A stretch of DNA of 64,000 nt from an uncultured delta proteobacterium. GTDB lineage: Bacteria > Myxococcota > Myxococcia > Myxococcales > 40CM-4-68-19. Position numbers and translations under genes: made by a program. The DNA is taken from NCBI GenBank assembly GCA_903911145.1, contig CAIWCD010000018.1:62001-126000 (forward strand), written 5' to 3'. Positions 1 through 64,000 of this stretch are shown here, one piece after another (position 1 is the stretch's first letter; each line of letters starts with the position of its first letter). The notes below the pieces were generated by a model. It made no database searches, was not told the DNA's origin, and saw only the letters and a list, made by a program, of their open reading frames with translations.

Positions 1-20
1 GGTCTCGAAATGGACCCGCT

Positions 21-893
21 CTAAAAGGACAGGCCGAGTGCGACGCCGCGGTCTTGAGCAGACACCAGCGGCATCACGCGCAGAGTTTCGAGCGACCGCA
101 GCGCGAGCTGCCGCGGGGTCGCAGCGTCTGGTTTCACCTCGCGCACGTTCGCTCCGTTCAGCTCGGCAGGCCCCGCCTTCTGTGCGTCGCTGCGTGGCGC
201 GCGCGCGTTGTACTCGTCGAGCAGATCGCGCCGCTCGTCCTCGCCGCCCTCGTCGGGATGGATGCCGACGAGGCTGCCCACCAGCACGCCGCCGCCGAGG
301 ACGAGTCCTGCGACTCCGCCGATGGCGACACCGGCGGTGACGTGCGAGTTGGTCGTGGTCCCTCCAGTGCATCCGTGCGAGCCGACCATCTGGACGCAAT
401 CGACGTAGTTGCTCGCGACGTAGATGAGGTCGCCGAGGAGCGCGGCGACTCCGAGTCCCATCAGCACTCCGCCACCGACCGCCATGCGCACCTTGTGCAT
501 CCGCCGCTCATGCAGCTCGTCGGCGAGATCGCGTCGGCCAATCGCCTTGTAGAACTGCTCCGAAGACAGATCGGTGGTGACGCCGTTGCGCGTCCGGGTC
601 GCGTTGCCGTCCTCGTCGATCGCGAGCGTCGCACGCTTGCGGGAGTGTCGCGCGGGAGGAGGTGGCGGCGGCGCGTCCGCATCCAGAGCGGGCGGGGCGC
701 TCTCGGAGGATTCTCCAGCGTTGCTCATTGCAGGAGGCGGCTTAACCGGAGCAGGCCGCGCCGGTGCCGCGTTGTCGAGGATGAGCGGATGCGCAGGTGC
801 GCTCGCGTCCGCTCCCAGCGCCGGTTTGCGCGCGACGAGGGAGACGAGAGCGAACGACGTCACGGCGAGCAGTCGAGCAGTTGCGCGGTTCAT
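21..893 (-). CDS. Tandem paralogue 1: secreted/membrane protein of unknown function
   Basis: 290 aa, function not recognised. An N-terminal signal-like segment (MNRATARLLAV...) ends near ALGAD. A Pro/Ala-rich linker of about 65 residues follows, then a conserved block (DEDGNATRTRNGVTTDL, then EQFYKAIGRRDLADELHERR), two Gly-rich hydrophobic segments around residues 140-162 and 185-212, and an acidic motif DERRDLLDEYNARA. The C-terminus RGVALGLSF alternates hydrophobic residues and ends in Phe, like an outer-membrane beta-signal. The start is supported by GAAGGGG upstream and by the matching MNR starts of the neighbouring copies. It is the last of three co-directional paralogues, 82 bp after copy 2. 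Its existence as a gene is secure; its role is unknown. Confidence 0.85.
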   Translation of the reverse strand: MNRATARLLAVTSFALVSLVARKPALGADASAPAHPLILDNAAPARPAPVKPPPAMSNAGESSESAPPALDADAPPPPPPARHSRKRATLAIDEDGNATRTRNGVTTDLSSEQFYKAIGRRDLADELHERRMHKVRMAVGGGVLMGLGVAALLGDLIYVASNYVDCVQMVGSHGCTGGTTTNSHVTAGVAIGGVAGLVLGGGVLVGSLVGIHPDEGGEDERRDLLDEYNARAPRSDAQKAGPAELNGANVREVKPDAATPRQLALRSLETLRVMPLVSAQDRGVALGLSF

Positions 894-922
894 GGGACCC
901 CTTCACGAGGAGAGCAGAGAGT

Positions 923-938
923 GGCAGGTGACTTGCGC
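923..938 (-). repeat. Intergenic part of the tandem duplication unit, copy a
   Basis: The 16-mer GGCAGGTGACTTGCGC lies between paralogues 1 and 2 and recurs exactly at 1833-1848 between paralogues 2 and 3. The spacers were therefore duplicated together with the genes. Confidence 0.7.
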
Positions 939-975
939 CCGCGGGACGCGGCCACTCGGGCGCAAGCGCCTCAAC

Positions 976-1803
976 TCAGAACGCCATGCGCAGCGTCACG
1001 CCGCGCGCCTCATCGTTCACCAGCGGCGCCAGAGAGAGCGTTGCGAGCGAGCGAAGCGCAAGCTGCCGCGGAGTCGCATTTGCCGGTTGCGCACTGTGCG
1101 TGTCCGTCTCGTTGCGCTCCTGCATCGCATTCGGCGCCGCGTCTCGCCGGGCCGCGCGCAGGTTGTACTCGTCGAGCAGGTCGCGCCGCTCGTCGTCGCC
1201 GCCCGCGTCCGGACGGATCCCGACGAGGCTGCCGACGAGCACTCCGCCGCCGGCAAGGAGTCCGGCGAATCCGCCGATGGCGAGACCAGACGCGAGGCGG
1301 GAGTTGCCCGTGAAGCGGTCTGTGCATCCGCGCGAGCCGACCGTCACTCCACAACCGATGGTGTTGTTCACGACGTAGATGAAATCCCCGATGAGCAGAG
1401 CGGCTGAGAGACCGATCAACACTCCGCCACCGACCGCCATGCGCACCTTGTGCAACTTCCGCTCGTGCAGCGCCTCGGCGAGATCCTTGCGGCCGACCGC
1501 CTTGTAGAACTGCTCGGGAGTCAGGTCGGTGGTGACTCCATTGCGCGTCTTCGTCGCGTTGCCGTCCTCATCGATCGCGATGGTCGCGCGCGCCCGGGGG
1601 CGCCGCGCAGCAGCAGGGGGCGGCGCGTCCACATCCGGAGCGTTCGGCGGGGCGACAATCACAGGCTGCGCGGGGACCGCGTTGTCGATCACCAGCGGAT
1701 GCTCCGGTGCGCTCGCGTCCGCGCCCAGTGCGGGCTTGCGCGCGACGAGGGCGATGATGGTGAATGAGGCGACGGCGAGCAGACGAGCATTCGTGCGGTT
1801 CAT
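976..1803 (-). CDS. Tandem paralogue 2: secreted/membrane protein of unknown function
   Basis: 275 aa, with the same layout as the neighbouring copies: signal-like N-terminus (MNRTNARLLAVASF, ending near ALGAD), a short Pro-rich linker, DEDGNATKTRNGVTTDLTPEQ, FYKAVGRKDLAEALHERK, two Gly-rich hydrophobic segments around residues 128-150 and 170-197, DERRDLLDEYNLRAARR, and a C-terminus RGVTLRMAF. AGGAAGGG lies just upstream of the ATG. The Cys pair between the two hydrophobic segments (GCGVTVGSRGC) is also present in copy 1 and roughly so in copy 3. The linker differs most in length and sequence among copies, while the EQFYKA and DERRDLL motifs are nearly fixed. Confidence 0.85.
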   Translation of the reverse strand: MNRTNARLLAVASFTIIALVARKPALGADASAPEHPLVIDNAVPAQPVIVAPPNAPDVDAPPPAAARRPRARATIAIDEDGNATKTRNGVTTDLTPEQFYKAVGRKDLAEALHERKLHKVRMAVGGGVLIGLSAALLIGDFIYVVNNTIGCGVTVGSRGCTDRFTGNSRLASGLAIGGFAGLLAGGGVLVGSLVGIRPDAGGDDERRDLLDEYNLRAARRDAAPNAMQERNETDTHSAQPANATPRQLALRSLATLSLAPLVNDEARGVTLRMAF

Positions 1804-1832
1804 GAGACCCTTCCTGAGAGCGATCGGTGCGC

Positions 1833-1848
1833 GGCAGGTGACTTGCGC
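1833..1848 (-). repeat. Intergenic part of the tandem duplication unit, copy b
   Basis: Exact second copy of the 16-mer at 923-938, in the equivalent position upstream of paralogue 2. Confidence 0.7.
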
Positions 1849-1881
1849 GAATCAGCTCCGGCCACGCGCAGCACAACCCGC

Positions 1882-2724
1882 TCAGAATGACATGCGCAGA
1901 GTCATGCCGCGCGCTTGATCGCCGAGCAGCGGCGCGACGGAGAGCGTCGAGAGCGGGCGGAGCGCGAGCAGTCTCGTTCCCGCACCGTCACGCGGAGCGC
2001 CTTGCGCGGTCGTCTCGTTCACACTGGCCGCCGTGTTCGAGTGAGCCGCGCTGCGTGGCGCGCGCGCGTTGTACTCCTCGAGCAGGTCGCGTCGCTCGTC
2101 GTCGCCGCCCGCATCCGGATGCATCCCGACGAGGCCTCCGACGAGCACGCCAGTGCCGGCGATGATCCCGCCGATTCCCACGAGAGCAAGTGTGGCAGCG
2201 AGCTGGTTGTTGATCGCGTACTGAGGCGAGCAGTTGCTCCGCGCGCCGGGAAGATTGCAGCTGCGAAAGCCTCCCGCCGCGTAGGCGATGTCGCCGATCA
2301 GCGTCGCCGTGCCGAGGCCCGCGAGCACCGCGCCGCCGATCACGACGGCCTTTTTCTCTTTTCGCCGGTCGTGCAGCGCCTCGGCGAGATCCCTGCGCCC
2401 GACCGCCTTGTAGAACTGCTCGGGGGTCAGCGCGGTGGTGACGCCGTTGCGTGTCTTGGTCGCCCTGCCGTCTTCGTCGATCTCGAGGACCGCGCGCGAC
2501 CGGGTGCGGTGTGCAGGAGGTGGAGGCGGCGGCGCATCGAATCGCTGCTCGGGCAGTGCGCTCGCGCCAGGCGCGGCCAAGGCCGGGTGCGGCGTGGCGT
2601 CGTTGTCGATCACCAGCGGCCTCTCCGAATCGCTCCCGTCCGCGCCCAGAGCCGGTTTACGCGCGACGAGGGCGACGAGCGTGAACGAGGCGACAGCGAG
2701 CAGTCGAGCGTTGATCCGGTTCAC
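1882..2724 (-). CDS. Tandem paralogue 3: secreted/membrane protein of unknown function
   Basis: 280 aa from a GTG start. A longer open frame extends to 2796, but the GTG at 2722-2724 gives VNRINARLLAVASF, matching the starts of the other copies, and is preceded by a strong AAGGAGG seven bases upstream. Features match the family: signal-like N-terminus ending near ALGAD, Pro-rich linker, DEDGRATKTRNGVTTALTPEQ, FYKAVGRRDLAEALHDRRKEKK, two Gly/Ala-rich hydrophobic segments, DERRDLLEEYNARAPRS, and C-terminus RGMTLRMSF. This copy has extra Cys residues between the hydrophobic segments. It is probably first in a three-gene transcription unit. Confidence 0.83.
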   Translation of the reverse strand: MNRINARLLAVASFTLVALVARKPALGADGSDSERPLVIDNDATPHPALAAPGASALPEQRFDAPPPPPPAHRTRSRAVLEIDEDGRATKTRNGVTTALTPEQFYKAVGRRDLAEALHDRRKEKKAVVIGGAVLAGLGTATLIGDIAYAAGGFRSCNLPGARSNCSPQYAINNQLAATLALVGIGGIIAGTGVLVGGLVGMHPDAGGDDERRDLLEEYNARAPRSAAHSNTAASVNETTAQGAPRDGAGTRLLALRPLSTLSVAPLLGDQARGMTLRMSF

Positions 2725-2799
2725 GGGGCCCCTCCTTGAAGTGCGCCAAGCGTAGCAGGCGAGCCTCTCGGTCGACATCCGCCGACTCGAGCCCATCGC

Positions 2800-2947
2800 T
2801 CAGAACGACAGGCGCAGAGTCACGCCGCGCCTTCGGCCATTCGCGCGCAGGCGGCGCTACATCGTCGGCGTGCACGGGTCGCGCTGCCGCGATGGCGAAG
2901 AGAGCGAGGGAAATCCAGATGCGCAACTGGGAGTCGATGCGGTTCAT
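2800..2947 (-). pseudogene. Remnant of a fourth paralogue, internally deleted and frameshifted
   Basis: The ATG at 2945-2947 (GGAGCC upstream) opens MNRIDSQLRIW... with a hydrophobic signal-like stretch ending in HADD, comparable to MNRINARLL... of copy 3. In another frame, the DNA ending at the stop codon 2800-2802 encodes RRRGVTLRLSF, the family's C-terminal tail. The distance from start to stop is 148 bp, not a multiple of three, so the two ends cannot be joined by one frame. About 230 internal codons are missing. This looks like a decayed fourth copy of the array. Confidence 0.7.
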
Positions 2948-3111
2948 GAGGCTCCGTCACGAGCGAGACCTTGCAGTCGGCAACACGCCTTCTCGTCGCG
3001 AACTGCAGTGCAGACAGGCATTGGACTGGCGCTCCTCGCGATGTGGCTTCCTGCTGCGCCGGCCTCCTCCGATCGACCGAGGTAGAGTGCTCAAGTTCAT
3101 CGGGAGCTCGC

Positions 3112-3867
3112 ATGCGCGCGGACGAGAAGAACGACAGCGAACCCGCGCTGCGCCTGGGCGCGGTGCTCGACGAGACGCTCGCTGAAGGGCCGGGCCTGCG
3201 CTTCGCCGTCTGGGTGCAGGGCTGTTCGTTGCGCTGCCCCGGGTGCTGCAATCCGCACCTGTTCGACACGCGCAGGGAGAGGACCGCGGCTCGCGATGAT
3301 CGCCTCGGCGTGAGCAACGAGGACGCTCAACTCCTGTCAGTCGGCGCGCTGCTCGAGCGGCTCTCCCGCGCCCAGCAAGGCTTTGCGGTGCTCGGGCGGC
3401 GATCGTTTGAGTGCCAATCATTGGAACACCAAGCATCTCACCGCCTCGAGGGAGTCACGTTGCTGGGCGGCGAGCCGTTCGAGCAGGCCGAGGCTCTCTC
3501 TCTCTTCGCGCGCGGCGCGCATGCGCTCGGCCTCTCGGTGATGACCTTCAGCGGCTACACGCTCGAGGAGTTGCGCGCTCCCTCTGCGCCAGCGTGCAGC
3601 GCCGCCTTGCTTGCCGAGACCGACCTGCTCGTCGATGGGCGCTACGATCAGCGCCAACCTGAGCGCGCCCGCCGCTGGGCCGGCTCGCAGAACCAGCGCT
3701 TCCACTTCCTGACGTCGCGTTACGCGCCGGGCCTCGAGTTGATCGCCCACGGCGAGGTCGCGCAGACCGTCGAGGTGCGCATCGGCGGCGATGGCAGGGC
3801 GCTCGTCTCCGGTTGGCCCGAACAGCTCGCGCTCGGTCGGCGCACAAATGCGACGAGGGCACGATGA
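3112..3867 (+). CDS. Radical SAM 4Fe-4S activase-like protein (NrdG-type)
   Basis: 251 aa. The motif CSLRCPGC near residue 40 (C-X3-C-X2-C) would bind the 4Fe-4S cluster that cleaves S-adenosylmethionine. The following NPH and the GGEP motif (VTLLGGEPFEQAEAL) are typical of single-cluster activating enzymes related to the anaerobic ribonucleotide-reductase activase. No nrdD-like partner is present here, so the substrate is unknown. The ATG at 3112 was chosen over an upstream in-frame ATG because family similarity begins just after it and GGGAG precedes it. The region just before GGEP contains a short dispersed repeat (3401-3437) that appears as unusual residues, roughly RSFECQSLEHQAS. Its stop overlaps the next ATG (ATGA), so the two genes are translationally coupled. 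Confidence 0.8.
   Translation: MRADEKNDSEPALRLGAVLDETLAEGPGLRFAVWVQGCSLRCPGCCNPHLFDTRRERTAARDDRLGVSNEDAQLLSVGALLERLSRAQQGFAVLGRRSFECQSLEHQASHRLEGVTLLGGEPFEQAEALSLFARGAHALGLSVMTFSGYTLEELRAPSAPACSAALLAETDLLVDGRYDQRQPERARRWAGSQNQRFHFLTSRYAPGLELIAHGEVAQTVEVRIGGDGRALVSGWPEQLALGRRTNATRAR
3401..3437 (-). repeat. Short dispersed repeat, copy A (inside radical SAM gene)
   Basis: Read on the minus strand, this 37-bp stretch matches 30813-30864 except that it lacks exactly one 15-bp unit. Shared blocks are GATGCTT, GTGT.CCAATGATTGG and CAAACGATC. It is more AT-rich than its surroundings and is translated in frame within the host gene. Confidence 0.7.
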
Positions 3868-4160
3868 GCGATTCGCAGTCGGGCGCGAAGATGATTCTGG
3901 CAGCAATCCGTTCGATCCTCATCGAGGATTGGGACCCCATCGGCAGCGGCGTACCGAGCGACGAATACGACTCCTACGCTCCTGGGATCTACCGACTGCT
4001 CATGGACGGCGCGACCATCGAGCAGCTCGCGCTGCATCTCGGCCGTCTCGAGCTCGAGAAGCTGGGACTCCTCGGACCGCTCGCGAAGGTGGCTGCTGCG
4101 CGTCTGCCGGTCGCGCGCAAGCTCCACGCGCTCTCCTCCGCGAAGATGCCGCCGCACTAG
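3864..4160 (+). CDS. Small acidic protein with WDPIG...EYDxY motif (DUF1871-like)
   Basis: 98 aa. The ATG at 3864 overlaps the stop of the radical-SAM gene as ATGA. The central motif EDWDPIGSGVPSDEYDSY followed by GIYRLLMDGATIEQLALHL resembles a family of short uncharacterised bacterial proteins (DUF1871-like) that carry a WDPIG and EYD.Y signature; I name this from memory of the motif. No signal peptide or membrane segment is visible. The C-terminal 30 residues are Ala/Leu/Lys-rich and probably helical. Coupling to the radical-SAM gene suggests a shared transcript but not necessarily a shared function. Confidence 0.7.
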   Translation: MSDSQSGAKMILAAIRSILIEDWDPIGSGVPSDEYDSYAPGIYRLLMDGATIEQLALHLGRLELEKLGLLGPLAKVAAARLPVARKLHALSSAKMPPH

Positions 4161-4301
4161 TTTGAGTCTGACTTCGGCAACAGCGGTGCGCCTGGGCGCG
4201 TGAAGTCGTGCCTGTTCCGGGGCTCCACGAAGACCTCCCGGGGGGAAGATTCTGGTTCGCAGCGGGACTCGCCCGCCCAGCGCCTCTTGAGTTGCTGCGT
4301 A

Positions 4302-4331
4302 TTGACCGCCAGACGACAACGAGCCTACAAG
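4302..4331 (+). promoter_or_regulatory. Candidate sigma-70 type promoter for pcnB
   Basis: TTGACC at 4302-4307 and TACAAG at 4326-4331 are separated by 18 bp. The same architecture (TTGAC, 18 bp, TA.A) is seen before the TonB-dependent receptor and the cobalamin riboswitch. The rest of the 4161-4365 spacer shows no gene. Confidence 0.35.
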
Positions 4332-4365
4332 CCCCACCGCGCGAACCAACAAGCGCGCGACCCCC

Positions 4366-6186
4366 ATGCCAGACACGCAAGCAGCCACAGAAGCGGCCGA
4401 CGCAGCCAGCAGCACAGCCTCCGCGCCCGAACAGGCGCCCGCGCGCGACCACGAGATCCCCGCCCACCTCCTCGATCCCGACGCGATCAAGGTCGTCCGT
4501 CACCTGCGCCGCTCTGGCTTCAAGGCCTATCTGGTCGGCGGCTGCGTGCGCGATCTCCTCCTCGGCCACCGCCCGAAGGATTTCGACGTCGCAACCTCGG
4601 CGCATCCGCACCAGGTCAAGGAGTCCTTCCGCAACTGCCGGCTCATCGGCCGACGGTTTCGTCTCGCGCACGTCTACTTCCGCGGCGGAAAGGTGATCGA
4701 GGTCTCGACCTTCCGCGCCAACCCGATCGACGCGATCGTCGACGGCGCAGAGGGCGCGGAGATCAAACAGGACCTGCTCATCCGGCACGACAACGTCTTC
4801 GGCAACGAAGAGGAAGATGCGCGTCGCCGCGACTTCACCATCAACGGCCTCTTCTACGATCTCGAGAACGGGCAGGTCGTCGACCACGTCGGCGGCAAGA
4901 CCGATCTCTACGCCCGCTCGGTGCGGACGATCGGCAATCCCGACGTGCGCATGCGCGAAGATCCGGTGCGCATCCTCCGGGCGATTCGCTTTGCGGCGAA
5001 GTGCGGCCTGACGTTCGAGCCGGAGACGCTTGCCGCCATGAAGGCCCACGCGCAGGAGATCCCGCGCTGCGCCCCGCCGCGCGTGCTCGAGGAGCTGCTC
5101 AAGCTAACGCGCAGTGGCTCGGCCAAGCGCTGCGTCGAGCTGATGCGCGAAGTCGGCGTGCTCAACGTGCTGCTCCCGCCGATCGACGCGGTCTTCACGG
5201 CCGAGCCTGATTCGCTCGAGCGCCACCTGCGCGCTCTCGACGCGCTCGATGCGCACGTGCGCGTGGACGAGGTGCCGTCGGACGCTGTGCTGCTCTCGAC
5301 CCTGCTCTCGCCGCTGCCTCGCAGTGGAAGCTCGCTCGCGCCGATCCCGAAGGCGGCTCATCCCGCCGATGCGAACGCCACGCCGGTCGCCTCCACGGGC
5401 GACGCAGCCGACGCGCCCGACGCGCCGGTCGAGGCGGAAGACGCCGACGAAATCGATCCCGAACTCGAGGCGCTCAATCGCCGTCTCGCCGAGGAGGCGA
5501 GCGCGGAAGAGTCCGACGACGAGGGTGACGACGACGCGGACGATGATGCCGATGGCGATGCCTCCGAATCCTCCGCTCCCGAGTCCGCGCCCGTTGCCGC
5601 TGCAGATTCGAGCGATGGCGCTGCTTCCGCCGCAGCGACGAGTTCAACGGCGACGAGCAGCGAGACCGCTCTCTCCGCTGCTGCTGCCGATGCGGCGACG
5701 CACGCGCCGTTCCCCAGCGACGCTCTGCGCTCACTCTCCGAGCTTCATGACGAACGGCTCGCCGCGTCCGGAATCCCGACCTTCTCCGTCGGCGGGCAGA
5801 GCACGCCCTGGTCTCTGCCGCGCGGAATCGTCTCGGCTGAGGTCGTCCTCTCTGAGATGGTCTCGACTGCGCGCCTCCCGCGCCGCATCGCCGAACGGGC
5901 CCGCCTGATTCTCTCCGTGCAGGGGATCCTCTCGGGCGAGAAGAAGCGTCGCAAGTTCTCCGCGGCCCAGTTCGCCAGAGAGAGCATCTTCCCCGAGGCG
6001 CTCGCGGTCTTCGAGCTCAACGCCGCCGCGACGGGCAAGGGCATCGAGGCGCTCGCACGCTGGCAGGCGATCTTCCTCGGCCAGCCGGTCGCGGAGCTGC
6101 AGATCGAGGTGCCGCGCGAGGGCGGAGACCGTCCGCGTCGCCGCCGCCGTGGTGGTCGCGGCCGTCGAGGCGGAAAGAGCTCCTAG
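4366..6186 (+). CDS. pcnB: Poly(A) polymerase I / tRNA nucleotidyltransferase family (PcnB-like)
   Basis: 606 aa. The nucleotidyltransferase head has VGGCVRDLLLG and DFDVATSAHP at about residues 58-82, then RLIGRRFRLAHVYF and RRDFTINGLFYD, all typical of class II polymerases that add poly(A) or CCA tails. The RRFRLAHV block favours PcnB over a CCA enzyme. From about residue 325 to 455 there is a long Ala/Asp/Glu/Ser-rich insert (DDEGDDDADDDADG and similar), probably disordered. After it the helical arm resumes (STARLPRRIAERARLIL). The C-terminus is very basic (RRRRRGGRGRRGGKSS), suited to RNA binding. The start MPDTQ has no clear ribosome site, so the first residues are uncertain. Confidence 0.88.
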   Translation: MPDTQAATEAADAASSTASAPEQAPARDHEIPAHLLDPDAIKVVRHLRRSGFKAYLVGGCVRDLLLGHRPKDFDVATSAHPHQVKESFRNCRLIGRRFRLAHVYFRGGKVIEVSTFRANPIDAIVDGAEGAEIKQDLLIRHDNVFGNEEEDARRRDFTINGLFYDLENGQVVDHVGGKTDLYARSVRTIGNPDVRMREDPVRILRAIRFAAKCGLTFEPETLAAMKAHAQEIPRCAPPRVLEELLKLTRSGSAKRCVELMREVGVLNVLLPPIDAVFTAEPDSLERHLRALDALDAHVRVDEVPSDAVLLSTLLSPLPRSGSSLAPIPKAAHPADANATPVASTGDAADAPDAPVEAEDADEIDPELEALNRRLAEEASAEESDDEGDDDADDDADGDASESSAPESAPVAAADSSDGAASAAATSSTATSSETALSAAAADAATHAPFPSDALRSLSELHDERLAASGIPTFSVGGQSTPWSLPRGIVSAEVVLSEMVSTARLPRRIAERARLILSVQGILSGEKKRRKFSAAQFARESIFPEALAVFELNAAATGKGIEALARWQAIFLGQPVAELQIEVPREGGDRPRRRRRGGRGRRGGKSS

Positions 6187-6242
6187 CGGCGTCGGCTCGT
6201 TTGGCCCCCTTGGCCGAGCGCTCGCCGGGGCCACGAAGCAAG

Positions 6243-6276
6243 AAGGGCCCGCTCCATCTCGGAGCGAGCCCTTTTT
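6243..6276 (+). terminator. Rho-independent terminator between pcnB and exbD
   Basis: AAGGGCCCGCTCC and GGAGCGAGCCCTT form a 13-bp stem with one mismatch around ATCTC, followed by a run of T. It sits between convergent genes; on the minus strand the stem is followed by TTCTT, so it may work both ways. Confidence 0.85.
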
Positions 6277-6304
6277 CATTGGACCAGCAGACCGCTTGAC
6301 TTTT

Positions 6305-6802
6305 CTACTTGGTCGGGGCAGCCGGCGCCGGCGCACCGGGCGCTCCTGCTGCTGCCGCCTGATCGTCGAGCTTCTCGGTCATCATTCCAATCGTCCAGCC
6401 TGTGCCGCCCACGCTGTCGCGAATCGCATCGAGCGCCTTGACCGCGCGCACATACTTCGCCTTGTCATCCGCGTCGAAGAAGATGACCGGATCGCCCTTG
6501 GCCTTCGCCTGGTGGAACGCCGTCTTGAGCGGCTCGATGATCGCCGCGTCGTCGTAGGGCGTGCCGTTGAGCAGCCACTTCCCCTGCGCGTCGACCTTGA
6601 GCAGCCACTGCTGGTCGTTCGGATCCGGCGGAGGCACCGGCTCGTTCTTGTCGACGTCCTCGGGAACGCGAACGGCGATCTCCTTCTCCATCAGGGGAGT
6701 GAGCACCATGAAGATGATCAGGAGCACCAACACCACGTCGACGAGCGGCGTGATGTTGATGTCCGATCGCGGACCTTTTCCAACTCCGACTGCAGCGCCC
6801 AT
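6305..6802 (-). CDS. exbD: ExbD/TolR-family biopolymer transport protein (second copy)
   Basis: 165 aa. One N-terminal transmembrane helix contains the family motif DINITPLVDVVLVLLIIF; its Asp is the proton-path residue of ExbD/TolR. A periplasmic domain follows (PVIFFDADDKAKYVRAV) with an Ala/Pro-rich C-terminal tail ending APTK. It is the last gene of the tonB-exbB-exbD-exbD operon, 12 bp after the other exbD. Compared with that paralogue it has a Pro-rich insert (EPVPPPDPNDQQW) and is 28 residues longer. It probably forms the stator of the energy complex with ExbB. Confidence 0.92.
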   Translation of the reverse strand: MGAAVGVGKGPRSDINITPLVDVVLVLLIIFMVLTPLMEKEIAVRVPEDVDKNEPVPPPDPNDQQWLLKVDAQGKWLLNGTPYDDAAIIEPLKTAFHQAKAKGDPVIFFDADDKAKYVRAVKALDAIRDSVGGTGWTIGMMTEKLDDQAAAAGAPGAPAPAAPTK

Positions 6803-6814
6803 GGTCGTCCGTTC

Positions 6815-7228
6815 CTATTTCGTCTTCAGCTGCTCAGCTGCGAGCGCGACGCCCTTGAGCTTCGCTTTGGAGGCCTTGTCGAGCACGGGCCGGATGAAGC
6901 TGTAGTCGGTGTCGACGTCGGCCTTGATCATCACGCGCAATCCCTTTGCTCCGGCATCCTTGAGATTGGCGAGCAGCTGCTCGGGAGTCACCTCGTCCGA
7001 CTCGAAGTAGAGCTTGCCCTCCTTCGTCACGGAGACGAACTTGGGGTCCTGGTTCGGCGGACCGCTGGCGGCGTGAACTGCCTTGGGCAGCTCGACGCTC
7101 TTGCCGCGCTGGAGCATCGGCGTGATCACCATGAAGATGATCAGCAGCACGAGCACCACGTCGACGAGCGGCGTGATGTTGATGTCCGAGCGGACTGCAG
7201 CCCGGTTGCTGCCGGTGTCCATACCCAT
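6815..7228 (-). CDS. exbD: ExbD/TolR-family biopolymer transport protein (first copy)
   Basis: 137 aa with a single N-terminal helix carrying DINITPLVDVVLVLLIIF, where the Asp is conserved for proton-motive-force coupling. A compact periplasmic domain of about 90 residues follows (LRVMIKADVDTDYSFIRPVLD). Length is normal for ExbD. It is 6 bp downstream of exbB and followed by a second exbD, so the motor may use two different ExbD proteins. The N-terminal RSDINITPL is identical in both copies, implying duplication with divergence in the periplasmic part. Confidence 0.93.
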   Translation of the reverse strand: MGMDTGSNRAAVRSDINITPLVDVVLVLLIIFMVITPMLQRGKSVELPKAVHAASGPPNQDPKFVSVTKEGKLYFESDEVTPEQLLANLKDAGAKGLRVMIKADVDTDYSFIRPVLDKASKAKLKGVALAAEQLKTK

Positions 7229-7234
7229 GGCGGT

Positions 7235-7981
7235 CTAGCCTCGCGGTGCGGGCGGGGGAGCCTTGCCAGAGCCAGGGTTCGTCAGCGGCTCGTCGAAGCG
7301 GCCTTCCTTGAGGAAGAAGTCGACCAGCTCGTTCGAGGCGTCGGCGATGTCGACCGTCATCTCCTCGACCCGGTTGGTGAGGAAGTTGAACATCATCAGC
7401 GCGGGGATCGCCACGAGCAGACCGAAGGCCGTGGTGATGAGCGCTTCCGAGATACCGGAGGAGACCGAGGCGAGACCGCCCGAGCCCGACGCGGCCATCA
7501 ACTGGAAGGCCGTGATGATGCCGAGCACCGTGCCGAGCAGACCGACGAACGGCGCCGTCGAGGCCACCGTCGCGAGTCCGCCGAGGCCGCGGCGCATGTC
7601 TGCCGTCACGCGCAGCGTCGCCCGCTCGAGCGCGCGGTTGATCGCCTCGACGAGGTCGAAGTCACCGACGTCGTGGGGACCCTTGTTGTTCAGCGCATCG
7701 CGGCCCTTGTTGTACTCGGAGATTCCGAGTCCGAGCACGCGGGGGATGTGCCCGTGCTTGAGCGTGCCCGCGATCTGGGCCGCCTCGACCATCTGGTGGC
7801 CGGGGAGCAGGTCGCGCAGCTTCTCCGCGTACCGGCGCGACTGCTCGCGCGCGCGGTTGAAGGCGATGAGCCGCTCCACGATGATCATCATCGAATACAC
7901 CGACTCGATCGCGAGGGTGATCACGACGAGGCGCGCCGGAAGGCCCATCGAGTGCCACATCCCAATTACGCTGAAATCCAT
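7235..7981 (-). CDS. exbB: ExbB/TolQ/MotA-family proton channel
   Basis: 248 aa. Three hydrophobic segments are visible: residues about 15-38, 137-160 and 178-203. The family signature lies in the second and third (TVASTAPFVGLLGTVLGIITAF and SSGISEALITTAFGLLVAIPA). ExbB and ExbD form the inner-membrane motor that energises TonB. A strong GGAGGA ribosome site precedes the ATG. Second gene of the operon, 30 bp after tonB. Confidence 0.94.
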   Translation of the reverse strand: MDFSVIGMWHSMGLPARLVVITLAIESVYSMMIIVERLIAFNRAREQSRRYAEKLRDLLPGHQMVEAAQIAGTLKHGHIPRVLGLGISEYNKGRDALNNKGPHDVGDFDLVEAINRALERATLRVTADMRRGLGGLATVASTAPFVGLLGTVLGIITAFQLMAASGSGGLASVSSGISEALITTAFGLLVAIPALMMFNFLTNRVEEMTVDIADASNELVDFFLKEGRFDEPLTNPGSGKAPPPAPRG

Positions 7982-8011
7982 CTGGTCACTTCCTCCGAAG
8001 TGGAGCGGGAA

Positions 8012-8752
8012 CTATTTCTCTGCCTTGAACGTGAAAGGCACGAACATCTTGATCGCGATGGGTCGGCCGCCAACCATCGTGGGCGTGTATGAGCAGCCGG
8101 TGAGCCAGCTCTTCACGGCCTCAAAGAGGATGGGCGGTGCGCTGGGATTCTTGAGCTCGATCTCGCCGACGTGTCCATCGCTATGCACAACAAAGTTGAC
8201 CAACACTGTGCCGGTGATGCCCATCGCGACGGCCTGTGGGGGCGCGATCGGGCGCTGCGGTTGACAGTTCGGCTGCGGGCGGACCATTCCGGCGCCGAGC
8301 ATCTGCGCCTTCTCGTCGCCGGTACCGCCGAGTGTCCCGCCAACGACTCCTCCGACGACGCCACCGACAACGCCTCCGACGACGCCGCCTTCGACACCGC
8401 CTTCAACCCCGTCATCATCATCTTCGCTGTCGTCCGGCGAGTTGTCGGCCGGCTTCTCCTCGACCTTCGGAACCTCGCGCGGCTGGATGATGGTGTGCGG
8501 AACGACCTTCGGCGTGATGGTCTTGCGCTCGTGCGGAGTGGTCTTCTTGTGCCCGGCAGGCGGCGGAGGAGGAGGAGGCGGCGGGGCGTGGAACACCACG
8601 TTGACCGGCTCTTCTTCCTTGGGCGCGTGCGCCTTGTAATAGGTGATGCCGAGGATGAGACCAACCACCGCGCCATGGACAAGGAAAGACACAACCAAGG
8701 AGGAGCCTCGGCGTACGCCGTTTCTCTCTTGATTGGCAATGCCTTCGAACAT
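8012..8752 (-). CDS. tonB: TonB-family energy transducer with Gly/Val-repeat linker
   Basis: 246 aa from the ATG at 8752, preceded by GAGAGGG. One N-terminal transmembrane helix (SSLVVSFLVHGAVVGLILGI), then a run of nine prolines, a Lys/Pro segment, an acidic patch (DDSEDDDDG), and a Gly/Val linker made of repeated GGVV units. The C-terminal domain is typical TonB (GITGTVLVNFVVHSDGHVGEIEL ending in PFTFKAEK) with paired Cys. The linker spans the periplasm; a Gly/Val repeat there is unusual next to the normal Pro/Lys type. First gene of the operon and divergent from a TonB-dependent receptor. A longer open frame upstream to 9277 lacks a plausible start and is rejected. Confidence 0.9.
   Translation of the reverse strand: MFEGIANQERNGVRRGSSLVVSFLVHGAVVGLILGITYYKAHAPKEEEPVNVVFHAPPPPPPPPPAGHKKTTPHERKTITPKVVPHTIIQPREVPKVEEKPADNSPDDSEDDDDGVEGGVEGGVVGGVVGGVVGGVVGGTLGGTGDEKAQMLGAGMVRPQPNCQPQRPIAPPQAVAMGITGTVLVNFVVHSDGHVGEIELKNPSAPPILFEAVKSWLTGCSYTPTMVGGRPIAIKMFVPFTFKAEK
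8340..8411 (-). repeat. 12-bp minisatellite inside tonB
   Basis: Six tandem 12-bp units, with core CCGACGACGCCN on the plus strand, encode the repeated Gly-Gly-Val-Val/Glu linker of TonB. A unit length divisible by three lets the array expand or contract without breaking the frame. Confidence 0.75.
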
Positions 8753-8813
8753 GGACCCTCTCGAGCGGAAAACGACGAGAACTTGGCCTGATACGGCGGC
8801 GAAAAGGGGGCGG

Positions 8814-8842
8814 ACAGTACACAGCGGGCCGAGCAGTGTCAA
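8814..8842 (-). promoter_or_regulatory. Candidate promoter of the tonB-exbB-exbD-exbD operon
   Basis: On the minus strand TTGACA (8842-8837) and TACTGT (8819-8814) are 17 bp apart, giving a leader of about 55 nt before the tonB ATG. The -35 is perfect, the -10 is 3 of 6. Confidence 0.45.
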
Positions 8843-9023
8843 CGAACGCGAACAAGGGGTCGGATCAGTGCCGTAGATCGTCCGACCAAAGGTGGAACGC
8901 GCGGCCGATTGAATCGATCTGACGACCGATTGACGTCGCGGTGTCGCCCAGGTGACGGTCCCTTCGAAAACGGGGCCGAAATCGTGTTGGCAAAGATCAC
9001 CAACAATGGATGTGATGCAATGG

Positions 9024-9053
9024 TTGACACGCTGCGTGGCTGTGAGGTAGAAC
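9024..9053 (+). promoter_or_regulatory. Candidate promoter of the TonB-dependent receptor
   Basis: TTGACA (9024-9029) and TAGAAC (9048-9053) with an 18-bp spacer. An inverted repeat GTTGG...CCAAC (8986-9004, 9-nt gap) lies just upstream and could bind a regulator. The rest of the 8753-9194 divergent spacer contains no gene. Confidence 0.45.
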
Positions 9054-9194
9054 GCGCGCCCTGCTGTGTGAGCAGAGGTAGTCTTTTCCGCTTTGGATGG
9101 CTGTGTAGCTGACGATTTCGCCGCACCACAAGACATCGCGCCGGCCTGCTTGGCTGCTCTGCGATCGATTTTCAGGACCTTCTCGGGAGGTAGC

Positions 9195-12100
9195 ATGAAG
9201 TTTCGTCGGATTGTGAGTCTCTTGGCAGCTGGTGCGGCGAGCCTTTCGCTCGCGACCCCAGCTCTGGCCCAGACCACTGGTGGTCTGCAGGGTCAGATCA
9301 TCGATGCAAACACCCAGCAGCCTGTCGCCGACGCGGTCGTCATCGCCACTTCGCCCAACTTGCAGGGTGAACAGACGGCCGTGACGGATGCTTCCGGCGC
9401 GTTCGAAATTTCGCTGCTGCCGTCGGGTGTCTACAAGATTGACATCCAGCGCGAGGGCTACACTCCCTTCTCGCAGTCGGACCTGACAATCCGCCTCGAC
9501 AAGACGATTCACATCAAGCTTCAGCTCGTTCCCGACACGGTGAACGGCCCCGCGATCGAGATTACGGTTCAGAAGCCGGTTATTTCAACGACCAGCACGG
9601 ATACGGGAGGCACTGTCTCGAAAGAGCAGATGGCCCTCATTCCGTACGGCCGCGGCGCGCGCAACTTCGACGCCGTGCTCACCACGGTTCCGGGCTCGCA
9701 CGGTGACGCGTACGGCGTCGCCTTCAACGGCTCGGGCTCGGCCGAGAGCAACTACATCGTCGACGGCGTGCAGGTGAACGACCCCGCATACGGTACGCAG
9801 GGAACGTCGCTCCTCCAGGACTTCGTCCAGGAAGTTGAAATCAAGAGCGGCGGCTACCAGGCCGAGTTCGGCCGTTCGTCCGGCGGTATCGTCAACGTCG
9901 TCACCAAGAGCGGCGGCAACGACTTCCACGGATCCGTCTTCATCAACTGGTCGCCCTTCGAGGCGAGCCGCAAGCAGGTCAGCGAGGCCGGCCTCGCGAT
10001 CGCGAGCCAGGCCAGCCAGAACTACAACCTCGACTTCGGAGGTGAGTTGGGCGGACCGATCATCAAGGACAAGTTGTGGTTCTACGTCGGATTCGCGCCG
10101 CAGATCGTCTCGACGAATCTCGACCGCGTCATCCAGGCGCGCATTGACAACGGCAGCGGCAGCCCCGTGATCGACCCGGCCACGGGCTCGCCGAAGACCA
10201 CGCAGCTCGCGAGCCAGCGCTACGTCAACAACGTCACCTCGTACCAGTACACCGCGAAGTTGACGTTCGCGATCAACGAGAACCACAGCCTCGAGTTGGC
10301 CGCCTACGGTAACCCGACGAAGAGCACGGGCGCGCAGGCTGTCGGTGCGATCAACGAAGGCGCGAGCATCTACGACACGTCGTCGGGCTCGAGCGACTAC
10401 AAGCTTCGCTACGCCGGCAAGATCTTCAACAAGCAGATGCTCGTTGAGGCGCAGATCGGTTACCACAAGCAGAACGGCTCCGCCTCCAGCCCGACCACGA
10501 CGGTCAGCGCGCTCGACGGACTGAGCTCCGCGCAGCGTCTTGACACGCCCAGCGTGCAGTGGCAGACGACGACGAACCTGCTCAACCCGCTCCTCAACGA
10601 CGGCACGCTCCCGTCGTCGCAGACCAGCGCGAAGGTTCTTGCGGGCTGCCAGATCCAGTCGGACGGATTCGATCCGTGCCCGGTCAGCAACTACTCGACG
10701 GGCGGCCTCGGCTACCTCGCGACCGTTTCGCTCGACCGCATCCAGGGCGGAATCAAGCTGACCAACTTCATCGACAACCTCGCTGGCCACCACCAGGTGA
10801 AGTACGGCGCGGATGTCGGCTACGACCGCTTCGAGCAGATCAAGACGTACACGGGCGGCCAGGCGTTCTACGGCATCTTCAGCGGCAGCTCGCTCTCCTA
10901 CTACCGCGGCGTTCGCGGCTACGGATTTGTCGACCCGACGACGCCGGGCGTGCCTGCCTTCGTCGCGGGCGCGCAGAACACGAACGGCAACTCGATCATC
11001 TCGCTGCAGGGATCGAGCGTCAGCACCAGCACCAACAACGTCACGACCTCCGCGTTCATCCAGGACACCTGGGACATCATGAACAAGGGCCTCGTGCTCG
11101 ATATCGGTGGCCGCGTCGAGTACCAGAAGCTCAGCCCCGACGCGACGTCCGGCGCCGCGGACTGCGGCACGACCGCGCTCTGCCTCACCAACTTCATGCC
11201 CCGCATCGGACTCACCTACGACTGGACGGGCCGCGGCCTCAGCAAGGTCTACGCGTCGTTCGGCCAGTTCTACGAGTACGTTCCGCTCGACCTCGCCGAC
11301 CGCGCCCTCTCGGGCGAGACGCAGGCGACCTACTCGACGAACGCGTCGAACTGCACCGACCCGAAGGATCCGCGCACCTGCGCAATCCTCGTCGGCGGCC
11401 AGGCCGGCGGCAAGACCTACACGTTCACGGGCGCGGGCGCCGGTGAAGGTCTCGACCCGAACATGAAGGGCCAGTACACCAACGAGTTCGCGATGGGCGG
11501 CGAGTATCAGGTCTACCGCGACATCTCCCTCAGCCTCGGATACGTCCGCAAGTGGCTCGGCCGCGTGATCGAAGACATGTCGGTCAACGACGGCAACACG
11601 TACTTCCTCTCGAACCCGGGCGAGCCCTGCTCGGCCTCGTCGATCGCTTCGGGCGCGTGCGGCCAGTACGGCGTCACGGGCCTTGGCCAGGTCATTGCTG
11701 AGCCGCCCCCGCGCCGCGTCTACGACGGCGTGACGTTCGGCTTCAACAAGCAGTTCTCGGACAACTGGCTGCTGAGCGCGACGTACACCTGGTCCTCGTA
11801 TCGCGGCAACTATCCGGGCCTTGTGAACAACACGACCGGCCAGCTCGACCCGAACATCCTCTCCGAGTACGACCTCCTCTCGCTGCTGCCGAACAAGGAT
11901 GGTCCTCTCCCGGGTGACGAGCCGAACCAGTTCAAGTTCAACGGCGCGTACGTGATCGAAGTGAACGCGAACACGACCGTCAACCTCGGTGCCAGCTTGA
12001 ACATCGACCAGGGCGGCCCGCTGAACACTCTCGGCGCGCACCCGCTCTACGGCCCGGGCGAGGCGTTCATTCTCCCCCGCGGATCCGACGGTCGCTTGCC

Positions 12101-12392
12101 CTGGACCTACCGCCTCGACGTTCGCGCGTCGGTTGCGTACAAGATCAACAAGGACTACTCGCTCGGCGTCGGACTTGACCTGTTCAACGTGACGGACGCT
12201 CGCCAGACGACGGCGGTGGACCAGAACTACACGTTCGACAGCGTCCAGCCGATCGTGAACGGTTCGGTGAAGGACCTCAACTACCTGAAGAACACCTCGG
12301 GTCAGCCGGTCACTCTCAACCCGACGTTCAATCAGGCGACGGGGTATCAGCTGCCGTTCTCCGCCCGTCTGAACGCGAAGTTCAGCTTCTAA
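9195..12392 (+). CDS. Oar-like TonB-dependent outer-membrane receptor
   Basis: 1065 aa. Signal peptide MKFRRIVSLLAAGAASLSLA ending at ALAQ, then a carboxypeptidase-regulatory-like beta domain (about residues 25-105: GGLQGQIIDANTQQPVADAV ... LPSGVYKIDIQREGYTPF), a plug domain (about 125-230: SNYIVDGVQVNDPAYGT, GGYQAEFGRSSGGIVNVVTK), and a large beta-barrel ending in LNAKFSF with the terminal Phe required for outer-membrane assembly. This layout is that of Oar/SusC-like receptors for large substrates such as peptides or glycans. The ATG at 9195 follows GGGAGG. Divergent from tonB-exbBD and 90 bp before a lipoprotein gene, which may be its surface partner. Confidence 0.9.
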   Translation: MKFRRIVSLLAAGAASLSLATPALAQTTGGLQGQIIDANTQQPVADAVVIATSPNLQGEQTAVTDASGAFEISLLPSGVYKIDIQREGYTPFSQSDLTIRLDKTIHIKLQLVPDTVNGPAIEITVQKPVISTTSTDTGGTVSKEQMALIPYGRGARNFDAVLTTVPGSHGDAYGVAFNGSGSAESNYIVDGVQVNDPAYGTQGTSLLQDFVQEVEIKSGGYQAEFGRSSGGIVNVVTKSGGNDFHGSVFINWSPFEASRKQVSEAGLAIASQASQNYNLDFGGELGGPIIKDKLWFYVGFAPQIVSTNLDRVIQARIDNGSGSPVIDPATGSPKTTQLASQRYVNNVTSYQYTAKLTFAINENHSLELAAYGNPTKSTGAQAVGAINEGASIYDTSSGSSDYKLRYAGKIFNKQMLVEAQIGYHKQNGSASSPTTTVSALDGLSSAQRLDTPSVQWQTTTNLLNPLLNDGTLPSSQTSAKVLAGCQIQSDGFDPCPVSNYSTGGLGYLATVSLDRIQGGIKLTNFIDNLAGHHQVKYGADVGYDRFEQIKTYTGGQAFYGIFSGSSLSYYRGVRGYGFVDPTTPGVPAFVAGAQNTNGNSIISLQGSSVSTSTNNVTTSAFIQDTWDIMNKGLVLDIGGRVEYQKLSPDATSGAADCGTTALCLTNFMPRIGLTYDWTGRGLSKVYASFGQFYEYVPLDLADRALSGETQATYSTNASNCTDPKDPRTCAILVGGQAGGKTYTFTGAGAGEGLDPNMKGQYTNEFAMGGEYQVYRDISLSLGYVRKWLGRVIEDMSVNDGNTYFLSNPGEPCSASSIASGACGQYGVTGLGQVIAEPPPRRVYDGVTFGFNKQFSDNWLLSATYTWSSYRGNYPGLVNNTTGQLDPNILSEYDLLSLLPNKDGPLPGDEPNQFKFNGAYVIEVNANTTVNLGASLNIDQGGPLNTLGAHPLYGPGEAFILPRGSDGRLPWTYRLDVRASVAYKINKDYSLGVGLDLFNVTDARQTTAVDQNYTFDSVQPIVNGSVKDLNYLKNTSGQPVTLNPTFNQATGYQLPFSARLNAKFSF

Positions 12393-12482
12393 GCGAACTG
12401 CCTGCGGGCGGCCGCCATGCTCGACCGGCGGCCTCTCGCGGCAATCACTCAACCACTTATGAAACTTTCAGGAGAATCATCC

Positions 12483-15143
12483 ATGCAGACCAAGACCGCC
12501 GCGGGGACCTTCGCTCCGCTCCTGGCGCTCGGAATCGCCGCAGTCGTCGGCGCATGCGCCACGCAGGAAGATGCGCAGCCTGATCAGTTCAACCAGTCGC
12601 CGGTCGTGATGGCCGTCTACGCCCGCGACAGCGTCGGAAACGCGCTCCCAGACGTGCAGATGTGGGCCAATCCGACCGACCCGCACTATCCGAACTTCGG
12701 GGGCGTGACGGGGCCCGAGAATGCACAGAACGTGAGCCCGTTCCCGGCGAGCTACGGCTCTCTGGTGATCGAGTTCAACACGCCGCTCGATGGGGACCTT
12801 CTCCAGATCGGAGACCAGTACGCCAACCAGCTTGGCTCGTACTGCAAGATGGGCTTCGACCCGAATACGGCGCCGTTCAAGATCGTCGACCCGTCGCGGC
12901 CGAACGCGCCGCTGTTTGGTTCGATCTGCTACGACCCGACCAGCCCGCTGTCGCGCTTCCCTAGCCTCACGTTCGTGATCGGGTCCGGCACGGCAACGGA
13001 TGCCTCGGCCAATCCGTTTACCTGCCAGACGTTCACGCCTGCGTCGTTCCTGGACAACGCTACGGGAACGGCCCTCCCGCTCAAGCCCCTCACCACGTAC
13101 ACGGTGGTCTTCAGCAACACGGCCGTGACCAACCCGAACCACCAGTCGCTCTCGTTCCCGACTGGCAACGGCTGGAGCTCGGGCCAGTACCAGTTCACCA
13201 CCTCGGGCTTCGAGATCATGGCGGCCGGCTACAAGGACCAGGGCTCGGGCTACTACACGTTCATCGACAAGCCCTACAAGGGCCTGCTCAAGGACCTCGC
13301 GGCGGTGGGGGCCAGCAACTACCAGCAGCCTGCCGACGACACGCCGTTCTTCGTCGTCACGACGTACGGCTTCCTCGCCAAGCAGCCTGATCCGAACAAC
13401 GGCACGGTCGCAGGTGACTGCGTTCCGACGGGCAAGGATGGGAAGACTCCTGCCGTCACGGCGACGCGCGCGGATGGCTCCCACTTCGACGAGTTTATCA
13501 TCAACGACTCGTGCGCCGGTGGACTCGTCAACGGTGATGCGCGCTTCATCTATGTTGCTCCGGGATACTCGCTCCCTGGCCATGACACGCCGGCACTTGG
13601 TGGTGGCGCAACCTGGGAGCCGAACCAGAGCTACACGATCACGGTGGACACGAGCCTTGCGGATCAGTCCAACCTGGTGACGCTCGGGAACACCACGACC
13701 TACCAGTTTACCGCGGCGGACGACTCTCCTCGGATGGTCTCGATCGCTCCGGCCAACGGTGGCGTTGCGCAGCTCGCGTACGGCAAGAATGGTCCCGCTG
13801 GCGCGACGTACTACTTCTCGATCGCCTCGCCGCTCTCGTCGTCGCAGCCGTCTTTCATCGTCGCGAACTACAACGCTCCGATCGATACTTCCGCCACGTC
13901 GGATAACTTTGTCGTTACCGATCCAAGCGGCGCTGTCGTTCCCGGGACGGTTACGTTTCCCGCCAGCATGAACAACCAGGCGATTGCGTTTCAGCCGACG
14001 CAAGCGCTTCTGCCCGCCACTGCGTACAAGATCGACATCAAGGGGCTCAAGGTGGCGGCGGCAATTCCGGGACTCGGCGGGCAGGCCTTCGGGGAGAAGC
14101 ACAAGACGTTCACCACGTCCACGATGCGCACCAGCAGCCTCCAGCGCATCTGCATCGACTACCCGAACAACAACGAGTGCGGCGGTAACTTCACGCACAC
14201 CAGCTCGGACCGTGCGGCGAACCAGCCTCTGCAGATCCTCCACGCGGGCGATGTCGCGGGCGACAACCTCGTCTTCTCCTTCTCGCGCCCTGCAGTTGGC
14301 GTCACCTCTTCGACGGTTGCCGTGCAGGAGATCAACGCGGACGGGACGAATGGCGACGCGATCGATCCTGCACTCGTGACGGTCACGGCGGCATCAACGG
14401 TCGTCTACACGCTCGCTGTTGACCCGAAGGTTCCGGTCAAGTGCAACCAGAAGTACGAGATCATTGCGCAGACCGGCATCACCGACACCGAGACGACGCC
14501 CGTGAACCTGACCGCTGAGGGCTGCAAGGTCAACGGTGGTTGCCCGGACATCCGGTCGTTCACCACGCAGCCGTACGAGCCGCTCCCACAGGACTCGGCG
14601 GGCAACGCCGTTCTCTACACGCCGACGGGCCAGCCCGATCCTCTCACGGGAAAGCCGTTGACTGCCGACGAGTACATTGTCGAGTTCAACGCGTCGATCT
14701 CGGCGGGCAGCGTCAACAGCAAGCTGCTCGGCGTGCCTTCGACGAGCAACCTGCTGCAGGTGGTGGATTCGAACGGCGTTGGCGTCAAGCTGACGTGCCC
14801 GAAGCTGCCGGACGACAACCAGTATCTGATCGTCTGCACTTCCGCGCCGCTCGCCGCGAATGCGAACTATCTCGCGACGATGCTCGTCGATTCGTCGAGC
14901 CCGATCCTGATCGCGACGTCGACCACGCTGGCTCCGCTTGGAGTTGACTACCAGGGTCAGGCGAACGCGTTCAGCAACACGCCGTCTGCCTCGCTCGTGG
15001 GTGATCAGAACTCGTGCAAGTTCTTCGGCACGGTCGCGACCTCCATCACGACGCCGTGCCCGCCGAGCACCACGAAGTCGGTGGGCAAGAAGTCGGTGGC
15101 CCGCACGGCGTCGGCGAAGCTCGGCAAGCTCGCACTGCGCTAG
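12483..15143 (+). CDS. Large lipoprotein with bacterial Ig-like (Big_5-type) domains
   Basis: 886 aa from the ATG at 12483 (CAGGAG upstream). The signal peptide ends in a lipobox, AAVVGAC, predicting lipid attachment at Cys about 23. Several repeats of a beta-sandwich pattern follow, with phrases such as SLVIEFNTPLDGDLL, PLTTYTVVFSNT and PSFIVANYNAPIDTSATSDN, reminiscent of Big_5 domains that describe deviations from expected values (PATAYKIDIKGLKV). Many paired Cys residues fit a secreted fold. The C-terminus is basic (KSVGKKSVARTASAKLGKLALR). It probably lies on the outer membrane and is likely co-transcribed with the upstream receptor. Function unknown; substrate capture for the receptor is inference only. 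Confidence 0.82.
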   Translation: MQTKTAAGTFAPLLALGIAAVVGACATQEDAQPDQFNQSPVVMAVYARDSVGNALPDVQMWANPTDPHYPNFGGVTGPENAQNVSPFPASYGSLVIEFNTPLDGDLLQIGDQYANQLGSYCKMGFDPNTAPFKIVDPSRPNAPLFGSICYDPTSPLSRFPSLTFVIGSGTATDASANPFTCQTFTPASFLDNATGTALPLKPLTTYTVVFSNTAVTNPNHQSLSFPTGNGWSSGQYQFTTSGFEIMAAGYKDQGSGYYTFIDKPYKGLLKDLAAVGASNYQQPADDTPFFVVTTYGFLAKQPDPNNGTVAGDCVPTGKDGKTPAVTATRADGSHFDEFIINDSCAGGLVNGDARFIYVAPGYSLPGHDTPALGGGATWEPNQSYTITVDTSLADQSNLVTLGNTTTYQFTAADDSPRMVSIAPANGGVAQLAYGKNGPAGATYYFSIASPLSSSQPSFIVANYNAPIDTSATSDNFVVTDPSGAVVPGTVTFPASMNNQAIAFQPTQALLPATAYKIDIKGLKVAAAIPGLGGQAFGEKHKTFTTSTMRTSSLQRICIDYPNNNECGGNFTHTSSDRAANQPLQILHAGDVAGDNLVFSFSRPAVGVTSSTVAVQEINADGTNGDAIDPALVTVTAASTVVYTLAVDPKVPVKCNQKYEIIAQTGITDTETTPVNLTAEGCKVNGGCPDIRSFTTQPYEPLPQDSAGNAVLYTPTGQPDPLTGKPLTADEYIVEFNASISAGSVNSKLLGVPSTSNLLQVVDSNGVGVKLTCPKLPDDNQYLIVCTSAPLAANANYLATMLVDSSSPILIATSTTLAPLGVDYQGQANAFSNTPSASLVGDQNSCKFFGTVATSITTPCPPSTTKSVGKKSVARTASAKLGKLALR

Positions 15144-15158
15144 CTCGCAAGCAGTGAA

Positions 15159-15218
15159 GGCCTGACTCGTCAGGCCGCGAAGTTCTTGAGGGGTGGTCGC
15201 GATGAGCGGCCGCCCCTC
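15159..15218. terminator. Two hairpins between convergent genes
   Basis: GGCCTGAC-TC-GTCAGGCC (15159-15176) is a perfect 8-bp stem. GAGGGG...CCCCTC (15188-15218) forms a second imperfect stem followed by TT. They lie between the lipoprotein gene and the convergent pseudouridine-synthase gene. Neither has a long T-run, so termination efficiency is uncertain. Confidence 0.5.
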
Positions 15219-15278
15219 TTCGCTTCGCGAGACCCCTGATTCACCTCTCGGGCCCGACGGATTTCGCTCGGAGAGAAG

Positions 15279-16208
15279 CTAGACGAGCTGATCGAGGATC
15301 GCGCGCAGATCGGCCGGCAGCGCGCTCGAGAAGCTCGCGCGGGTTCCATCGGGGTGGGAGAAGCCGAGCCGGGAGGCGTGCAGGAAGTGACGCTGGAGCG
15401 AGGGCAGAGACGGCCCTTCGTAGAGCGCGTCCCCGGCGAGCGGATGACCGATGAAGGCGAGATGGGCGCGGATCTGGTGCAGCACTCCCGTGGCGATCTC
15501 GACATCGAGGAGCGTGAATCCTCCCCGTCGCTCGATGGGCGAGAATCGCGTGAGGGCAGGACGCGCATCGTGCATCGCCGCCCACTCGGGATCAGAGGCA
15601 GCGCGGACGCGGCGTGAATCGCGCGGGTCGTGCGCGAGAGGGAGATCGATCTCGCCGCCAGCATGCAACTCCCCCGCGACGAGCGCGAGATAGCCCTTCT
15701 CGATGGTGCGCGCGGTGAACTGGGCGCGCAGATTCGCGTGCGCCGCCTCAGTGCGCGCGGCGAGCAGCAGGCCCGACGTATCCGTGTCGAGTCGGTGGAC
15801 GAGGCCTCCCTCGCGCGCTGGGCCGATCGTGGCCAGCTCGGGAAATCGCGCGACGAGCGCATTGGCAGCGGTGCCGAGCTCCCCCGGCTTGAGCGGATGC
15901 GAGGGCATGCCGGCAGGCTTCTCGATCACCACGACGTGCGCGTCGGCGTGCACAACCCGGACGGGCAGATCCGGCTGCGGCACCGGCGCATCCGACGGCG
16001 GCAGCTCAATCGCGATGCGCGCGCCCGGCCCGACCTGCTGCGCCTTCGGGCCGCGCAGCCCGTCGACCTTCACGCGCCCCTCGGCAATCCAGTCCATCGC
16101 GCGGGCGCGGCTGACGCCGAAGAGGCGCGAGACGACCTTGTCGAGACGCTCCGCCGCGTCCTCCGCAGGCACGACGATTTCGCGCAGCTCGACCGGGCGA
16201 TTGGGCAT
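15279..16208 (-). CDS. RluA/RluD-family RNA pseudouridine synthase
   Basis: 309 aa. An S4 RNA-binding domain at the N-terminus (AAERLDKVVSRLFGVSRARAMDWIAEGRVKVDG in outline, residues about 15-50) is followed by the catalytic domain with HRLDTDTSGLLLAART, where the Asp is the nucleophile, and HQIRAHLAFIGHPLAGDALYEG near the end. This is the RluD-type layout for pseudouridine in 23S rRNA, but the exact target cannot be read from sequence. The ATG at 16208 is preceded by AGGAGG at good spacing; a TTG three bases earlier is the alternative. It is the last gene of a minus-strand run. Confidence 0.9.
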   Translation of the reverse strand: MPNRPVELREIVVPAEDAAERLDKVVSRLFGVSRARAMDWIAEGRVKVDGLRGPKAQQVGPGARIAIELPPSDAPVPQPDLPVRVVHADAHVVVIEKPAGMPSHPLKPGELGTAANALVARFPELATIGPAREGGLVHRLDTDTSGLLLAARTEAAHANLRAQFTARTIEKGYLALVAGELHAGGEIDLPLAHDPRDSRRVRAASDPEWAAMHDARPALTRFSPIERRGGFTLLDVEIATGVLHQIRAHLAFIGHPLAGDALYEGPSLPSLQRHFLHASRLGFSHPDGTRASFSSALPADLRAILDQLV

Positions 16209-16239
16209 CAAGTGGTCCTCCTGAATGCAGCCGTGTTCA

Positions 16240-17778
16240 TCATGCGCTCTTGAGTGCGGCGAGCAGTTGCGCCGCGCCCCACGAGGAGATGCCGTAGATC
16301 GACTCCATCGGATTCACGCCGAGTGAAGTCGGGAAGACGCTCCCATCGATGACCCAGAGGTTTTGGACCGCGTGGTGACGCAGATGCGGATCGACGACCG
16401 AGCGTTTCGGATCCGCACCCATCCTGCAGCCGCCCATCTGGTGCGCGGTGAAGACGGCGAGGCGATTGGGACCCATCGGGCCGGAATCGATCTGTGACAG
16501 ATCGGCCTCTTTTGTAAACTTGAGCCCGCGCGTGTGCAGCGAGTCGACTTCGAGCGCACCGTTGGCGAGTTGCAGCTGCACCATCGCCTTCATGCCCGCG
16601 CGGAAGCACTCGTAATGCCGATCGCCGAGCGGATAGTCGAGCTTCGGTCCGCCGTCGGGACGCAAGGTGACGGCGCCGCCCGCCTCCGATTCGTCGAAGC
16701 CGTCGATCATCAGCGCGATGGTCGTGGCGACGTGGGCGAGCGCGCGGGTGTTGGCGCGAAGGTGTCCGCCGAATCCGCCGAGCGCGATCCCCGAGAGCAT
16801 CGGGTGAACGGGTGCTGCCTCGAGGAAGAACCCGGCACCCTCGGTACGTTTGGCGAAATGGTGCGAGGCGACACTCTGCGGAGCGCCGTAGAAGCCGTCG
16901 ATCCGCTGCTCGTAGACCGCGCTGACGCCGACGACCGGATGCAGCCAGGTGAAGCGGCCGACAGGGCCTTGCGTGATGCCGGAACGCAACAGCAGCGCGG
17001 GCGAGTTGAGTGCGCCGCCGCTGACCACGGTCGTGCGCGCCTCGACGCGGACGAGCTTGCCTGTCGGGAGCTGCGTCTTCGGATCGAGAATTACGCCGAT
17101 CGCTGCGACGACGCGCCCGCCGCTGACCTCGAGTTTCTCGACGCGGCAGTTCGCATAGACGGACGCGCCGCCCGCGATCGCGTCGGGCAGATACGTGAGT
17201 GCCGCGCTCTGCTTTGCGTCGACCGGGCAGCCCATCCCGCAGTAGCCCGAGCGCAGACAGCCGCGGACGTTGCGCTTGATCGTGTCGACCTGCCAATGCA
17301 GCTTCGTGCAGCCGTCGTAGAGCGTTCGGTTGTTCGCGTTGACGTCGGTGAGTTCGACCTTCGCGACACCAAGTCGCTGCTCGACCTCGTCGAAGTGGGG
17401 CGCGAGTTCTTTCGTGGTGACGGCGCAGCCTTCACGCTTCTGCCAGTGCTGCACGACGTGCTCGGGCGTGCGGTAGCTGGTCGTCCAGTTGACCACGGTG
17501 CCGCCACCGACTGCGCGGCCCTGCAGGACGGAGATGGAGAGATCGGCCGTCGCGCGATTGCCCCGGTCTTGATAGAGGCGCGGGTAGGCGGTCGATTCCT
17601 GCATGTCGAAATCGTCTTTGGAAAAGTGGCCGCCCTCCTCGAGAACGACGACCGAGAGTCCCGCGCGTGCGAGCCGGCTGGCGACCATCGCGCCGCCGGG
17701 GCCGCTGCCGACAATGCAGACATCGGGGCGCAGCGTGAGATCGCTCGCGACTTGATCGCCCGTGATGATGCCGCTCAT
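16240..17778 (-). CDS. GMC-family FAD-dependent oxidoreductase
   Basis: 512 aa. An FAD-binding Rossmann motif VGSGPGGAMVASRLA sits near residue 24, followed by QGRAVGGGTVVNW. A Cys-rich segment (CLRSGYCGMGCPVDAKQS) is typical of the sub-branch acting on longer-chain or sugar alcohols. The C-terminus has TAHQMGGCRMG and GVNPMESI with the active-site His and Asn of glucose-methanol-choline enzymes. The ATG at 17778 overlaps the stop of the upstream gene (ATGA). That upstream gene encodes a Tat-exported dehydrogenase small subunit, so the two probably form a periplasmic alcohol or sugar dehydrogenase. The usual cytochrome subunit is not adjacent. Substrate unknown. Confidence 0.88.
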   Translation of the reverse strand: MSGIITGDQVASDLTLRPDVCIVGSGPGGAMVASRLARAGLSVVVLEEGGHFSKDDFDMQESTAYPRLYQDRGNRATADLSISVLQGRAVGGGTVVNWTTSYRTPEHVVQHWQKREGCAVTTKELAPHFDEVEQRLGVAKVELTDVNANNRTLYDGCTKLHWQVDTIKRNVRGCLRSGYCGMGCPVDAKQSAALTYLPDAIAGGASVYANCRVEKLEVSGGRVVAAIGVILDPKTQLPTGKLVRVEARTTVVSGGALNSPALLLRSGITQGPVGRFTWLHPVVGVSAVYEQRIDGFYGAPQSVASHHFAKRTEGAGFFLEAAPVHPMLSGIALGGFGGHLRANTRALAHVATTIALMIDGFDESEAGGAVTLRPDGGPKLDYPLGDRHYECFRAGMKAMVQLQLANGALEVDSLHTRGLKFTKEADLSQIDSGPMGPNRLAVFTAHQMGGCRMGADPKRSVVDPHLRHHAVQNLWVIDGSVFPTSLGVNPMESIYGISSWGAAQLLAALKSA

Positions 17779-18584
17779 TTCGCGCCTCCGGCCTGCGCGG
17801 GGGCCGCGTGCGCCGCCGCGTCGCGCGACTGGTTGACCGCGCGCACGAGGGCATAGGGCGGCCCGGGATACCCGAGAGAAGCGAACGTCTCTGGCGCGCT
17901 GAAGTAGATCGCTCCCGAAAGACGCTTCATCGCCTGGTATCCCGAGCGCAGCATCGGCAGGCGGGAGTGGGCCCATCGCGCGAGATGGAGATCCTGCTGC
18001 GCGGGGCTCATCTTGGTGAACGGCGTCGCTGGTCCGCCGCTGACGAACGAGAAGAGCGCGTTGTCGAAGAGCCCGAGCAGCTGCTTGAAGTCGTGGGCCG
18101 TCGCGGGATCGGACGGGGCGAGGAACTGATCGATGCGACCGGCGACGTCGAGCGCGTCGGGAGTCGGCGCTGCGGGCTGCGCTGCGATGGCGGCCGCGAG
18201 CGCAGCGGGAAGCTCGGTCTCTCCTCCGGGCGGATCGCTCACCAGCTCTGCGGGAACCGTCTCGGCGAGCACGCGATCGGCGACGGCGGCCATGATCGAG
18301 TACTCGGCAGGCGTAAAGAATTTCAGGCTGTGGCCAGCGGGAGGTTCGCGCAGCTGCGTGCGGCGAAGCGCGATGGGAACCGCGCTGGCTGCGGCCAGGA
18401 GCGCTGCCCCGCCGAGAGTCTTCTTGAACAGCGAGCGGCGCGAGACAGGTCCGTCTCCTCGCGCCGCATCGAGCCCGCGCGAGCGTGCGCTGCGTCCCGC
18501 CGAACTCTCGTCCCGGCCGTTGTTGCGGCCGTCTCCCGCATCGTTACCCAAAGAACACCTCGGCGACGGCGAACGATTCTGCAT
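17775..18584 (-). CDS. Gluconate 2-dehydrogenase subunit 3-like protein with Tat motif
   Basis: 269 aa. A twin-arginine motif SRRSLFKK at about residue 48 precedes a hydrophobic stretch (AALLAAASAVPIAL), predicting Tat export. The remainder (FTPAEYSIMAAVADRVL, DQFLAPSDPATAHDFKQLL, GYQAMKRLSGAIYFSAPET) resembles the small subunit that accompanies GMC dehydrogenases. It overlaps the GMC gene by 4 nt and the end of the phosphofructokinase gene by 41 nt. The start is uncertain: the ATG at 18584 has no ribosome site, whereas a TTG at 18551 has GAGGTG just upstream and nearly removes the overlap. The long region before the Arg pair also favours the later start. Confidence 0.78.
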   Translation of the reverse strand: MQNRSPSPRCSLGNDAGDGRNNGRDESSAGRSARSRGLDAARGDGPVSRRSLFKKTLGGAALLAAASAVPIALRRTQLREPPAGHSLKFFTPAEYSIMAAVADRVLAETVPAELVSDPPGGETELPAALAAAIAAQPAAPTPDALDVAGRIDQFLAPSDPATAHDFKQLLGLFDNALFSFVSGGPATPFTKMSPAQQDLHLARWAHSRLPMLRSGYQAMKRLSGAIYFSAPETFASLGYPGPPYALVRAVNQSRDAAAHAAPAQAGGAK

Positions 18585-19575
18585 CGACCGTCTTGAGCGT
18601 AGCGGTGGCGTCGGCGAGCGGAACCGAGACGATCTGATTTCCCCTCAGCGCAGCCATCTTTCCAAACTCGCCCTTCGCGCACATGTCCGCCGCGTGGACG
18701 CCGAAGCGGGTGGCCAGAACGCGATCGCCCGCGCTGGGCGTGCCTCCGCGCTGGATATGGCCGAGCACCGTGACGCGTGTTTCGTAGCCTGTGCGCGCCT
18801 CGATCATCTCGGCGACCTGCTGCCCGATGCCGCCGAGCCGCACGTGACCGAACTCGTCGGTCTTGCCGCTCAGCGTGGAATCCTTGCCGCCGAGCTGCGC
18901 TCCCTCGGCGACGACGACGATGGAGAAGTTCTTGTTCTGCGTGCGGTGCCGATTCTGGATGTGCTCGCAGACCTTCGCGATGTCGATCGGCCGCTCAGGG
19001 ATGAGGATCACGTCGGCGCCGCCGGCGAGACCTGAGTGCATCGCGATCCAGCCCGCGTGGCGGCCCATCACTTCGCAGACGATGACGCGCTTGTGCGATT
19101 CCGCCGTCGAGTGGAGCCGATCGATCGCATCCGTGGCGATGCCGACCGCGGTGTCGAAGCCGAACGTCACGTCGGTGCCAGAGAGATCGTTGTCGATCGT
19201 CTTGGGCACGCCGACGATCTTCACGCCGAGCTCGTGCAGCCGCGTCGCGACGCCGAGCGTGTCTTCGCCTCCGATCGCGATCACCGCGCCCACCCTGAGC
19301 GCGCGCAGATTCTTCAAGACCTGCTTCTCGCCGCCGACCGGCTTCTTGAACGGATTGGTCCGGCTGGTGCCGAGGATGGTTCCACCCAGATGCAGGATTC
19401 CGCTCGTCGCCTCGCGCGTGAGGCGGAAGTGGTTCGGCGGATCGAGCAGGCCCCGCCATCCTTCGCGCACGCCCATCACCTCGAAGGAGTGCTGCTCGGC
19501 GCGCCGCACCACCGCGCGGATGACGGCGTTGAGCCCCGGGCAATCTCCGCCGCCAGTGAGTAGAGCGATCTTCAT
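18544..19575 (-). CDS. pfp: Phosphofructokinase, probably pyrophosphate-dependent
   Basis: 343 aa. Converts fructose 6-phosphate to fructose 1,6-bisphosphate. Motifs GGDCPGLNAVIRAVV at the N-terminus, GGEDTLGVATRL, VPKTIDNDLSGTD and EVMGRHAGWIAMHSGLAGGAD place it in the group III clade. Two residues decide the phosphoryl donor: the Asp of GGED (E. coli position 104) and the Lys of PKTIDND (position 124). Asp plus Lys is the established signature of PPi-dependent enzymes; ATP enzymes have Gly at 104. The reaction would therefore be reversible. The ATG at 19575 follows GGAGGT. It lies 45 bp after a metallopeptidase-like gene and overlaps the dehydrogenase subunit gene. Confidence 0.85.
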   Translation of the reverse strand: MKIALLTGGGDCPGLNAVIRAVVRRAEQHSFEVMGVREGWRGLLDPPNHFRLTREATSGILHLGGTILGTSRTNPFKKPVGGEKQVLKNLRALRVGAVIAIGGEDTLGVATRLHELGVKIVGVPKTIDNDLSGTDVTFGFDTAVGIATDAIDRLHSTAESHKRVIVCEVMGRHAGWIAMHSGLAGGADVILIPERPIDIAKVCEHIQNRHRTQNKNFSIVVVAEGAQLGGKDSTLSGKTDEFGHVRLGGIGQQVAEMIEARTGYETRVTVLGHIQRGGTPSAGDRVLATRFGVHAADMCAKGEFGKMAALRGNQIVSVPLADATATLKTVDAESFAVAEVFFG

Positions 19576-19620
19576 GATGACCTCCGCAAAGTGCAGGCGC
19601 ACCATCGGCGCGGGCGCAGC

Positions 19621-20205
19621 CTAATGCATCTTCTTGGGCGCCGTGAGCATCTCGACGGGGCCGAGGAAGAGATCCTCCTCGGTGTAGACGCGCCGCCCCG
19701 CCTTGCCGGTCGGTCTCTCGAGCCACTGGCGCGCAAGCACTTCGCCGTCATGGCCGAGCTTCTTGAGCAGCCGCGGATTGGCGCAGGCGAGATATCGGGT
19801 CAGGAGCGGTTCGATCAGCTGGGCGTAGCGGGAGGGAGAGAGCTTCTCGTGGCGCCGCTCTGGCGAGAGGGTTCCGTCGAAGGAGGGGCTTGCGTGGAGC
19901 AGCTCGTGGAGCAGCGTCGCAACGCGCTCCTCGAGCGTCGAGCTGCGGAAGAACTTCGGGCGCAGCGTGATGCAGTAGAGGGCTCGACGGCCCTCGAGCG
20001 TCACGCGCGGATGGCCCCTGCCTCCGAGCGGCTTGATGGTGGCGCGCGAGCCGCGGCGCGCCTCTCCTGCGACGAAGAGGATGCGCGAGGGCCGGACATG
20101 GGCGAGCTCGGGAAGCGAGTCCGCCATATCGGCGACCACTTGCCTGAACAGCAGCGTCGCGTTGGGCCGGGCGGGGCCGCGTGCAGTGCCGCGAACGAGT
20201 GCCAT
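19621..20205 (-). CDS. Putative metallopeptidase-like protein (HELLH motif)
   Basis: 194 aa. The segment VATLLHELLHASPSFDGTL contains HELLH, fitting the HExxH zinc site, followed by a region (ERRHEKLSPSRYAQLIEP) that might supply further ligands. The N-terminal half is beta-rich (RPSRILFVAGEARRG, RRALYCITLRPKFF). No signal peptide is visible, so it is probably cytoplasmic. The family resembles short putative metallopeptidases of unknown substrate. No clear ribosome site precedes the ATG at 20205, so the start may be slightly different. It is first in the minus-strand run with pfp and the GMC pair. Confidence 0.7.
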   Translation of the reverse strand: MALVRGTARGPARPNATLLFRQVVADMADSLPELAHVRPSRILFVAGEARRGSRATIKPLGGRGHPRVTLEGRRALYCITLRPKFFRSSTLEERVATLLHELLHASPSFDGTLSPERRHEKLSPSRYAQLIEPLLTRYLACANPRLLKKLGHDGEVLARQWLERPTGKAGRRVYTEEDLFLGPVEMLTAPKKMH

Positions 20206-20309
20206 CCGGGAGAGCGTCGCACGGAACGGCTCCGAGGTGGGCCCGACGAGCCGTTCCCGTCGCCGGGAGTGCAGATGGTCACTCCATCGCAGTCGACGTA
20301 GAGAAGGTC

Positions 20310-20588
20310 ATGCCCCACGAACGATCGCACCGCCGCGAGAAAGCCGAGTCAGCCGAGCGCCGCGAAGAGAGCTACCGCGCGATGAGCGAGCAGCTTGCAT
20401 TCGCGCTCGGGACATCGCTCATCGAACGCGGTGACGAAATCCTCGCGATCGATGAGGGCGGCGCCGAACAGCTCCTCGCCAGCAGCGCCGAGAGCCAGCA
20501 GCCCTGGTTTGCCGCCTGGACGATCCTCAGGGAGCGAGCACCGAAGCACATCGCGGAGCGGGTTCTGCTCGACTCGCGTCGCGTCTGA
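20310..20588 (+). CDS. Small hypothetical hydrophilic protein
   Basis: 92 aa, not recognised. The ATG at 20310 is preceded by GAAGGT. The N-terminal 25 residues are rich in Arg/Glu/Ser (RREKAESAERREESYRAMSE), then a Leu/Ala/Glu region likely to be helical (QLAFALGTSLIERGDEIL, HIAERVLLDSRRV). Composition resembles a real protein rather than the Arg-rich shadows elsewhere, and no better frame occupies this stretch. It is divergent from the metallopeptidase-like gene and convergent with yhbY. Its reality is moderately supported. Confidence 0.5.
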   Translation: MPHERSHRREKAESAERREESYRAMSEQLAFALGTSLIERGDEILAIDEGGAEQLLASSAESQQPWFAAWTILRERAPKHIAERVLLDSRRV

Positions 20589-20601
20589 GTGCCGCCGGAT
20601 G

Positions 20602-20623
20602 CATATAACCAGATGGTTATATG
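20602..20623. repeat. Perfect AT-rich palindrome between convergent genes
   Basis: CATATAACC-AGAT-GGTTATATG: 9-bp perfect arms around a 4-nt centre, immediately beside the yhbY stop codon. The symmetry resembles an operator for a dimeric winged-helix repressor, but it lies at gene 3' ends. It could also act as a weak hairpin terminator. Confidence 0.6.
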
Positions 20624-21022
20624 TTACTTCGGCAGCTTGATGACCGGGTTCTTCTTGCGCGCTTTGTAGATGAGGAACGTGCGGCCGAGGACCTGCGCGA
20701 GCTCCGCGCCCGATGCGGCCGCGAGCGCCTCGGCTGCGCGATGGCGATTGATGGGCGAGGTGTCCCCGACCTTCACCTTGATGAGCTCATGCGCCTCGAG
20801 CTGCACGAGCGCATTCTTGACCAGCGGGTCAGTCATTCCGTCCTTGCCGATCTGCAACACAGCCGCGAGCAGATGCCCCTTGGCGCGCAGGAAGCGACGC
20901 TGCTTGCCGGAGAGATTCGGCGACAGCTTCGCCTTGGGCTCTCGCGCGCCGGTTCCTTCCTCGGCGTCATCGGCGGCATCTTCGTCATCGATCTCGGGGG
21001 ACTCTTCGGGCCGCGTGGTCAC
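20624..21022 (-). CDS. yhbY: YhbY-family CRM-domain RNA-binding protein
   Basis: 132 aa from a GTG start with GAGGAG upstream. An acidic N-terminal tail of about 30 residues precedes the CRM domain: LSGKQRRFLRAKGHLLAAVLQIGKDG, then LVQLEAHELIKVKVGD and LAQVLGRTFLIYKARKK. This is the YhbY fold, which binds pre-50S ribosomal particles. The GKDG loop corresponds to the conserved GxxG RNA-contact motif. The acidic extension is longer than in E. coli YhbY. It is 24 bp downstream of an MFS transporter gene in the same direction. Confidence 0.9.
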   Translation of the reverse strand: MTTRPEESPEIDDEDAADDAEEGTGAREPKAKLSPNLSGKQRRFLRAKGHLLAAVLQIGKDGMTDPLVKNALVQLEAHELIKVKVGDTSPINRHRAAEALAAASGAELAQVLGRTFLIYKARKKNPVIKLPK

Positions 21023-21046
21023 AGTTTCTCCTCTACGAAATCGACT

Positions 21047-22303
21047 TCAGGCGTGCAGTTTGGGATGGGGCGCAAGCGCGATCACGATGAAGGCGAGCGC
21101 CGTGAGCAGCGCGGCCGCCCAGAAGGATGCGCCCGGCGCGATGGATTGAAAGAGAGCGCCGCCGAGCACCGGCCCGAGCACCCGCGCCAGGCTTCCCGCC
21201 GACTGCGCCACGCCGAGCGTCGCGCCTTGCCGATCGGGCGGGGCCGAGCGGGAGATGAGCGCGTTGACCGTCGGAGACGCGAGTCCCGCGCCCAGCGAGA
21301 TGAGCGCGAAGACCGGCAGCAGCGCGGACCAGGATGAGCAGAGCGGAGTGAGCGCCAATCCGAGCGCGCCGCAGACGAGGCCACAGAGCAGGAGCGTCCT
21401 CTCGCCAAACTGCTTCGAGAGCCTCCCGACAAGTCCGCCCTGCACGATCGCAGAGACGAGTCCGATGAGCGCGAAGAGCCAGCCGATGTTGCGCACAAGG
21501 CCCGCATGGGCCTCCGGCGTCTGCGCGATTCCGAGGCGCGCGGCGACCAGCAGCGTGGCGGTCGACTCCATCATCGCGTGTCCGGTGAGGAAGAGCGCGA
21601 AGGCCGCGATGTAGAGCCCGACCTCGCTGGTCAGTCCCGTGCGCAGCGATTCGAGGCGGGAGAGCCGCTTCTGGTTCGCCTGCGTGCGCAGGTCGGCAGA
21701 GAGCGATTCGGGGAGCCAGAAGATCGCCGCGACGAAATTGATCGCGGCCAGCGCGGCCGCGGCGAAGCTCGGCAGCGCGTAGGGATTGTGTCGAAGCAGG
21801 TTCGCGAACGGTCCCTCTCCGAGCGCGTTCGCGAGCGGCACTGCTGCGTCCGAGAGGATGCCGCCGAGCGCAGGCCCGAGGATGAAGCCGAGTCCGAAGG
21901 CCGCGCCGATGAGCCCCATGCCCTTCGCGCGATTGGCTGGCGTTGTCGAGTCGGCAATGTAGGCCTGCGCGGTCGGGATGGTCGCGCCCGAGATGCCCGC
22001 GATCATGCGTGCAGCGAAGAGCCACGCAAGAGAGGCCGCGAAGCCGAAGAGCAGGTAGCCGACCACAGAGCCAGCGAGTCCGATGAGGAGGATCGGTCTG
22101 CGACCCACCCGGTCCGAAATGCGACCCCAGAACGGCGCGAAGAGGAACTGCGCGAGAGAGAACGTGCTCATCAAGAGGCCGACCGTGCTCGCGCGCGCAC
22201 CGAAGCTCTCGACATAATAGGCGAGGAACGGGATGACGATCCCGAAACCGAGCAGGTCGAGGAAGACGGTGACGAAGAGGATGACGAGCGGCGAACGGCG
22301 CAT
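21047..22303 (-). CDS. MFS transporter, DHA1/TetA-like
   Basis: 418 aa from the ATG at 22303, with about 12 hydrophobic segments. The first helix has FLDLLGFGIVIPFLAYYVES, close to tetracycline-efflux type proteins, and motif A appears as GRISDRVGRRPILL between helices 2 and 3. A central loop (ESLSADLRTQANQKRLSRLES) separates the halves. Motif C-like GPALGGILSD lies in helix 5. It is a proton-driven efflux pump by family; the substrate cannot be assigned. A longer open frame upstream to 22771 is low-complexity shadow. No strong ribosome site precedes the ATG. Confidence 0.88.
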   Translation of the reverse strand: MRRSPLVILFVTVFLDLLGFGIVIPFLAYYVESFGARASTVGLLMSTFSLAQFLFAPFWGRISDRVGRRPILLIGLAGSVVGYLLFGFAASLAWLFAARMIAGISGATIPTAQAYIADSTTPANRAKGMGLIGAAFGLGFILGPALGGILSDAAVPLANALGEGPFANLLRHNPYALPSFAAAALAAINFVAAIFWLPESLSADLRTQANQKRLSRLESLRTGLTSEVGLYIAAFALFLTGHAMMESTATLLVAARLGIAQTPEAHAGLVRNIGWLFALIGLVSAIVQGGLVGRLSKQFGERTLLLCGLVCGALGLALTPLCSSWSALLPVFALISLGAGLASPTVNALISRSAPPDRQGATLGVAQSAGSLARVLGPVLGGALFQSIAPGASFWAAALLTALAFIVIALAPHPKLHA

Positions 22304-22483
22304 GGGGGCGCGCACGCTACGGTCCTGCGCGGGTGCTGGCAAGGGATGCTTGGCTTCTCGATCGCTGCGTGCGCGCGAACCGGCGCGGCTGGCCCGTGCC
22401 GTGCACTGCAGCCTGTGCAGAGCGCAGAGCGCGACTCGTTGTCGGACCCGATCGCTACCGTGCGCTCTCGTTGGCGTCGATCG

Positions 22484-22500
22484 TTGGTGTTCAAACCATC
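22484..22500 (+). repeat. Short dispersed repeat, truncated copy C upstream of radA
   Basis: TTGGTGTTCAAACCATC differs by one base from the right end of the repeat at 30813-30864. It lies 18 bp before the radA start codon. Confidence 0.5.
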
Positions 22501-22518
22501 TCGGACTGGAGCATTCAC

Positions 22519-23904
22519 ATGGCGAGCAAAGCCGCACTGGCCAAGGCTGTCCGCATCGAGCTTGCCTGCAAGGAGTGTGGCTACCGGACCCCGCGGTGGA
22601 TGGGCCGTTGCCCCTCGTGCGGCGAATGGGGGCCGTTCGAGGAGGTCGCGCCGAAAGCGATGCGGACATACGGACGCAGTGGCGAGTCGCAGAAGCCGAT
22701 GGGGATCGACCGCATCGCGCTCGAGGCGGGCGAGCGGGACCAGACTGGCATTGGCGAACTCGATCGCGCACTCGGGGGAGGGCTCGTGCCGGGCGCGGTA
22801 GTGCTGCTCGCGGGAGATCCCGGGATCGGCAAGAGCACGCTGCTCCTCACTGCGATGGATCGACTCTCGCGGCTTGCCGGAGATCGGCCGACGCTCTACG
22901 TCTCGGGAGAGGAGTCGCTCAAGCAGATCCGGCTGCGCGGGGAGCGGCTCGCCGCGCTCTCTCCCTCTCTACTCCTGCTCGCCGAGACGAATGCCTCCGA
23001 GGCGCTGCGGGCGGCGAACGAGGTGGCTCCGCGGGTTCTCGCGATCGACTCGGTGCAGACGATGGCCTGGCCTGAACTGCCGGGCGCGCCGGGCGCGGTC
23101 GGGCAGGTTCGCGAGGTCTCGGCGCGGCTGGTTGCGTGGGCGAAGGAGACAGGCACGCCCGTGATCCTCGTCGGGCACGTCACCAAAGATGGCGCCATCG
23201 CCGGTCCGCGCGTCCTCGAGCATATGGTCGATACGGTGCTCTACTTCGAGGGAGACAAGAGCCACTCGTATCGTGTGCTGCGTGCGCACAAGAATCGATT
23301 CGGGAGCACCAACGAGATCGGCGTCTTCGAGATGAAGGCCGAAGGTCTCTGCGAGGTGAAGAATCCGAGCGCGTTCTTTCTCGCCGAGCGGCCGCAGGGA
23401 GCGGCGGGGAGCGCTGTCGTCGCGATGATGAGCGGCACGCGGCCGTTGCTCGTCGAGTTGCAGGCGCTCGTCGCCGATGGATCTGGGCCAGGATCCGCGC
23501 GACGAGCGGCGATCGGCGTCGATCCCGCGCGGGTCGCGTTGCTCACGGCCGTGCTCGAGAAGAAGGAGGGCCTCGTGCTCTCGGACAAGGATGTCTACGT
23601 CAATGCCGCGGGGGGAGCGGAGCTATCCGAGCCGGCGGGCGATCTCGCGCTCCTCGCCGCGCTCTGCTCCTCTGTGCGAGACGAGCCCATCGACGGCCGC
23701 ACGCTGGTGCTCGGCGAGGTCGGGCTTGCGGGAGAGGTTCGCGCTGTGAGCCACATCGAGCCGCGCCTCGCAGAGGCGGCGCAACTGGGCTTCAAGCGCT
23801 GCATCCTCCCTGCGGGAAACGCCCGCCGACTGGCCTCCGCGCCCCTTGAACTCTGTCCGGCAGGCAGCGTCAGCGAGGCTCTCGACCATCTGTTTGCGAG
23901 ATAA
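22519..23904 (+). CDS. radA: DNA repair protein RadA
   Basis: 461 aa. The N-terminal zinc finger CKECGYRTPRWMGRCPSC is followed by a RecA-like ATPase with Walker A GDPGIGKST and the RadA-specific motif KNRFGSTNEIGVF, and a C-terminal Lon-like domain (LALLAALCSSVRDEPIDG, LVLGEVGLAGEVRAVSHIEPRL). RadA promotes branch migration in homologous recombination. Length matches E. coli RadA (460 aa). The ATG at 22519 has GGAG nine bases upstream. A short dispersed repeat lies just upstream in the spacer. Confidence 0.96.
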   Translation: MASKAALAKAVRIELACKECGYRTPRWMGRCPSCGEWGPFEEVAPKAMRTYGRSGESQKPMGIDRIALEAGERDQTGIGELDRALGGGLVPGAVVLLAGDPGIGKSTLLLTAMDRLSRLAGDRPTLYVSGEESLKQIRLRGERLAALSPSLLLLAETNASEALRAANEVAPRVLAIDSVQTMAWPELPGAPGAVGQVREVSARLVAWAKETGTPVILVGHVTKDGAIAGPRVLEHMVDTVLYFEGDKSHSYRVLRAHKNRFGSTNEIGVFEMKAEGLCEVKNPSAFFLAERPQGAAGSAVVAMMSGTRPLLVELQALVADGSGPGSARRAAIGVDPARVALLTAVLEKKEGLVLSDKDVYVNAAGGAELSEPAGDLALLAALCSSVRDEPIDGRTLVLGEVGLAGEVRAVSHIEPRLAEAAQLGFKRCILPAGNARRLASAPLELCPAGSVSEALDHLFAR

Positions 23905-23997
23905 TCTCCACAGGGGCGTGCTTGTTTCGTTTGCACCGGGCGCCCAGCGGAGGGACGATGGGAGAACTGTCTCTCGCATCCAGGAGCACGCCGCCCG

Positions 23998-24441
23998 ATG
24001 TCCGACCGCGATCCGCCAGAGGGAGTGACCGCCTCGGGCGTGCGCGAGCAGGCAGCGGCAGAGCCACCGAAGTCTGGTCCGGGCATGCGCCGCCACCAAC
24101 GTGCCACGGTCGACATGACCGTGAAGATGCGCTTCGGGAACGTGCAGCAGTTTCTCGACGCGACGGCGGAGGACCTCTCGGTGGGCGGCATGTTCCTGCG
24201 CTCCGAGCACGCAGGCCCGGGTGGACAGATTCGCGAGGTGGGTCAGCTCATCGCCGTGCAGTTCGACGCTGGCGTGCGCCGCGTGGTCGAGGGCGTCGGC
24301 CGGGTTGTTCGCGTGATCATGCCGGATCGTCCAGGCGTGGTTCCGGGCGTCGCGATTGAGTTTGTCGAACTCGACGAGCAGAGCCGCGCCCTCATCGTGG
24401 CGATCGTCGCGATCAAACTCGCGCCAACCGGCGGAGACTAG
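23998..24441 (+). CDS. PilZ-domain protein (cyclic-di-GMP sensor type)
   Basis: 147 aa. After a 30-residue flexible N-terminus comes RRHQRATVDMTVKMRF (an RxxxR motif) and EDLSVGGMFLRSE (the D/N-x-S-x-x-G motif). These are the two binding elements for cyclic-di-GMP in PilZ domains. The rest is the beta-barrel (RVVEGVGRVVRVI, GVAIEFVELDEQSRALI). A single-domain PilZ protein usually acts as an adaptor for motility or secretion. The type IV pilus cluster in the same window is a possible target, but there is no direct link. Confidence 0.88.
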   Translation: MSDRDPPEGVTASGVREQAAAEPPKSGPGMRRHQRATVDMTVKMRFGNVQQFLDATAEDLSVGGMFLRSEHAGPGGQIREVGQLIAVQFDAGVRRVVEGVGRVVRVIMPDRPGVVPGVAIEFVELDEQSRALIVAIVAIKLAPTGGD

Positions 24442-24526
24442 CGAGACCTCCGCGTTCGCGGTGTGTTTCGCGCCAGCTCTCCTCTCGCGCTTGTTCGCTG
24501 CGCAGCGCTGACGTTCATCGCTACCT

Positions 24527-26005
24527 TCATGCCTTCGCGACGGCCGCGCGCCAGCGGGAGAGGTGCTGCTCACGAAGTTCGAGCTTCATCTTGGGCGCGA
24601 ACTTCTTTCCCCCGCGCACAGCGGCCTTGAGCTCCGCCGTTCCCTTGAACATTCCCGCGCCGAGACCTGCGAGCATTGCGGCTCCGAGCGCGGTTGTCTC
24701 GACCATCCGCGGCCGCTCGATCTGCGTCTGCAGGAGGTCGGCCTGGAACTGGAGGAGCAGGTCATTCTGCGATGCGCCGCCGTCAACGCGGAACATCGGC
24801 ATCGGGTGACCGATGTCCTGCGCCATCGCTACGGCGAGATCGTGAATCTGAAACGCGATCCCCTCAAGTGTCGCGCGCGCGAGGTGGCCGGCAGTCGTAC
24901 CGCGATCGAGTCCGCAGATCATGCCGCGCGCTTCCTGTCGCCAGTGCGGTGCGCCAAGTCCCGCGAGCGCCGGAACGAAGACGACGCCGTTGCTGTCAGG
25001 CACGCTGCGCGCGAGCGCTTCGATCTGCGACGACTCGTCCACGAGGCCCAATCCGTCGCGCAGCCACTGCACGGCTGCTCCCGCGATGAACGCCGACCCC
25101 TCGAGCGCATAGGTCGCTTCGGCGCCGATCTGCCACGCGACAGTTCCCAGCAGTCCATGCTTGGAGGTCACGGGCTCGGGGCCTGCGTTCATCAGCAGGA
25201 ACGCGCCCGTCCCGTAGGTGCATTTCGCCTCGCCCGCTGTGAAGCAGGCCTGGCCGAACAGGGCCGACTGCTGGTCTCCCGCGATCCCCGAGATCGGGAT
25301 GCCATCCGGGAGGACCTTGAGCCCCTTCGTGCGGCCGAACTCGCCCGCGCTCGGTTTGATCTCCGGCAAGAGAGCGCGAGGGATCCCGAAGAGAGACAGC
25401 ATCTCGTCGTCCCACTGGCGCGTCGCCAGATCCATCAGGAGCGTACGCGAGGCGTTGCTTGGGTCGGTTGCGTGGGCCGTACCTCCCGTGAGCTTCCAGA
25501 GCAGCGCGCTGTCGATGGTTCCAAACGCCAACTCGCCCTTCTGTGCGCGAACGTCCGCGCCCTTCACGTTCTCGAGCAGCCAGCGAATCTTCGTGCCGGA
25601 GAAGTAGGCGTCGAGCACAAGTCCGGTGCGGGCGCGCACGAGAGACTCCTTGCCCTGTGCTTTGAGCGCGTCGCACATCGCGGCCGTTCGACGGCACTGC
25701 CAGACGATGGCGCGGTGGATCGGCTTCCCGGTGCGCCGATCCCAGATCGCCGTCGTCTCTCTCTGGTTCGTGATGCCAATCGCCGTGATCTCGTTGGCGC
25801 GCACGCCCGCCTGCTTGAGCGCGAGTTCGATCGACTTCAGGGTCGAACTCCAGATCTCGTCGAGGTCGTGCTCGACCCATCCGGGCTTGGGGAAGAACTG
25901 CCGGAACTCGACGCTCCCTTGGCCGCGCGCGTTCATGCGCCCATCGAAGACGATCGCGCGCGAGCTGGTGGTGCCCTGGTCGATGGCGAGCAGATAGCGG
26001 GGCAT
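24527..26005 (-). CDS. glpK: Glycerol kinase
   Basis: 492 aa. Phosphorylates glycerol with ATP to sn-glycerol 3-phosphate. The N-terminus YLLAIDQGTTSSRAIVFD is the FGGY phosphate-binding motif. RQFFPKPGWVEHD, ITNQRETTAIWDR and the C-terminal DGGASQNDLLLQFQADLL are standard GlpK blocks. Length is close to E. coli GlpK (502). GGGAG precedes the ATG. No glpF or glpD is adjacent; an esterase gene lies 78 bp upstream in the same direction, so glycerol released from esters could feed this enzyme (inference). Confidence 0.96.
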   Translation of the reverse strand: MPRYLLAIDQGTTSSRAIVFDGRMNARGQGSVEFRQFFPKPGWVEHDLDEIWSSTLKSIELALKQAGVRANEITAIGITNQRETTAIWDRRTGKPIHRAIVWQCRRTAAMCDALKAQGKESLVRARTGLVLDAYFSGTKIRWLLENVKGADVRAQKGELAFGTIDSALLWKLTGGTAHATDPSNASRTLLMDLATRQWDDEMLSLFGIPRALLPEIKPSAGEFGRTKGLKVLPDGIPISGIAGDQQSALFGQACFTAGEAKCTYGTGAFLLMNAGPEPVTSKHGLLGTVAWQIGAEATYALEGSAFIAGAAVQWLRDGLGLVDESSQIEALARSVPDSNGVVFVPALAGLGAPHWRQEARGMICGLDRGTTAGHLARATLEGIAFQIHDLAVAMAQDIGHPMPMFRVDGGASQNDLLLQFQADLLQTQIERPRMVETTALGAAMLAGLGAGMFKGTAELKAAVRGGKKFAPKMKLELREQHLSRWRAAVAKA

Positions 26006-26083
26006 GCGGTGTCTCCCGTCGAGGTGTTCCTGCGCCTGAAGAAGTCGACTTCTACAGCGATTGCGGTTGCGTCGGCATCCCGG

Positions 26084-26905
26084 TCATCCGTGCGACGCGT
26101 CTGTGCTGGTCCGGTTCGTGATTCTCGCGAAGAAATCGGCGACCGCCTCGCAGACGGCCGGCCCGTCTCGATCGACGGGAAGGACGTGCGCACTCTCGGG
26201 GAACATGCGCAGCTCGATGTGGCGTGCACCGAGCCGATCGGCAAGCAAGCGAGCGCCGCGCGGCGCGGCGGTTCGATCGCGCCCACCCTGCACGATGAGC
26301 GTTGGCACCCGGACCCGACGTGCGTGCGAGAAGGCCTCGTTCGACAGCAGCCGAAGCTCCCGGCCCCAGGCGAGCGGCGCGCGCGTCAGGCTGCCATCGG
26401 CGCGGAGCTCGGGATTCGCGCTTTCCGCCGGCGGCGCGACGATGTCTCGCTGGCCTTTGTTCAGGAAGATCGGAGCGCGCCCGACTGGCAACCGCCCAAG
26501 CGCCTCGGCGAAGATCCACGTTGTCCCGGCGAAACGCACGGCAGGGGCGAGCAGGGCCAGCGCGGTCAGCGCACGATCTCCTTGTCGCTGCCGTGTCTGG
26601 GCTGCGATTTCGATGGAGAGCAACGCGCCCGCCGAAAGTCCGGCGAGATAGATCCTCCGTGCGCCGCGCAGTTGCGACAGCGCGGCGAGTGCCGCATCCA
26701 GCAGGTCGGCTCGAGAGACGTTGAGCAGTTCTGTCGCCGAGGTCCCGTGACCCGGAAGGAGCGGCGCAACAACGTGCATGCCCGCTTGCGCGAGACGCTC
26801 TCCAAGCGGCCGCATCTCCGACGGCGCACCGCTGAAGCCATGCAGGAGCAGGCACGCGTCCGGTCCTTCGCCGAACTCGAACGCTGCCGAGGGAGATTCG
26901 AGCAT
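26084..26905 (-). CDS. Alpha/beta hydrolase, carboxylesterase-like
   Basis: 273 aa from the ATG at 26905. The sequence starts with a core strand and oxyanion motif ACLLLHGFSGAPSEMRPLG. It then has the nucleophile elbow YLAGLSAGALL (GxSxG), an acidic residue in LIVQGGRDRTAA, and the catalytic His in PESAHVLPVDRDG. The SAH.L.VD ending resembles Est30-type carboxylesterases, which cleave short-chain or monoacylglycerol esters. The upstream in-frame extension to 27094 is Cys/Arg-rich and unlikely to be translated. No clear ribosome site was found, so the start is provisional. Co-directional with glpK. Confidence 0.82.
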   Translation of the reverse strand: MLESPSAAFEFGEGPDACLLLHGFSGAPSEMRPLGERLAQAGMHVVAPLLPGHGTSATELLNVSRADLLDAALAALSQLRGARRIYLAGLSAGALLSIEIAAQTRQRQGDRALTALALLAPAVRFAGTTWIFAEALGRLPVGRAPIFLNKGQRDIVAPPAESANPELRADGSLTRAPLAWGRELRLLSNEAFSHARRVRVPTLIVQGGRDRTAAPRGARLLADRLGARHIELRMFPESAHVLPVDRDGPAVCEAVADFFARITNRTSTDASHG

Positions 26906-27026
26906 GCGCCGCGGTAGCACGCAGCCACGCAGGCCGGCAATCCTCTTGCGCGCGCAGCCCCACATGCGGCGCATTGGCGTAGAAGGCGCACGCAGTCCCC
27001 GCCGCAGAACTCGCGAAGGAGCACCC

Positions 27027-27329
27027 ATGGCCGATGATCCGAAGACTCCGCAGGCGCACCAGCACCAGATGCAGCTGCATATCGACGACACCATCGCGCA
27101 GGGGATCTATTCCAACATGGCGATGGTCCATCACAACGAGACCGAGTTCGTTCTCGACTTCATGTACGTGCTGCCGCAGGTGCCCAAGGCGGTGGTCCGC
27201 TCGCGCATCATCACGAGCCCCAAGCACCTCAAGCGGCTTGTCGCGGCGCTGCAGGACAACCTCGTGCGCTACGAGGCGCAGTTTGGACGCCTCGAGCCCA
27301 GTGGACCGACAATGCCCCCGATGCACTGA
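27027..27329 (+). CDS. DUF3467-family small protein
   Basis: 100 aa from the ATG at 27027, with AAGGAG upstream. The motif DDTIAQGIYSNMAMVHHNETEFVLDF and then YVLPQVPKAVVRSRIITSPKHLKRL is the DUF3467 signature, a small beta-rich domain common in Gram-negative bacteria whose role is unknown. His/Gln-rich residues precede the domain, and a Pro/Met-rich tail ends it (GPTMPPMH). Divergent from the esterase gene. Confidence 0.9.
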   Translation: MADDPKTPQAHQHQMQLHIDDTIAQGIYSNMAMVHHNETEFVLDFMYVLPQVPKAVVRSRIITSPKHLKRLVAALQDNLVRYEAQFGRLEPSGPTMPPMH

Positions 27330-27636
27330 GCGGCGCGTTGCCTCAGTGTGGTGGAAAATGACGTTGGCGTGGCCGGCATTCATTGATTGATGTCGGATAG
27401 CAATCGATATGCCGTTGATATCACCTTCATATGCTCGATCGGGGGTCCGATTCGGGACCCGCACTGGTTCCATTTCGCGCCGCCAGCGGTCCTTTTCGAG
27501 ACCGCCTCACGCGGTCGAAACGGGCCTCGTCGAGTGATGTTCGCGTTGGCGCGCGGGCTGCATTCCATCCATCGCAAAACGCGGCAGTGAGCCGCAAAGC
27601 GGCGCGGGGCTTGATGCTCCGCGCAATGGAGGAGTC
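27330..27636. other. 307-bp spacer with no convincing gene
   Basis: Short open frames on both strands here have neither ribosome sites nor recognisable composition. The left part (27370-27435) is locally AT-rich, with GATATG, GATATC and CATATG words that could hold a promoter for the 96-aa gene, but no clear -35/-10 pair stands out. Confidence 0.5.
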
Positions 27637-27927
27637 ATGCTGGAGCGCGGAGGAGCAGGCGGTGAGGCAGAGGCAGGGCGCAGCGATGGCAGGAAGTTCG
27701 CGGCCTGGAACATCATCGAGCGCAAGAACAGCGACAAGCCAATCTGGAGTCGTGTCGGCACCGGGTTCGTCAATAAGGACGGTTCGATCAACGTCTATCT
27801 CGATTCCATTCCATTGCTGGGAAAGATCCAGCTCCGCGATGACAAGGACGCGCGAGATGCGACGCAGCCTCCGTGGGTGAGAAAGCCTCGTGCGGCAAGC
27901 ACGCTCGCGTCCGGCGATGAGGCGTAG
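27637..27927 (+). CDS. Small hypothetical protein (WNIIERK / SRVGTGFVNKDGS)
   Basis: 96 aa, function unknown. GGAGGAG precedes the ATG. The core AAWNIIERKNSDKPIWSRVG and TGFVNKDGSINVYLDSIPL looks like a small beta-sheet domain and is well formed, with ordinary amino-acid composition. The Gly/Glu-rich N-terminus and the tail after RDDKDARD look flexible. No signal peptide is visible. Its stop (27925-27927) lies 16 bp before the start of the HhH protein gene, so the two are probably in one operon. Confidence 0.7.
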   Translation: MLERGGAGGEAEAGRSDGRKFAAWNIIERKNSDKPIWSRVGTGFVNKDGSINVYLDSIPLLGKIQLRDDKDARDATQPPWVRKPRAASTLASGDEA

Positions 27928-27943
27928 CGTCGTGGGCTCGCGA

Positions 27944-28318
27944 ATGAAACGTGGGGCGCTGGGAATTGCGTTCGCAATGGGCGTGCTCGCGCCGTCGGTC
28001 GCGCACGCGATGCCTGGGCCGCGCCACAAGCACATCAAGCCGCCCGTCGAAGGAGTGTTGAACCTCAATCGCGCGAGTGAGGCAGAGCTCCGGCTCCTGC
28101 CCGGGATCGGGAAGGGGCGGGCGGCGCAGATCGTCGCGCGGCGGCAGGCGAAGCCGTTCGCGACTTTCGAGGATGTAGCTCGAATCAAGGGGCTGCGGCG
28201 GCTGGTGTCGAGGCTTCGACCGCATCTCTCTCTCGAGGGGCCGACCACGCTGCGTCCTGCCGCGCTCATCCCGAAGGCAGGGCCGATGGTATCGCCACCT
28301 GCGACTGCCCCGCCGTGA
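27944..28318 (+). CDS. Secreted ComEA-like helix-hairpin-helix protein
   Basis: 124 aa from the ATG at 27944. The signal peptide MKRGALGIAFAMGVLAPSVAHA is followed by a short linker and a ComEA-type helix-hairpin-helix unit (LNLNRASEAELRLLPGIGKG, then AAQIVARRQAKPFATFEDVA). This unit binds DNA non-specifically, and ComEA proteins capture DNA in the periplasm during transformation. The C-terminus is Pro-rich. An ATG at 27917 is an alternative start that would overlap the upstream gene. With type IV pili also encoded here, a DNA-uptake role is possible but unproven. Confidence 0.82.
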   Translation: MKRGALGIAFAMGVLAPSVAHAMPGPRHKHIKPPVEGVLNLNRASEAELRLLPGIGKGRAAQIVARRQAKPFATFEDVARIKGLRRLVSRLRPHLSLEGPTTLRPAALIPKAGPMVSPPATAPP

Positions 28319-28325
28319 GCGTTGC

Positions 28326-28355
28326 TTGACCGGGATGGGTTCTTCCGCGTAGAGC
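28326..28355 (+). promoter_or_regulatory. Candidate promoter of the cobalamin uptake operon
   Basis: TTGACC (28326-28331) and TAGAGC (28350-28355), spacer 18 bp. Transcription would start a few bases before the riboswitch P1 stem at 28378, a consistent position. Confidence 0.5.
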
Positions 28356-28377
28356 CGCGCGAACAACTTGTCTGACG

Positions 28378-28572
28378 TGCCGCCGTGGCGCCCCGGAAGG
28401 GGCCTCGAGGGAAGCCGGTTCAACGCCGGCGCGGTCCCGCCACTGTAGCCGGGCAGTCTCGAGCCGATGTGCCACTCGCCCAGTCATTGGGGCGGGGAAG
28501 GCGGGCCCGAGGCGCGTCGCTCCCCGCAACGGGAGCGGCATACCCGGAAGCCAGGAAACCTGCCCGGCGGCA
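28378..28572 (+). ncRNA. Cobalamin (adenosylcobalamin) riboswitch
   Basis: The closing stem P1 is TGCCGCCG (28378-28385) with CGGCGGCA (28565-28572), exactly complementary. The core contains GGGAAGCCGGTT (28409-28420) and GGTCCCGCCACTGTA (28433-28447), and the B12 box AAGCCAGGAAACCTGCC lies at 28548-28564. These are the conserved elements of the cobalamin riboswitch class. It lies about 40 nt before the ribosome site (GAGGGGAG) of the BtuB-like gene. High cobalamin should reduce expression of the whole uptake operon, probably by blocking translation initiation, since no T-run terminator is visible. Confidence 0.95.
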
Positions 28573-28612
28573 ACAGCTCGTTCACCTCTTCGAGAGAGAG
28601 AGGGGAGCTCAC

Positions 28613-30733
28613 GTGCCGTCGCCTCGCGCCCAGACTGGGCGTGTATTTTCTGCTGCTGCGCTATTCCTCGTCGCGGCCTTGCGTGCGCATGGCGAGAGCG
28701 CAGCGACAGTCGGAGCATTCCCCTCCGGCGGCGGAGTGTCGGACGAGATCTCGGGCGACGAGGTCGACATCCCTGTCGGGGCGGTGTCGCGGACACCTTC
28801 GGTGCCGACCACGGCCATCGACGTCGAGCGGTTTGCTGGCGAGCAGACCAGCGTCGCGGAGCTTCTCGCCGCTTCGCCGGGCACGACCGTGCGTGCGCTC
28901 GGTGGACCGCTGCAGACGGCGACTGTCTCTCTGCGTGGCGCCTCGGCCGATGAATCGCTGATTCTTCTCGATGGGATCCCACTGCATGGGCCGGGCGGTG
29001 GAGCCTTCGATCTCTCCGCGATTCCGGTGGCACTCATTTCACGGATCGTCGTTCACCGCGGCGTGCTCGGGGCACAACTCGGAGCGGGGGCGTTGGGCGG
29101 CGCGATCGAGATCGTCCCTCGCGCGGCGCAGGCGGAGACGCAGGTCGGTGTGCGTGGCTCGTTCGGTTCGTTTCAGACAGCGCAACTCGCGGGAGAGTTG
29201 TCGTGTGGCGCGTCGTGTGGAGCGCTGCAGGGCGTGACGGGGGCGATCCAGCTCGACCGCACTGGGGGCGGCTTTGGCTACCTGCGCAGCTTCACTCCCG
29301 ACGTGGCGGGCGCTCCGCTCGTGCAGGAGACGCGGCAGAACGACGATGCGACGAGGTTGGGGATTCTCGTGCGCGACGAGACAGAGATCGCCGCGGGCAC
29401 CACACTCGACGTCCTCGCGCTGGGGTCGCTGGGCGACCGCGGACTGCCGGGCCCGATCGGTGCCTTCACGCTTCGCTCTCGCTCGGAGGATCAGAGCGGG
29501 ATTGTCGGCGCTCGGGTGCGTCGTGCGGAGGGGAGTGCGGTTCTGTCTGCTCGCGCGTGGGCGCAGATCGATCGGGTCGTTCTCAATGGCTCGGGCGATG
29601 GATTCTCGTCGTGCGCTTCTGGAAACGATCGCTCGTGCGCGGAGCAGGAGACGCACAGCCTCTCGGCGCGCGGAGAGGTCGAGGCCTCGTTCCCGATCGG
29701 AGGACTGCAGTGGGCGACAGCGACGCTCTCCGGTGGCTCCGACTGGTTCGCCGGGCAGGGTGCGGGCGTGCATCGACGCGGCGTCGGGTCTCTCGCGCTG
29801 CACGACGAGTTCACGCTGCTCGGAGGAGCGCTGTCGCTCGCTCCGGCCGTGCGCCTCGATGCAATCGGAGCTGATCTCGCGGCGAGCCCTGCGCTCGCGA
29901 TCTCCATGCGACCGTTCGCCGGAGCGCAGACTCGCGCGGTGCAGCAAGGTGCGTCGGGGCAATCGATGCCGCTTCCCGCGTCGATGCAGTCCGCGCAACC
30001 CGCGCTCTCGACCGCGCCCCTGGCCAACGCGGACACCTCGCGCGGCCTCCTCGAGTTGCTTGCTCCCCTCGAGTTTCGGGCGAGCGCGGGCCTGTCGTTT
30101 CGCGCGCCGAGCTTCGCCGAACTCTACCTCCAGCAGGGAGGTACATCGCCCAACCCTTCTCTGCGGCCGGAGCGCGCGGGCTCGATCGACGTCGGCGCCG
30201 CCTATCACACCGCTCGCGTGACCGTGGCGGGGACGCTCTTCTGGTCCCGTTTTCGCGATCTGATTCTCTACGAACTCTATCCGCCTGCGAGGGAGAAGCC
30301 GTTCAACATCGGGCAGGCGCGGGTGCTTGGGGCCGAACTCGAGGCGCTCGTCGTGTTGCCGCTCGGCTTCACGGCGGAGCTTTCGTGGAGCTATCTCCAG
30401 GCCATCGACGAGCGCCCGGCCGCGACGGAAACGGGCCAGAAGCTTCCCTACCGACCGCCGCACCGCCTCTTCGCTCGCGCGGCGCGACGGGGAGATCGGC
30501 TCGAGGGATTCGCCGAGGCCGTTTTCTCCTCCTCGATGCCCCGCAACCAGTTCGGTACGACGTCGCTGCCGTCGCAGTTCACGCTTTCCTGTGGATTGGG
30601 TGCGCGCGTCGTCGGACCGCTCTGGGTGGATCTCGAGCTGAAGAACGCGCTCGACGACCAGACCCAGCAGGACCTCTTCCAGTACCCGCTTCCGGGCCTG
30701 TCTCTCTCCGCGATCGCGCGCGCCCGCTTCTGA
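28613..30733 (+). CDS. btuB: BtuB-type TonB-dependent cobalamin receptor
   Basis: 706 aa from a GTG at 28613 preceded by GAGGGGAG. A longer frame from 28385 would translate the riboswitch and is rejected. The signal peptide (FSAAALFLVAALRAHGESA) is followed by a plug domain (VSLRGASADESLILLDGIPL, VVHRGVLGAQLGAGALGGAI) and a beta-barrel ending in AIARARF with a terminal Phe. The barrel is longer than E. coli BtuB. Cobalamin as substrate is inferred from the riboswitch upstream and btuF-btuC-btuD downstream. Energy would come from a TonB complex such as the one at 6.3-8.8 kb. Confidence 0.9.
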   Translation: MPSPRAQTGRVFSAAALFLVAALRAHGESAATVGAFPSGGGVSDEISGDEVDIPVGAVSRTPSVPTTAIDVERFAGEQTSVAELLAASPGTTVRALGGPLQTATVSLRGASADESLILLDGIPLHGPGGGAFDLSAIPVALISRIVVHRGVLGAQLGAGALGGAIEIVPRAAQAETQVGVRGSFGSFQTAQLAGELSCGASCGALQGVTGAIQLDRTGGGFGYLRSFTPDVAGAPLVQETRQNDDATRLGILVRDETEIAAGTTLDVLALGSLGDRGLPGPIGAFTLRSRSEDQSGIVGARVRRAEGSAVLSARAWAQIDRVVLNGSGDGFSSCASGNDRSCAEQETHSLSARGEVEASFPIGGLQWATATLSGGSDWFAGQGAGVHRRGVGSLALHDEFTLLGGALSLAPAVRLDAIGADLAASPALAISMRPFAGAQTRAVQQGASGQSMPLPASMQSAQPALSTAPLANADTSRGLLELLAPLEFRASAGLSFRAPSFAELYLQQGGTSPNPSLRPERAGSIDVGAAYHTARVTVAGTLFWSRFRDLILYELYPPAREKPFNIGQARVLGAELEALVVLPLGFTAELSWSYLQAIDERPAATETGQKLPYRPPHRLFARAARRGDRLEGFAEAVFSSSMPRNQFGTTSLPSQFTLSCGLGARVVGPLWVDLELKNALDDQTQQDLFQYPLPGLSLSAIARARF

Positions 30734-30774
30734 CCTGATCGATCGCGAATCTACGCAAACCGAAGGACGACACG

Positions 30775-32031
30775 ATGACGCCGAATCCGATGACGCCGAA
30801 GAAGATGCGGGAGATGCTTTGTGTACCAATGATTGGAGTGCCAATGATTGGTGTTCAAACGATCGTGCTGGCCGCGCTGCTTTCGGCGTGCAGCGGCGGA
30901 GGCTATCTGGCGCCACCGCCTCTGCCGAGCACGACTCTTCCGTCGGGCGCGGCGCTCAAACCGTGGGTCGCGGGAGACCAGGGGCTCTCGAAACCGGAAG
31001 GGATGGCGCTGGCGGCGGACGGGCGCGCGTGGGTGACGCTGACGAACCTCGACGCCAACTACGCTGCGGCGGGACCGGGCATGCTGGCGGGGGTTGTGCC
31101 GAGCACGGGCGCGACCACGCTCATCGATCTCGCGCGCAGCGATGCAGGCGTTCCACCGGGCAGCGACGCTGGCGTCGATGAGCACGCGTGTGTGAATCCG
31201 GGCGCGGTCAAGAGCGACGAGGGGCTCCTGCTGGTCGCGTGCGGCGGCTCGTACGGAGCATCCACCGGACCTGGCCGCGCGGTCGTGCAGGTCAATCCAG
31301 TGAACGGTTCGGTGGCGCACTCGCTGGCTGCGCCTGGCGGATTTCAGCCCTACTCGCTCGCGGGTGGCCCGACGAAGATCTGGATCGGCGACACCAACAC
31401 CGCGAGCCTCGCCAGCATCGAGCGGAGCAGCTTCGCGCTCGCCGATGGGGCGGACAGCGCGCACCCGGCCATCGCGCTCCCCTGCACCGATGCCGCCGAC
31501 GCGTACATGTACGTCAGCGATCTGCTGGTGGACGGGAGCGATCTCTTCGCGCTCTGCTCGGCGGAACCGGACGGGTACATCGTGCAGCTCGACGCGACGA
31601 CGGGCGCGGTGAAGGGGAGCGCGCAGCTGGTGGGCGCGACTCCCGTGGCGATGGCACTGCTCTCGGATGGCCGCATCGCGGTCGTCAACTCTGTCGATGA
31701 GACGCTCGCGCTGGTCACGCGTGGCGCGGCGGGCCCGACGGTCCAGCGCGCGGTCTACACCTTCGCGCACGGCGCGGCGCTCCAGGATGTCAAGGCGCGC
31801 GGGATGTTCGTCTTCACGGTGTCGTCGGGTACCAACACGGTGCAGAAGCTCGACCTCTCGCAGACGGCGCAGAGCAAGATGCTCGTCGGCGAGGTCAACA
31901 CCGGCGACAGCAGCTATCCGTACAACATCGTTCCCCTCGACGACGATCAGGCGATCGTGAGCAACAACGGAACGGGCGTGCTCGTCGGCGTGAAGTTCAC
32001 GGGCTCGTCGCGCGATGGCGGAGCGAACTGA
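30775..32031 (+). CDS. Beta-propeller lipoprotein in the B12 operon (BtuG-like candidate)
   Basis: 418 aa. AAGGA precedes the ATG. The signal peptide carries a duplicated VPMIG motif from a dispersed repeat and ends in the lipobox LLSAC, predicting lipidation near residue 40. The mature part has repeated blade-like segments (PEGMALAADGRAWVTLTNL, AGGPTKIWIGDTNTASLAS, ALLSDGRIAVVNSVDETLAL, PLDDDQAIVSNNGTGVLVG), as in YncE/NHL-type beta-propellers. It lies between btuB and btuF (42 bp after btuB, directly abutting btuF). Bacteroides places the surface B12-binding propeller lipoprotein BtuG with BtuB, so a similar role is a reasonable inference; homology to BtuG itself cannot be judged here. Four Cys residues follow the lipobox Cys. 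Confidence 0.78.
   Translation: MTPNPMTPKKMREMLCVPMIGVPMIGVQTIVLAALLSACSGGGYLAPPPLPSTTLPSGAALKPWVAGDQGLSKPEGMALAADGRAWVTLTNLDANYAAAGPGMLAGVVPSTGATTLIDLARSDAGVPPGSDAGVDEHACVNPGAVKSDEGLLLVACGGSYGASTGPGRAVVQVNPVNGSVAHSLAAPGGFQPYSLAGGPTKIWIGDTNTASLASIERSSFALADGADSAHPAIALPCTDAADAYMYVSDLLVDGSDLFALCSAEPDGYIVQLDATTGAVKGSAQLVGATPVAMALLSDGRIAVVNSVDETLALVTRGAAGPTVQRAVYTFAHGAALQDVKARGMFVFTVSSGTNTVQKLDLSQTAQSKMLVGEVNTGDSSYPYNIVPLDDDQAIVSNNGTGVLVGVKFTGSSRDGGAN
30813..30864 (+). repeat. Short dispersed repeat, copy B (inside lipoprotein signal peptide)
   Basis: 52 bp containing two successive 15-bp units, GTACCAATGATTGGA and GTGCCAATGATTGGT, followed by GTTCAAACGATCGTG. Copy A (3401-3437) has one unit fewer but the same flanks. 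The units are translated as VPMIG-VPMIG-VQTIV. Confidence 0.75.
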
Positions 32032-33015
32032 GTGAACGCGGCGCAGGAACGGACAGTGACGCTGATTGCGAAGTCCACCGCTGCTGTCGTCGCGGCCGTG
32101 CGATCGGCACCGCGCCCATCGCGCGCGCGCGCCCCGTGGACCGCGTCGCATCTGGTCCTTGCGCGCCTGCTTGCATGCGTGCTCGCGACCAGTCTGGGCG
32201 CGGCCCGGAGCGACTCGGGCCCGCCAACGCCGCGGCTGCAAGCGCAGCCGGACCATCATCTCGGACCCGAGCCGAAGCGCGAGATCCATCGGGTGGTGAC
32301 GCTCGCGCCGTCGCTGACGGAGCTGGTGCTCGCGCTCGGCGCAGGCGAGCGGCTCGTCGGCGTGACCCGCTTTGATGACGACCCGCGCGTGGCGAGCCTG
32401 CCGCGCATTGGCGGCTACAACGATCCCGAGCCCGAGGCGGTGCTGCGGCTCGCGCCCGATCTCATCCTTGCGCAGCCGGCGCCGGAGAATCGCGGACCGG
32501 TCGAGGCGCTCGCCCGCCTCGGCGTGCCGATCGATGCGTTCAAGCTCGGCACGATGGCGGAGATCCAGACCGCGCTCCTGGCGGTCGGCGCGCGACTTGG
32601 GCTCTCCGCGAAAGCCGCGGCTCTCGTGCAGGAGCTCACTCTGCACCGCAGCGAAATGCGCACGCGTGCGCCGGCGAAGGGCGAGCGGGTGCTGCTTGTC
32701 TTTGGTCTCGACCCGCTCGTCGTCGCGGGCCGCGGCGGTTTCGCGGGAGAGCTGCTTGAGGACACCGGCGCGATCAATGCACTCGATGATCCACGGCCCT
32801 TCGTGCGGCTCTCTGCGGAGGCGGCCGTCGCATCGCATCCTGCGCGAATTCTCCTCTGCGGAGTCGAGTCGCCGAGCGGTCGGTCTGCGCTGCCGGGGCT
32901 GGCTGATTCGCTGGTGACGACGCTGCAGGGAACCGCTCTGATGCATCCCGGGCCGCGACTCGTCGAGGCGCTCGATCAGCTCGCGGCGACGCTGTCCCGC
33001 ACGGAGTCGCGATGA
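32032..33015 (+). CDS. btuF: Cobalamin-binding periplasmic protein BtuF-like
   Basis: 327 aa from a GTG that directly follows the stop of the lipoprotein gene. An N-terminal region of about 45 residues precedes a hydrophobic export segment (ASHLVLARLLACVLATSLGA). The binding domain begins VVTLAPSLTELVLALGAGERLVGVTRFDD and contains RIGGYNDPEPEAVLRLAPDLILA, the class III solute-binding layout of BtuF. Cobalamin as ligand follows from the riboswitch and the neighbours; sequence alone would also fit a siderophore-binding protein. The long N-terminus suggests that the true start may be further downstream. Confidence 0.87.
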   Translation: MNAAQERTVTLIAKSTAAVVAAVRSAPRPSRARAPWTASHLVLARLLACVLATSLGAARSDSGPPTPRLQAQPDHHLGPEPKREIHRVVTLAPSLTELVLALGAGERLVGVTRFDDDPRVASLPRIGGYNDPEPEAVLRLAPDLILAQPAPENRGPVEALARLGVPIDAFKLGTMAEIQTALLAVGARLGLSAKAAALVQELTLHRSEMRTRAPAKGERVLLVFGLDPLVVAGRGGFAGELLEDTGAINALDDPRPFVRLSAEAAVASHPARILLCGVESPSGRSALPGLADSLVTTLQGTALMHPGPRLVEALDQLAATLSRTESR

Positions 33016-34055
33016 GCCGCGAACTCGATGACGCACGTCGGGCCGGGGCCGAAAGCGCTGCCGTGCGGGCCGTGCGGGTACTCCTGCTGCTCCTGCCGAT
33101 CCTCGCGGCCGCGATGGCGCTTGGCCTCACCAGCGGCGGGCAGCCGATCTCGCTCACTGCGGCGCTGCACGGCATCGAGCCCGACTCGACCATCCTGCGT
33201 TCGCTGCGTCTGCCGCGCGTGCTCCTCGCCGCCGAGGTGGGCGCGGCCCTCTCCCTTGCGGGCGTCGCGCTGCAGGCCCTCCTGCGCAATCCGCTCGCCG
33301 ATCCGTTCGTATTCGGCCTCTCCGGTGGCGCAGCGCTCGGCTCGGCGCTCGTCGCGGTGATCGCGCCCGCGGCCGCGGCCAGTGCGGCCTCCCTGCTCGG
33401 TCTCGTTCCCCAGCAGGTGGCGGCCTGCGCGGGGGCCTTCGGTGCGGCCGTGATGGTCTTCACTCTCGGGCGCGTGCGCGGCCAGCTCAATCCCGAGCGC
33501 GCGCTGCTGCTCGGCGTCGTCTTCAATTCGTTTGCATCGGCGGTCGTCATCGCGGCTCAAGCGCTGCTGCGCCCCGAGCGCACGCAGCAGATGCTTCTCT
33601 GGCTCTCGGGAACTCTCGGCTACGAGACGCCCCCCGTGCTGATCGCCGCGGGCCTCGCAGTGATGCTCCCTCTCGCGGCCCTGACGGCGCTCGCTGGCCG
33701 GCTCAATCTGCTCGCGCTCGGTGACGAGGAGGCGACCTCGCTCGGTGTCGACGTCGGCCAGACGCGCGCGCTTTCGTTCCTCGCGGCGAGCATCGCGGTG
33801 GGCGCATCGGTGGCGCTCACGGGCCTCGTCGGATTCGTCGGGCTCGTGGTGCCGCACGCGGTGCGCATGCTGACAGGTCCTGATCATCGCGTGCTCCTCC
33901 CTGCGTCCGCGCTCGGCGGCGCGATCTTCCTCGTGCTCGCCGACGCCGCTGCGCGCATGCTCTTTCGTGCCGTCGGCGCGGAGCCTCCGGTGGGCGCCGT
34001 GACCGCGCTGATCGGCGCGCCTCTCTTCGTTCTCCTGCTTCGGAGGCGCGCGTGA
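33012..34055 (+). CDS. btuC: Cobalamin ABC transporter permease (FecCD family)
   Basis: 347 aa, ATG overlapping the btuF stop as ATGA. About ten hydrophobic helices with FecCD signatures: SLRLPRVLLAAEVGAALSLA, ALLRNPLADPFVFGLSGGAAL, LVGFVGLVVPHAVRMLTGPD and VGAVTALIGAPLFVLLLRR. It imports the vitamin from the periplasm as a homodimer with two BtuD subunits. Length is normal for the family. Position between btuF and btuD in a riboswitch-controlled operon supports cobalamin rather than iron-siderophore specificity. Confidence 0.92.
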   Translation: MSRELDDARRAGAESAAVRAVRVLLLLLPILAAAMALGLTSGGQPISLTAALHGIEPDSTILRSLRLPRVLLAAEVGAALSLAGVALQALLRNPLADPFVFGLSGGAALGSALVAVIAPAAAASAASLLGLVPQQVAACAGAFGAAVMVFTLGRVRGQLNPERALLLGVVFNSFASAVVIAAQALLRPERTQQMLLWLSGTLGYETPPVLIAAGLAVMLPLAALTALAGRLNLLALGDEEATSLGVDVGQTRALSFLAASIAVGASVALTGLVGFVGLVVPHAVRMLTGPDHRVLLPASALGGAIFLVLADAAARMLFRAVGAEPPVGAVTALIGAPLFVLLLRRRA

Positions 34056-34924
34056 GCGATCGCGGAAAGCCAGACGGGACGCGGGGGAGCGCGATTCGTG
34101 CGCTCTCGCTCGTTTCTCCTGCGACGGCCGCGACGCTGCTGTCTTTGCGCGAAGTCGCCTTCCGCCATCCGGGCTCGCCCGCGGGTGCGCCCGAAGCGGT
34201 GAAGTCGGTCACGCTCTCGGTGCGCGCTGGCGAGATCGTCGGACTGTGCGGACCGAACGCGGCCGGCAAGAGCACACTGGCGCGCCTCGCCTGTGGCCTC
34301 TTGCGCGCGGACGCGGGTTCGATTGAACTCGGCGGCGCGCTGCTCGAGTCGCTCACTCTGCGCGCGCGGGCCAAGCAGGTCGCCTTCCTCGGACAGCAGA
34401 GCTTCTCGGAGCTTCCGTTCACCGGGCGCGAAGTGGCGCTGATGGGCAGGGCGCCGCATCTGGGCCTCTGGTCGCTCGAGGCGAAAGGAGATCGCGCGCA
34501 CGCCGAAGCGGCTCTCGCTGAACTCGACGTTCTCCATCTCGCCGATCGCCGCGTCTCGCAGATGTCGGGAGGCGAGCGCCAGCGCATCTTCCTCGCGCGC
34601 GCGTTTGCGCAGGACGCGGCTCTCTCGGTGCTCGACGAGCCGACGGTCGCGCTCGATCTCGCGCACCAGGTGCTCCTCGTGAATGCGCTGCGCAGCCGAG
34701 CCCGTGCGGGGAAGGGCGCGCTGCTTGTGCTTCACGACTTGAGCCTCGCCGCAGCCGCGTGCGATCGCCTGGCGCTGGTGGTCGATGGGCGAATCCTCGC
34801 GGAGGGAACTCCCGCCGATGTCCTCGTGCCTGCGCTGCTCGAGCAGGCCTACGGGACGGCGGTCGATGTGGTGCGCGATCCCGCGACGGGCCTGCCGATG
34901 GTCACGCCGCGCGTGCAGCGTTAG
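34052..34924 (+). CDS. btuD: Cobalamin ABC transporter ATPase
   Basis: 290 aa, GTG start overlapping the btuC stop (GTGA). Walker A GPNAAGKST near residue 70, Q-loop around VAFLGQQSF, signature MSGGERQRIFLARA, Walker B LSVLDEPTVALDLAHQ and H-loop LVLHDLSLAAAACD are all present. This is the FecE/BtuD-type ATPase energising BtuC. An N-terminal extension of about 30 residues precedes the core. Its TAG stop overlaps the stop codon of the convergent MFS gene by three bases. Confidence 0.93.
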   Translation: MSDRGKPDGTRGSAIRALSLVSPATAATLLSLREVAFRHPGSPAGAPEAVKSVTLSVRAGEIVGLCGPNAAGKSTLARLACGLLRADAGSIELGGALLESLTLRARAKQVAFLGQQSFSELPFTGREVALMGRAPHLGLWSLEAKGDRAHAEAALAELDVLHLADRRVSQMSGGERQRIFLARAFAQDAALSVLDEPTVALDLAHQVLLVNALRSRARAGKGALLVLHDLSLAAAACDRLALVVDGRILAEGTPADVLVPALLEQAYGTAVDVVRDPATGLPMVTPRVQR

Positions 34925-36306
34925 CGAGGCGTTGCGCGCTCGAGCAGAGGTCGGGCGCGAAATCGCATCGGGAGGATCGCCAGAGGCGCACTGAGCGCGA
35001 GCACGAGAAAGCAGAGCGCTGCTCCCGCCTCGCCGTGCGTGTGAACCGCCTGCGCGCAGAGCGCCACGCCGATGCTGCCGCCGAGCTGTCGCAAGAGATA
35101 GAAGAGGCTCGCGCTCGTCGCGAGATCTTGTTCGGGCACCTCTGCAAACGCGAACGCGTTCATCCCGACATAGAGGATCCCCGTCCCCGCGCCGCGCAGG
35201 GCCTGGGCTCCCCAGGCGGCGCCGCCGTGCCGCCACGAGACGACCGCGAGCCAGATCATCGAGCCCGCGAAGCAGAGCGCGCCGACATCGCAGAGGTGCT
35301 GCGCGCGGAATCGCTTGAGCAGCGGACGCGCGGAGAGGATGAGCACGCCCGAGGTGACTCCGCCCATCGAGAGGATGAGTCCCGCGCGCGCAGCGGAGAG
35401 GTGGAGCTCGTTCTCCAGCGTCAGCGGTGTGAGGAACACGCTCGCGTAGAGGCCGACCCCGTAGAGCGCCGCGGCGACCAGCGTGCTCGCGAGCTGCGGA
35501 TGCCTCAGCACGCGCAACTCCACGGCTGGCGCGGGTGAGCGGCGTTCGTGAAGGATGAACGCGATCCCGCAGAGAGCCGCCAGAGGGAGGAGCCAGACGT
35601 GGTGCGCGCAGGCGAGCTGGAGAGAGAGCACAGCGGTGAGCAGCAGCGCGATCCCCTTCACGTCGATCGGCGTCGAGGATTTCGTTCGCGGTGGCGCGCG
35701 CAGAAAGCGCAGCACCAGAAACGTCGAGAGCACGCCGAGTGGGAGGTTGATCCAGAAGATCGAGCGCCAGCCGAGCGCGTCGGTGAGCAGTCCGCCGAGA
35801 GGAGGGCCGAAGAGCGGGCCGAGCACTGTCGCAAAGCCGAGCAGCGCCACTGCGGTTCCGCGGCGCTCTCCGGGAAAAAGCGTCATGAGAATTCCCTGCG
35901 CGAGCGGCAGCAGGCCCCCCGCGCCGAGCCCCTGCAGCGCGCGGAAGATCAAGAGGGATGCGGTCCCGGGCGCGAACGCGCAGGCGCCCGAGGCGAGCGT
36001 GAAGAGGATCACCGAGCCAGCGAAGTAGGCGCGCAGTCCCGTGCGCTGGGAGAGCGAGGCGGCGAGTGGCATCGCGATGAGGTTCGCCAGCGTGTAGCCC
36101 GTGACGACCCAACCGAGCAGCGGCAGTGACGCACCGAACTGGCTCTGCATCTGAGGCAGCGCGACGTTGACGATGCTCCCGTCGATCGCCTGCAGCATCG
36201 CCGCGAGCAGCACGCCCACGAGCGCGGGCACGGTGCTGCGCAGTTCGTCGCTGGCTGGCGCGGTCGATGTGCCGATGGCGGAGGAGGCGCTCAATGCGCG
36301 GGGCAC
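34921..36306 (-). CDS. MFS multidrug transporter, DHA2 (EmrB/QacA-like) family
   Basis: 461 aa from a GTG at 36306. Fourteen hydrophobic segments are suggested. Family motifs: QAIDGSIVNVALPQMQSQF in helix 1, GWVVTGYTLANLIAMPL in helix 2, GALFGPPLGG-type motif C (VLGPLFGPPLGGLLTDALGW) and WRSIFWINLPLGVL. These define drug/proton antiporters of the DHA2 group. It is convergent with the cobalamin operon and ends within the btuD stop. The substrate cannot be told from sequence. Confidence 0.9.
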   Translation of the reverse strand: MPRALSASSAIGTSTAPASDELRSTVPALVGVLLAAMLQAIDGSIVNVALPQMQSQFGASLPLLGWVVTGYTLANLIAMPLAASLSQRTGLRAYFAGSVILFTLASGACAFAPGTASLLIFRALQGLGAGGLLPLAQGILMTLFPGERRGTAVALLGFATVLGPLFGPPLGGLLTDALGWRSIFWINLPLGVLSTFLVLRFLRAPPRTKSSTPIDVKGIALLLTAVLSLQLACAHHVWLLPLAALCGIAFILHERRSPAPAVELRVLRHPQLASTLVAAALYGVGLYASVFLTPLTLENELHLSAARAGLILSMGGVTSGVLILSARPLLKRFRAQHLCDVGALCFAGSMIWLAVVSWRHGGAAWGAQALRGAGTGILYVGMNAFAFAEVPEQDLATSASLFYLLRQLGGSIGVALCAQAVHTHGEAGAALCFLVLALSAPLAILPMRFRARPLLERATPR

Positions 36307-36412
36307 TCTAAGGGGTCTCGTCTTTCGCCGCCTTCGCGTTCAGCTGGAGCGCTCGTGCGCTCGCGCATTTTGCGCCCCGCGCGGCCAGTCGGCGGGGGTA
36401 GATCGAACGATC

Positions 36413-37093
36413 GTGACTCGATCGCTCTGCCGTCTTTCGGAACACGCGCCGCTGCTTGCCGTGCTGCTCTTCGCGACTGCGTCGAGCGCGACCGCGCCGG
36501 GCTTTGACTGCCGCAAGGCGACGACGCCACAGGAGAAGGAGATCTGCGGCGACGAGGAGCTTTCGAAGCTCGACGCCGAGATGAGTCGCGCCTACCGCGG
36601 GCTGCTCTCGTCGCTCGAATCGCCCGAGGCTGCCTGGCTCAAGGCCGCGCAGAAGGAGTGGCTGCACGCGCGCAACCTCGAGTGCACGAGCGGGGCTGGC
36701 ATCGCGGCCTGCCTCCACGAACAACTCAAGCAGCGGCTCGACTATCTGAAGCTGCGCGAACTCGCCGCGGCCGCGCCCAGTGCGGCCCGGACGCTCTCCG
36801 GCGTCTATATCGGCCCGGAGAAATATCGGGTCGCGACGCTCGAACTTCGCCCGACGGCAGCCGGTCGCGCATGGGGCCGCATCGAGAGTGCGAGCGCTCG
36901 CAGCGTCTGCTCGTTCATCGGAAGCGGGTCGCTCGACAATGGCAAGGCGCTGCTCGTCGATCCCGAGACGCCGGCCTGTCTGGTCGAGGTGCGCATCTCC
37001 GCCGGCACCGCGACTGTCTCGGCCGATCCGTCCAGTTGCGCATCGTTCTGCGGCGCGAACGGTTCGCTCTCCGGCACGTATGTGAAGCAGTGA
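36413..37093 (+). CDS. LprI/DUF1311-domain secreted protein
   Basis: 226 aa from a GTG at 36413 (GGGGG about 10 bases upstream). The signal peptide has core APLLAVLLFATASSA, followed by FDCRKATTPQEKEICGDEEL and MSRAYRGLL...QKEWLHARNLEC. This Cys-patterned helical domain is LprI/DUF1311, proposed to inhibit lysozyme in some bacteria. About 100 further residues form a separate beta-rich domain with several Cys (RSVCSFIGSGSLDNGKALLV, SCASFCGANGSLSGTY). Start choice is tentative because the frame is open much further upstream. Divergent from the MFS gene. Confidence 0.8.
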   Translation: MTRSLCRLSEHAPLLAVLLFATASSATAPGFDCRKATTPQEKEICGDEELSKLDAEMSRAYRGLLSSLESPEAAWLKAAQKEWLHARNLECTSGAGIAACLHEQLKQRLDYLKLRELAAAAPSAARTLSGVYIGPEKYRVATLELRPTAAGRAWGRIESASARSVCSFIGSGSLDNGKALLVDPETPACLVEVRISAGTATVSADPSSCASFCGANGSLSGTYVKQ

Positions 37094-37132
37094 ATTCTTT
37101 CGCCGCGCAGGCAGCCCACGTAGGCTGACCGG

Positions 37133-37543
37133 ATGGATACGCAGCGGATTGGAACGCTGGTCTTTCTCGCGATCGGTCTCGGACTGTTTGCCGGTGTCAC
37201 GCTCATGGTGCGCAGCTCGAACGCGTTTCACGCGCGCGCAATCCCCGTGTCGGGCGTCGTGCTCGAGGTGGCGGACTTCCGCAACCAGACGGGAGATCTC
37301 TCGTACCGGGTGATCTTCGAATGGACCGCTCCGGATGGGCAGAAGCGCCAGTCGAATCTCTATGCGCAGACCGAGGATGCCTACAGCGTCGGCGAGAAGC
37401 TTTCCCTGCTCATCGACCCGCAGAGTCCGGACGCGCCGCCCGTCGGTGCGGGGCGCGGCAACCTGTGGCTCGCCGTTGGCATTCTGGGCATCCTCGGAGT
37501 CGGCTTCGCTGGCATCGCCATCAAGGTCATGCTGCGCCGGTAG
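37133..37543 (+). CDS. DUF3592-type membrane protein
   Basis: 136 aa. Two transmembrane helices (LVFLAIGLGLFAGVTLMV near the N-terminus and LAVGILGILGVGFAGIAI near the C-terminus) flank a small beta domain (IPVSGVVLEVADFRNQTGDL, YRVIFEWTAPDG, EKLSLLIDPQSPDAP). This is the DUF3592 layout, function unknown. The topology places the beta domain on one side of the membrane. 39 bp after the LprI-like gene, possibly co-transcribed. Confidence 0.8.
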   Translation: MDTQRIGTLVFLAIGLGLFAGVTLMVRSSNAFHARAIPVSGVVLEVADFRNQTGDLSYRVIFEWTAPDGQKRQSNLYAQTEDAYSVGEKLSLLIDPQSPDAPPVGAGRGNLWLAVGILGILGVGFAGIAIKVMLRR

Positions 37544-37649
37544 CGCACGGCGGCGTTCGCGCGGCAGCCAGTAAGTTGCGCACGGGCCGCCGCGGGAATA
37601 CGAGGACAGGCGCCCGCGTTTGCCCTCGACACCTCCGAAGGAATCACCC

Positions 37650-38258
37650 ATGCGTACGCCGCTCCTCCGATTCTCGCTCGCTCTGGCCGCTCTCGCCGTC
37701 TCTGCCTGCTCGACCCCCGAGGTGAAGCCGGACGTCAAGCCGCAGGCCGCCAAGCCGGCTGCGAAGGTCGAGACGCCGCCGCCGGCCGCGCCCGAGACGA
37801 CGCCGGCCGCGGAGTTCAAGGCGCAGGGCCAGGCCGAACTCGACAAGGCCCTCGAGCAGCTCAAGTCGGTCAGCGTCTTCTTCGAGTTCGATTCGTCGAC
37901 GCTCACCAAGGACGCCTCGGACAAGCTCGGCGTTGTCGGCGATGTGCTTTCGCGCCACCCCGAGCTCGACGTGAAGATCGAGGGCAACTGCGACGAGCGC
38001 GGCAGCGCGCAGTACAATCTCGCGCTCGGCCAGAAGCGTGCGGACGTGGTGAAGAAGTATCTCGCGCAGCTCGGCGTGAAGGCCGGTCAGATCAAGGCCA
38101 TCTCGCTCGGCTCGGAGAAGCCCGCCGACCCCGGACACGATGAGGATGCGTGGAAGAAGAACCGCCGCGCCGATGTGCAATCGGGGCCCGATTCGGCGAA
38201 GCCGGCGAGCAACGGCGACGCGACGGCGGCACCTGCGGCGCCTGCTCCGACGAAGTAG
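37650..38258 (+). CDS. pal: Peptidoglycan-associated lipoprotein (Pal/OmpA domain)
   Basis: 202 aa from the ATG at 37650 (GAAGGA upstream). Lipobox AVSAC at about residue 20, a Lys/Pro/Ala-rich linker of about 50 residues, then the OmpA-like peptidoglycan-binding domain: FFEFDSSTLTKDASDKL, KIEGNCDERGSAQYNLALGQ, RADVVKKYLAQLGV, KKNRRADV. The CDERG motif and the NLALGQ block are typical of Pal, which ties the outer membrane to murein. After the domain there is an Ala-rich tail of about 25 residues. No tolB is adjacent. Confidence 0.93.
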   Translation: MRTPLLRFSLALAALAVSACSTPEVKPDVKPQAAKPAAKVETPPPAAPETTPAAEFKAQGQAELDKALEQLKSVSVFFEFDSSTLTKDASDKLGVVGDVLSRHPELDVKIEGNCDERGSAQYNLALGQKRADVVKKYLAQLGVKAGQIKAISLGSEKPADPGHDEDAWKKNRRADVQSGPDSAKPASNGDATAAPAAPAPTK

Positions 38259-38274
38259 CAGGCGGAGTGACGCT

Positions 38275-38299
38275 GTTACATATTCTGTAAAGATGTAAC
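38275..38299. repeat. AT-rich dyad at convergent 3' ends
   Basis: GTTACAT-N11-ATGTAAC, perfect 7-bp arms, covers the stop codon of the inositol-phosphatase gene and lies 17 bp after pal. It may be a weak shared terminator. Base composition is much more AT-rich than both genes. Confidence 0.45.
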
Positions 38300-39172
38300 T
38301 TTCGCGCGGGACTCTGCGAGGACCGCGCGGGCAGCGGCCGCGAGCGCCTTCGGGCTGGCGACGATCTCTCCGCCGCCGAGTGCGTGCGCGCTGCCGTCGA
38401 ATGCGCTCACGGTTCCGCCGGCCTCTTCGACCAGCAGGAGGCCGGTCGCGACGTCCCACGGCTTGAGACCCTGTTCGTAGAAGAGATCGATGCGCCCAGC
38501 CGCGACGTAGGCGAGATCGAGCGACGCGGAGCCGAGGCGGCGCGTGCCGCGCGCGAGCTCGGTGAACTTGCCGAACGCGTCGACCAACTCGGAGAGGCGA
38601 GCGCGCTTCTCGACGGGAAAGCCCGTGCAGATGACGGCCTGTCCGAGGGTCTCCGCGCTCGAGACGGCGAGGCGGCGCTCGGGCGGCTCGCTCGCAGGAC
38701 GGTGTGCGGGCACCGACGAGAGATTGGCCCTCCCGACAAATGCCCCGCCGCCGCGGATCGCGCGGAACCGCTCCCCGCGCGTGGGATCGACCGTGCAGCC
38801 CGCGACCACCTGGCCCTTGAGCTCGACGGCGACGGTGCAGGAGAAGAACGGAATGCCGTGCGCGTAGTTGGTGGTGCCGTCGAGCGGATCGACGATGAAG
38901 CGGCAGCGTGCGGCGCCCTCGCCATGCGCGCCGCTCTCCTCCGCGAGCACAGCGACACCCGGCATCCGCTCGGCGAGAAAGTTCAGCACGCGCTCTTCCG
39001 CAGCGCGATCGGCGTCCGTCACGAGATCGATGCGGCCCTTGAGCAGCACCTCGCGCGGTCTCTCGAACAGCTCGCGCAGCACCCGCGCGCCGGTCTCCGC
39101 TGCAGCCACACAGATCGAAGCCAGCTCGAGGTGCTGCGCATCGGGCATCGCGGGAGGCGGTGACGAACTCAT
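38276..39172 (-). CDS. suhB: Inositol monophosphatase-family protein (SuhB-like)
   Basis: 298 aa. The metal-binding motifs of the family are present: LAEESGAHG (EE), FIVDPLDGTTNYAHGIPFF (DPxDGT) and KPWDVATGLLLVEEAGG (WDxAAG type). Enzymes of this fold dephosphorylate inositol or related sugar phosphates; bacterial SuhB also helps rRNA antitermination, so the main role is not certain. About 30 residues longer than E. coli SuhB. The final residues (KVTSLQNM) come from an AT-rich patch that includes an inverted repeat. Confidence 0.88.
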   Translation of the reverse strand: MSSSPPPAMPDAQHLELASICVAAAETGARVLRELFERPREVLLKGRIDLVTDADRAAEERVLNFLAERMPGVAVLAEESGAHGEGAARCRFIVDPLDGTTNYAHGIPFFSCTVAVELKGQVVAGCTVDPTRGERFRAIRGGGAFVGRANLSSVPAHRPASEPPERRLAVSSAETLGQAVICTGFPVEKRARLSELVDAFGKFTELARGTRRLGSASLDLAYVAAGRIDLFYEQGLKPWDVATGLLLVEEAGGTVSAFDGSAHALGGGEIVASPKALAAAARAVLAESRAKVTSLQNM

Positions 39173-39202
39173 GGCCGAGATTCTATCCGATCATCGCAGC
39201 GA

Positions 39203-39748
39203 TCACGGCGATTGATCGTGCGCCGATTCTTCGAGCAGCGCGTCGAGCGCTTTCTCGAGGTGGGCGGCGAATTCGGGATCGTCGGCAGATGCTCGAAAGC
39301 GGACAGCGCCGCGTCGATCGAGCAGCAGCGCGGCCGGGAGCATCTCGATGCCGAGCGAATCGGCGACGCGTGCGCTCTCGTCCCAGCGAACGGGCAGAGC
39401 GAGCTTGAGCGCATCGACGAACGGCGCGACCGGAGTGAGCGTGTCATCGATGGAGATGGCGAAGGCCGCAAACCCGCTCCCAGAGTGGCTGCGCGCGATT
39501 TCGTCTGTGTGCGGAAGCCCCCGCCGGCACGGCTCGCACCAGGTCGCGAAGAAGTCGAGCAGCACCACGCATCCGCGCAAACTCGAGATCGTCTGCGGAG
39601 TTCCGGAGAGATCGTGCAGCGTTCCGTCGATCGGCGGGCCGCCTCGCGGAGCCAGTGCTGCGCGATCGCTCCGGGCCGCGCCCAGCAAGGCGCAGCTGCT
39701 CATCGCGAGAATCGCAGCGAGCGATGCAAGACGGCCGACGAGCCTCAC
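39203..39748 (-). CDS. TlpA-like thioredoxin-fold lipoprotein
   Basis: 181 aa from a GTG at 39748, which overlaps the stop of mpl as GTGA. The leader LASLAAILAMSSC ends in a lipobox, so the mature protein is probably lipid-anchored. The redoxin domain has VVLLDFFATWCEPCRRGLPH with the WCxxC redox pair and later MLPAALLLDRRGAV, including the cis-Pro region. Such proteins reduce or transfer electrons to periplasmic disulfides. Translation coupling to mpl is notable because the functions seem unrelated. It could receive electrons from the DsbD encoded 6 kb away (inference). Confidence 0.85.
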   Translation of the reverse strand: MRLVGRLASLAAILAMSSCALLGAARSDRAALAPRGGPPIDGTLHDLSGTPQTISSLRGCVVLLDFFATWCEPCRRGLPHTDEIARSHSGSGFAAFAISIDDTLTPVAPFVDALKLALPVRWDESARVADSLGIEMLPAALLLDRRGAVRFRASADDPEFAAHLEKALDALLEESAHDQSP

Positions 39749-41169
39749 TTCGCGAGCGCCGTGAGCAGCTTTTCGTGGATGCCGCCGAACGCACCGTTGC
39801 TCATGGCGAGCACGACGTCGCCACTCTTGAGCTCGGGAGAGAGAGCCTCGACGATCGCGTCCGCCGAGGCGTACCAGCGCGCCTGCGTGCCCGTCGCTGC
39901 GATGTCGCGAACCATCTTCTGCGCGTCGACCCGCTCGCTCTCGGGCACCTTCGCGAGCGCGCTCGGCTGGCTGATGACCGCCAGATCTGCGTCGGCGAAC
40001 GCGTGGGCATATTCGTCCTGGTGAATCTTGCGCATCGCCGTGTTGCTGCGCGGCTCGAAGATGGCGATGAGGCGCTGGCCGGCATGCTGCGCCTTCACGG
40101 CCGCAATCGTCTCGCGCACGGCGGTCGGGTGGTGCGCGAAGTCGTCGATCACCGAGATGTCGCGCACGATGCCGCGAAGTTCCTGCCGCCGCTTGACGCC
40201 CTTGAACGAAGCGAAGCCGGTCGCGATCTCCGCGTGCGTGAGTCCGAGTGCGCGGCAGGCCGCGTAGACGCCGAGACCGTTCTCGACATTGTGCCGCCCC
40301 GCTGCGTTCAGGAGCAGCGCGCCCTCGCTCTTGCCTCTGAAGATCGGCTCGAACGCCGCGCCGCGCGGAGAGAGCGAAAGTCCGCGCATGCTCCAGTCGA
40401 CGTCGCTGCCATCGGCGCCGCGCGCGTCGTCGACGGCTCGATAACTTTCGATTTTGCACTTTGCAAAATTCGATAATTTCTTCCAGTTCGCAAAGCAGGC
40501 GCAGGCGGCGATGAAGCCGTCATCGGGCACGAGCGCGAAGAACTTCTCGAACGCGCTCTCGTAGGCCGCCATGTCCTTGTAGATGTCGGCGTGATCGAAC
40601 TCCGCGCCGGTGAAGACTGCGGTGCGCGGGCGGTAGTGCATGAACTTGGGGCCCTTGTCGAAATAGGCCGTGTCGTATTCGTCGCCCTCGACGACGAAGT
40701 GCGCCCCCTTGCCGAGGCGGAAGCCCTCGTTGAAGTTGAGCGGGACGCCGCCGACGAGCAGCGACGGTTCGCGGCCCGCGCTCTGCAGCACCCAGGCGAG
40801 CAGGCTCGTCGTCGTGGTCTTGCCGTGCGTGCCGGCGACGACGACGCTGTGCCTCTCGAGGAGAAAGAGCTCTTCGAGCGCTTCGGGAAAGCTCACGTGC
40901 GGGATGCCGCGGCGGCGCAGTTCAGTCGCCTCGACGTTCTGCGCGCGGATGACATTTCCCACGACGGCGAGATCGGGCGGCTTGCCGGCGCTCCAGAGAT
41001 TGTCGGCGCGATAGGGCGTGAAGACCTCGATTCCCCACTCGCGGAGCTTGTCGCTCATCGGAGGGTAGACGCCTTCATCACTGCCGCTGACTTGATGTCC
41101 GGCCGCGCGGAGGAGGCCCGCGAAGGAGCCCATTCCGGTGCCGGCGATGCCGAGGAGGTAGATGCGCAT
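39745..41169 (-). CDS. mpl: UDP-N-acetylmuramate:L-alanyl-gamma-D-glutamyl-meso-DAP ligase
   Basis: 474 aa. A Mur ligase that reattaches recycled murein tripeptide to UDP-MurNAc. Motifs: GIAGTGMGSFAGLLRAAGHQ at the N-terminus, ATP-binding GTHGKTTTTSLLAWVL, FDHADIYKDMAAYESAF, GVKRRQELRG, VIDDFAHHPTAV and MSNGAFGGIHEKLL. The lack of the MurC-type N-terminal GIGG and the FDHADI block favour Mpl over MurC. Around residues 230-245 (NWKKLSNFAKCKIESYR) codon use switches sharply to AT-rich codons, matching an AT-rich repeat-like island at 40438-40476. An LD-carboxypeptidase gene lies upstream in the same direction, consistent with murein recycling. Confidence 0.92.
   Translation of the reverse strand: MRIYLLGIAGTGMGSFAGLLRAAGHQVSGSDEGVYPPMSDKLREWGIEVFTPYRADNLWSAGKPPDLAVVGNVIRAQNVEATELRRRGIPHVSFPEALEELFLLERHSVVVAGTHGKTTTTSLLAWVLQSAGREPSLLVGGVPLNFNEGFRLGKGAHFVVEGDEYDTAYFDKGPKFMHYRPRTAVFTGAEFDHADIYKDMAAYESAFEKFFALVPDDGFIAACACFANWKKLSNFAKCKIESYRAVDDARGADGSDVDWSMRGLSLSPRGAAFEPIFRGKSEGALLLNAAGRHNVENGLGVYAACRALGLTHAEIATGFASFKGVKRRQELRGIVRDISVIDDFAHHPTAVRETIAAVKAQHAGQRLIAIFEPRSNTAMRKIHQDEYAHAFADADLAVISQPSALAKVPESERVDAQKMVRDIAATGTQARWYASADAIVEALSPELKSGDVVLAMSNGAFGGIHEKLLTALAK
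40438..40476. repeat. AT-rich island with TCGATAA units and a palindrome inside mpl
   Basis: Contains TCGATAA at 40438, a variant TCGATTT exactly 10 bp later at 40448, and a third TCGATAA at 40470. Between them lies the perfect palindrome ATTTTGCA-CTT-TGCAAAAT (40451-40469). It is translated in frame within mpl. Confidence 0.55.
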
Positions 41170-41214
41170 GGGGGCGCACGGTAGCCGAAGTCGGCGCGCG
41201 CGTGGCACGAGAAC

Positions 41215-41347
41215 GCCGCGGCGCATCGGGCTTCGCTGGCCGTGCTCAAACATGCATCCGCGGCTGACGCAGAACGTGCTCAGTTCGGGGATGGGTGCGG
41301 CCGCTCCTGAACTGCGCGCGGCCAGCGAAGCCCGACTGCGCCGCGGC
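41215..41347. repeat. Long inverted repeat upstream of mpl
   Basis: The left arm 41215-41242 and right arm 41319-41347 are complementary over 28 bp with a single-base bulge (core TCGGGCTTCGCTGGCCG). Inside the 76-bp loop is a smaller pair, CAGTTC (41281-41286) and GAACTG (41309-41314). The element fills most of the 210-bp spacer between the LD-carboxypeptidase and mpl genes, which otherwise contains no gene. Confidence 0.7.
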
Positions 41348-41379
41348 TCCTTCTCGGTCTTGGCGTGCGTCGAGTTCGG

Positions 41380-42378
41380 CTACGTGATCGGCAGGAGGGA
41401 AGCGAGCGGCGCGGTGGTCGTGGGGGATTCGAGCGGAGTGAGCGTTCCCTCGCTCGCGTTGAGCTCGTGCTGGCAGCCGAAGGCGACGGGCTGGTTTCTT
41501 CCGGCGTGGCCGAAGGGGGCGCCGAACGCGAGCGGGATTCCAAGAGACGCGAAGCGTTCGATGAGCACTTCGGCGCGGCCTTGCGGCTGCTCGTTTGCGC
41601 TCCAGAGATCGCCGACGACGATGCCGCGCGCGCCGGTGAATGCTCCGCTCTGCAAGAGCTGGGTGCAGAGGCGATCGAGACGGTAGGGCGGTTCGCCCAG
41701 ATCTTCGAGGAGAACGATGCAGCCGTCGAAGCGCGGCGCGAGAGGCGTGCCGCAGAGCGATGCGAGCGTCGCGAGATTGCCGCCGCGCAGAGTGCCCCGT
41801 GCCGTACCGGTGCGCGCGCCCGCCAGCAGCAAGGGTTTCCACGTGATCGATGTTGTCGCGCGGCTGAAGAGAAGCGCGGCGAGGCGGGAGAGTGCGTCGG
41901 CTTCTTCGCCGAGTTGCGTGCACATCGGGCCGTGGATCGACGGCACGCCGGCGCGCGCCCAGAGCTCGTGAAGCACCGTCGCGTCGCTGTAGCCGACGAG
42001 CAGCTTGTTCGCGCGCGCGATCTCTTCGAGCGGAAGCTGCGCGGCGATCCTCATCGCGCCGTATCCACCTCGCGCGAGCACGATGGCGCTCGTGGTCGGA
42101 TCGCGTAGAGCCGCCACCAGAGCGGTCGCGCGGTGTTCATCATTGCCGGCGAGATAGGCCGGTTCGTGCTCCGGCCAGCGCGAGAAGAGCGCCGCATCGA
42201 GCCTGGGCGTGAGTGAAATCGAGCGCAGCGCCGCGAGGCCCTTCTCGAACTTCTCGCGATCAAACGGACTCGACGGCGCGACGATCGAGACGCCGTCGCC
42301 CTCGACGACCGCGCGCGCAGGCCGTGCCACGAGACGATCGCTCTGCGCATCCATTCGCTCCACGGCGCTCCCTTGCAT
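41380..42378 (-). CDS. ldcA: LD-carboxypeptidase, S66 family
   Basis: 332 aa. Removes the terminal D-Ala from murein tetrapeptides by L,D-cleavage. Family blocks: DGVSIVAPSSPFDREKFEKG, VLARGGYGAMRI, LLVGYSDATVL with the nucleophile Ser, HGPMCTQLG, GTARGTLRGGNLATLASLCGT, IVLLEDLGEPPYRLDR and FGHAGRNQPVAFG with the catalytic His. The start is uncertain: ATG at 42378 or 42354. It lies 14 bp after a large membrane-protein gene and upstream of mpl; LdcA makes the tripeptide that Mpl reuses. Confidence 0.9.
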   Translation of the reverse strand: MQGSAVERMDAQSDRLVARPARAVVEGDGVSIVAPSSPFDREKFEKGLAALRSISLTPRLDAALFSRWPEHEPAYLAGNDEHRATALVAALRDPTTSAIVLARGGYGAMRIAAQLPLEEIARANKLLVGYSDATVLHELWARAGVPSIHGPMCTQLGEEADALSRLAALLFSRATTSITWKPLLLAGARTGTARGTLRGGNLATLASLCGTPLAPRFDGCIVLLEDLGEPPYRLDRLCTQLLQSGAFTGARGIVVGDLWSANEQPQGRAEVLIERFASLGIPLAFGAPFGHAGRNQPVAFGCQHELNASEGTLTPLESPTTTAPLASLLPIT

Positions 42379-42392
42379 CAGCCCATGCGAGC

Positions 42393-44552
42393 TTAGTGTC
42401 CGCGCAGGTTCCAGTACCAGTAGTGCGTCGCGAATGCGCCCGCCAGCAGCGCGAGGACGAAGAGAGTCAGGACCCTCCGCACGCGCCGACTCTGTGCCTT
42501 CGCTTCCGGCGAGTCAGCGAGCATGTCGAAGCGATCGACTTTCGTGCCCGGCGGAAATGCAGGCGTGCGGGTGAAGGCCGAGCCGAGCCGCCGCGTGATC
42601 TTCATGTCCGCGTTGATCGCCCAACCGCTCGCCTCGAGCAGCATGCCCATGTCGCGACGGCGCAGCTTGAGCCAGCCGAGAAACGCGCTCATGCCTGCGA
42701 GGAAGATGACAACGCCGACGAGCTTCGCGGGCGCGATGCTGCCGATGTACGCGAGCGTCGAACCGACCGCGGCGAAGGCGAGCGAGCCGCCGATGACGAG
42801 GGTCTGCATTCCCGCGCCCGAGTCGGCCGGCTTGGGCGCAGCAGGCGGCGGCGTCGCACCGACCGCGACGTTTCCCGTCTGCTCGATCGCGCCGCCCGTC
42901 GCGCCGTGCGCGGCCTTCTCGCTCGAGGAGAGCTGCGACTGCGCGAACGATTCGATCTTGTCGCCGATGAATTTCTGCACGCGGCGCATCGGCGCCATCG
43001 CCGCTTCCTTGAGGCTGATCGGGTTCTCGACGATCTCGACCACGACCGCGTCCCACTCCTTGCCCGCGGTGTCGATGAAGATGCCCCGCTTGCCGACGCG
43101 CAGACGGCCGCGCTCGCCCGAGGTGACCGGCGCGACGATCTCGAATGCGGGCGGCTTGCCCTCCGACTCGCTGATCTGCGCGTAGACAAGGAATGCGAGG
43201 CTGCCCGCCGCGACCGACTTGTGGGCCGCACGCGCTGCGCTCTCCACCTTCAGGCAGAACTCGAGGCGTCGGCCATCGACGATCAGCGAGCCCATTTCGA
43301 TGAGCGCCGTCTGGCCTGGGTCGTAGATCGAAGAGAAGTTGACGAAGTTGTTGGCGAGCTCGATCAGCCAGCGCTGGAAGAGGATCGCTTTCTCGAGCGC
43401 CGCGATGTTCGCGAGCTCCCCCGCGGCCTCGGCGTCGATCGCGATCAGCGCGCGCAGCTTCGCTGGCAACGGACCATCAAGCTGCGCCGCGAGTTGCGCG
43501 TCGGAGACCTTCTCGAACGGCTCCGGCGGCCGCTCAGCGACCCACGCCGCGTGCGCCGAGAACGTGCTTTGCACCCGCGCCCAGCCTGCGCGATCGAGCT
43601 GCGTGACCCCGGGAAGAATGCGCGCGAACACGTTGCGCGAGAGCGAATCCCACGCGCTCTGGAACGCGGGATTGACGGCGCCGCCGATGAGCAGCTTGCA
43701 GCTCGGCTCCGGTTCGGCGAGCGGGGCGGCAGCGAGATAGGCGCTGATGCCAGCGAGATCCTTCGCGCGCAGAGTGCGCAGTTCATCGTCGGTCAGCTTG
43801 AGCGCGCCGGTGCCAAGACGCTCCTGCGCGAGCAGCTCGCAGCGGAGAAACTGCTCGTCGATCTTCGCCGCGAGGCCACGCACTTCAGCCCAGGCGCTCG
43901 CGGTCGCATCACCGAGCGGCAGCAGCTCGCTGGCGGTGGCGCCCTTCCTCTTCCACGAGAGGAACGCACGGCCTCCTTCGAGGTAGCGATCGAGCCCGGC
44001 CACGCCCACGCCCAGAAAGCCGCTCGCGTCCGGCAGGCTGCCGACGACCGACATCAGATCGCGCGCGAACGCGGCCACCTCTGCATCCTCGATCAGCTCG
44101 GGGGGCACGATGCCGTCGCCGTTGCGCAGCGTCTTCGCGTAGCCGGCGCGGAAGGCGCGCACTTCGTCGAGCTTCAGGCTCGTCCGCTCTCCGAGTGCGA
44201 GTTCGCGCATCACGTGCAGCGCAGCGTGGCGCAGCTTCTCGCCCTCCGCGTTCGCAACGTCGAGTTGGGCAAGCGTGAGCACGTCGCTCTTGGCGGTGAC
44301 GCCGCTGCGGTCTGCGAGCCGGGCAAAGAGCCAGTCCCGTGCAGCGAGGACGCGCGCCACGCGGATGCGCCCATTCTGATCGGCGTCGAGGAAGCCGAGA
44401 AATGCCTCGTCGCAGTGCAGATCGCGCAGTGGTGCCGACGTGGCAGCCCAGCGCGCGGGATCGAGCGCGTCGATCTTGCCGAGGTCGTCAGCGCTCTGCA
44501 CGACGAGCTGGTGGATGCCTCCGAAATTGCGCAGCGTCATCGGGCTGGACAC
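42393..44552 (-). CDS. Large membrane protein with EF-hand-like segments, function unknown
   Basis: 719 aa. The N-terminal two-thirds is soluble, with two calcium-loop-like stretches (LDADQNGRIRVARVL near residue 55; LRNGDGIVPPELIEDAEV near 140). A beta-rich segment follows (GSLIVDGRRLEFCLKV, RLRVGKRGIFIDTAGKEWDAV), then a Pro/Ala linker and two adjacent hydrophobic helices around residues 590-640 (VIGGSLAFAAVGSTLAYIGS, LVGVVIFLAGMSAFLGWL). A further helix lies at the very C-terminus (LFVLALLAGAFATHYWYW). No known enzyme motif was recognised. An antisense frame of similar length was rejected because it is Arg-rich. It lies between a hydrolase gene and ldcA in a minus-strand run. Confidence 0.75.
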   Translation of the reverse strand: MSSPMTLRNFGGIHQLVVQSADDLGKIDALDPARWAATSAPLRDLHCDEAFLGFLDADQNGRIRVARVLAARDWLFARLADRSGVTAKSDVLTLAQLDVANAEGEKLRHAALHVMRELALGERTSLKLDEVRAFRAGYAKTLRNGDGIVPPELIEDAEVAAFARDLMSVVGSLPDASGFLGVGVAGLDRYLEGGRAFLSWKRKGATASELLPLGDATASAWAEVRGLAAKIDEQFLRCELLAQERLGTGALKLTDDELRTLRAKDLAGISAYLAAAPLAEPEPSCKLLIGGAVNPAFQSAWDSLSRNVFARILPGVTQLDRAGWARVQSTFSAHAAWVAERPPEPFEKVSDAQLAAQLDGPLPAKLRALIAIDAEAAGELANIAALEKAILFQRWLIELANNFVNFSSIYDPGQTALIEMGSLIVDGRRLEFCLKVESAARAAHKSVAAGSLAFLVYAQISESEGKPPAFEIVAPVTSGERGRLRVGKRGIFIDTAGKEWDAVVVEIVENPISLKEAAMAPMRRVQKFIGDKIESFAQSQLSSSEKAAHGATGGAIEQTGNVAVGATPPPAAPKPADSGAGMQTLVIGGSLAFAAVGSTLAYIGSIAPAKLVGVVIFLAGMSAFLGWLKLRRRDMGMLLEASGWAINADMKITRRLGSAFTRTPAFPPGTKVDRFDMLADSPEAKAQSRRVRRVLTLFVLALLAGAFATHYWYWNLRGH

Positions 44553-44592
44553 GGGCGTTGCTCCTCTTCTTCCTGCGAATGAAGGGGCGCTC

Positions 44593-45456
44593 TTAGAGCA
44601 CCTTCGGCATCTCGGGAGAAGGGGGGCGCGCAGACAGGTCGTACTGGCCGATGTGCGCCGAGATCATCGCGTTGACGATGCTCATGTGAGTCAGCGGACC
44701 CATATGTCCGGCGGTCGGAAGCGTTTCGACGCGAGCGCTTGCGAGCGCTGTGGCAAGGCGGGCGCAGACGCGCTGCTCGAGGTGCGGCGAACGCGCGCCG
44801 GCGAGGATCAGCGCGGGTGCGGCAATGACGCGATAGGCCTCTGCGGGCGTGCGATCGGCGAGCAGCGAGCGCACCTCGAGAAACGTCTTGCGACCAACAG
44901 CGATGAAGTTCGCGCGCGTCGTTTCCGGCAGCGCGACCCACGCTCCCGCGCCCTGCCACCAGTCGACGAAACCTGCAAGCCAGGCCTCGTTGCCGCCACC
45001 GTTGTCGGTCGCGAGGGCCTCTGCGGAGGCAGCCTCCGCGGCATCTGCTTCGGCGCTCACACTCTCGGTTGCTGCACCATGCAGGACTCCGAATGCGACC
45101 GGTTCATAGAGCGAGAGCGAGCGCACTCCTGCGGGATTTCGCACTGCTGCCTGCAGCGCGACGAGTCCGCCGTACGAATGGCCGACGAGGTGTGCGGGCT
45201 GTGCGAGCGTCGCAAGGAGCGCACAGATCATCTCGACGTCCTCCCGGAACGAGAAGTGCGCGTCGGGGTCGAGGCGGCTCGACCCTCCGTATCCGATGAA
45301 GTCGGGCGCGATCACGCGGTGGCGCGCGCGCAGCGCAGACGCGAGCGATCTCCACTGCCGCGACGAGAGCCCACCTGAATGCAACAGGACCACGGGCGTG
45401 CCTTGCCCCTCGTCGATGAACTGCAGCGTGCGACCTTGAAGCTCGAGTTGGGGCAT
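44593..45456 (-). CDS. Alpha/beta hydrolase
   Basis: 287 aa. Oxyanion motif VVLLHSGGLSSRQWRSLA, then VIAPDFIGYGGSSRLD, the nucleophile elbow LVGHSYGGLVALQAA (GxSxG), and a catalytic His in TLPTAGHMGPLTH. A cap of about 60 residues (ESVSAEADAAEAASAEAL ...) is Ala/Glu-rich and longer than usual. These features fit a general alpha/beta hydrolase; the substrate cannot be assigned. It is 6 bp downstream of dsbD, indicating a shared transcript. Confidence 0.85.
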   Translation of the reverse strand: MPQLELQGRTLQFIDEGQGTPVVLLHSGGLSSRQWRSLASALRARHRVIAPDFIGYGGSSRLDPDAHFSFREDVEMICALLATLAQPAHLVGHSYGGLVALQAAVRNPAGVRSLSLYEPVAFGVLHGAATESVSAEADAAEAASAEALATDNGGGNEAWLAGFVDWWQGAGAWVALPETTRANFIAVGRKTFLEVRSLLADRTPAEAYRVIAAPALILAGARSPHLEQRVCARLATALASARVETLPTAGHMGPLTHMSIVNAMISAHIGQYDLSARPPSPEMPKVL

Positions 45457-45462
45457 GTGCGG

Positions 45463-47655
45463 TCAGGGCAGACGAGTGAGCGCGTCGAGGACGATCCCCG
45501 GCGTGAGCACCGCGGGCAGCACGATCGGCGGTCCCTGCTTCGGACCGAGCAGCACGTTGAGCGGAACACCCGAGCGGCCGAACCCTTCGAGCGCGCGCGT
45601 GATGGCGGGATCGGCGCGCGTCCAGTCGGCGCGAAGCAGGACCACGCCCTTCGCCGCGAATCGTTCGCGCACCTCGCGCGAGGAGAAGACAACGCGTTCG
45701 TTGAGTTGGCAGCTCAGGCACCAGCTCGCCGTGAAGTCGATGAAGACGGTGCGGCCCTCTGCGCGCAGCTGGGCGACGCGCTCCTCGGACCAGTCGACCC
45801 ATGCGACCTCGGAGACGCCGTCTCCAGTGCTCGCCGCGTGCTCGCGCGCCGAGAGCGAGGCGAGGCCGGATCCGCCAAGGAGCGACGGCCGCACTGTGGT
45901 CGCAACGGAGAGCGCAATGAGCAGCAGAGCCGCGCCCTGTGCGCTCGCGCGGCGTTTCGGCAGAGCGTCCGGTTTGCTGCCCAATCGCCAGGCCCAGAGC
46001 GCGAGCGCGATGAGAAGCATTGCGCCGAGGGAGACGAAGACGCGCGCGGAGCTCGTCTGTGCCGCGAGCACCGAGAGCAGCCAGAGCACGGTGGCGAAGA
46101 GAGGGAATGAAAGGAGTTGCTGCAGCCGGGCGAGCCATGGGCCGGGTCGCGGAATGCGCGAGAGCAGCGCGGGCCAGAACGTGAGCAGCGCGTACGGCCA
46201 GGCCATCCCGACGCCGAGGCCGGTGAAGATTCCGAAGGCCACCAGCGGGCGAGCCACCAGCGCGGCGCCGAGCGCGACTCCCATGAACGGCGCGGTGCAG
46301 GGCGTCGCGACCGCGGTGGCGAGCACGCCGCTGCCGAAGGCGCCCCACGCGCTCGAGGAGAAACGGACTGCGCCCGCGGCCGTCTGCAGAGAGGAGCCGA
46401 AGCTGGCGACGCCGAGGAACGAGAGAGCGATCGCGAAGTAGAGCAGGGCGAGCAGCGCGACGACGGTGGGAAACTGCAGCTGGAATCCCCAGCCGAGTTG
46501 CTGTCCTCCGGCGCGCAACGCGAAGAGCGCGATCGCCAGCGCCCAGAACGACGCGACAACGCCGGCCGAGTATGCGAGCCCACCGATGTGCGAGCGGCGC
46601 TCCCCACGGCTGGCGTCGCGAACCAGGCTCAAGACCTTGAAGCCGAGGACCGGAAGCACGCAGGGCATCAGGTTGAGCAGCATCCCTCCTGCGAACGCGC
46701 AGAAGAGCGCGAGCCACGCGGGCACGAGCGGCAACTCCGCGCTGGTGGCGGTCGGCAGCGCTGTTGAGACCTCCGCAGCGACAGTGTCGAGCGCGTCGTT
46801 CCCCTGCAGCACGAGCACGCCGGAGAGACGCTTGAGCTCGCCCACTGCCGCGCGCGGGCGGGTGAGCACGAGTGAAAGTCCGTGCGCGCTTCGCTCGAGA
46901 GGCTGGAGTGCCGCAGGCTCGATGGCTTCCCGCTCGTACGGAAAAAAGCGGGCGCGCGCATTGGAGACCGCGAGCTCGCCCGTGTCGATTCGCAGCGTCA
47001 CCGCGTGCGTCGCTTGTTCTCCCTGCGTGAGCGTCGCGCTCCAGCCGAGCGCGCGAGGAAGTCGGGTGCGGGCGAGCGCGAACCCCGTCGCATCCGTCGA
47101 GGGCACGGCCTGCGTCTGTGCGACAGGGAGAGTGAGCGACAGCCGCGCCTCTTCTGGAATGCAGAGATCCTTGCAGACGAGCCAGTTCGCCATCACGTTG
47201 ATCGCGAGCGGATGATCGACGGGCAGCGCGCGAGCGGGGACGAGGTCGACGAGCAGCCAGACCTCGCCGTCGAGGACGTAGCTGACGATCGGTCCCTGCT
47301 CGAGCGCATGCGGCGCGGGCCACTGGATGGCCGAGGCAGCGACTCCGGCCGGGAGCTCCCACTGCAGCGTCGGCACAAGCCCGGCGTCACCCGGATTGCG
47401 CCAGGAGATGTGCCAGCCCTCTGGAACACGGAGACGAATCGCGACCGTGAACGGCTCGCCCGCGCTGGCCGAGGCCGGCTCCGCGAGCAGGCGCGCGTCG
47501 ACAAGATTGTTTGCATACAAACGACTTGAACCGAGCAGCAGAGCGCAGAACGCGAAGGTCTTGAGCGCGCGCAGGCAGGCCGCCAGATACCCGCTTCGCA
47601 GCGAGCCGCGGGGCGCGAGGTCTGCTCGCGGAGTGGCTGTGGATGCGCGCACCAT
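45463..47655 (-). CDS. dsbD: Thiol:disulfide interchange protein DsbD-like
   Basis: 730 aa from the ATG at 47655. A signal peptide (LKTFAFCALLLGSSRLYA) leads to an N-terminal periplasmic Ig-like domain (VRLRVPEGWHISWRNPGDAG style, residues about 50-190, with a Cys pair in WLVCKDLCIPEE). The central part has about eight helices including GGMLLNLMPCVLPVLGFKVL and FGSGVLATAVATPCTAPFMG, whose Cys residues carry electrons across the membrane. The C-terminal thioredoxin domain has DFTASWCLSCQLNERVVF. It passes reducing power from cytoplasmic thioredoxin to the periplasm. A longer frame upstream to 48807 is the shadow of ribF. Divergent from ribF with a 60-bp spacer. Confidence 0.92.
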   Translation of the reverse strand: MVRASTATPRADLAPRGSLRSGYLAACLRALKTFAFCALLLGSSRLYANNLVDARLLAEPASASAGEPFTVAIRLRVPEGWHISWRNPGDAGLVPTLQWELPAGVAASAIQWPAPHALEQGPIVSYVLDGEVWLLVDLVPARALPVDHPLAINVMANWLVCKDLCIPEEARLSLTLPVAQTQAVPSTDATGFALARTRLPRALGWSATLTQGEQATHAVTLRIDTGELAVSNARARFFPYEREAIEPAALQPLERSAHGLSLVLTRPRAAVGELKRLSGVLVLQGNDALDTVAAEVSTALPTATSAELPLVPAWLALFCAFAGGMLLNLMPCVLPVLGFKVLSLVRDASRGERRSHIGGLAYSAGVVASFWALAIALFALRAGGQQLGWGFQLQFPTVVALLALLYFAIALSFLGVASFGSSLQTAAGAVRFSSSAWGAFGSGVLATAVATPCTAPFMGVALGAALVARPLVAFGIFTGLGVGMAWPYALLTFWPALLSRIPRPGPWLARLQQLLSFPLFATVLWLLSVLAAQTSSARVFVSLGAMLLIALALWAWRLGSKPDALPKRRASAQGAALLLIALSVATTVRPSLLGGSGLASLSAREHAASTGDGVSEVAWVDWSEERVAQLRAEGRTVFIDFTASWCLSCQLNERVVFSSREVRERFAAKGVVLLRADWTRADPAITRALEGFGRSGVPLNVLLGPKQGPPIVLPAVLTPGIVLDALTRLP
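47509..47522. repeat. Small AT-rich dyad within dsbD signal-peptide region
   Basis: GTTTG-CATA-CAAAC, a perfect 5-bp-arm palindrome in the coding sequence just after the export signal. It is low in GC compared with its flanks. Significance is uncertain. Confidence 0.3.
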
Positions 47656-47715
47656 CTGCTTCGCTGCACTCCTGTTTGACAAGCCCGGCCGCGTTCCCAT
47701 ATCAGCCGCCGCCGC

Positions 47716-48759
47716 ATGCGCATACACCTCGGGCTGGCGGCAGCCGCTTCCCAACTCGCGCACGGCATCGTCGCGATCGGTAACTTCGACGGTGTCCACC
47801 GCGGCCATCGCGCGCTCTTCGACGCCGCGCGCGAGCAGTCGCGCAACAGCGTGGGAGGGCCAGTCTGCGCGCTCACCTTCGAGCCGCACCCCGCGAGATT
47901 GCTCGCTCCAGCGATGGCCCCGCCGCTCATCTGCACGCGCGCGCGCAAGCGGGAGTTGCTCGCGCGCGCCTCTGTTGACGAGCTCATCGAGCAGCCGTTT
48001 GATCGCGCGTTCGCGTCGCTCGATCCCGACGCCTTCGTCGAGTTGCTCGCGCGCACCGGGGCCTCGGCTGTTCTGGTTGGCGCCGACTTCACCTACGGCC
48101 GCGCCCGCTCGGGCAACGTCGCCTCTCTGCGCCGCGATCTCGAGGAGCGCGGAGTGCGCCTGCACGTGTTGCCTCAGGTCACCGTTAACGGACTCGTTGT
48201 CTCCTCGAGCAAGGTGCGCGAGTTCGTCCTCGCGGGCCGCGTCGACGCTGCCGCAGAGCTGCTCGGCCGCAGTTTCGATCTCGAGGGCTGTGTCGTGCGC
48301 GGAGCCGGTCGCGGCCGCACGCTCGGCTGGCCGACTGCGAACCTCAGGACCGACGCTGAGTTGCTCCCCGCGGTGGGCGTCTACGCGGTTCGCGCGCAGC
48401 TCATGGCTTCGGCAGACGACGCGCTCGTGCAGGCGGAGCAAGGCCCGGCCGCATCGTCGACCTTCGTGTACAAACCACACGAAGTCGCTGGTGCGCCCAT
48501 GCTCGGCGCGGCGAATCTCGGAATCAACCCGACCTTTCGCGCGAGCGGGACAGACGCTGCTGGCCGCGCGCCGCTCTCTCTCGAGGTGCATCTGCTCGAC
48601 GAGAGTGCGGATCTCTACGGGCGCACGCTGCGGATATCGTTCGTGCAGCGGCTGCGTGCAGAACAGAAATTCGCCGGCCCCGATGCGCTGAAGGCGCAGA
48701 TCGCGCGCGACGTCGATGACGCCCGCCGCGCACTCCACGACCCGAGCACTCCGAAGTAG
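47716..48759 (+). CDS. ribF: Bifunctional riboflavin kinase/FAD synthetase
   Basis: 347 aa. The N-terminal adenylyltransferase domain has AIGNFDGVHRGHRALF and ALTFEPHPARLL, with VGADFTYGRARSGNV. The C-terminal riboflavin kinase domain has GRGRTLGWPTANLR and ANLGINPTFRASG. The enzyme makes FMN and then FAD. Between VYAVRAQLM and ANLGINPTF there are about 35 extra residues compared with the usual kinase domain (ASADDALVQAEQGPAASSTF ...), probably a loop. The stretch at 48462-48484 inside it is a perfect 8-bp-arm inverted repeat. Divergent from dsbD. Confidence 0.93.
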   Translation: MRIHLGLAAAASQLAHGIVAIGNFDGVHRGHRALFDAAREQSRNSVGGPVCALTFEPHPARLLAPAMAPPLICTRARKRELLARASVDELIEQPFDRAFASLDPDAFVELLARTGASAVLVGADFTYGRARSGNVASLRRDLEERGVRLHVLPQVTVNGLVVSSSKVREFVLAGRVDAAAELLGRSFDLEGCVVRGAGRGRTLGWPTANLRTDAELLPAVGVYAVRAQLMASADDALVQAEQGPAASSTFVYKPHEVAGAPMLGAANLGINPTFRASGTDAAGRAPLSLEVHLLDESADLYGRTLRISFVQRLRAEQKFAGPDALKAQIARDVDDARRALHDPSTPK

Positions 48760-48849
48760 TTCGCGTGGAGTTCGCGCGACGCGTTCCCATCGGTCGGCGC
48801 TTCGCACGGCGCTGCTTTGCCTTTTTCGTGCGACCTACGGCCGATCGCC

Positions 48850-48855
48850 TATAGT
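48850..48855 (+). promoter_or_regulatory. Candidate -10 element of the pilB promoter
   Basis: TATAGT matches the -10 consensus at five of six positions, 35 bp before the pilB ATG. No good -35 sequence is found 16-19 bp upstream, so the promoter may need an activator. Confidence 0.35.
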
Positions 48856-48890
48856 CCACGCCTTTCGTCTCTGACTCAGAGGTGCGTCGC

Positions 48891-50597
<1,707 letters not shown>

Positions 50598-50621
50598 TGG
50601 GAATTACCAAAAGTTACCGAA

Positions 50622-50638
50622 TCGATAAGTTTCGATAA
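50622..50638. promoter_or_regulatory. TCGATAA pair, 10 bp apart, upstream of pilT
   Basis: TCGATAA at 50622-50628 and 50632-50638, start-to-start distance exactly 10 bp (one helical turn), in the 53-bp AT-rich pilB-pilT spacer. The same arrangement occurs reversed at 61245-61261 before pilH. Possible protein-binding site. Confidence 0.45.
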
Positions 50639-50650
50639 AGCGAGAGCGCG

Positions 50651-51742
50651 ATGCCGAATCTGCACCAACTGCTCAAGGCGATGGTCGAGAAGGGCGCGTC
50701 CGACCTTCACATCACGACGGGGTCTCCGCCGCAGCTGCGCATCGACGGTCGGCTGGTGCCGCTCAAGACGCCGCCGCTGACTCCTGTCGAGACCAAGCAG
50801 CTCTGCTACTCGATTCTCGCCGATGCGCAGAAGCATCGCTTCGAGGAGGAGAGCGAGCTCGACCTCTCGTTCGGCGTGAAGGGCCTGTCCCGTTTCCGCG
50901 CGAACCTCTTCATGCAGCGCGGGGCCGTGGCAGCGGCGTTCCGCACCATTCCGTTCAAGATCCTCACGTTCCAGGAACTCGGTCTGCCGGCGATCGTCTC
51001 CGAGCTCGCGAAGAAGCCGCGCGGCCTCGTGCTCGTCACCGGCCCCACCGGCTCGGGCAAGTCGACGACGCTCGCGTCGATCATCGACAAGATCAACACC
51101 GAGCGGCACGAGCACATCGTCACCATCGAAGACCCGATCGAATATCTCCACCCGCACAAGAACTGCGTGGTGAACCAGCGCGAAGTCGGTGCTGACACGC
51201 AGTCGTTCAAGAAGGCGCTCAAGTACATCCTGCGCCAGGATCCGGATGTCGTGCTCGTCGGCGAAATGCGCGATCTCGAGACGATCGAAGCGGCGCTGAT
51301 CGTCTCTGAAACGGGCCACCTCGCGTTCGGCACACTGCACACCAACTCGTGCGTGCAGACGATGAACCGCATCATCGACGTCTTCCCGCCCTACCAGCAG
51401 ACGCAGATCCGCGCGCAGCTCAGCTTCGTGCTCGAGGGCGTGATGTCGCAGAGCCTCCTGCCGCGCGCGAGCGGCCCGGGACGCGTGCTGGCGATCGAAG
51501 TGATGGTTCCGAACGCCGCGATCCGAAACCTCATCCGCGAGGACAAGATCCACCAGATCTATTCGCAGATGCAGGTCGGCCAGACGAAGTTCGGCATGCA
51601 GACCTTCAACCAGGCTCTCGCCGCGCTCATCCAGCGCGGGCAGATCGCGCTCGAGGAGGGCCTCAATCGCAGCTCCGATCAGGACGAGCTGCGCAATCTC
51701 CTCTCGCAGTCCCCGCGCAACGTCACCGGGCGTTCGCAGTAA
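50651..51742 (+). CDS. pilT: Type IV pilus retraction ATPase PilT
   Basis: 363 aa. Family motifs: MVEKGASDLHITTGSPPQLR at the N-terminus, Walker A GPTGSGKSTT, Walker B VGEMRDLETIEAAL, His box FGTLHTNSCVQT and the PilT-specific AIRNLIREDKIHQIYSQMQ. It disassembles pili and drives twitching or social motility. Length is typical (about 345-375 aa). The ribosome site is weak (GAGAG), 53 bp after pilB. Confidence 0.97.
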   Translation: MPNLHQLLKAMVEKGASDLHITTGSPPQLRIDGRLVPLKTPPLTPVETKQLCYSILADAQKHRFEEESELDLSFGVKGLSRFRANLFMQRGAVAAAFRTIPFKILTFQELGLPAIVSELAKKPRGLVLVTGPTGSGKSTTLASIIDKINTERHEHIVTIEDPIEYLHPHKNCVVNQREVGADTQSFKKALKYILRQDPDVVLVGEMRDLETIEAALIVSETGHLAFGTLHTNSCVQTMNRIIDVFPPYQQTQIRAQLSFVLEGVMSQSLLPRASGPGRVLAIEVMVPNAAIRNLIREDKIHQIYSQMQVGQTKFGMQTFNQALAALIQRGQIALEEGLNRSSDQDELRNLLSQSPRNVTGRSQ

Positions 51743-51853
51743 ATTGACGATTCATCTGGTTTTGCGACACTCGTCCGGTTCAATGATGTCGGTCTTGCGC
51801 CGGAGCCGTGGGCGCGCCTCTCGTTGCAGCACGTAGTTCTTCAGGAGCAAGCG

Positions 51854-53107
51854 ATGGCTCAAGCCTCGGTATCCGCCAAGACCTCCTCGCCGTCTGCATC
51901 CAAGCATCCCGTCTGGGTGTGGGAGGGCAAGACGCGCGCGGGCGAGACGAGGAAGGGCGAGATGGAGGCCGCTGACGAGGCGGGCGTGATGTCGCGCCTG
52001 CGTCAGATGCAGCTGCAGAACGTCCGGGTGAAGAAGCGGCCGACGCAGATCGTCCTGCCGCGTTTCGGCACCGGGATCACCAACAAGGATCTCGTCATCT
52101 TCACGCGGCAGTTCGCGACGATGATCGACGCGGGTCTGCCGCTGGTGCAGTGCCTCGACATTCTCGCCACGCAGCTCGACAATCTCGCGTTCCGCGAAGT
52201 GCTCACGAAGGTGAAGCAGAAAGTCGAGTCCGGCTCGACGCTGGCCGATGCGCTCGGCGATCACCCGGACGTCTTCGACACGCTCTACGTGCAGCTCGTT
52301 GCGGCAGGCGAGGTGGGCGGCATCCTCGACACGATTCTCCAGCGGCTCGCCGCGTACATCGAGAAGGCAGAGAAGCTCAAAGCGAAGGTCAAGGGCGCGC
52401 TCACCTATCCGGTCGTCGTGCTCTGCGTCGCCGTGGGCGTGACCGTGGTGCTGCTGCTCTTCGTCACCCCGACGTTCGAAAAGATGTTCAAGGACTTCGG
52501 CGGCACGATGCCCGCGCCCACGCAGTTCATCATCGACCTCTCGAAGTGGCTGCAGAGCTACTTCCTGATCATGGTGGTGGTGATCGTCGCGGTGATCCTC
52601 GGCTTCCGCCAATACTTGAAGTGGCCGAAGGGGCGCGAGCAGTTCGATGCCTTTTCGATCAAGACGCCGATCTTCGGGCCGCTCATCCGCAAGGTCGCGG
52701 TCGCGCGCTTCACGCGCACGCTGGGCACGATGATCAGCTCGGGCGTTCCCATCCTCGACGGACTCGAGGTGGTGGCGAAAACGGCGGGAAACAAGACGGT
52801 CGAGGCGGCGATTCGCTACACGCGCGACAAGATCTCCGAAGGCAAGACGATGGTGCAGCCGCTGCAGGAAACGAAGGTCTTCCCGCCGATGGTCGTGCAG
52901 ATGATCGGCGTCGGCGAGGCCACGGGCGCGATGGACATCATGCTCACCAAGATCGCCGACTTCTACGACGATGAGGTCGACGCGGCGGTCGCGGCGCTCA
53001 CCAGCATGATCGAACCGGTCATGATGGTCTTCCTCGGCGGCGTCGTCGGCGGCTTCCTCGTCGCGATGTATCTGCCGATCTTCTCGATCGCCGGCTCGAT
53101 CAAGTGA
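51854..53107 (+). CDS. pilC: Type IV pilus inner-membrane platform protein PilC
   Basis: 417 aa from the ATG at 51854 with CAGGAG upstream. Two GspF-family halves: VIFTRQFATMIDAGLPLVQC near residue 80 and VARFTRTLGTMISSGVPILD near 280, each followed by membrane helices (VVLCVAVGVTVVLLLFVTPT; VMMVFLGGVVGGFLVAMYLP). It anchors the PilB/PilT motors. Its stop overlaps the GTG start of pilS. Confidence 0.96.
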   Translation: MAQASVSAKTSSPSASKHPVWVWEGKTRAGETRKGEMEAADEAGVMSRLRQMQLQNVRVKKRPTQIVLPRFGTGITNKDLVIFTRQFATMIDAGLPLVQCLDILATQLDNLAFREVLTKVKQKVESGSTLADALGDHPDVFDTLYVQLVAAGEVGGILDTILQRLAAYIEKAEKLKAKVKGALTYPVVVLCVAVGVTVVLLLFVTPTFEKMFKDFGGTMPAPTQFIIDLSKWLQSYFLIMVVVIVAVILGFRQYLKWPKGREQFDAFSIKTPIFGPLIRKVAVARFTRTLGTMISSGVPILDGLEVVAKTAGNKTVEAAIRYTRDKISEGKTMVQPLQETKVFPPMVVQMIGVGEATGAMDIMLTKIADFYDDEVDAAVAALTSMIEPVMMVFLGGVVGGFLVAMYLPIFSIAGSIK

Positions 53108-54768
53108 CCGAGGCGGGCACGCCCGCAGCGGGTCCGCTTCCGGAGCGCTCGACGCGGCCTGCGCCGAATCTCTACAACAAGCTCCTCGCGCTCACGGGCG
53201 CTCGACTGCTCGTCGGCACGGCGCTCCTCGGCGCAACGGCGTGGCTGACACTTGGCTCGGGCGCGGAGTTCGTTCGCAGCGTCGAGGGCCTGCTCTACGG
53301 AATCATCGCGTCGATCTACGTCGCGTCGCTCATCTCCGTCTTCTTCCTCCGCGCCGGCCGCTACCTCACCTTCATCGGCTACGCGCAGATGGTCGGCGAC
53401 ATCGCCGCCGCGACTGGGCTCGTCTACCTGACCGGCGGCGCCGAGAGCATCTTCACCATTCTCTATCCGCTCGCGATCGTGAACGGCGCGATCGGCCTCT
53501 CGCGCAAGGGCGCGAACATCGCGGCGCTCTGCGCGGCGGCGGCGTTTCTCGTTCTCTCCATCGGGAGCGAGCGAGGGCTCATCGGCCAGCCGGTCTACCT
53601 CGAGCACGCCGCGATGCCGACGCCGCGGTTGTTGCTCACGCTGGCCGCGAATCTCTCCGCGTTCCTCCTCACCGCAGCGCTCGCGGGCTATCTCGCCGAC
53701 GCGTTGGTGGGCGCGCGTCGGCAGCTCAAGCGCGCCGAGTCCGAACTCACGGCGCTCTCCGCGCTGCACGAGAGCATCGTCCACTCCATCTCCAGCGGCA
53801 TCCTCACCATCGACAGCACCCAACACATCACGTTCATCAATCCGGCCGGCGAAGAGATCTGCGGGCGCACGTTTGCGCAGCTGCGCGGCAAGAATCTGCG
53901 CGAGGACTTCCCCGCGTTCTCCGATGCGCTCAGCCTCGGCCAGCTTGGTCGCGGTGAGACGGTGTTCGCGCACGCCGATCTCTCGGAGCGGATCCTCGGC
54001 TATTCGCTTGCCCCGTTGGTGGATCCGGGCTCGCCCGCGCGGCCGGGATTTGTCGTCGTCTTTCAGGACCTGAGCAATCTGCGTCGGATGGAGGAGTCGG
54101 TCAGGCGCAGCGATCGGTTGGCCGCCGTGGGCCAGCTCGCCGCTGGACTCGCGCACGAGATCCGCAATCCGCTTGCGTCGATGACCGGCTCGATCGAGCT
54201 GCTCGCGGGTGCGCCCCAGCTCGACGCCAATGATCGTCGCCTGATGAAGATCGTGCTGCGCGAGAGCGAGCGCCTCGAGCTGCTCGTGCGTGACTTCCTC
54301 ACGTTCGCCAAGCCCAAGCAGGTGGAGCTGGCGCGGCTCTCTCTTTCTGCGCTGGTGGGCGAGCTGCTTGAGGTCTTCCACCCCACGGCGCTTGGTGCTG
54401 GTCTGACTGTACTTCGCGAAATCGACGAGCCGGTCTTCGTGCGCGGCGACGAGAGTCTGCTTCGCCAGCTCGTCTGGAATCTGCTGCGCAACGCCGCCGA
54501 TGCGACGCCGTCGGGCGGCTCGGTGCGCGTGCAGGTGCGCACCGACAAGACCGAGGCGCACCTGATCGTTCAGGACAGCGGCGCTGGGATCTCCGCCGCC
54601 GATCGTGGGCGCATCTTCGAGCCGTTCTTCACGACCAAAGATGGCGGCTCGGGATTGGGGCTCTCGATCGTCCAGCGCACCATCGAGGCGCACGGCGGTC
54701 GGGTCGAGCTCGAATCCTCGCCGGGGCGCGGCAGCACGTTCATCGTCATTCTTCCTCTCTCCGGCTGA
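53104..54768 (+). CDS. pilS: Sensor histidine kinase PilS
   Basis: 554 aa from a GTG overlapping the pilC stop (GTGA). About six hydrophobic segments in the first 200 residues form the membrane sensor. Next a PAS domain (ILTIDSTQHITFINPAGEEI), the dimerisation/phospho-His box AAGLAHEIRNPLASM, the N box LVWNLLRNAADATPSG, and the ATP lid motifs DSGAGISAAD and GGSGLGLSIVQRTIEAHGG. This is the partner of PilR, 12 bp downstream, controlling pilA transcription. Confidence 0.95.
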   Translation: MTEAGTPAAGPLPERSTRPAPNLYNKLLALTGARLLVGTALLGATAWLTLGSGAEFVRSVEGLLYGIIASIYVASLISVFFLRAGRYLTFIGYAQMVGDIAAATGLVYLTGGAESIFTILYPLAIVNGAIGLSRKGANIAALCAAAAFLVLSIGSERGLIGQPVYLEHAAMPTPRLLLTLAANLSAFLLTAALAGYLADALVGARRQLKRAESELTALSALHESIVHSISSGILTIDSTQHITFINPAGEEICGRTFAQLRGKNLREDFPAFSDALSLGQLGRGETVFAHADLSERILGYSLAPLVDPGSPARPGFVVVFQDLSNLRRMEESVRRSDRLAAVGQLAAGLAHEIRNPLASMTGSIELLAGAPQLDANDRRLMKIVLRESERLELLVRDFLTFAKPKQVELARLSLSALVGELLEVFHPTALGAGLTVLREIDEPVFVRGDESLLRQLVWNLLRNAADATPSGGSVRVQVRTDKTEAHLIVQDSGAGISAADRGRIFEPFFTTKDGGSGLGLSIVQRTIEAHGGRVELESSPGRGSTFIVILPLSG

Positions 54769-54780
54769 TAGAGTCCCGAT

Positions 54781-56229
54781 ATGGCGCGCGTGCTCGTGGT
54801 CGACGATCAGCAGTCGATGCGGGAGTATCTCGAGGAGCTGCTGCGGCGTGCCGGTCACGCGGCGCAGCTCGTCGCGACGGTCCAGGCTGCGGCCTCGGCG
54901 CTTGAGGGCGACGAGATTGAGCTCGTCATCACCGATGTGATGCTCGGCCGCCAGAGCGGGCTGGACGTGCTCCGCCGCGCCTCTCAATCACGCGCGCACC
55001 CCGCGGTGATCGTGATGACCGCCTACGGGACCGACGAGATCAAACGCGAGGCGCTGGAGCTGGGTGCGCGCTTCATCACCAAGCCGTTCAAGAACGACGA
55101 GCTCATGCAGCTCGTGCACCTGAGTCTTGAGCACCAGTCGCTCGCTCACTCGAACGAAACCCTCCGCGCGCAGCTCTCGGGCAAGTCGTCGGCCGCGCCC
55201 GCCTGGGTGGAGCAGAGCACCGTGATGCGCTCGATCTCCGCGCTGGTCGCGAAGGTCGCGCCCACGCGTACGACCGTGCTGATCATGGGCGAGAGCGGCG
55301 TTGGCAAGGAGTTCATCGCGCGCACGCTGCACATGCAGAGCCCTCGCGTTGAGGCGCCATTCGTCCCGGTGAACTGCGCGGCGATCCCCGAGGGCCTCAT
55401 CGAGAGCGAGCTGTTCGGTCACGTGCGCGGCGCGTTCACGGGCGCGCAAGGGCCGCGCGACGGACTCTTCACGGCGGCGAACGGGGGCACGCTGTTTCTC
55501 GATGAGATCGGCGAGCTCCCTCTGGGAATGCAGGTCAAGCTCCTGCGTGCGATCCAGGAGCGCAAGATCCGTCCCGTCGGCGCAAGCCGCGACCTTGAGG
55601 TCGACGTGCGTCTGGTCGCGGCCACCAACCGGGACCTCGCCGCGGCAGTCAAGGCGGGCCAGTTCCGCGAAGATCTCTACTATCGACTGAACGTGATCCA
55701 GCTCCAGGTTCCGCCACTGCGCGAACGACGCGAGGACATCGGCGCGCTCGCTGATCAGTTCCTCTCGCGCTTCGCAAGCGAGCAGGGCCGCACGCCGCTC
55801 ACGCTGACGGCCGAGGCGCGACGCCGTCTCGAGGCGTACGACTTTCCCGGCAACATCCGCGAGCTGAAGAATCTCATCGAGCGTGCCGTCGCGTTGTCCG
55901 AGGGCAGCGAAGTGACGCTCGATGCGCTGCCGATCTCGTCGCGGCTCGCCCGCGCGCCGGAACCACTCTCGCCCGATGCTCCGCTCGCGCCCGGCTTCTC
56001 TCTCGAGCAGCATCTGACGGCGATCGAGAAGAGCCTGATCGATCGCGCGCTGGTGCAGGCCCACGGAGTGAAGAAGAACGCCGCGGCCTTGCTGGGCTTG
56101 ACTTTCCGGCAGTTCCGCCACCGCGTGAAGAAGCTCGCAGAGCCGGTCGGTGCATCCGGTGTCGACGCGAATATCGACGCGAATGTCGACGCCGGTGACG
56201 ACGAAGACGATCCGCGCGACGAGCCATGA
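54781..56229 (+). CDS. pilR: Sigma-54-dependent response regulator PilR
   Basis: 482 aa. Receiver domain with [15 protein letters not shown] and the phospho-acceptor Asp in LVITDVMLG, plus TAYGT and KPF. The AAA+ domain has Walker A GESGVGKE, the sigma-54 contact GAFTGAQ, Walker [12 protein letters not shown], and [12 protein letters not shown] Fis-type helix-turn-helix near the C-terminus ([20 protein letters not shown]) binds DNA. An acidic tail ([16 protein letters not shown]) follows it and is unusual. It should activate pilA from the sigma-54 promoter at 58725-58742. Confidence 0.95.
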
Positions 56230-56253
56230 GCGCGGGCACGAGCGCCGCAGCGG

Positions 56254-57033
56254 CTACTTGAGATCGCGCTTGCGGAACACGATCACCGCGAGCGTGAGCA
56301 GCACCGCCGCGTACGACAGCCCGTAGAGCGCGCCCGTCCAGACCGCGTGGGACGCGACCGGCAGGTTGCTCGCCGCTTGCGCCTTGAGGTCGAGCAGGCC
56401 CAGGTCGGGAAGAATCCGATAGGCGGCGCTGGTGGCGAGCTTCGCCGCTTCGCTGTGGCTGCGCTTGCCGAACGCCTGCAGATCGCCGAGCAGATGGCCG
56501 ATGAGAAAGAGCGAGAGCGAGAACGCGGCGGCGAGCATTGGCGTGGTGAAGCTGCCGAAGAAGATCGCCGCGGCCGAGAGAACCGCGAGCTCGATGAAGA
56601 TGAGCAGCATCGCCTGCAGCGCGGTCTGCGAGATGCCATAGCCGGCCATATGCAGCACGAGCCCGAGCACGCCCATCATGACCAGAACGTTGAGCGCGAG
56701 CACGAGCAGCAGCCCCGCATAACGACCGAGCAGGAACGTCCCGCGCGACAGAGGCCGTGCCAGTGTCGGGTAGATCGTGCGCCGATCGATCTCTCCCGCG
56801 ACGAGCCCGACCCCGATGAGAATCGAGATGAGCATCCCGACGATCTGCGTGGCCGCGAGCCCCATGTCGAGAATGATTCGATCCCATTGGCCGATCGTCA
56901 GCTGCGCCACGAACATCGAGCTGGCGATGAGCAGCACCGCGAAGATGAGCAGGTTGTAGAGCAGCTTGCTGCGCACGAGTTCGCGCAGCGTATTGCCGGC
57001 GAGCACCACGAGCTGTGTCGCGAACGCATTCAT
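56254..57033 (-). CDS. pilI: ABC-2 type transporter permease, PilI-like
   Basis: 259 aa with six hydrophobic segments; the N-terminus ATQLVVLAGNTLRELVRSKL and the block GEIDRRTIYPTLARPLSRGT are typical of ABC-2 permeases. The name PilI is assigned from gene neighbourhood: in Myxococcus xanthus, pilG, pilH and pilI encode an ABC system needed for pilus assembly between pilA and pilD. Its probable ATPase (pilH) lies 4.3 kb away on the other strand. It overlaps the upstream gene by 4 nt. Confidence 0.82.
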   Translation of the reverse strand: MNAFATQLVVLAGNTLRELVRSKLLYNLLIFAVLLIASSMFVAQLTIGQWDRIILDMGLAATQIVGMLISILIGVGLVAGEIDRRTIYPTLARPLSRGTFLLGRYAGLLLVLALNVLVMMGVLGLVLHMAGYGISQTALQAMLLIFIELAVLSAAAIFFGSFTTPMLAAAFSLSLFLIGHLLGDLQAFGKRSHSEAAKLATSAAYRILPDLGLLDLKAQAASNLPVASHAVWTGALYGLSYAAVLLTLAVIVFRKRDLK

Positions 57034-57953
57034 TGCGGAATCACTCCTGCCTGGTTCTGCGCCTTGTTGCGGATCTGCAGCCGTTCGCCGTGCGTCGAAT
57101 GGACCGCGCCGAGCGCATCGATGAAGTAGCTGCCGCCGTGCGGCTCTGCGGGGATGGCTGGGATGATGCCGCTGGAGACCAGCGCGTCGAGTCGCTCAGG
57201 AAGCCGTCCCGTCTGCGCGCGAAAGCGAACCACCGCCGCATCGAGGTCTCTAGCGCCTCGTTCCATCGCAATGTCGAGCAGCCGGTTCTGCCACTCCGCC
57301 CGCGTCGACTCCTCGCTCGACTGCGCGAGCATGGTCTGCGCGAGCTGCCCGGCGAACGCGAGGTCTCCTGCGTGCGCCGCCACGCGTGTGGCCAGCATCG
57401 CCAGATACGCGGGCGCGCCCTCAAGCCGCGCCGCCGCCGCGAACTGCACGGCAGCCTCCTCGCGCTTCTCCAGGTAGTAGGACTCGATAAAGCCAAGCAG
57501 GAAATGGATCTGCCAGTCATCGGCGCGCTCGACCGCTCCCCGCTTGAGAAGCGTCTCCGCCGCGAAGATGCCTCCCTCCATTCCATCGGTCGTGTGCCGC
57601 GGCAGCGCATCTCCCGCGAATCGATAGGCGCCGCGAAACTTCGGATCGAGATCGGTCGAGTAGGTGAGCAGCTTCGCGAGCAGTCGATCTTCATGCAGCC
57701 CCTCGGCGAGCGTGATGTTGCTCTTGCGCGCACCGAAGACCTGGATCGCCTCGAGGAACGTGAGGTCGGCGACCAGTGATCGCAACCCGAATGAGAATGG
57801 CCGCGCCACCGCGGGAGGAAAGGGCGGGACGTCGATGGCGAGTTCGACCGCAGGCGGCCTCGCCTCCTCCGCGGCCTGGCGCACGAACCCCGTCGCCGCG
57901 ACGAGGGCGACGAGAGCGGCGATGCCCGCCAGCGCTGCGGCGTTGCGTTGCAT
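57030..57953 (-). CDS. pilG: Pilus accessory protein, PilG-like by position
   Basis: 307 aa from the ATG at 57953. An N-terminal membrane anchor (AAALAGIAALVALVAATGFV) is followed by a helical, repeat-rich region of TPR character (LAKLLTYSTDLDPKFRGAYR, HFLLGFIESYYLEKREEAAV, APAYLAMLATRVAAHAGDLA). The C-terminal part (LPERLDALVSSGIIPAIPAE ... GSYFIDALGAV) resembles a pilin/pseudopilin-type beta segment. The name rests on synteny: translational coupling with the PilI-like permease (ATGA) and position next to pilA. The start could instead be upstream (MRLQAER), but the chosen ATG directly precedes the hydrophobic anchor. Confidence 0.7.
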   Translation of the reverse strand: MQRNAAALAGIAALVALVAATGFVRQAAEEARPPAVELAIDVPPFPPAVARPFSFGLRSLVADLTFLEAIQVFGARKSNITLAEGLHEDRLLAKLLTYSTDLDPKFRGAYRFAGDALPRHTTDGMEGGIFAAETLLKRGAVERADDWQIHFLLGFIESYYLEKREEAAVQFAAAARLEGAPAYLAMLATRVAAHAGDLAFAGQLAQTMLAQSSEESTRAEWQNRLLDIAMERGARDLDAAVVRFRAQTGRLPERLDALVSSGIIPAIPAEPHGGSYFIDALGAVHSTHGERLQIRNKAQNQAGVIPQ

Positions 57954-58035
57954 GGTCACGATGGTAGCAGCGACTCTCTCTGCCTGAAGGCGCATTCGCG
58001 AGCGGCCTGACTCTTTTCCTCGCGGTGGACTGCGC

Positions 58036-58068
58036 AAAAAAAAAGAGCGAGCCCGAAGGCCCGCTCTT
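58036..58068 (-). terminator. Rho-independent terminator of pilA
   Basis: Read on the minus strand: AGAGCGGGCC-TTCG-GGCTCGCTCT, a 10-bp stem with one mismatch and a UUCG tetraloop, followed by a run of nine T. It lies 27 bp past the pilA stop codon and separates pilA from pilG. Confidence 0.93.
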
Positions 58069-58094
58069 GTTGCGAACAACGACCAGCCGTTCGG

Positions 58095-58676
58095 CTAGTG
58101 GACCACGTCGTTGTAGTCGTTCGAAGGCTCGCCACCCGAGTTGTTGCCGAGGGAGTCGGTCGCGGTGCAGGTGCGGCTCAGCGTCGAGATCGACCAGACG
58201 TCAAGCAACGTGTCGGTGTCGATGTTGCCGACCGCAGCGCCGGCCCAGTCGGACGCGCTCGTCACAGTGCTCGGAATCGTCGGGCCCGCACCACAAGTGG
58301 TGCCGATCGTCGTCGTGGTCGCGGCCGTGCCGTACTTGAACGCATCGGCGGCGACGCCGGTCGCGGTGGTTCCGACAACTTCCGTGGTCGTGGTGCGGTC
58401 CGTGAGCGCGGTGCCGCCGAGGAAGTAGTTGTAGCGGTTGTTGCGCTCGGGAGAGAAGCCGACTTCGCCAACCAGTGTCGACCAGCGATCCTTCTCCGCG
58501 AAGAACGCCTTCTCGGCCGTGTACATCGCCTTGGTGTTCGACTTTGCCTCGCTCTGCTTCGAGCGGGCCTGGAACTTGATGAAGTTCGGGATGGCGATGG
58601 CGGCAAGGATGCCGATGATGGCGACGACGATCATCAGCTCGATGAGGGTAAAGCCCTTCAGAATTTTCTTGGTCAT
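58095..58676 (-). CDS. pilA: Major type IV pilin PilA
   Basis: 193 aa. Class IVa prepilin leader MTKKILKG is cut by PilD before Phe; the mature N-terminus FTLIELMIVVAIIGILAAIA has the conserved Glu5. The globular domain is Thr/Ser/Gly-rich (TTTTEVVGTTATGVAADAF), with two Cys (TTCGAG and SRTCTA) about 55 residues apart that could form the C-terminal disulfide loop. The rich Thr content offers possible O-glycosylation sites. Good ribosome site (CTGGAGAG). Preceded by a sigma-54 promoter and followed by a strong terminator, so it is transcribed alone. Confidence 0.95.
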   Translation of the reverse strand: MTKKILKGFTLIELMIVVAIIGILAAIAIPNFIKFQARSKQSEAKSNTKAMYTAEKAFFAEKDRWSTLVGEVGFSPERNNRYNYFLGGTALTDRTTTTEVVGTTATGVAADAFKYGTAATTTTIGTTCGAGPTIPSTVTSASDWAGAAVGNIDTDTLLDVWSISTLSRTCTATDSLGNNSGGEPSNDYNDVVH

Positions 58677-58724
58677 TTCAGCTCTCCAGATTTAAGGGGG
58701 ATTGCAGTCACTGCCCCGGACGAG

Positions 58725-58742
58725 GAGCAACTTCGGTGCCGC
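58725..58742 (-). promoter_or_regulatory. Sigma-54 (RpoN) promoter of pilA
   Basis: On the minus strand GCGGCACCGAAGTTGCTC contains GG and GC with exactly 10 bases between, and TTGCT at the -12 element. It places the transcription start about 39 nt before the pilA ATG. The adjacent pilR product has the GAFTGA motif needed to activate such a promoter. Confidence 0.8.
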
Positions 58743-58804
58743 GCACATTGCAGTGATTGTGAGGAGTTCGGCAAGAAAAGTAATCGACGCGGTGACAGAA
58801 GTTG

Positions 58805-61237
58805 TCAGTCAAGCGCCGCAAAGGGTCGATCGCGGCGCCCCTGCAGCGCAACACCCACAAGCAGCGCGGCCAGCACCAGAGCAGCGATCCAGATGCCTGC
58901 GGTCAGTCCCGTAGGCCAGAAATGCAACTCCACCCGATGCGCACCCGACGGGACCGCGACTGCGAGCGCGCAGACGTCGGCGACGAGCAACTGGGCCGGC
59001 TGACCATCGAGTTCCACGCGCCAACCGTCGTCGTAATGTTCCGAGACGACCAGGAGACGATCGGACGGAGCCAGCGTTTCGACCTCGATCCGCTCGGGGC
59101 TGAGGCGCCGATAGTTCGCGTCGCCCACCGGGCCGGGCCCATCGATTCTGCCGACGAGCCTCCCTTCGCCCGGCTCGAGGACGGCCGCCGTCCGGGGCGA
59201 GAATGCCGGGTCGAGCATCACTTCCATCGTCAGCGAGTTCGTCGGGGGCCGGAAGGCGCGCGCGACGAGAAATGCGCGCGGCTGTGGCGGGTTCTCGCGC
59301 AGCCAGAAGTCGTCGACGAGCGTAAATCCATCGCGGCTCGCCTCTCGTTCAGAGAGCTTGTCGCGGCCTGTCGTGAGGAAGCGCACGTCGAAGAGCGTGC
59401 CGAAGTTCGCCTTGGACGCGTACGTCATTCCGTAGCGGTAGTTCTCGTCGAAGAGTGAGAAGTAGGAGCCCGCGCTCTCGATGTGGAACAGCGAATCCAC
59501 TTGCGGGCCAAGTCCCGCGATGGTTGCGACCGAGGAGGAGAGCCGCGGATCGCTCCGGTCGAGGTGGGTGATCGACAGCTCTCCCATCGAGTAGAAGCGC
59601 CAACGACCCTCGCTCGGTCCAGCCCGGCGGGCCAGTTCTTCAGCGAGCGGCGGAGGGTGGCGGATCAGCTCGATGTTCGCGGTGAACAGCAGGTCGGACG
59701 CGTAGGTCATCTCGGCGGCGATGCAACAGGCGCACGACAGCGCTGCAGAGAATGCGGCCTTGCGCAGCGAGCGTGCGCGGTGGAGCGCGATGAGTCCGAG
59801 GGCGAGCGCCAGCAGCCCGGATGTCGCGAGTGCCGGCTCGAGGAGATCGAGCAGGCGCACCGGAGCCGCGTGCGCGTGAACATGGCCCCTCTCGAGCAGG
59901 AAGGAGATGGCCTGCGGCTCGTGGGTGATCAGCCATCGGCGCGCGCCAAAGAGTGCGCCGCTCATTGCCGCGCACAGGCCGAAGAGTGCCGCTGCGTGGC
60001 GCCGGCTCTGCAGCAGCGCGCTCTCGCTTCCGCGTGCGGCTGCGAGAGCAACCAGCAGTGAGGTCGGCCCGATCATCTTCTCTGCGTAGCGGAACAGACC
60101 GAAGCCGGGGATGAACCGCACGAGCAGCGCGTTCACGCCAAGCGCGTCCCCTGTCGACGCGAGAGCGAAGACCCCCGCGCCCACGGCCAACCAGCGGCCG
60201 CGGCGATCGGAAAAGAACGCGAAGAGTGCGAGGAGGATCGCGGGTACGCCCAGGCTGATGGCGTCCGAGAACGAGGCCCGGTCCGACGAATTGAAGTACT
60301 CCCAGAATGGAGTGAGGCCCGCCGCGTCGGTCTGCTCATCGATCGTGTCGTCGAACGCGCGGGGGATCATCAAGCCCAGCAGGCGCGCAGGCGCGACGAA
60401 GAAGCTCGCTCTCTCGGATTTGCTGATGCCGCTCCAGCGATCGGATCGGTGTGCCCGCAGTCCGCCGGGAAGGACTGCGGGCATCGAGAGCGCGAGGGCA
60501 GCGCCGCCCCAGAGCGCGATCAGCCCGCATGCGCGAAGGCCTGAAAGCGCGCGCGCACGAAGGCCTCCTTGTGCGCGCGAGATCCAGAGGGACAGCGCGC
60601 ACGGCCCCGCGATGAGCGCCGCGAACAGCGCGGATTGTGGCTCGCCCGCATAGTTGCACAAGGCAAGTAATAACGACGCGCCGAGGAGGCGCTTTGCCGA
60701 GGGGCGCTCGCCCAACCAGAGCAGCCCGGCGCACGCTGCCGGAACGTGGGCCGGGCCGAGCGCGTAGGGAAGATTCGAGGCGGTCATCGAGACGAGGTAG
60801 CCCGAGCCGCTGTAGACGATCCCGGCGACCGCTGCGGGCCAGGGGGCGGTGCCAAGCTTGCGCGCGAGCCAGTAGGCGCCCACGGCCGCGATGGGCAGCG
60901 CGAGCAGATGGTTGAGCTTGAAGGCCAGCTCAAACGGCAGCAGCGGGTAGAGCAGCGTGAAGGGATGCAGCAGGCCGGGACTGATCTGACCGAGCAGCGA
61001 AATGCCGCTGTCGGTCCACGGATCCCAGAGCGGGAGTTCACCTCGGGAGAGCCGCTCCGCGATGTACTGCTTGACCGGATAGTAGAGCCGGATCGTGTCG
61101 CGGTAGTGCAGTTGCAGGCGGGGCGAGAGGACTGGCAGGCAGAGGGCGAGCGTCGAGGCGACCGCGGTCGCAAGAGGGAGCGCTGCGGCGATCCGGCTCG
61201 GCGGCGGAGTTGTCGTCGTCGACGCTCGTTCTTGCAT
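58805..61237 (-). CDS. YfhO-family polytopic membrane protein
   Basis: 810 aa from the ATG at 61237. About 12 hydrophobic segments span residues 20-560. The N-terminal loop YRDTIRLYYPVKQYIAERLS then SRGELPLWDPWTDSGISLLG is the YfhO signature, placed in a region where GT-C glycosyltransferases have catalytic acids. The C-terminal 250 residues are periplasmic and beta-rich (SERIEVETLAPSDRLLVVSE, YDDGWRVELDGQPAQLLVAD). YfhO proteins have been linked to glycosylation of surface polymers. Located between pilA and pilH, it might modify pilin or a co-exported glycan (inference). No strong ribosome site. Confidence 0.82.
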   Translation of the reverse strand: MQERASTTTTPPPSRIAAALPLATAVASTLALCLPVLSPRLQLHYRDTIRLYYPVKQYIAERLSRGELPLWDPWTDSGISLLGQISPGLLHPFTLLYPLLPFELAFKLNHLLALPIAAVGAYWLARKLGTAPWPAAVAGIVYSGSGYLVSMTASNLPYALGPAHVPAACAGLLWLGERPSAKRLLGASLLLALCNYAGEPQSALFAALIAGPCALSLWISRAQGGLRARALSGLRACGLIALWGGAALALSMPAVLPGGLRAHRSDRWSGISKSERASFFVAPARLLGLMIPRAFDDTIDEQTDAAGLTPFWEYFNSSDRASFSDAISLGVPAILLALFAFFSDRRGRWLAVGAGVFALASTGDALGVNALLVRFIPGFGLFRYAEKMIGPTSLLVALAAARGSESALLQSRRHAAALFGLCAAMSGALFGARRWLITHEPQAISFLLERGHVHAHAAPVRLLDLLEPALATSGLLALALGLIALHRARSLRKAAFSAALSCACCIAAEMTYASDLLFTANIELIRHPPPLAEELARRAGPSEGRWRFYSMGELSITHLDRSDPRLSSSVATIAGLGPQVDSLFHIESAGSYFSLFDENYRYGMTYASKANFGTLFDVRFLTTGRDKLSEREASRDGFTLVDDFWLRENPPQPRAFLVARAFRPPTNSLTMEVMLDPAFSPRTAAVLEPGEGRLVGRIDGPGPVGDANYRRLSPERIEVETLAPSDRLLVVSEHYDDGWRVELDGQPAQLLVADVCALAVAVPSGAHRVELHFWPTGLTAGIWIAALVLAALLVGVALQGRRDRPFAALD

Positions 61238-61244
61238 CGCGGCG

Positions 61245-61261
61245 TTATCGATTGTTATCGA
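61245..61261. promoter_or_regulatory. TTATCGA pair, 10 bp apart, in the yfhO-pilH divergent spacer
   Basis: TTATCGA at 61245-61251 and 61255-61261 (TCGATAA on the minus strand), start-to-start 10 bp. Mirror arrangement of the pair before pilT. It lies only 8 bp from the yfhO start codon. Confidence 0.45.
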
Positions 61262-61300
61262 TCGCCGCGCAATCGCAGGTCCGTAGAGCGAGGAGAGCCC

Positions 61301-61315
61301 ATTGTCCGAGACAAT
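61301..61315. promoter_or_regulatory. Perfect 15-bp palindrome covering the pilH start codon
   Basis: ATTGTC-CGA-GACAAT; the TTG start codon of pilH is bases 2-4 of the palindrome. It could be a repressor site or an RNA hairpin that limits translation. Confidence 0.4.
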
Positions 61316-62255
61316 TGTCCGCATCGAATCGCTGACGAAGATCTTCCGCGTCGGCTTCTGGGCGCGGAAAGTGACAGCTGTGCGCGATCTGTCACTCGAG
61401 GTGCGGCAGGGCGAGATCTTCGGACTGCTCGGTCCCAACGGCGCAGGCAAGACCACCACCATCAAAGTGCTGCTCGGGTTCGTGCAGCCGACGAGCGGCA
61501 CCGCGACGATCTGCGGGGCGGCGGCCGGCTCGATCGCGGCGCGCAAGAAGCTCGGCTTCCTTCCGGAGAATCCCGCTCTCTATGAATTCCTGCGCGGCGA
61601 CGAGTTCCTCGTCTTCGCGGGCCGCATGGCCGGGCTCTCCGCGCACGATGCGCGGGTGCAGAGCGAGAAGATGCTCGAGCAGGTCGGCCTCGCAGGTCGC
61701 GCGGATCGTCCCGTGCGCCGATTCTCGAAGGGCATGGTGCAACGGCTTGCGCTCGCGCAGGCGCTCATCGGCGATCCCGAACTGGTGATCCTCGACGAGC
61801 CGATGAGCGGGCTCGATCCGATCGGCCGCAAGGACGTGCGCGACATCATCCTCAAGCTGCGCACCGAGGGGCGGACGGTGCTCTTCTCCTCGCACATCCT
61901 CAGCGACGTCGAGGCGCTCTGCGATCGCGTCGGTCTCGTCGTTGACGGGCGACTGACTGACTGCGGTGCGCTCGGCGATCTCGTCGCGCCCGGCGCGCGC
62001 GCGTTCGAGTTGGTCATCGATGGTCTTGCTGGCGAGCTGCCTGCGCCTCTTGCGAAACTCATCGCGGCCGCGCAGGGAGCGGCCCGGCGCACCGATCGCA
62101 GCTGGCTCCTCACGTTCGTCAACGGGGCCGATGCGCAGGAGGCCGTGCGCCTCGCGCTTTCGCACGGCGGCGCGCTGGTGTCGTTCACGCCGCATCGGAA
62201 CACGCTCGAGGAGCTGTTCGTCTCGCGTGCACGAAGCACCGCGGTCACCTCGTGA
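61302..62255 (+). CDS. pilH: ABC transporter ATPase, PilH-like
   Basis: 317 aa from a TTG start with AGGAG upstream. Walker [12 protein letters not shown]-loop region [11 protein letters not shown], signature-like [16 protein letters not shown], Walker [20 protein letters not shown] and H-loop [14 protein letters not shown]; these are typical of ABC-2 export ATPases. Named PilH by synteny with Myxococcus pilG-pilH-pilI. Its likely permease partner, the pilI-like gene, is 4.3 kb away and in opposite orientation. It overlaps pilD by 4 nt (GTGA). Confidence 0.85.
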
Positions 62256-63289
62256 TCGAACTCGTCTTCGCTGCTGCGCCTGGCCTCTGGTTTGGATTTG
62301 CCTTCGCGGTCGGTGCGGTGGTCGGCAGCTTCCTCAATGTCGTCATCGCCCGCGTTCCTGCGGGAGAGAGCGTCGTTCATCCGCGAAGCCGCTGCCCCCG
62401 CTGCAAGCAGCCGATCGCCTGGTTCGACAATCTGCCGATCGTCTCGTGGCTCGCTCTGCGTGCGCGCTGCCGCCACTGCAAACTGCCGATCAGCATTCGC
62501 TACCCGATCGTCGAGGCCTTGATGGGAGTGCTCGCGATCGCGATCGCGCGCGAGTTCGGGCCGACGCTTTCGGCCCTGGCGTTCTTTCTCGCCGCGAGCG
62601 CGCTGGTCGCGCTGGCCTACATCGATCTCGATACCTGGCTGCTGCCGCACGAAATCACGCTGCCGCTTCTCGCGGTCGGCCTCCTCTCTCCCCTCTGGAA
62701 TGGCGCGCTCGCGCTGCCGCTCACGGGCCTGATTCCCGGGTGGCCTTCGCTCGCGCTCGCGTTGATCTCCAGCGCCGGAGGTGCGCTCGCCGGTGGACTG
62801 TTCCTCGCCGCGATCGCGTTCATGGGAGAGCGCCTGGGACGAGAGTGGATGGGCTGGGGCGATGTGTGGCTGCTCGCGGGAATCGGCGCCTGGCTTGGTC
62901 TTCCGGCACTGCTGCCGGTGATGATGCTCGCGTCGGTGCAGGGCGCGCTGGTCGGCATTGTGCTGCTGCTGGCGGGACAGGCTCTCGGCGCGCGACCGGA
63001 TGCGACGCCACCCGCAACGGATCCGATGAACGATGCTCCAGCGCCGCAATCGCGCACGGCCGCGCCCAGTGCGGATGCGCGTGATGTCTCGCCCGCAGTT
63101 GCCGTTGCGCAGGACGAAGGCGAAGCGGCGAAAGGTGCCGTGGAACCAGAAGACGACGAGGAGTGGGTTCCTCCGCCGACCGCGGTTCCGTTTGGTCCCT
63201 TCCTCGTGCTCGGCGCGCTTGAGCAGTTGCTGCTTGGCGACCGCCTCTGGTCCGCCTGGATTTCTCTTCTGGCGAGACTGCTGCCGTGA
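62252..63289 (+). CDS. pilD: Prepilin peptidase/N-methyltransferase PilD
   Basis: 345 aa, GTG overlapping the pilH stop. N-terminal methyltransferase domain with the tetra-Cys zinc site [19 protein letters not shown] and [16 protein letters not shown]. Aspartyl peptidase residues lie in [15 protein letters not shown] and [16 protein letters not shown]. It cleaves the PilA leader at Gly-Phe and methylates the new N-terminus. Before the last helix ([15 protein letters not shown]) there is an extra Pro/Ala/acidic loop of about 70 residues ([19 protein letters not shown] to [10 protein letters not shown]), making it longer than the usual 260-290 aa. Confidence 0.95.
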
Positions 63290-64000
63290 GCACACCGGCG
63301 AGCGGACTGCGCCTGCGCCTCTTCTCCGGCGTGCTCGGTGCGGGACTGCTCTCAGGCGCGCTGCTGGCGATCGCGCTGCTGCTCGACGTGCGCGATGTGC
63401 TCTACGCGCGGCGCCTCGCTGACGCGCGAGAATCGTTGCAGCAATCGTTGCATGACGCGCGCGCGCAGTGCGGCCCAGCGGTCGCTCAAGCGTGCCTTGA
63501 TGCGCTGCTTGCGCAGAGAAGTTCGCAGGGACTGCAGCGCAGCGAGAGCCCTTGTGTTGCGCCGATGCTTCGTGCGGGCGCGATGGCGACGCTCTGCGAG
63601 GCGCTTCCGGGCGGCGGCGGTCTTCGACTGACCATCCCGCTCGAGCCGGTGCGCGATCAGCTCCGTGCGCTCGATGAGCGGCTGCTCTTGTCTCTCGCGG
63701 CTTCGCTGGCGCTCTCGGTGCTGCTCTCGCTGGCGCTGCTGGAGCGCGGGGTTGTGCAGCGGTTGCGCGTCGCCATCTCAGCGCTCGAGAGCCTCGAGGC
63801 GCCGGGTGAGCACGCGCTCCTGCCGGAAGGCGGCGACGCGCTCGGGCGGCTCGGGGGGGCCGTGAATCGTTTCGGGAATCGTCTCACGGAGGAGCGCGCG
63901 CGGACGCAAGCGCAGATCGTCTCCTTGCAGCAGAGCAACCACGCGCTGGCCGATGAGCAGCGCGCGCTGCGCGAGACGCGGGCCGATCTCTCTCGCAGCG
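63286..64000 (+). CDS. Membrane sensor kinase N-terminus (PilS2-like), cut by window end
   Basis: The frame opens at a GTG at 63286 that overlaps the pilD stop (GTGA) and stays open to base 64000, giving 238 aa of a longer protein. Helix 1 ([20 protein letters not shown]) is followed by a periplasmic region of about 105 residues with four Cys, then helix 2 ([20 protein letters not shown]), a HAMP-like segment ([39 protein letters not shown]), and the start of a coiled coil ([20 protein letters not shown]). This is the usual front end of a histidine kinase. In Myxococcus the gene after pilD encodes the sensor PilS2, which fits. Kinase domains are beyond the window. Confidence 0.8.

Follow-up and report, generated by a model that had tools for sequence, protein, structure and literature searches.

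A probable BtuG-like partner of BtuB in a riboswitch-controlled vitamin B12 uptake operon of Myxococcota

BtuG in the strict sense is a lipoprotein that binds corrinoids with femtomolar to sub-picomolar affinity and forms a stable complex with BtuB. In BtuG2, corrinoids are bound on one face of the propeller, which acts as a lid capping BtuB2 (PMC10404256). A 2018 study that defined BtuG by BlastP at 1e-10 described it as exclusive to Bacteroidetes and explained it by competition in the gut (PMC6143338). Is a lipoprotein gene that lies beside a btuB-like gene in an uncultured member of the Myxococcota a counterpart of BtuG outside that phylum, as an earlier note on this DNA had suggested? The stretch analysed, called here the window, is 64,000 nucleotides long and holds the following locus.

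28368 to 28581, + strand: cobalamin riboswitch (RF00174), operon leader; cmscan 74.1 bits, full-length model match
28613 to 30733, + strand: BtuB-like TonB-dependent receptor, 706 aa from the GTG at 28613
30775 to 32031, + strand: BtuG-like lipoprotein gene, 418 aa, ATG start, predicted seven-bladed beta-propeller (open reading frame, AlphaFold2 model)
32032 to 33015, + strand: BtuF-like periplasmic substrate-binding protein (Peripla_BP_2, 5e-21)
33012 to 34055, + strand: BtuC-like permease (FecCD, 7.6e-77; best NCBIfam model BtuC, 1.1e-63)
34052 to 34924, + strand: BtuD-like ATPase (ABC_tran, 1.1e-28; top NCBIfam matches include corrinoid ABC transporter ATPase, 6e-65)

The order is thus receptor, propeller, BtuF-like, BtuC-like and BtuD-like genes, all on the + strand and no more than 41 bp apart. 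The riboswitch is the sole RF00174 match in the host genome (5.3 Mb searched). The receptor frame at its longest opens at 28385, inside the riboswitch; its product matches the Pfam plug (7.8e-17) and barrel (2e-24) families, and its best NCBIfam model is TonB-B12 (3.2e-30, under the equivalog cut-off). The propeller gene follows after a gap of 41 bp, carries a GAAGGA ribosome-binding site 7 nt before its ATG and abuts the BtuF-like gene, whose best NCBIfam model is BtuF (5.4e-19, also under the cut-off). The place proposed for the gene, between btuB and btuF and abutting the latter, and its control by a cobalamin riboswitch within a single unit, are both borne out by this reading.

The earlier note had also seen propeller-like repeats in the protein. 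With the protein sequence alone, the only hint of a propeller in a Pfam search was NHL at 0.066, below the cut-off. Using 29 rows of relatives, AlphaFold2 produced a model with seven blades (pLDDT 90.7, pTM 0.91), and the fold reading is that of this alignment-based model, a single-sequence model with a pLDDT of 39.7 having been discarded. Judging from the strand order in the model, mature residues 14–16, a short strand close to the N-terminus, would close the last blade. The repeats noticed earlier are therefore those of a predicted seven-bladed propeller. A Foldseek search of the PDB returned propellers in general, led by virginiamycin B lyase (TM 0.61), with BtuG at rank 12 (TM 0.53) in a sequential comparison that is disadvantaged by circular permutation. 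Thus, the comparison with BtuG asked for at the outset upheld the propeller and not BtuG as the closest fold: the modelled fold is a propeller, yet the fold search by itself is not specific for BtuG.

We compared the protein with its relatives through three profiles, which together define here a wider family of BtuG-like propellers: A1, the window's own family (13 members); A3, other Myxococcota; and A5, loci outside the phylum. The features of the protein used below are as follows.

30775 to 30888, + strand: lipoprotein signal peptide, residues 1–38, ending in LAALLSA before Cys39 (sequence)
30889 to 30891, + strand: Cys39, predicted lipidation site, followed at +2 by Ser, not Asp; invariant first column of A1
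31033 to 31080, + strand: VTLTNLDANYAAAGPG, mature residues 49–64, in blade 1 from the end of strand B through the B-C loop (alignment conservation, AlphaFold2 strands)

Lipidation of the protein, claimed before, is backed by the LSA-C39 lipobox, which nearly all relatives inspected possess, and by the invariance of the cysteine position across the 13 A1 members, both read from sequence. No Asp was found at Cys+2 in any of 39 relatives read, and the residues after Cys39, SGGGY, contain no Bacteroidota-type export signal; this signal is a Bacteroidota feature, and its absence here says little about function. No motif of the wider family is better conserved than the VTLTNLDANYAAAGPG stretch, which also marks the permutation described below; in the 29-row alignment, N53, P63 and G64 are invariant and G62 is conserved in at least 90% of rows. 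Invariant residues of the window's family lie in B-C loops (N53, P63, G64, D168 and N316) and near D-A loops (P154, C199 and P344), and propeller anatomy suggests that in the model these two sets of loops make up one face. Moreover, the invariant cysteines C101, C118, C199 and C223 suggest disulphides, which would place the protein outside the cytoplasm.

Two peculiarities of the window protein were also observed. Its signal peptide contains a tandem duplication, VPMIG VPMIG (30823–30852), encoded by two near-identical stretches of DNA, and a 12-residue insertion, ARSDAGVPPGSD (31132–31167, mature residues 82–93), occurs in none of the 12 other close relatives. DAG-rich inserts that resemble the latter, though much longer, are present in two other loci (L060 and L067).

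The note had called for a search for the same gene in other Myxococcota, taking its absence from related btu operons as evidence against the idea. The gene is present in each of the 12 genomes available from the host's family, every copy beside the receptor, an arrangement beyond chance. The sequence of the window protein alone matches 57 of 195 Myxococcota genomes, and A3 at a threshold of 1e-6 matches 157 of them and 191 of 384 genomes overall, 34 of which are non-Myxococcota; the weakest matches at this threshold may be other propellers. In the related-loci search, the single protein sequence found nothing and A1 reached the nearest genomes only. The propeller gene directly adjoins a BtuB-like receptor gene in 56 of the 58 Myxococcota loci read, the two exceptions being one at a contig end (L068) and one with no receptor found nearby (L067), and a cobalamin riboswitch was found in 35 of 41 loci scanned, the window included. 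As a guard against sampling bias, we searched riboswitches in 20 Myxococcota genomes lacking a profile match and read the genes downstream. A weakly matching propeller stood beside the receptor in 12 of 13 receptor loci; these E-values were computed on a small set of frames, and position is the decisive point. One candidate relative (L058), in which a propeller is joined to a part resembling cytochrome peroxidase and which matches at 3e-4 only, was rejected.

Some loci depart from the simple plan. In Myxococcaceae, the propellers follow Cys-rich repeats (L043–L047, L050, L052, L056 and L059–L069, except L045 and L068). Those of L050 match the MXAN_6577-like family NF041328 (E 2.8e-42), and MXAN_6577 of M. 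xanthus may, on this likeness, offer an experimental handle. Several Myxococcaceae (L043, L050; G117, G119 and relatives) possess a second receptor-propeller pair with no BtuF alongside; the two such pairs scanned (L043, L050 group) lack a riboswitch, and the second pair perhaps serves another corrinoid.

The same neighbourhood extends further. Among the non-Myxococcota loci read, 20 of 22 carry a cobalamin riboswitch and most have the receptor beside the propeller; in four (L165, L167, L171 and L179) the riboswitch is followed first by the propeller gene, whatever the position of the receptor gene. The phyla of two of these genomes comprise 4 (G303) and 7 (G228) genomes in the collection, all of which have a match; phylum size indicates that they are neither Bacteroidota nor Myxococcota, and some of the remaining loci may be Bacteroidota themselves. 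The suggested BtuG counterpart outside Bacteroidota is supported by its fold, its lipoprotein nature and its gene position, and it is not special to Myxococcota, since several other phyla share the arrangement. A C-terminal T9SS sorting domain, scoring above the curated cut-off, is present in four of the non-Myxococcota proteins (L163, L173, L175 and L177). Such tails send cargo to the cell surface or the medium, which suggests that these four are exported there. Another propeller from outside Myxococcota (L166) has a dockerin-like tail, as judged by eye, and in one riboswitch locus (L169) two BtuF-like genes (2449–3333 and 6854–7795) flank the propeller gene.

We propose that the window gene encodes a BtuG-like, B12-capturing partner of BtuB, a reading to which we give a probability of roughly 0.7. 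When B12 is low, the riboswitch would turn the operon on; the propeller, anchored in the outer membrane and facing outward atop the BtuB-like receptor, would bind a corrinoid in a pocket formed by the B-C and D-A loops and pass it to the receptor, for TonB-driven import, capture by BtuF and transport by BtuCD. B12 binding and docking onto BtuB are predicted by analogy with BtuG, and surface orientation by that same analogy together with the T9SS-tailed relatives.

The orientation is where the closest competing explanation, in our view an unlikely one, departs from ours. A lipoprotein of the outer membrane that faces the periplasm could relay B12 from BtuB to BtuF or scaffold the transporter. 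Such a role would suit the gene order btuB-propeller-btuF and the residue at Cys+2 (Ser, Gly or Pro), which is the usual signal for Lol sorting to the outer membrane, no known surface signal being present; moreover, the periplasmic lipoprotein BamB figures in the Foldseek list. It fits poorly with the sorting tails of the four non-Myxococcota members and with several Myxococcota loci in which propeller and receptor are paired without BtuF alongside, indicating that the partner is the receptor. In addition, those BtuG relatives that have been characterised are exposed on the cell surface (PMC6143338, PMC10404256).

If the window protein is a BtuG-like partner of BtuB, how is it related to BtuG itself? 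Neither the window protein (phmmer) nor A1 (hmmsearch) reached a BtuG chain in the PDB, and Pfam gave no significant link between the protein and BtuG. DUF5074 (PF16819) likewise had no Pfam match in the window protein, with weak matches in 2 of 19 A3 members and 6 of 16 A5 members. The relationship emerges through a chain of profiles. A1 aligns with a doubled A3 at a score of 335 (E 3e-44, circular permutation allowed) and A3 with a doubled A5 at 381 (E 2e-49). Searched against all 177,635 PDB sequences, A3 had BtuG1 chains as its top three matches (4e-6 to 4.5e-5). The entries 8PTF and 8PTD share the sequence of the BtuG1 chain 8BLW over the compared stretch and are not independent support. 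A5 gave E-values of 1.9e-25 for BtuG1, 1.5e-15 for BtuG2, aligned along almost the full protein, and 6e-14 for BtuG3. It also matched the archaeal YVTN protein 1L0Q at 1.5e-36, above BtuG1, and 3BWS about level with BtuG2, whereas virginiamycin B lyase reached 0.0024 only. Two attempts were abandoned: an alignment that combined N-terminal with C-terminal fragments (A2), in which the N-terminal ones fell in the wrong blades, and a mapping by short segments of the BtuG2 residues that contact B12 (Trp194 and Trp272), for which the blade register differed between BtuG2 and BtuG3, so that we make no residue-level claim.

The alignments further reveal that, at the level of sequence profiles, a circular permutation separates the window's branch from A3 and A5. 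Residues 8–351 of A1 align to 164–526 of the doubled A3 through the join at 369, with the score of 335 exceeding that of the best linear alignment (256), while blade-shifted registers reach at most 76. Against doubled A5, the corresponding scores are 220, 134 (linear) and 103 (blade-shifted). As a control for generic propeller likeness, A1 was aligned with its own blade-shifted copy and scored at most 36. BLAST found two segments in swapped order within one open reading frame of L018, at the same place as in L048. The signature loop NNLDxxYxPAGPG and its variants move accordingly: close to the N-terminus in the window's family, mid-protein in Myxococcaceae and others, and C-terminal in two loci (L048 and L068).

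These results bear on a different possibility, that a YVTN/YncE-type propeller was recruited for another task (such as receptor assembly, interaction with a partner protein, or binding of a metal or some other ligand) and that the resemblance to BtuG is generic. Generic YVTN propellers do score well against A5, the fold search is unspecific, and a number of curated models for other propellers give matches of modest score. We nevertheless consider this improbable, because the register-specific profile alignments far exceed the blade-shifted ones, BtuG1 obtains 93 bits against A5 compared with 41 for E. coli YncE, and the linkage to a receptor and a cobalamin riboswitch holds across phyla, also in the riboswitch-first sampling. 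Taken together, the profiles support common ancestry inside the YVTN/YncE superfamily and tie the family closely to BtuG. By itself, the chain falls short of proving a BtuG-exclusive clade; it is the shared gene neighbourhood that makes this tie specific. Given that the window protein and A1 do not reach BtuG directly, we use the label BtuG-like rather than BtuG. Between shared origin and separate evolution, both of which had been entertained, the chain to BtuG1, BtuG2 and BtuG3 leans to distant common ancestry, with the window's branch permuted.

The host genome encodes a B12-dependent methionine synthase (metH), and no match above the cut-off was found for cobQ or cobB in this genome, which is 99% complete; the gene content therefore indicates that the host probably depends on imported corrinoids. 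Cobalamin riboswitches can control cobalt uptake too, and the receptor and the BtuF-like protein have sub-equivalog scores, but we regard it as very improbable that the operon and its propeller serve cobalt chelates or another metallophore instead of B12. The top models of the receptor, the binding protein and the permease are each specific for B12, and a host with metH but no cobQ or cobB match above the cut-off would gain nothing from cobalt by itself.

The BtuG-like, B12-capturing partner proposed here can thus be set beside known systems. It shares with Bacteroides BtuG1, BtuG2 and BtuG3 (3DSM, 8BMX, 8BLW, 8OKV; PMC6143338, PMC10404256) a lipoprotein nature, a seven-bladed propeller, a place adjoining btuB in a riboswitch-controlled locus and profile homology through A3 and A5; it differs in lacking a significant match by direct sequence comparison or in Pfam, in its circularly permuted blade order and in having no Bacteroidota surface-export signal, and its corrinoid binding and its complex with BtuB are predicted by analogy. 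The YncE/YVTN propellers (E. coli YncE 3VGZ, S-layer 1L0Q, Lp49 3BWS) belong to the same superfamily and have YVTN-like strand motifs, but against A5, YncE obtains fewer than half as many bits as BtuG1. To our knowledge, these propellers have no comparable linkage to B12 uptake. Virginiamycin B lyase (Vgb, 2Z2N), the best Foldseek match, is seven-bladed too, but it is an enzyme acting on streptogramins with no genomic link to B12, and the window protein had no Pfam match to its family at E ≤ 1, so that the likeness is one of fold only. BtuH and DUF4465 (BtuJ) are accessory B12-binding lipoproteins (PMC8941943, PMC13398666), as predicted for the window protein, but come from unrelated families with no Pfam match to it. 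DUF4465 B12-binding proteins do occur in Myxococcota (PMC13398666); for BtuG-like propellers in this phylum, we found no report in the open-access literature.

Propeller-assisted B12 capture is therefore probably not a speciality of Bacteroidota. A homologous, permuted family beside btuB in Myxococcota and small phyla would shift the origin of such capture outside the gut, and the window's family would provide a new B12-binding scaffold. More tentatively, and at somewhat less than even odds, a propeller partner may be a normal and widespread part of BtuB-type importers in many outer-membrane phyla, repeatedly reshaped by circular permutation and by added domains such as Cys-rich repeats and T9SS tails, in which case the lidless BtuB of E. 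coli would be the special case. This raises the question of why Enterobacteria manage without a propeller partner.
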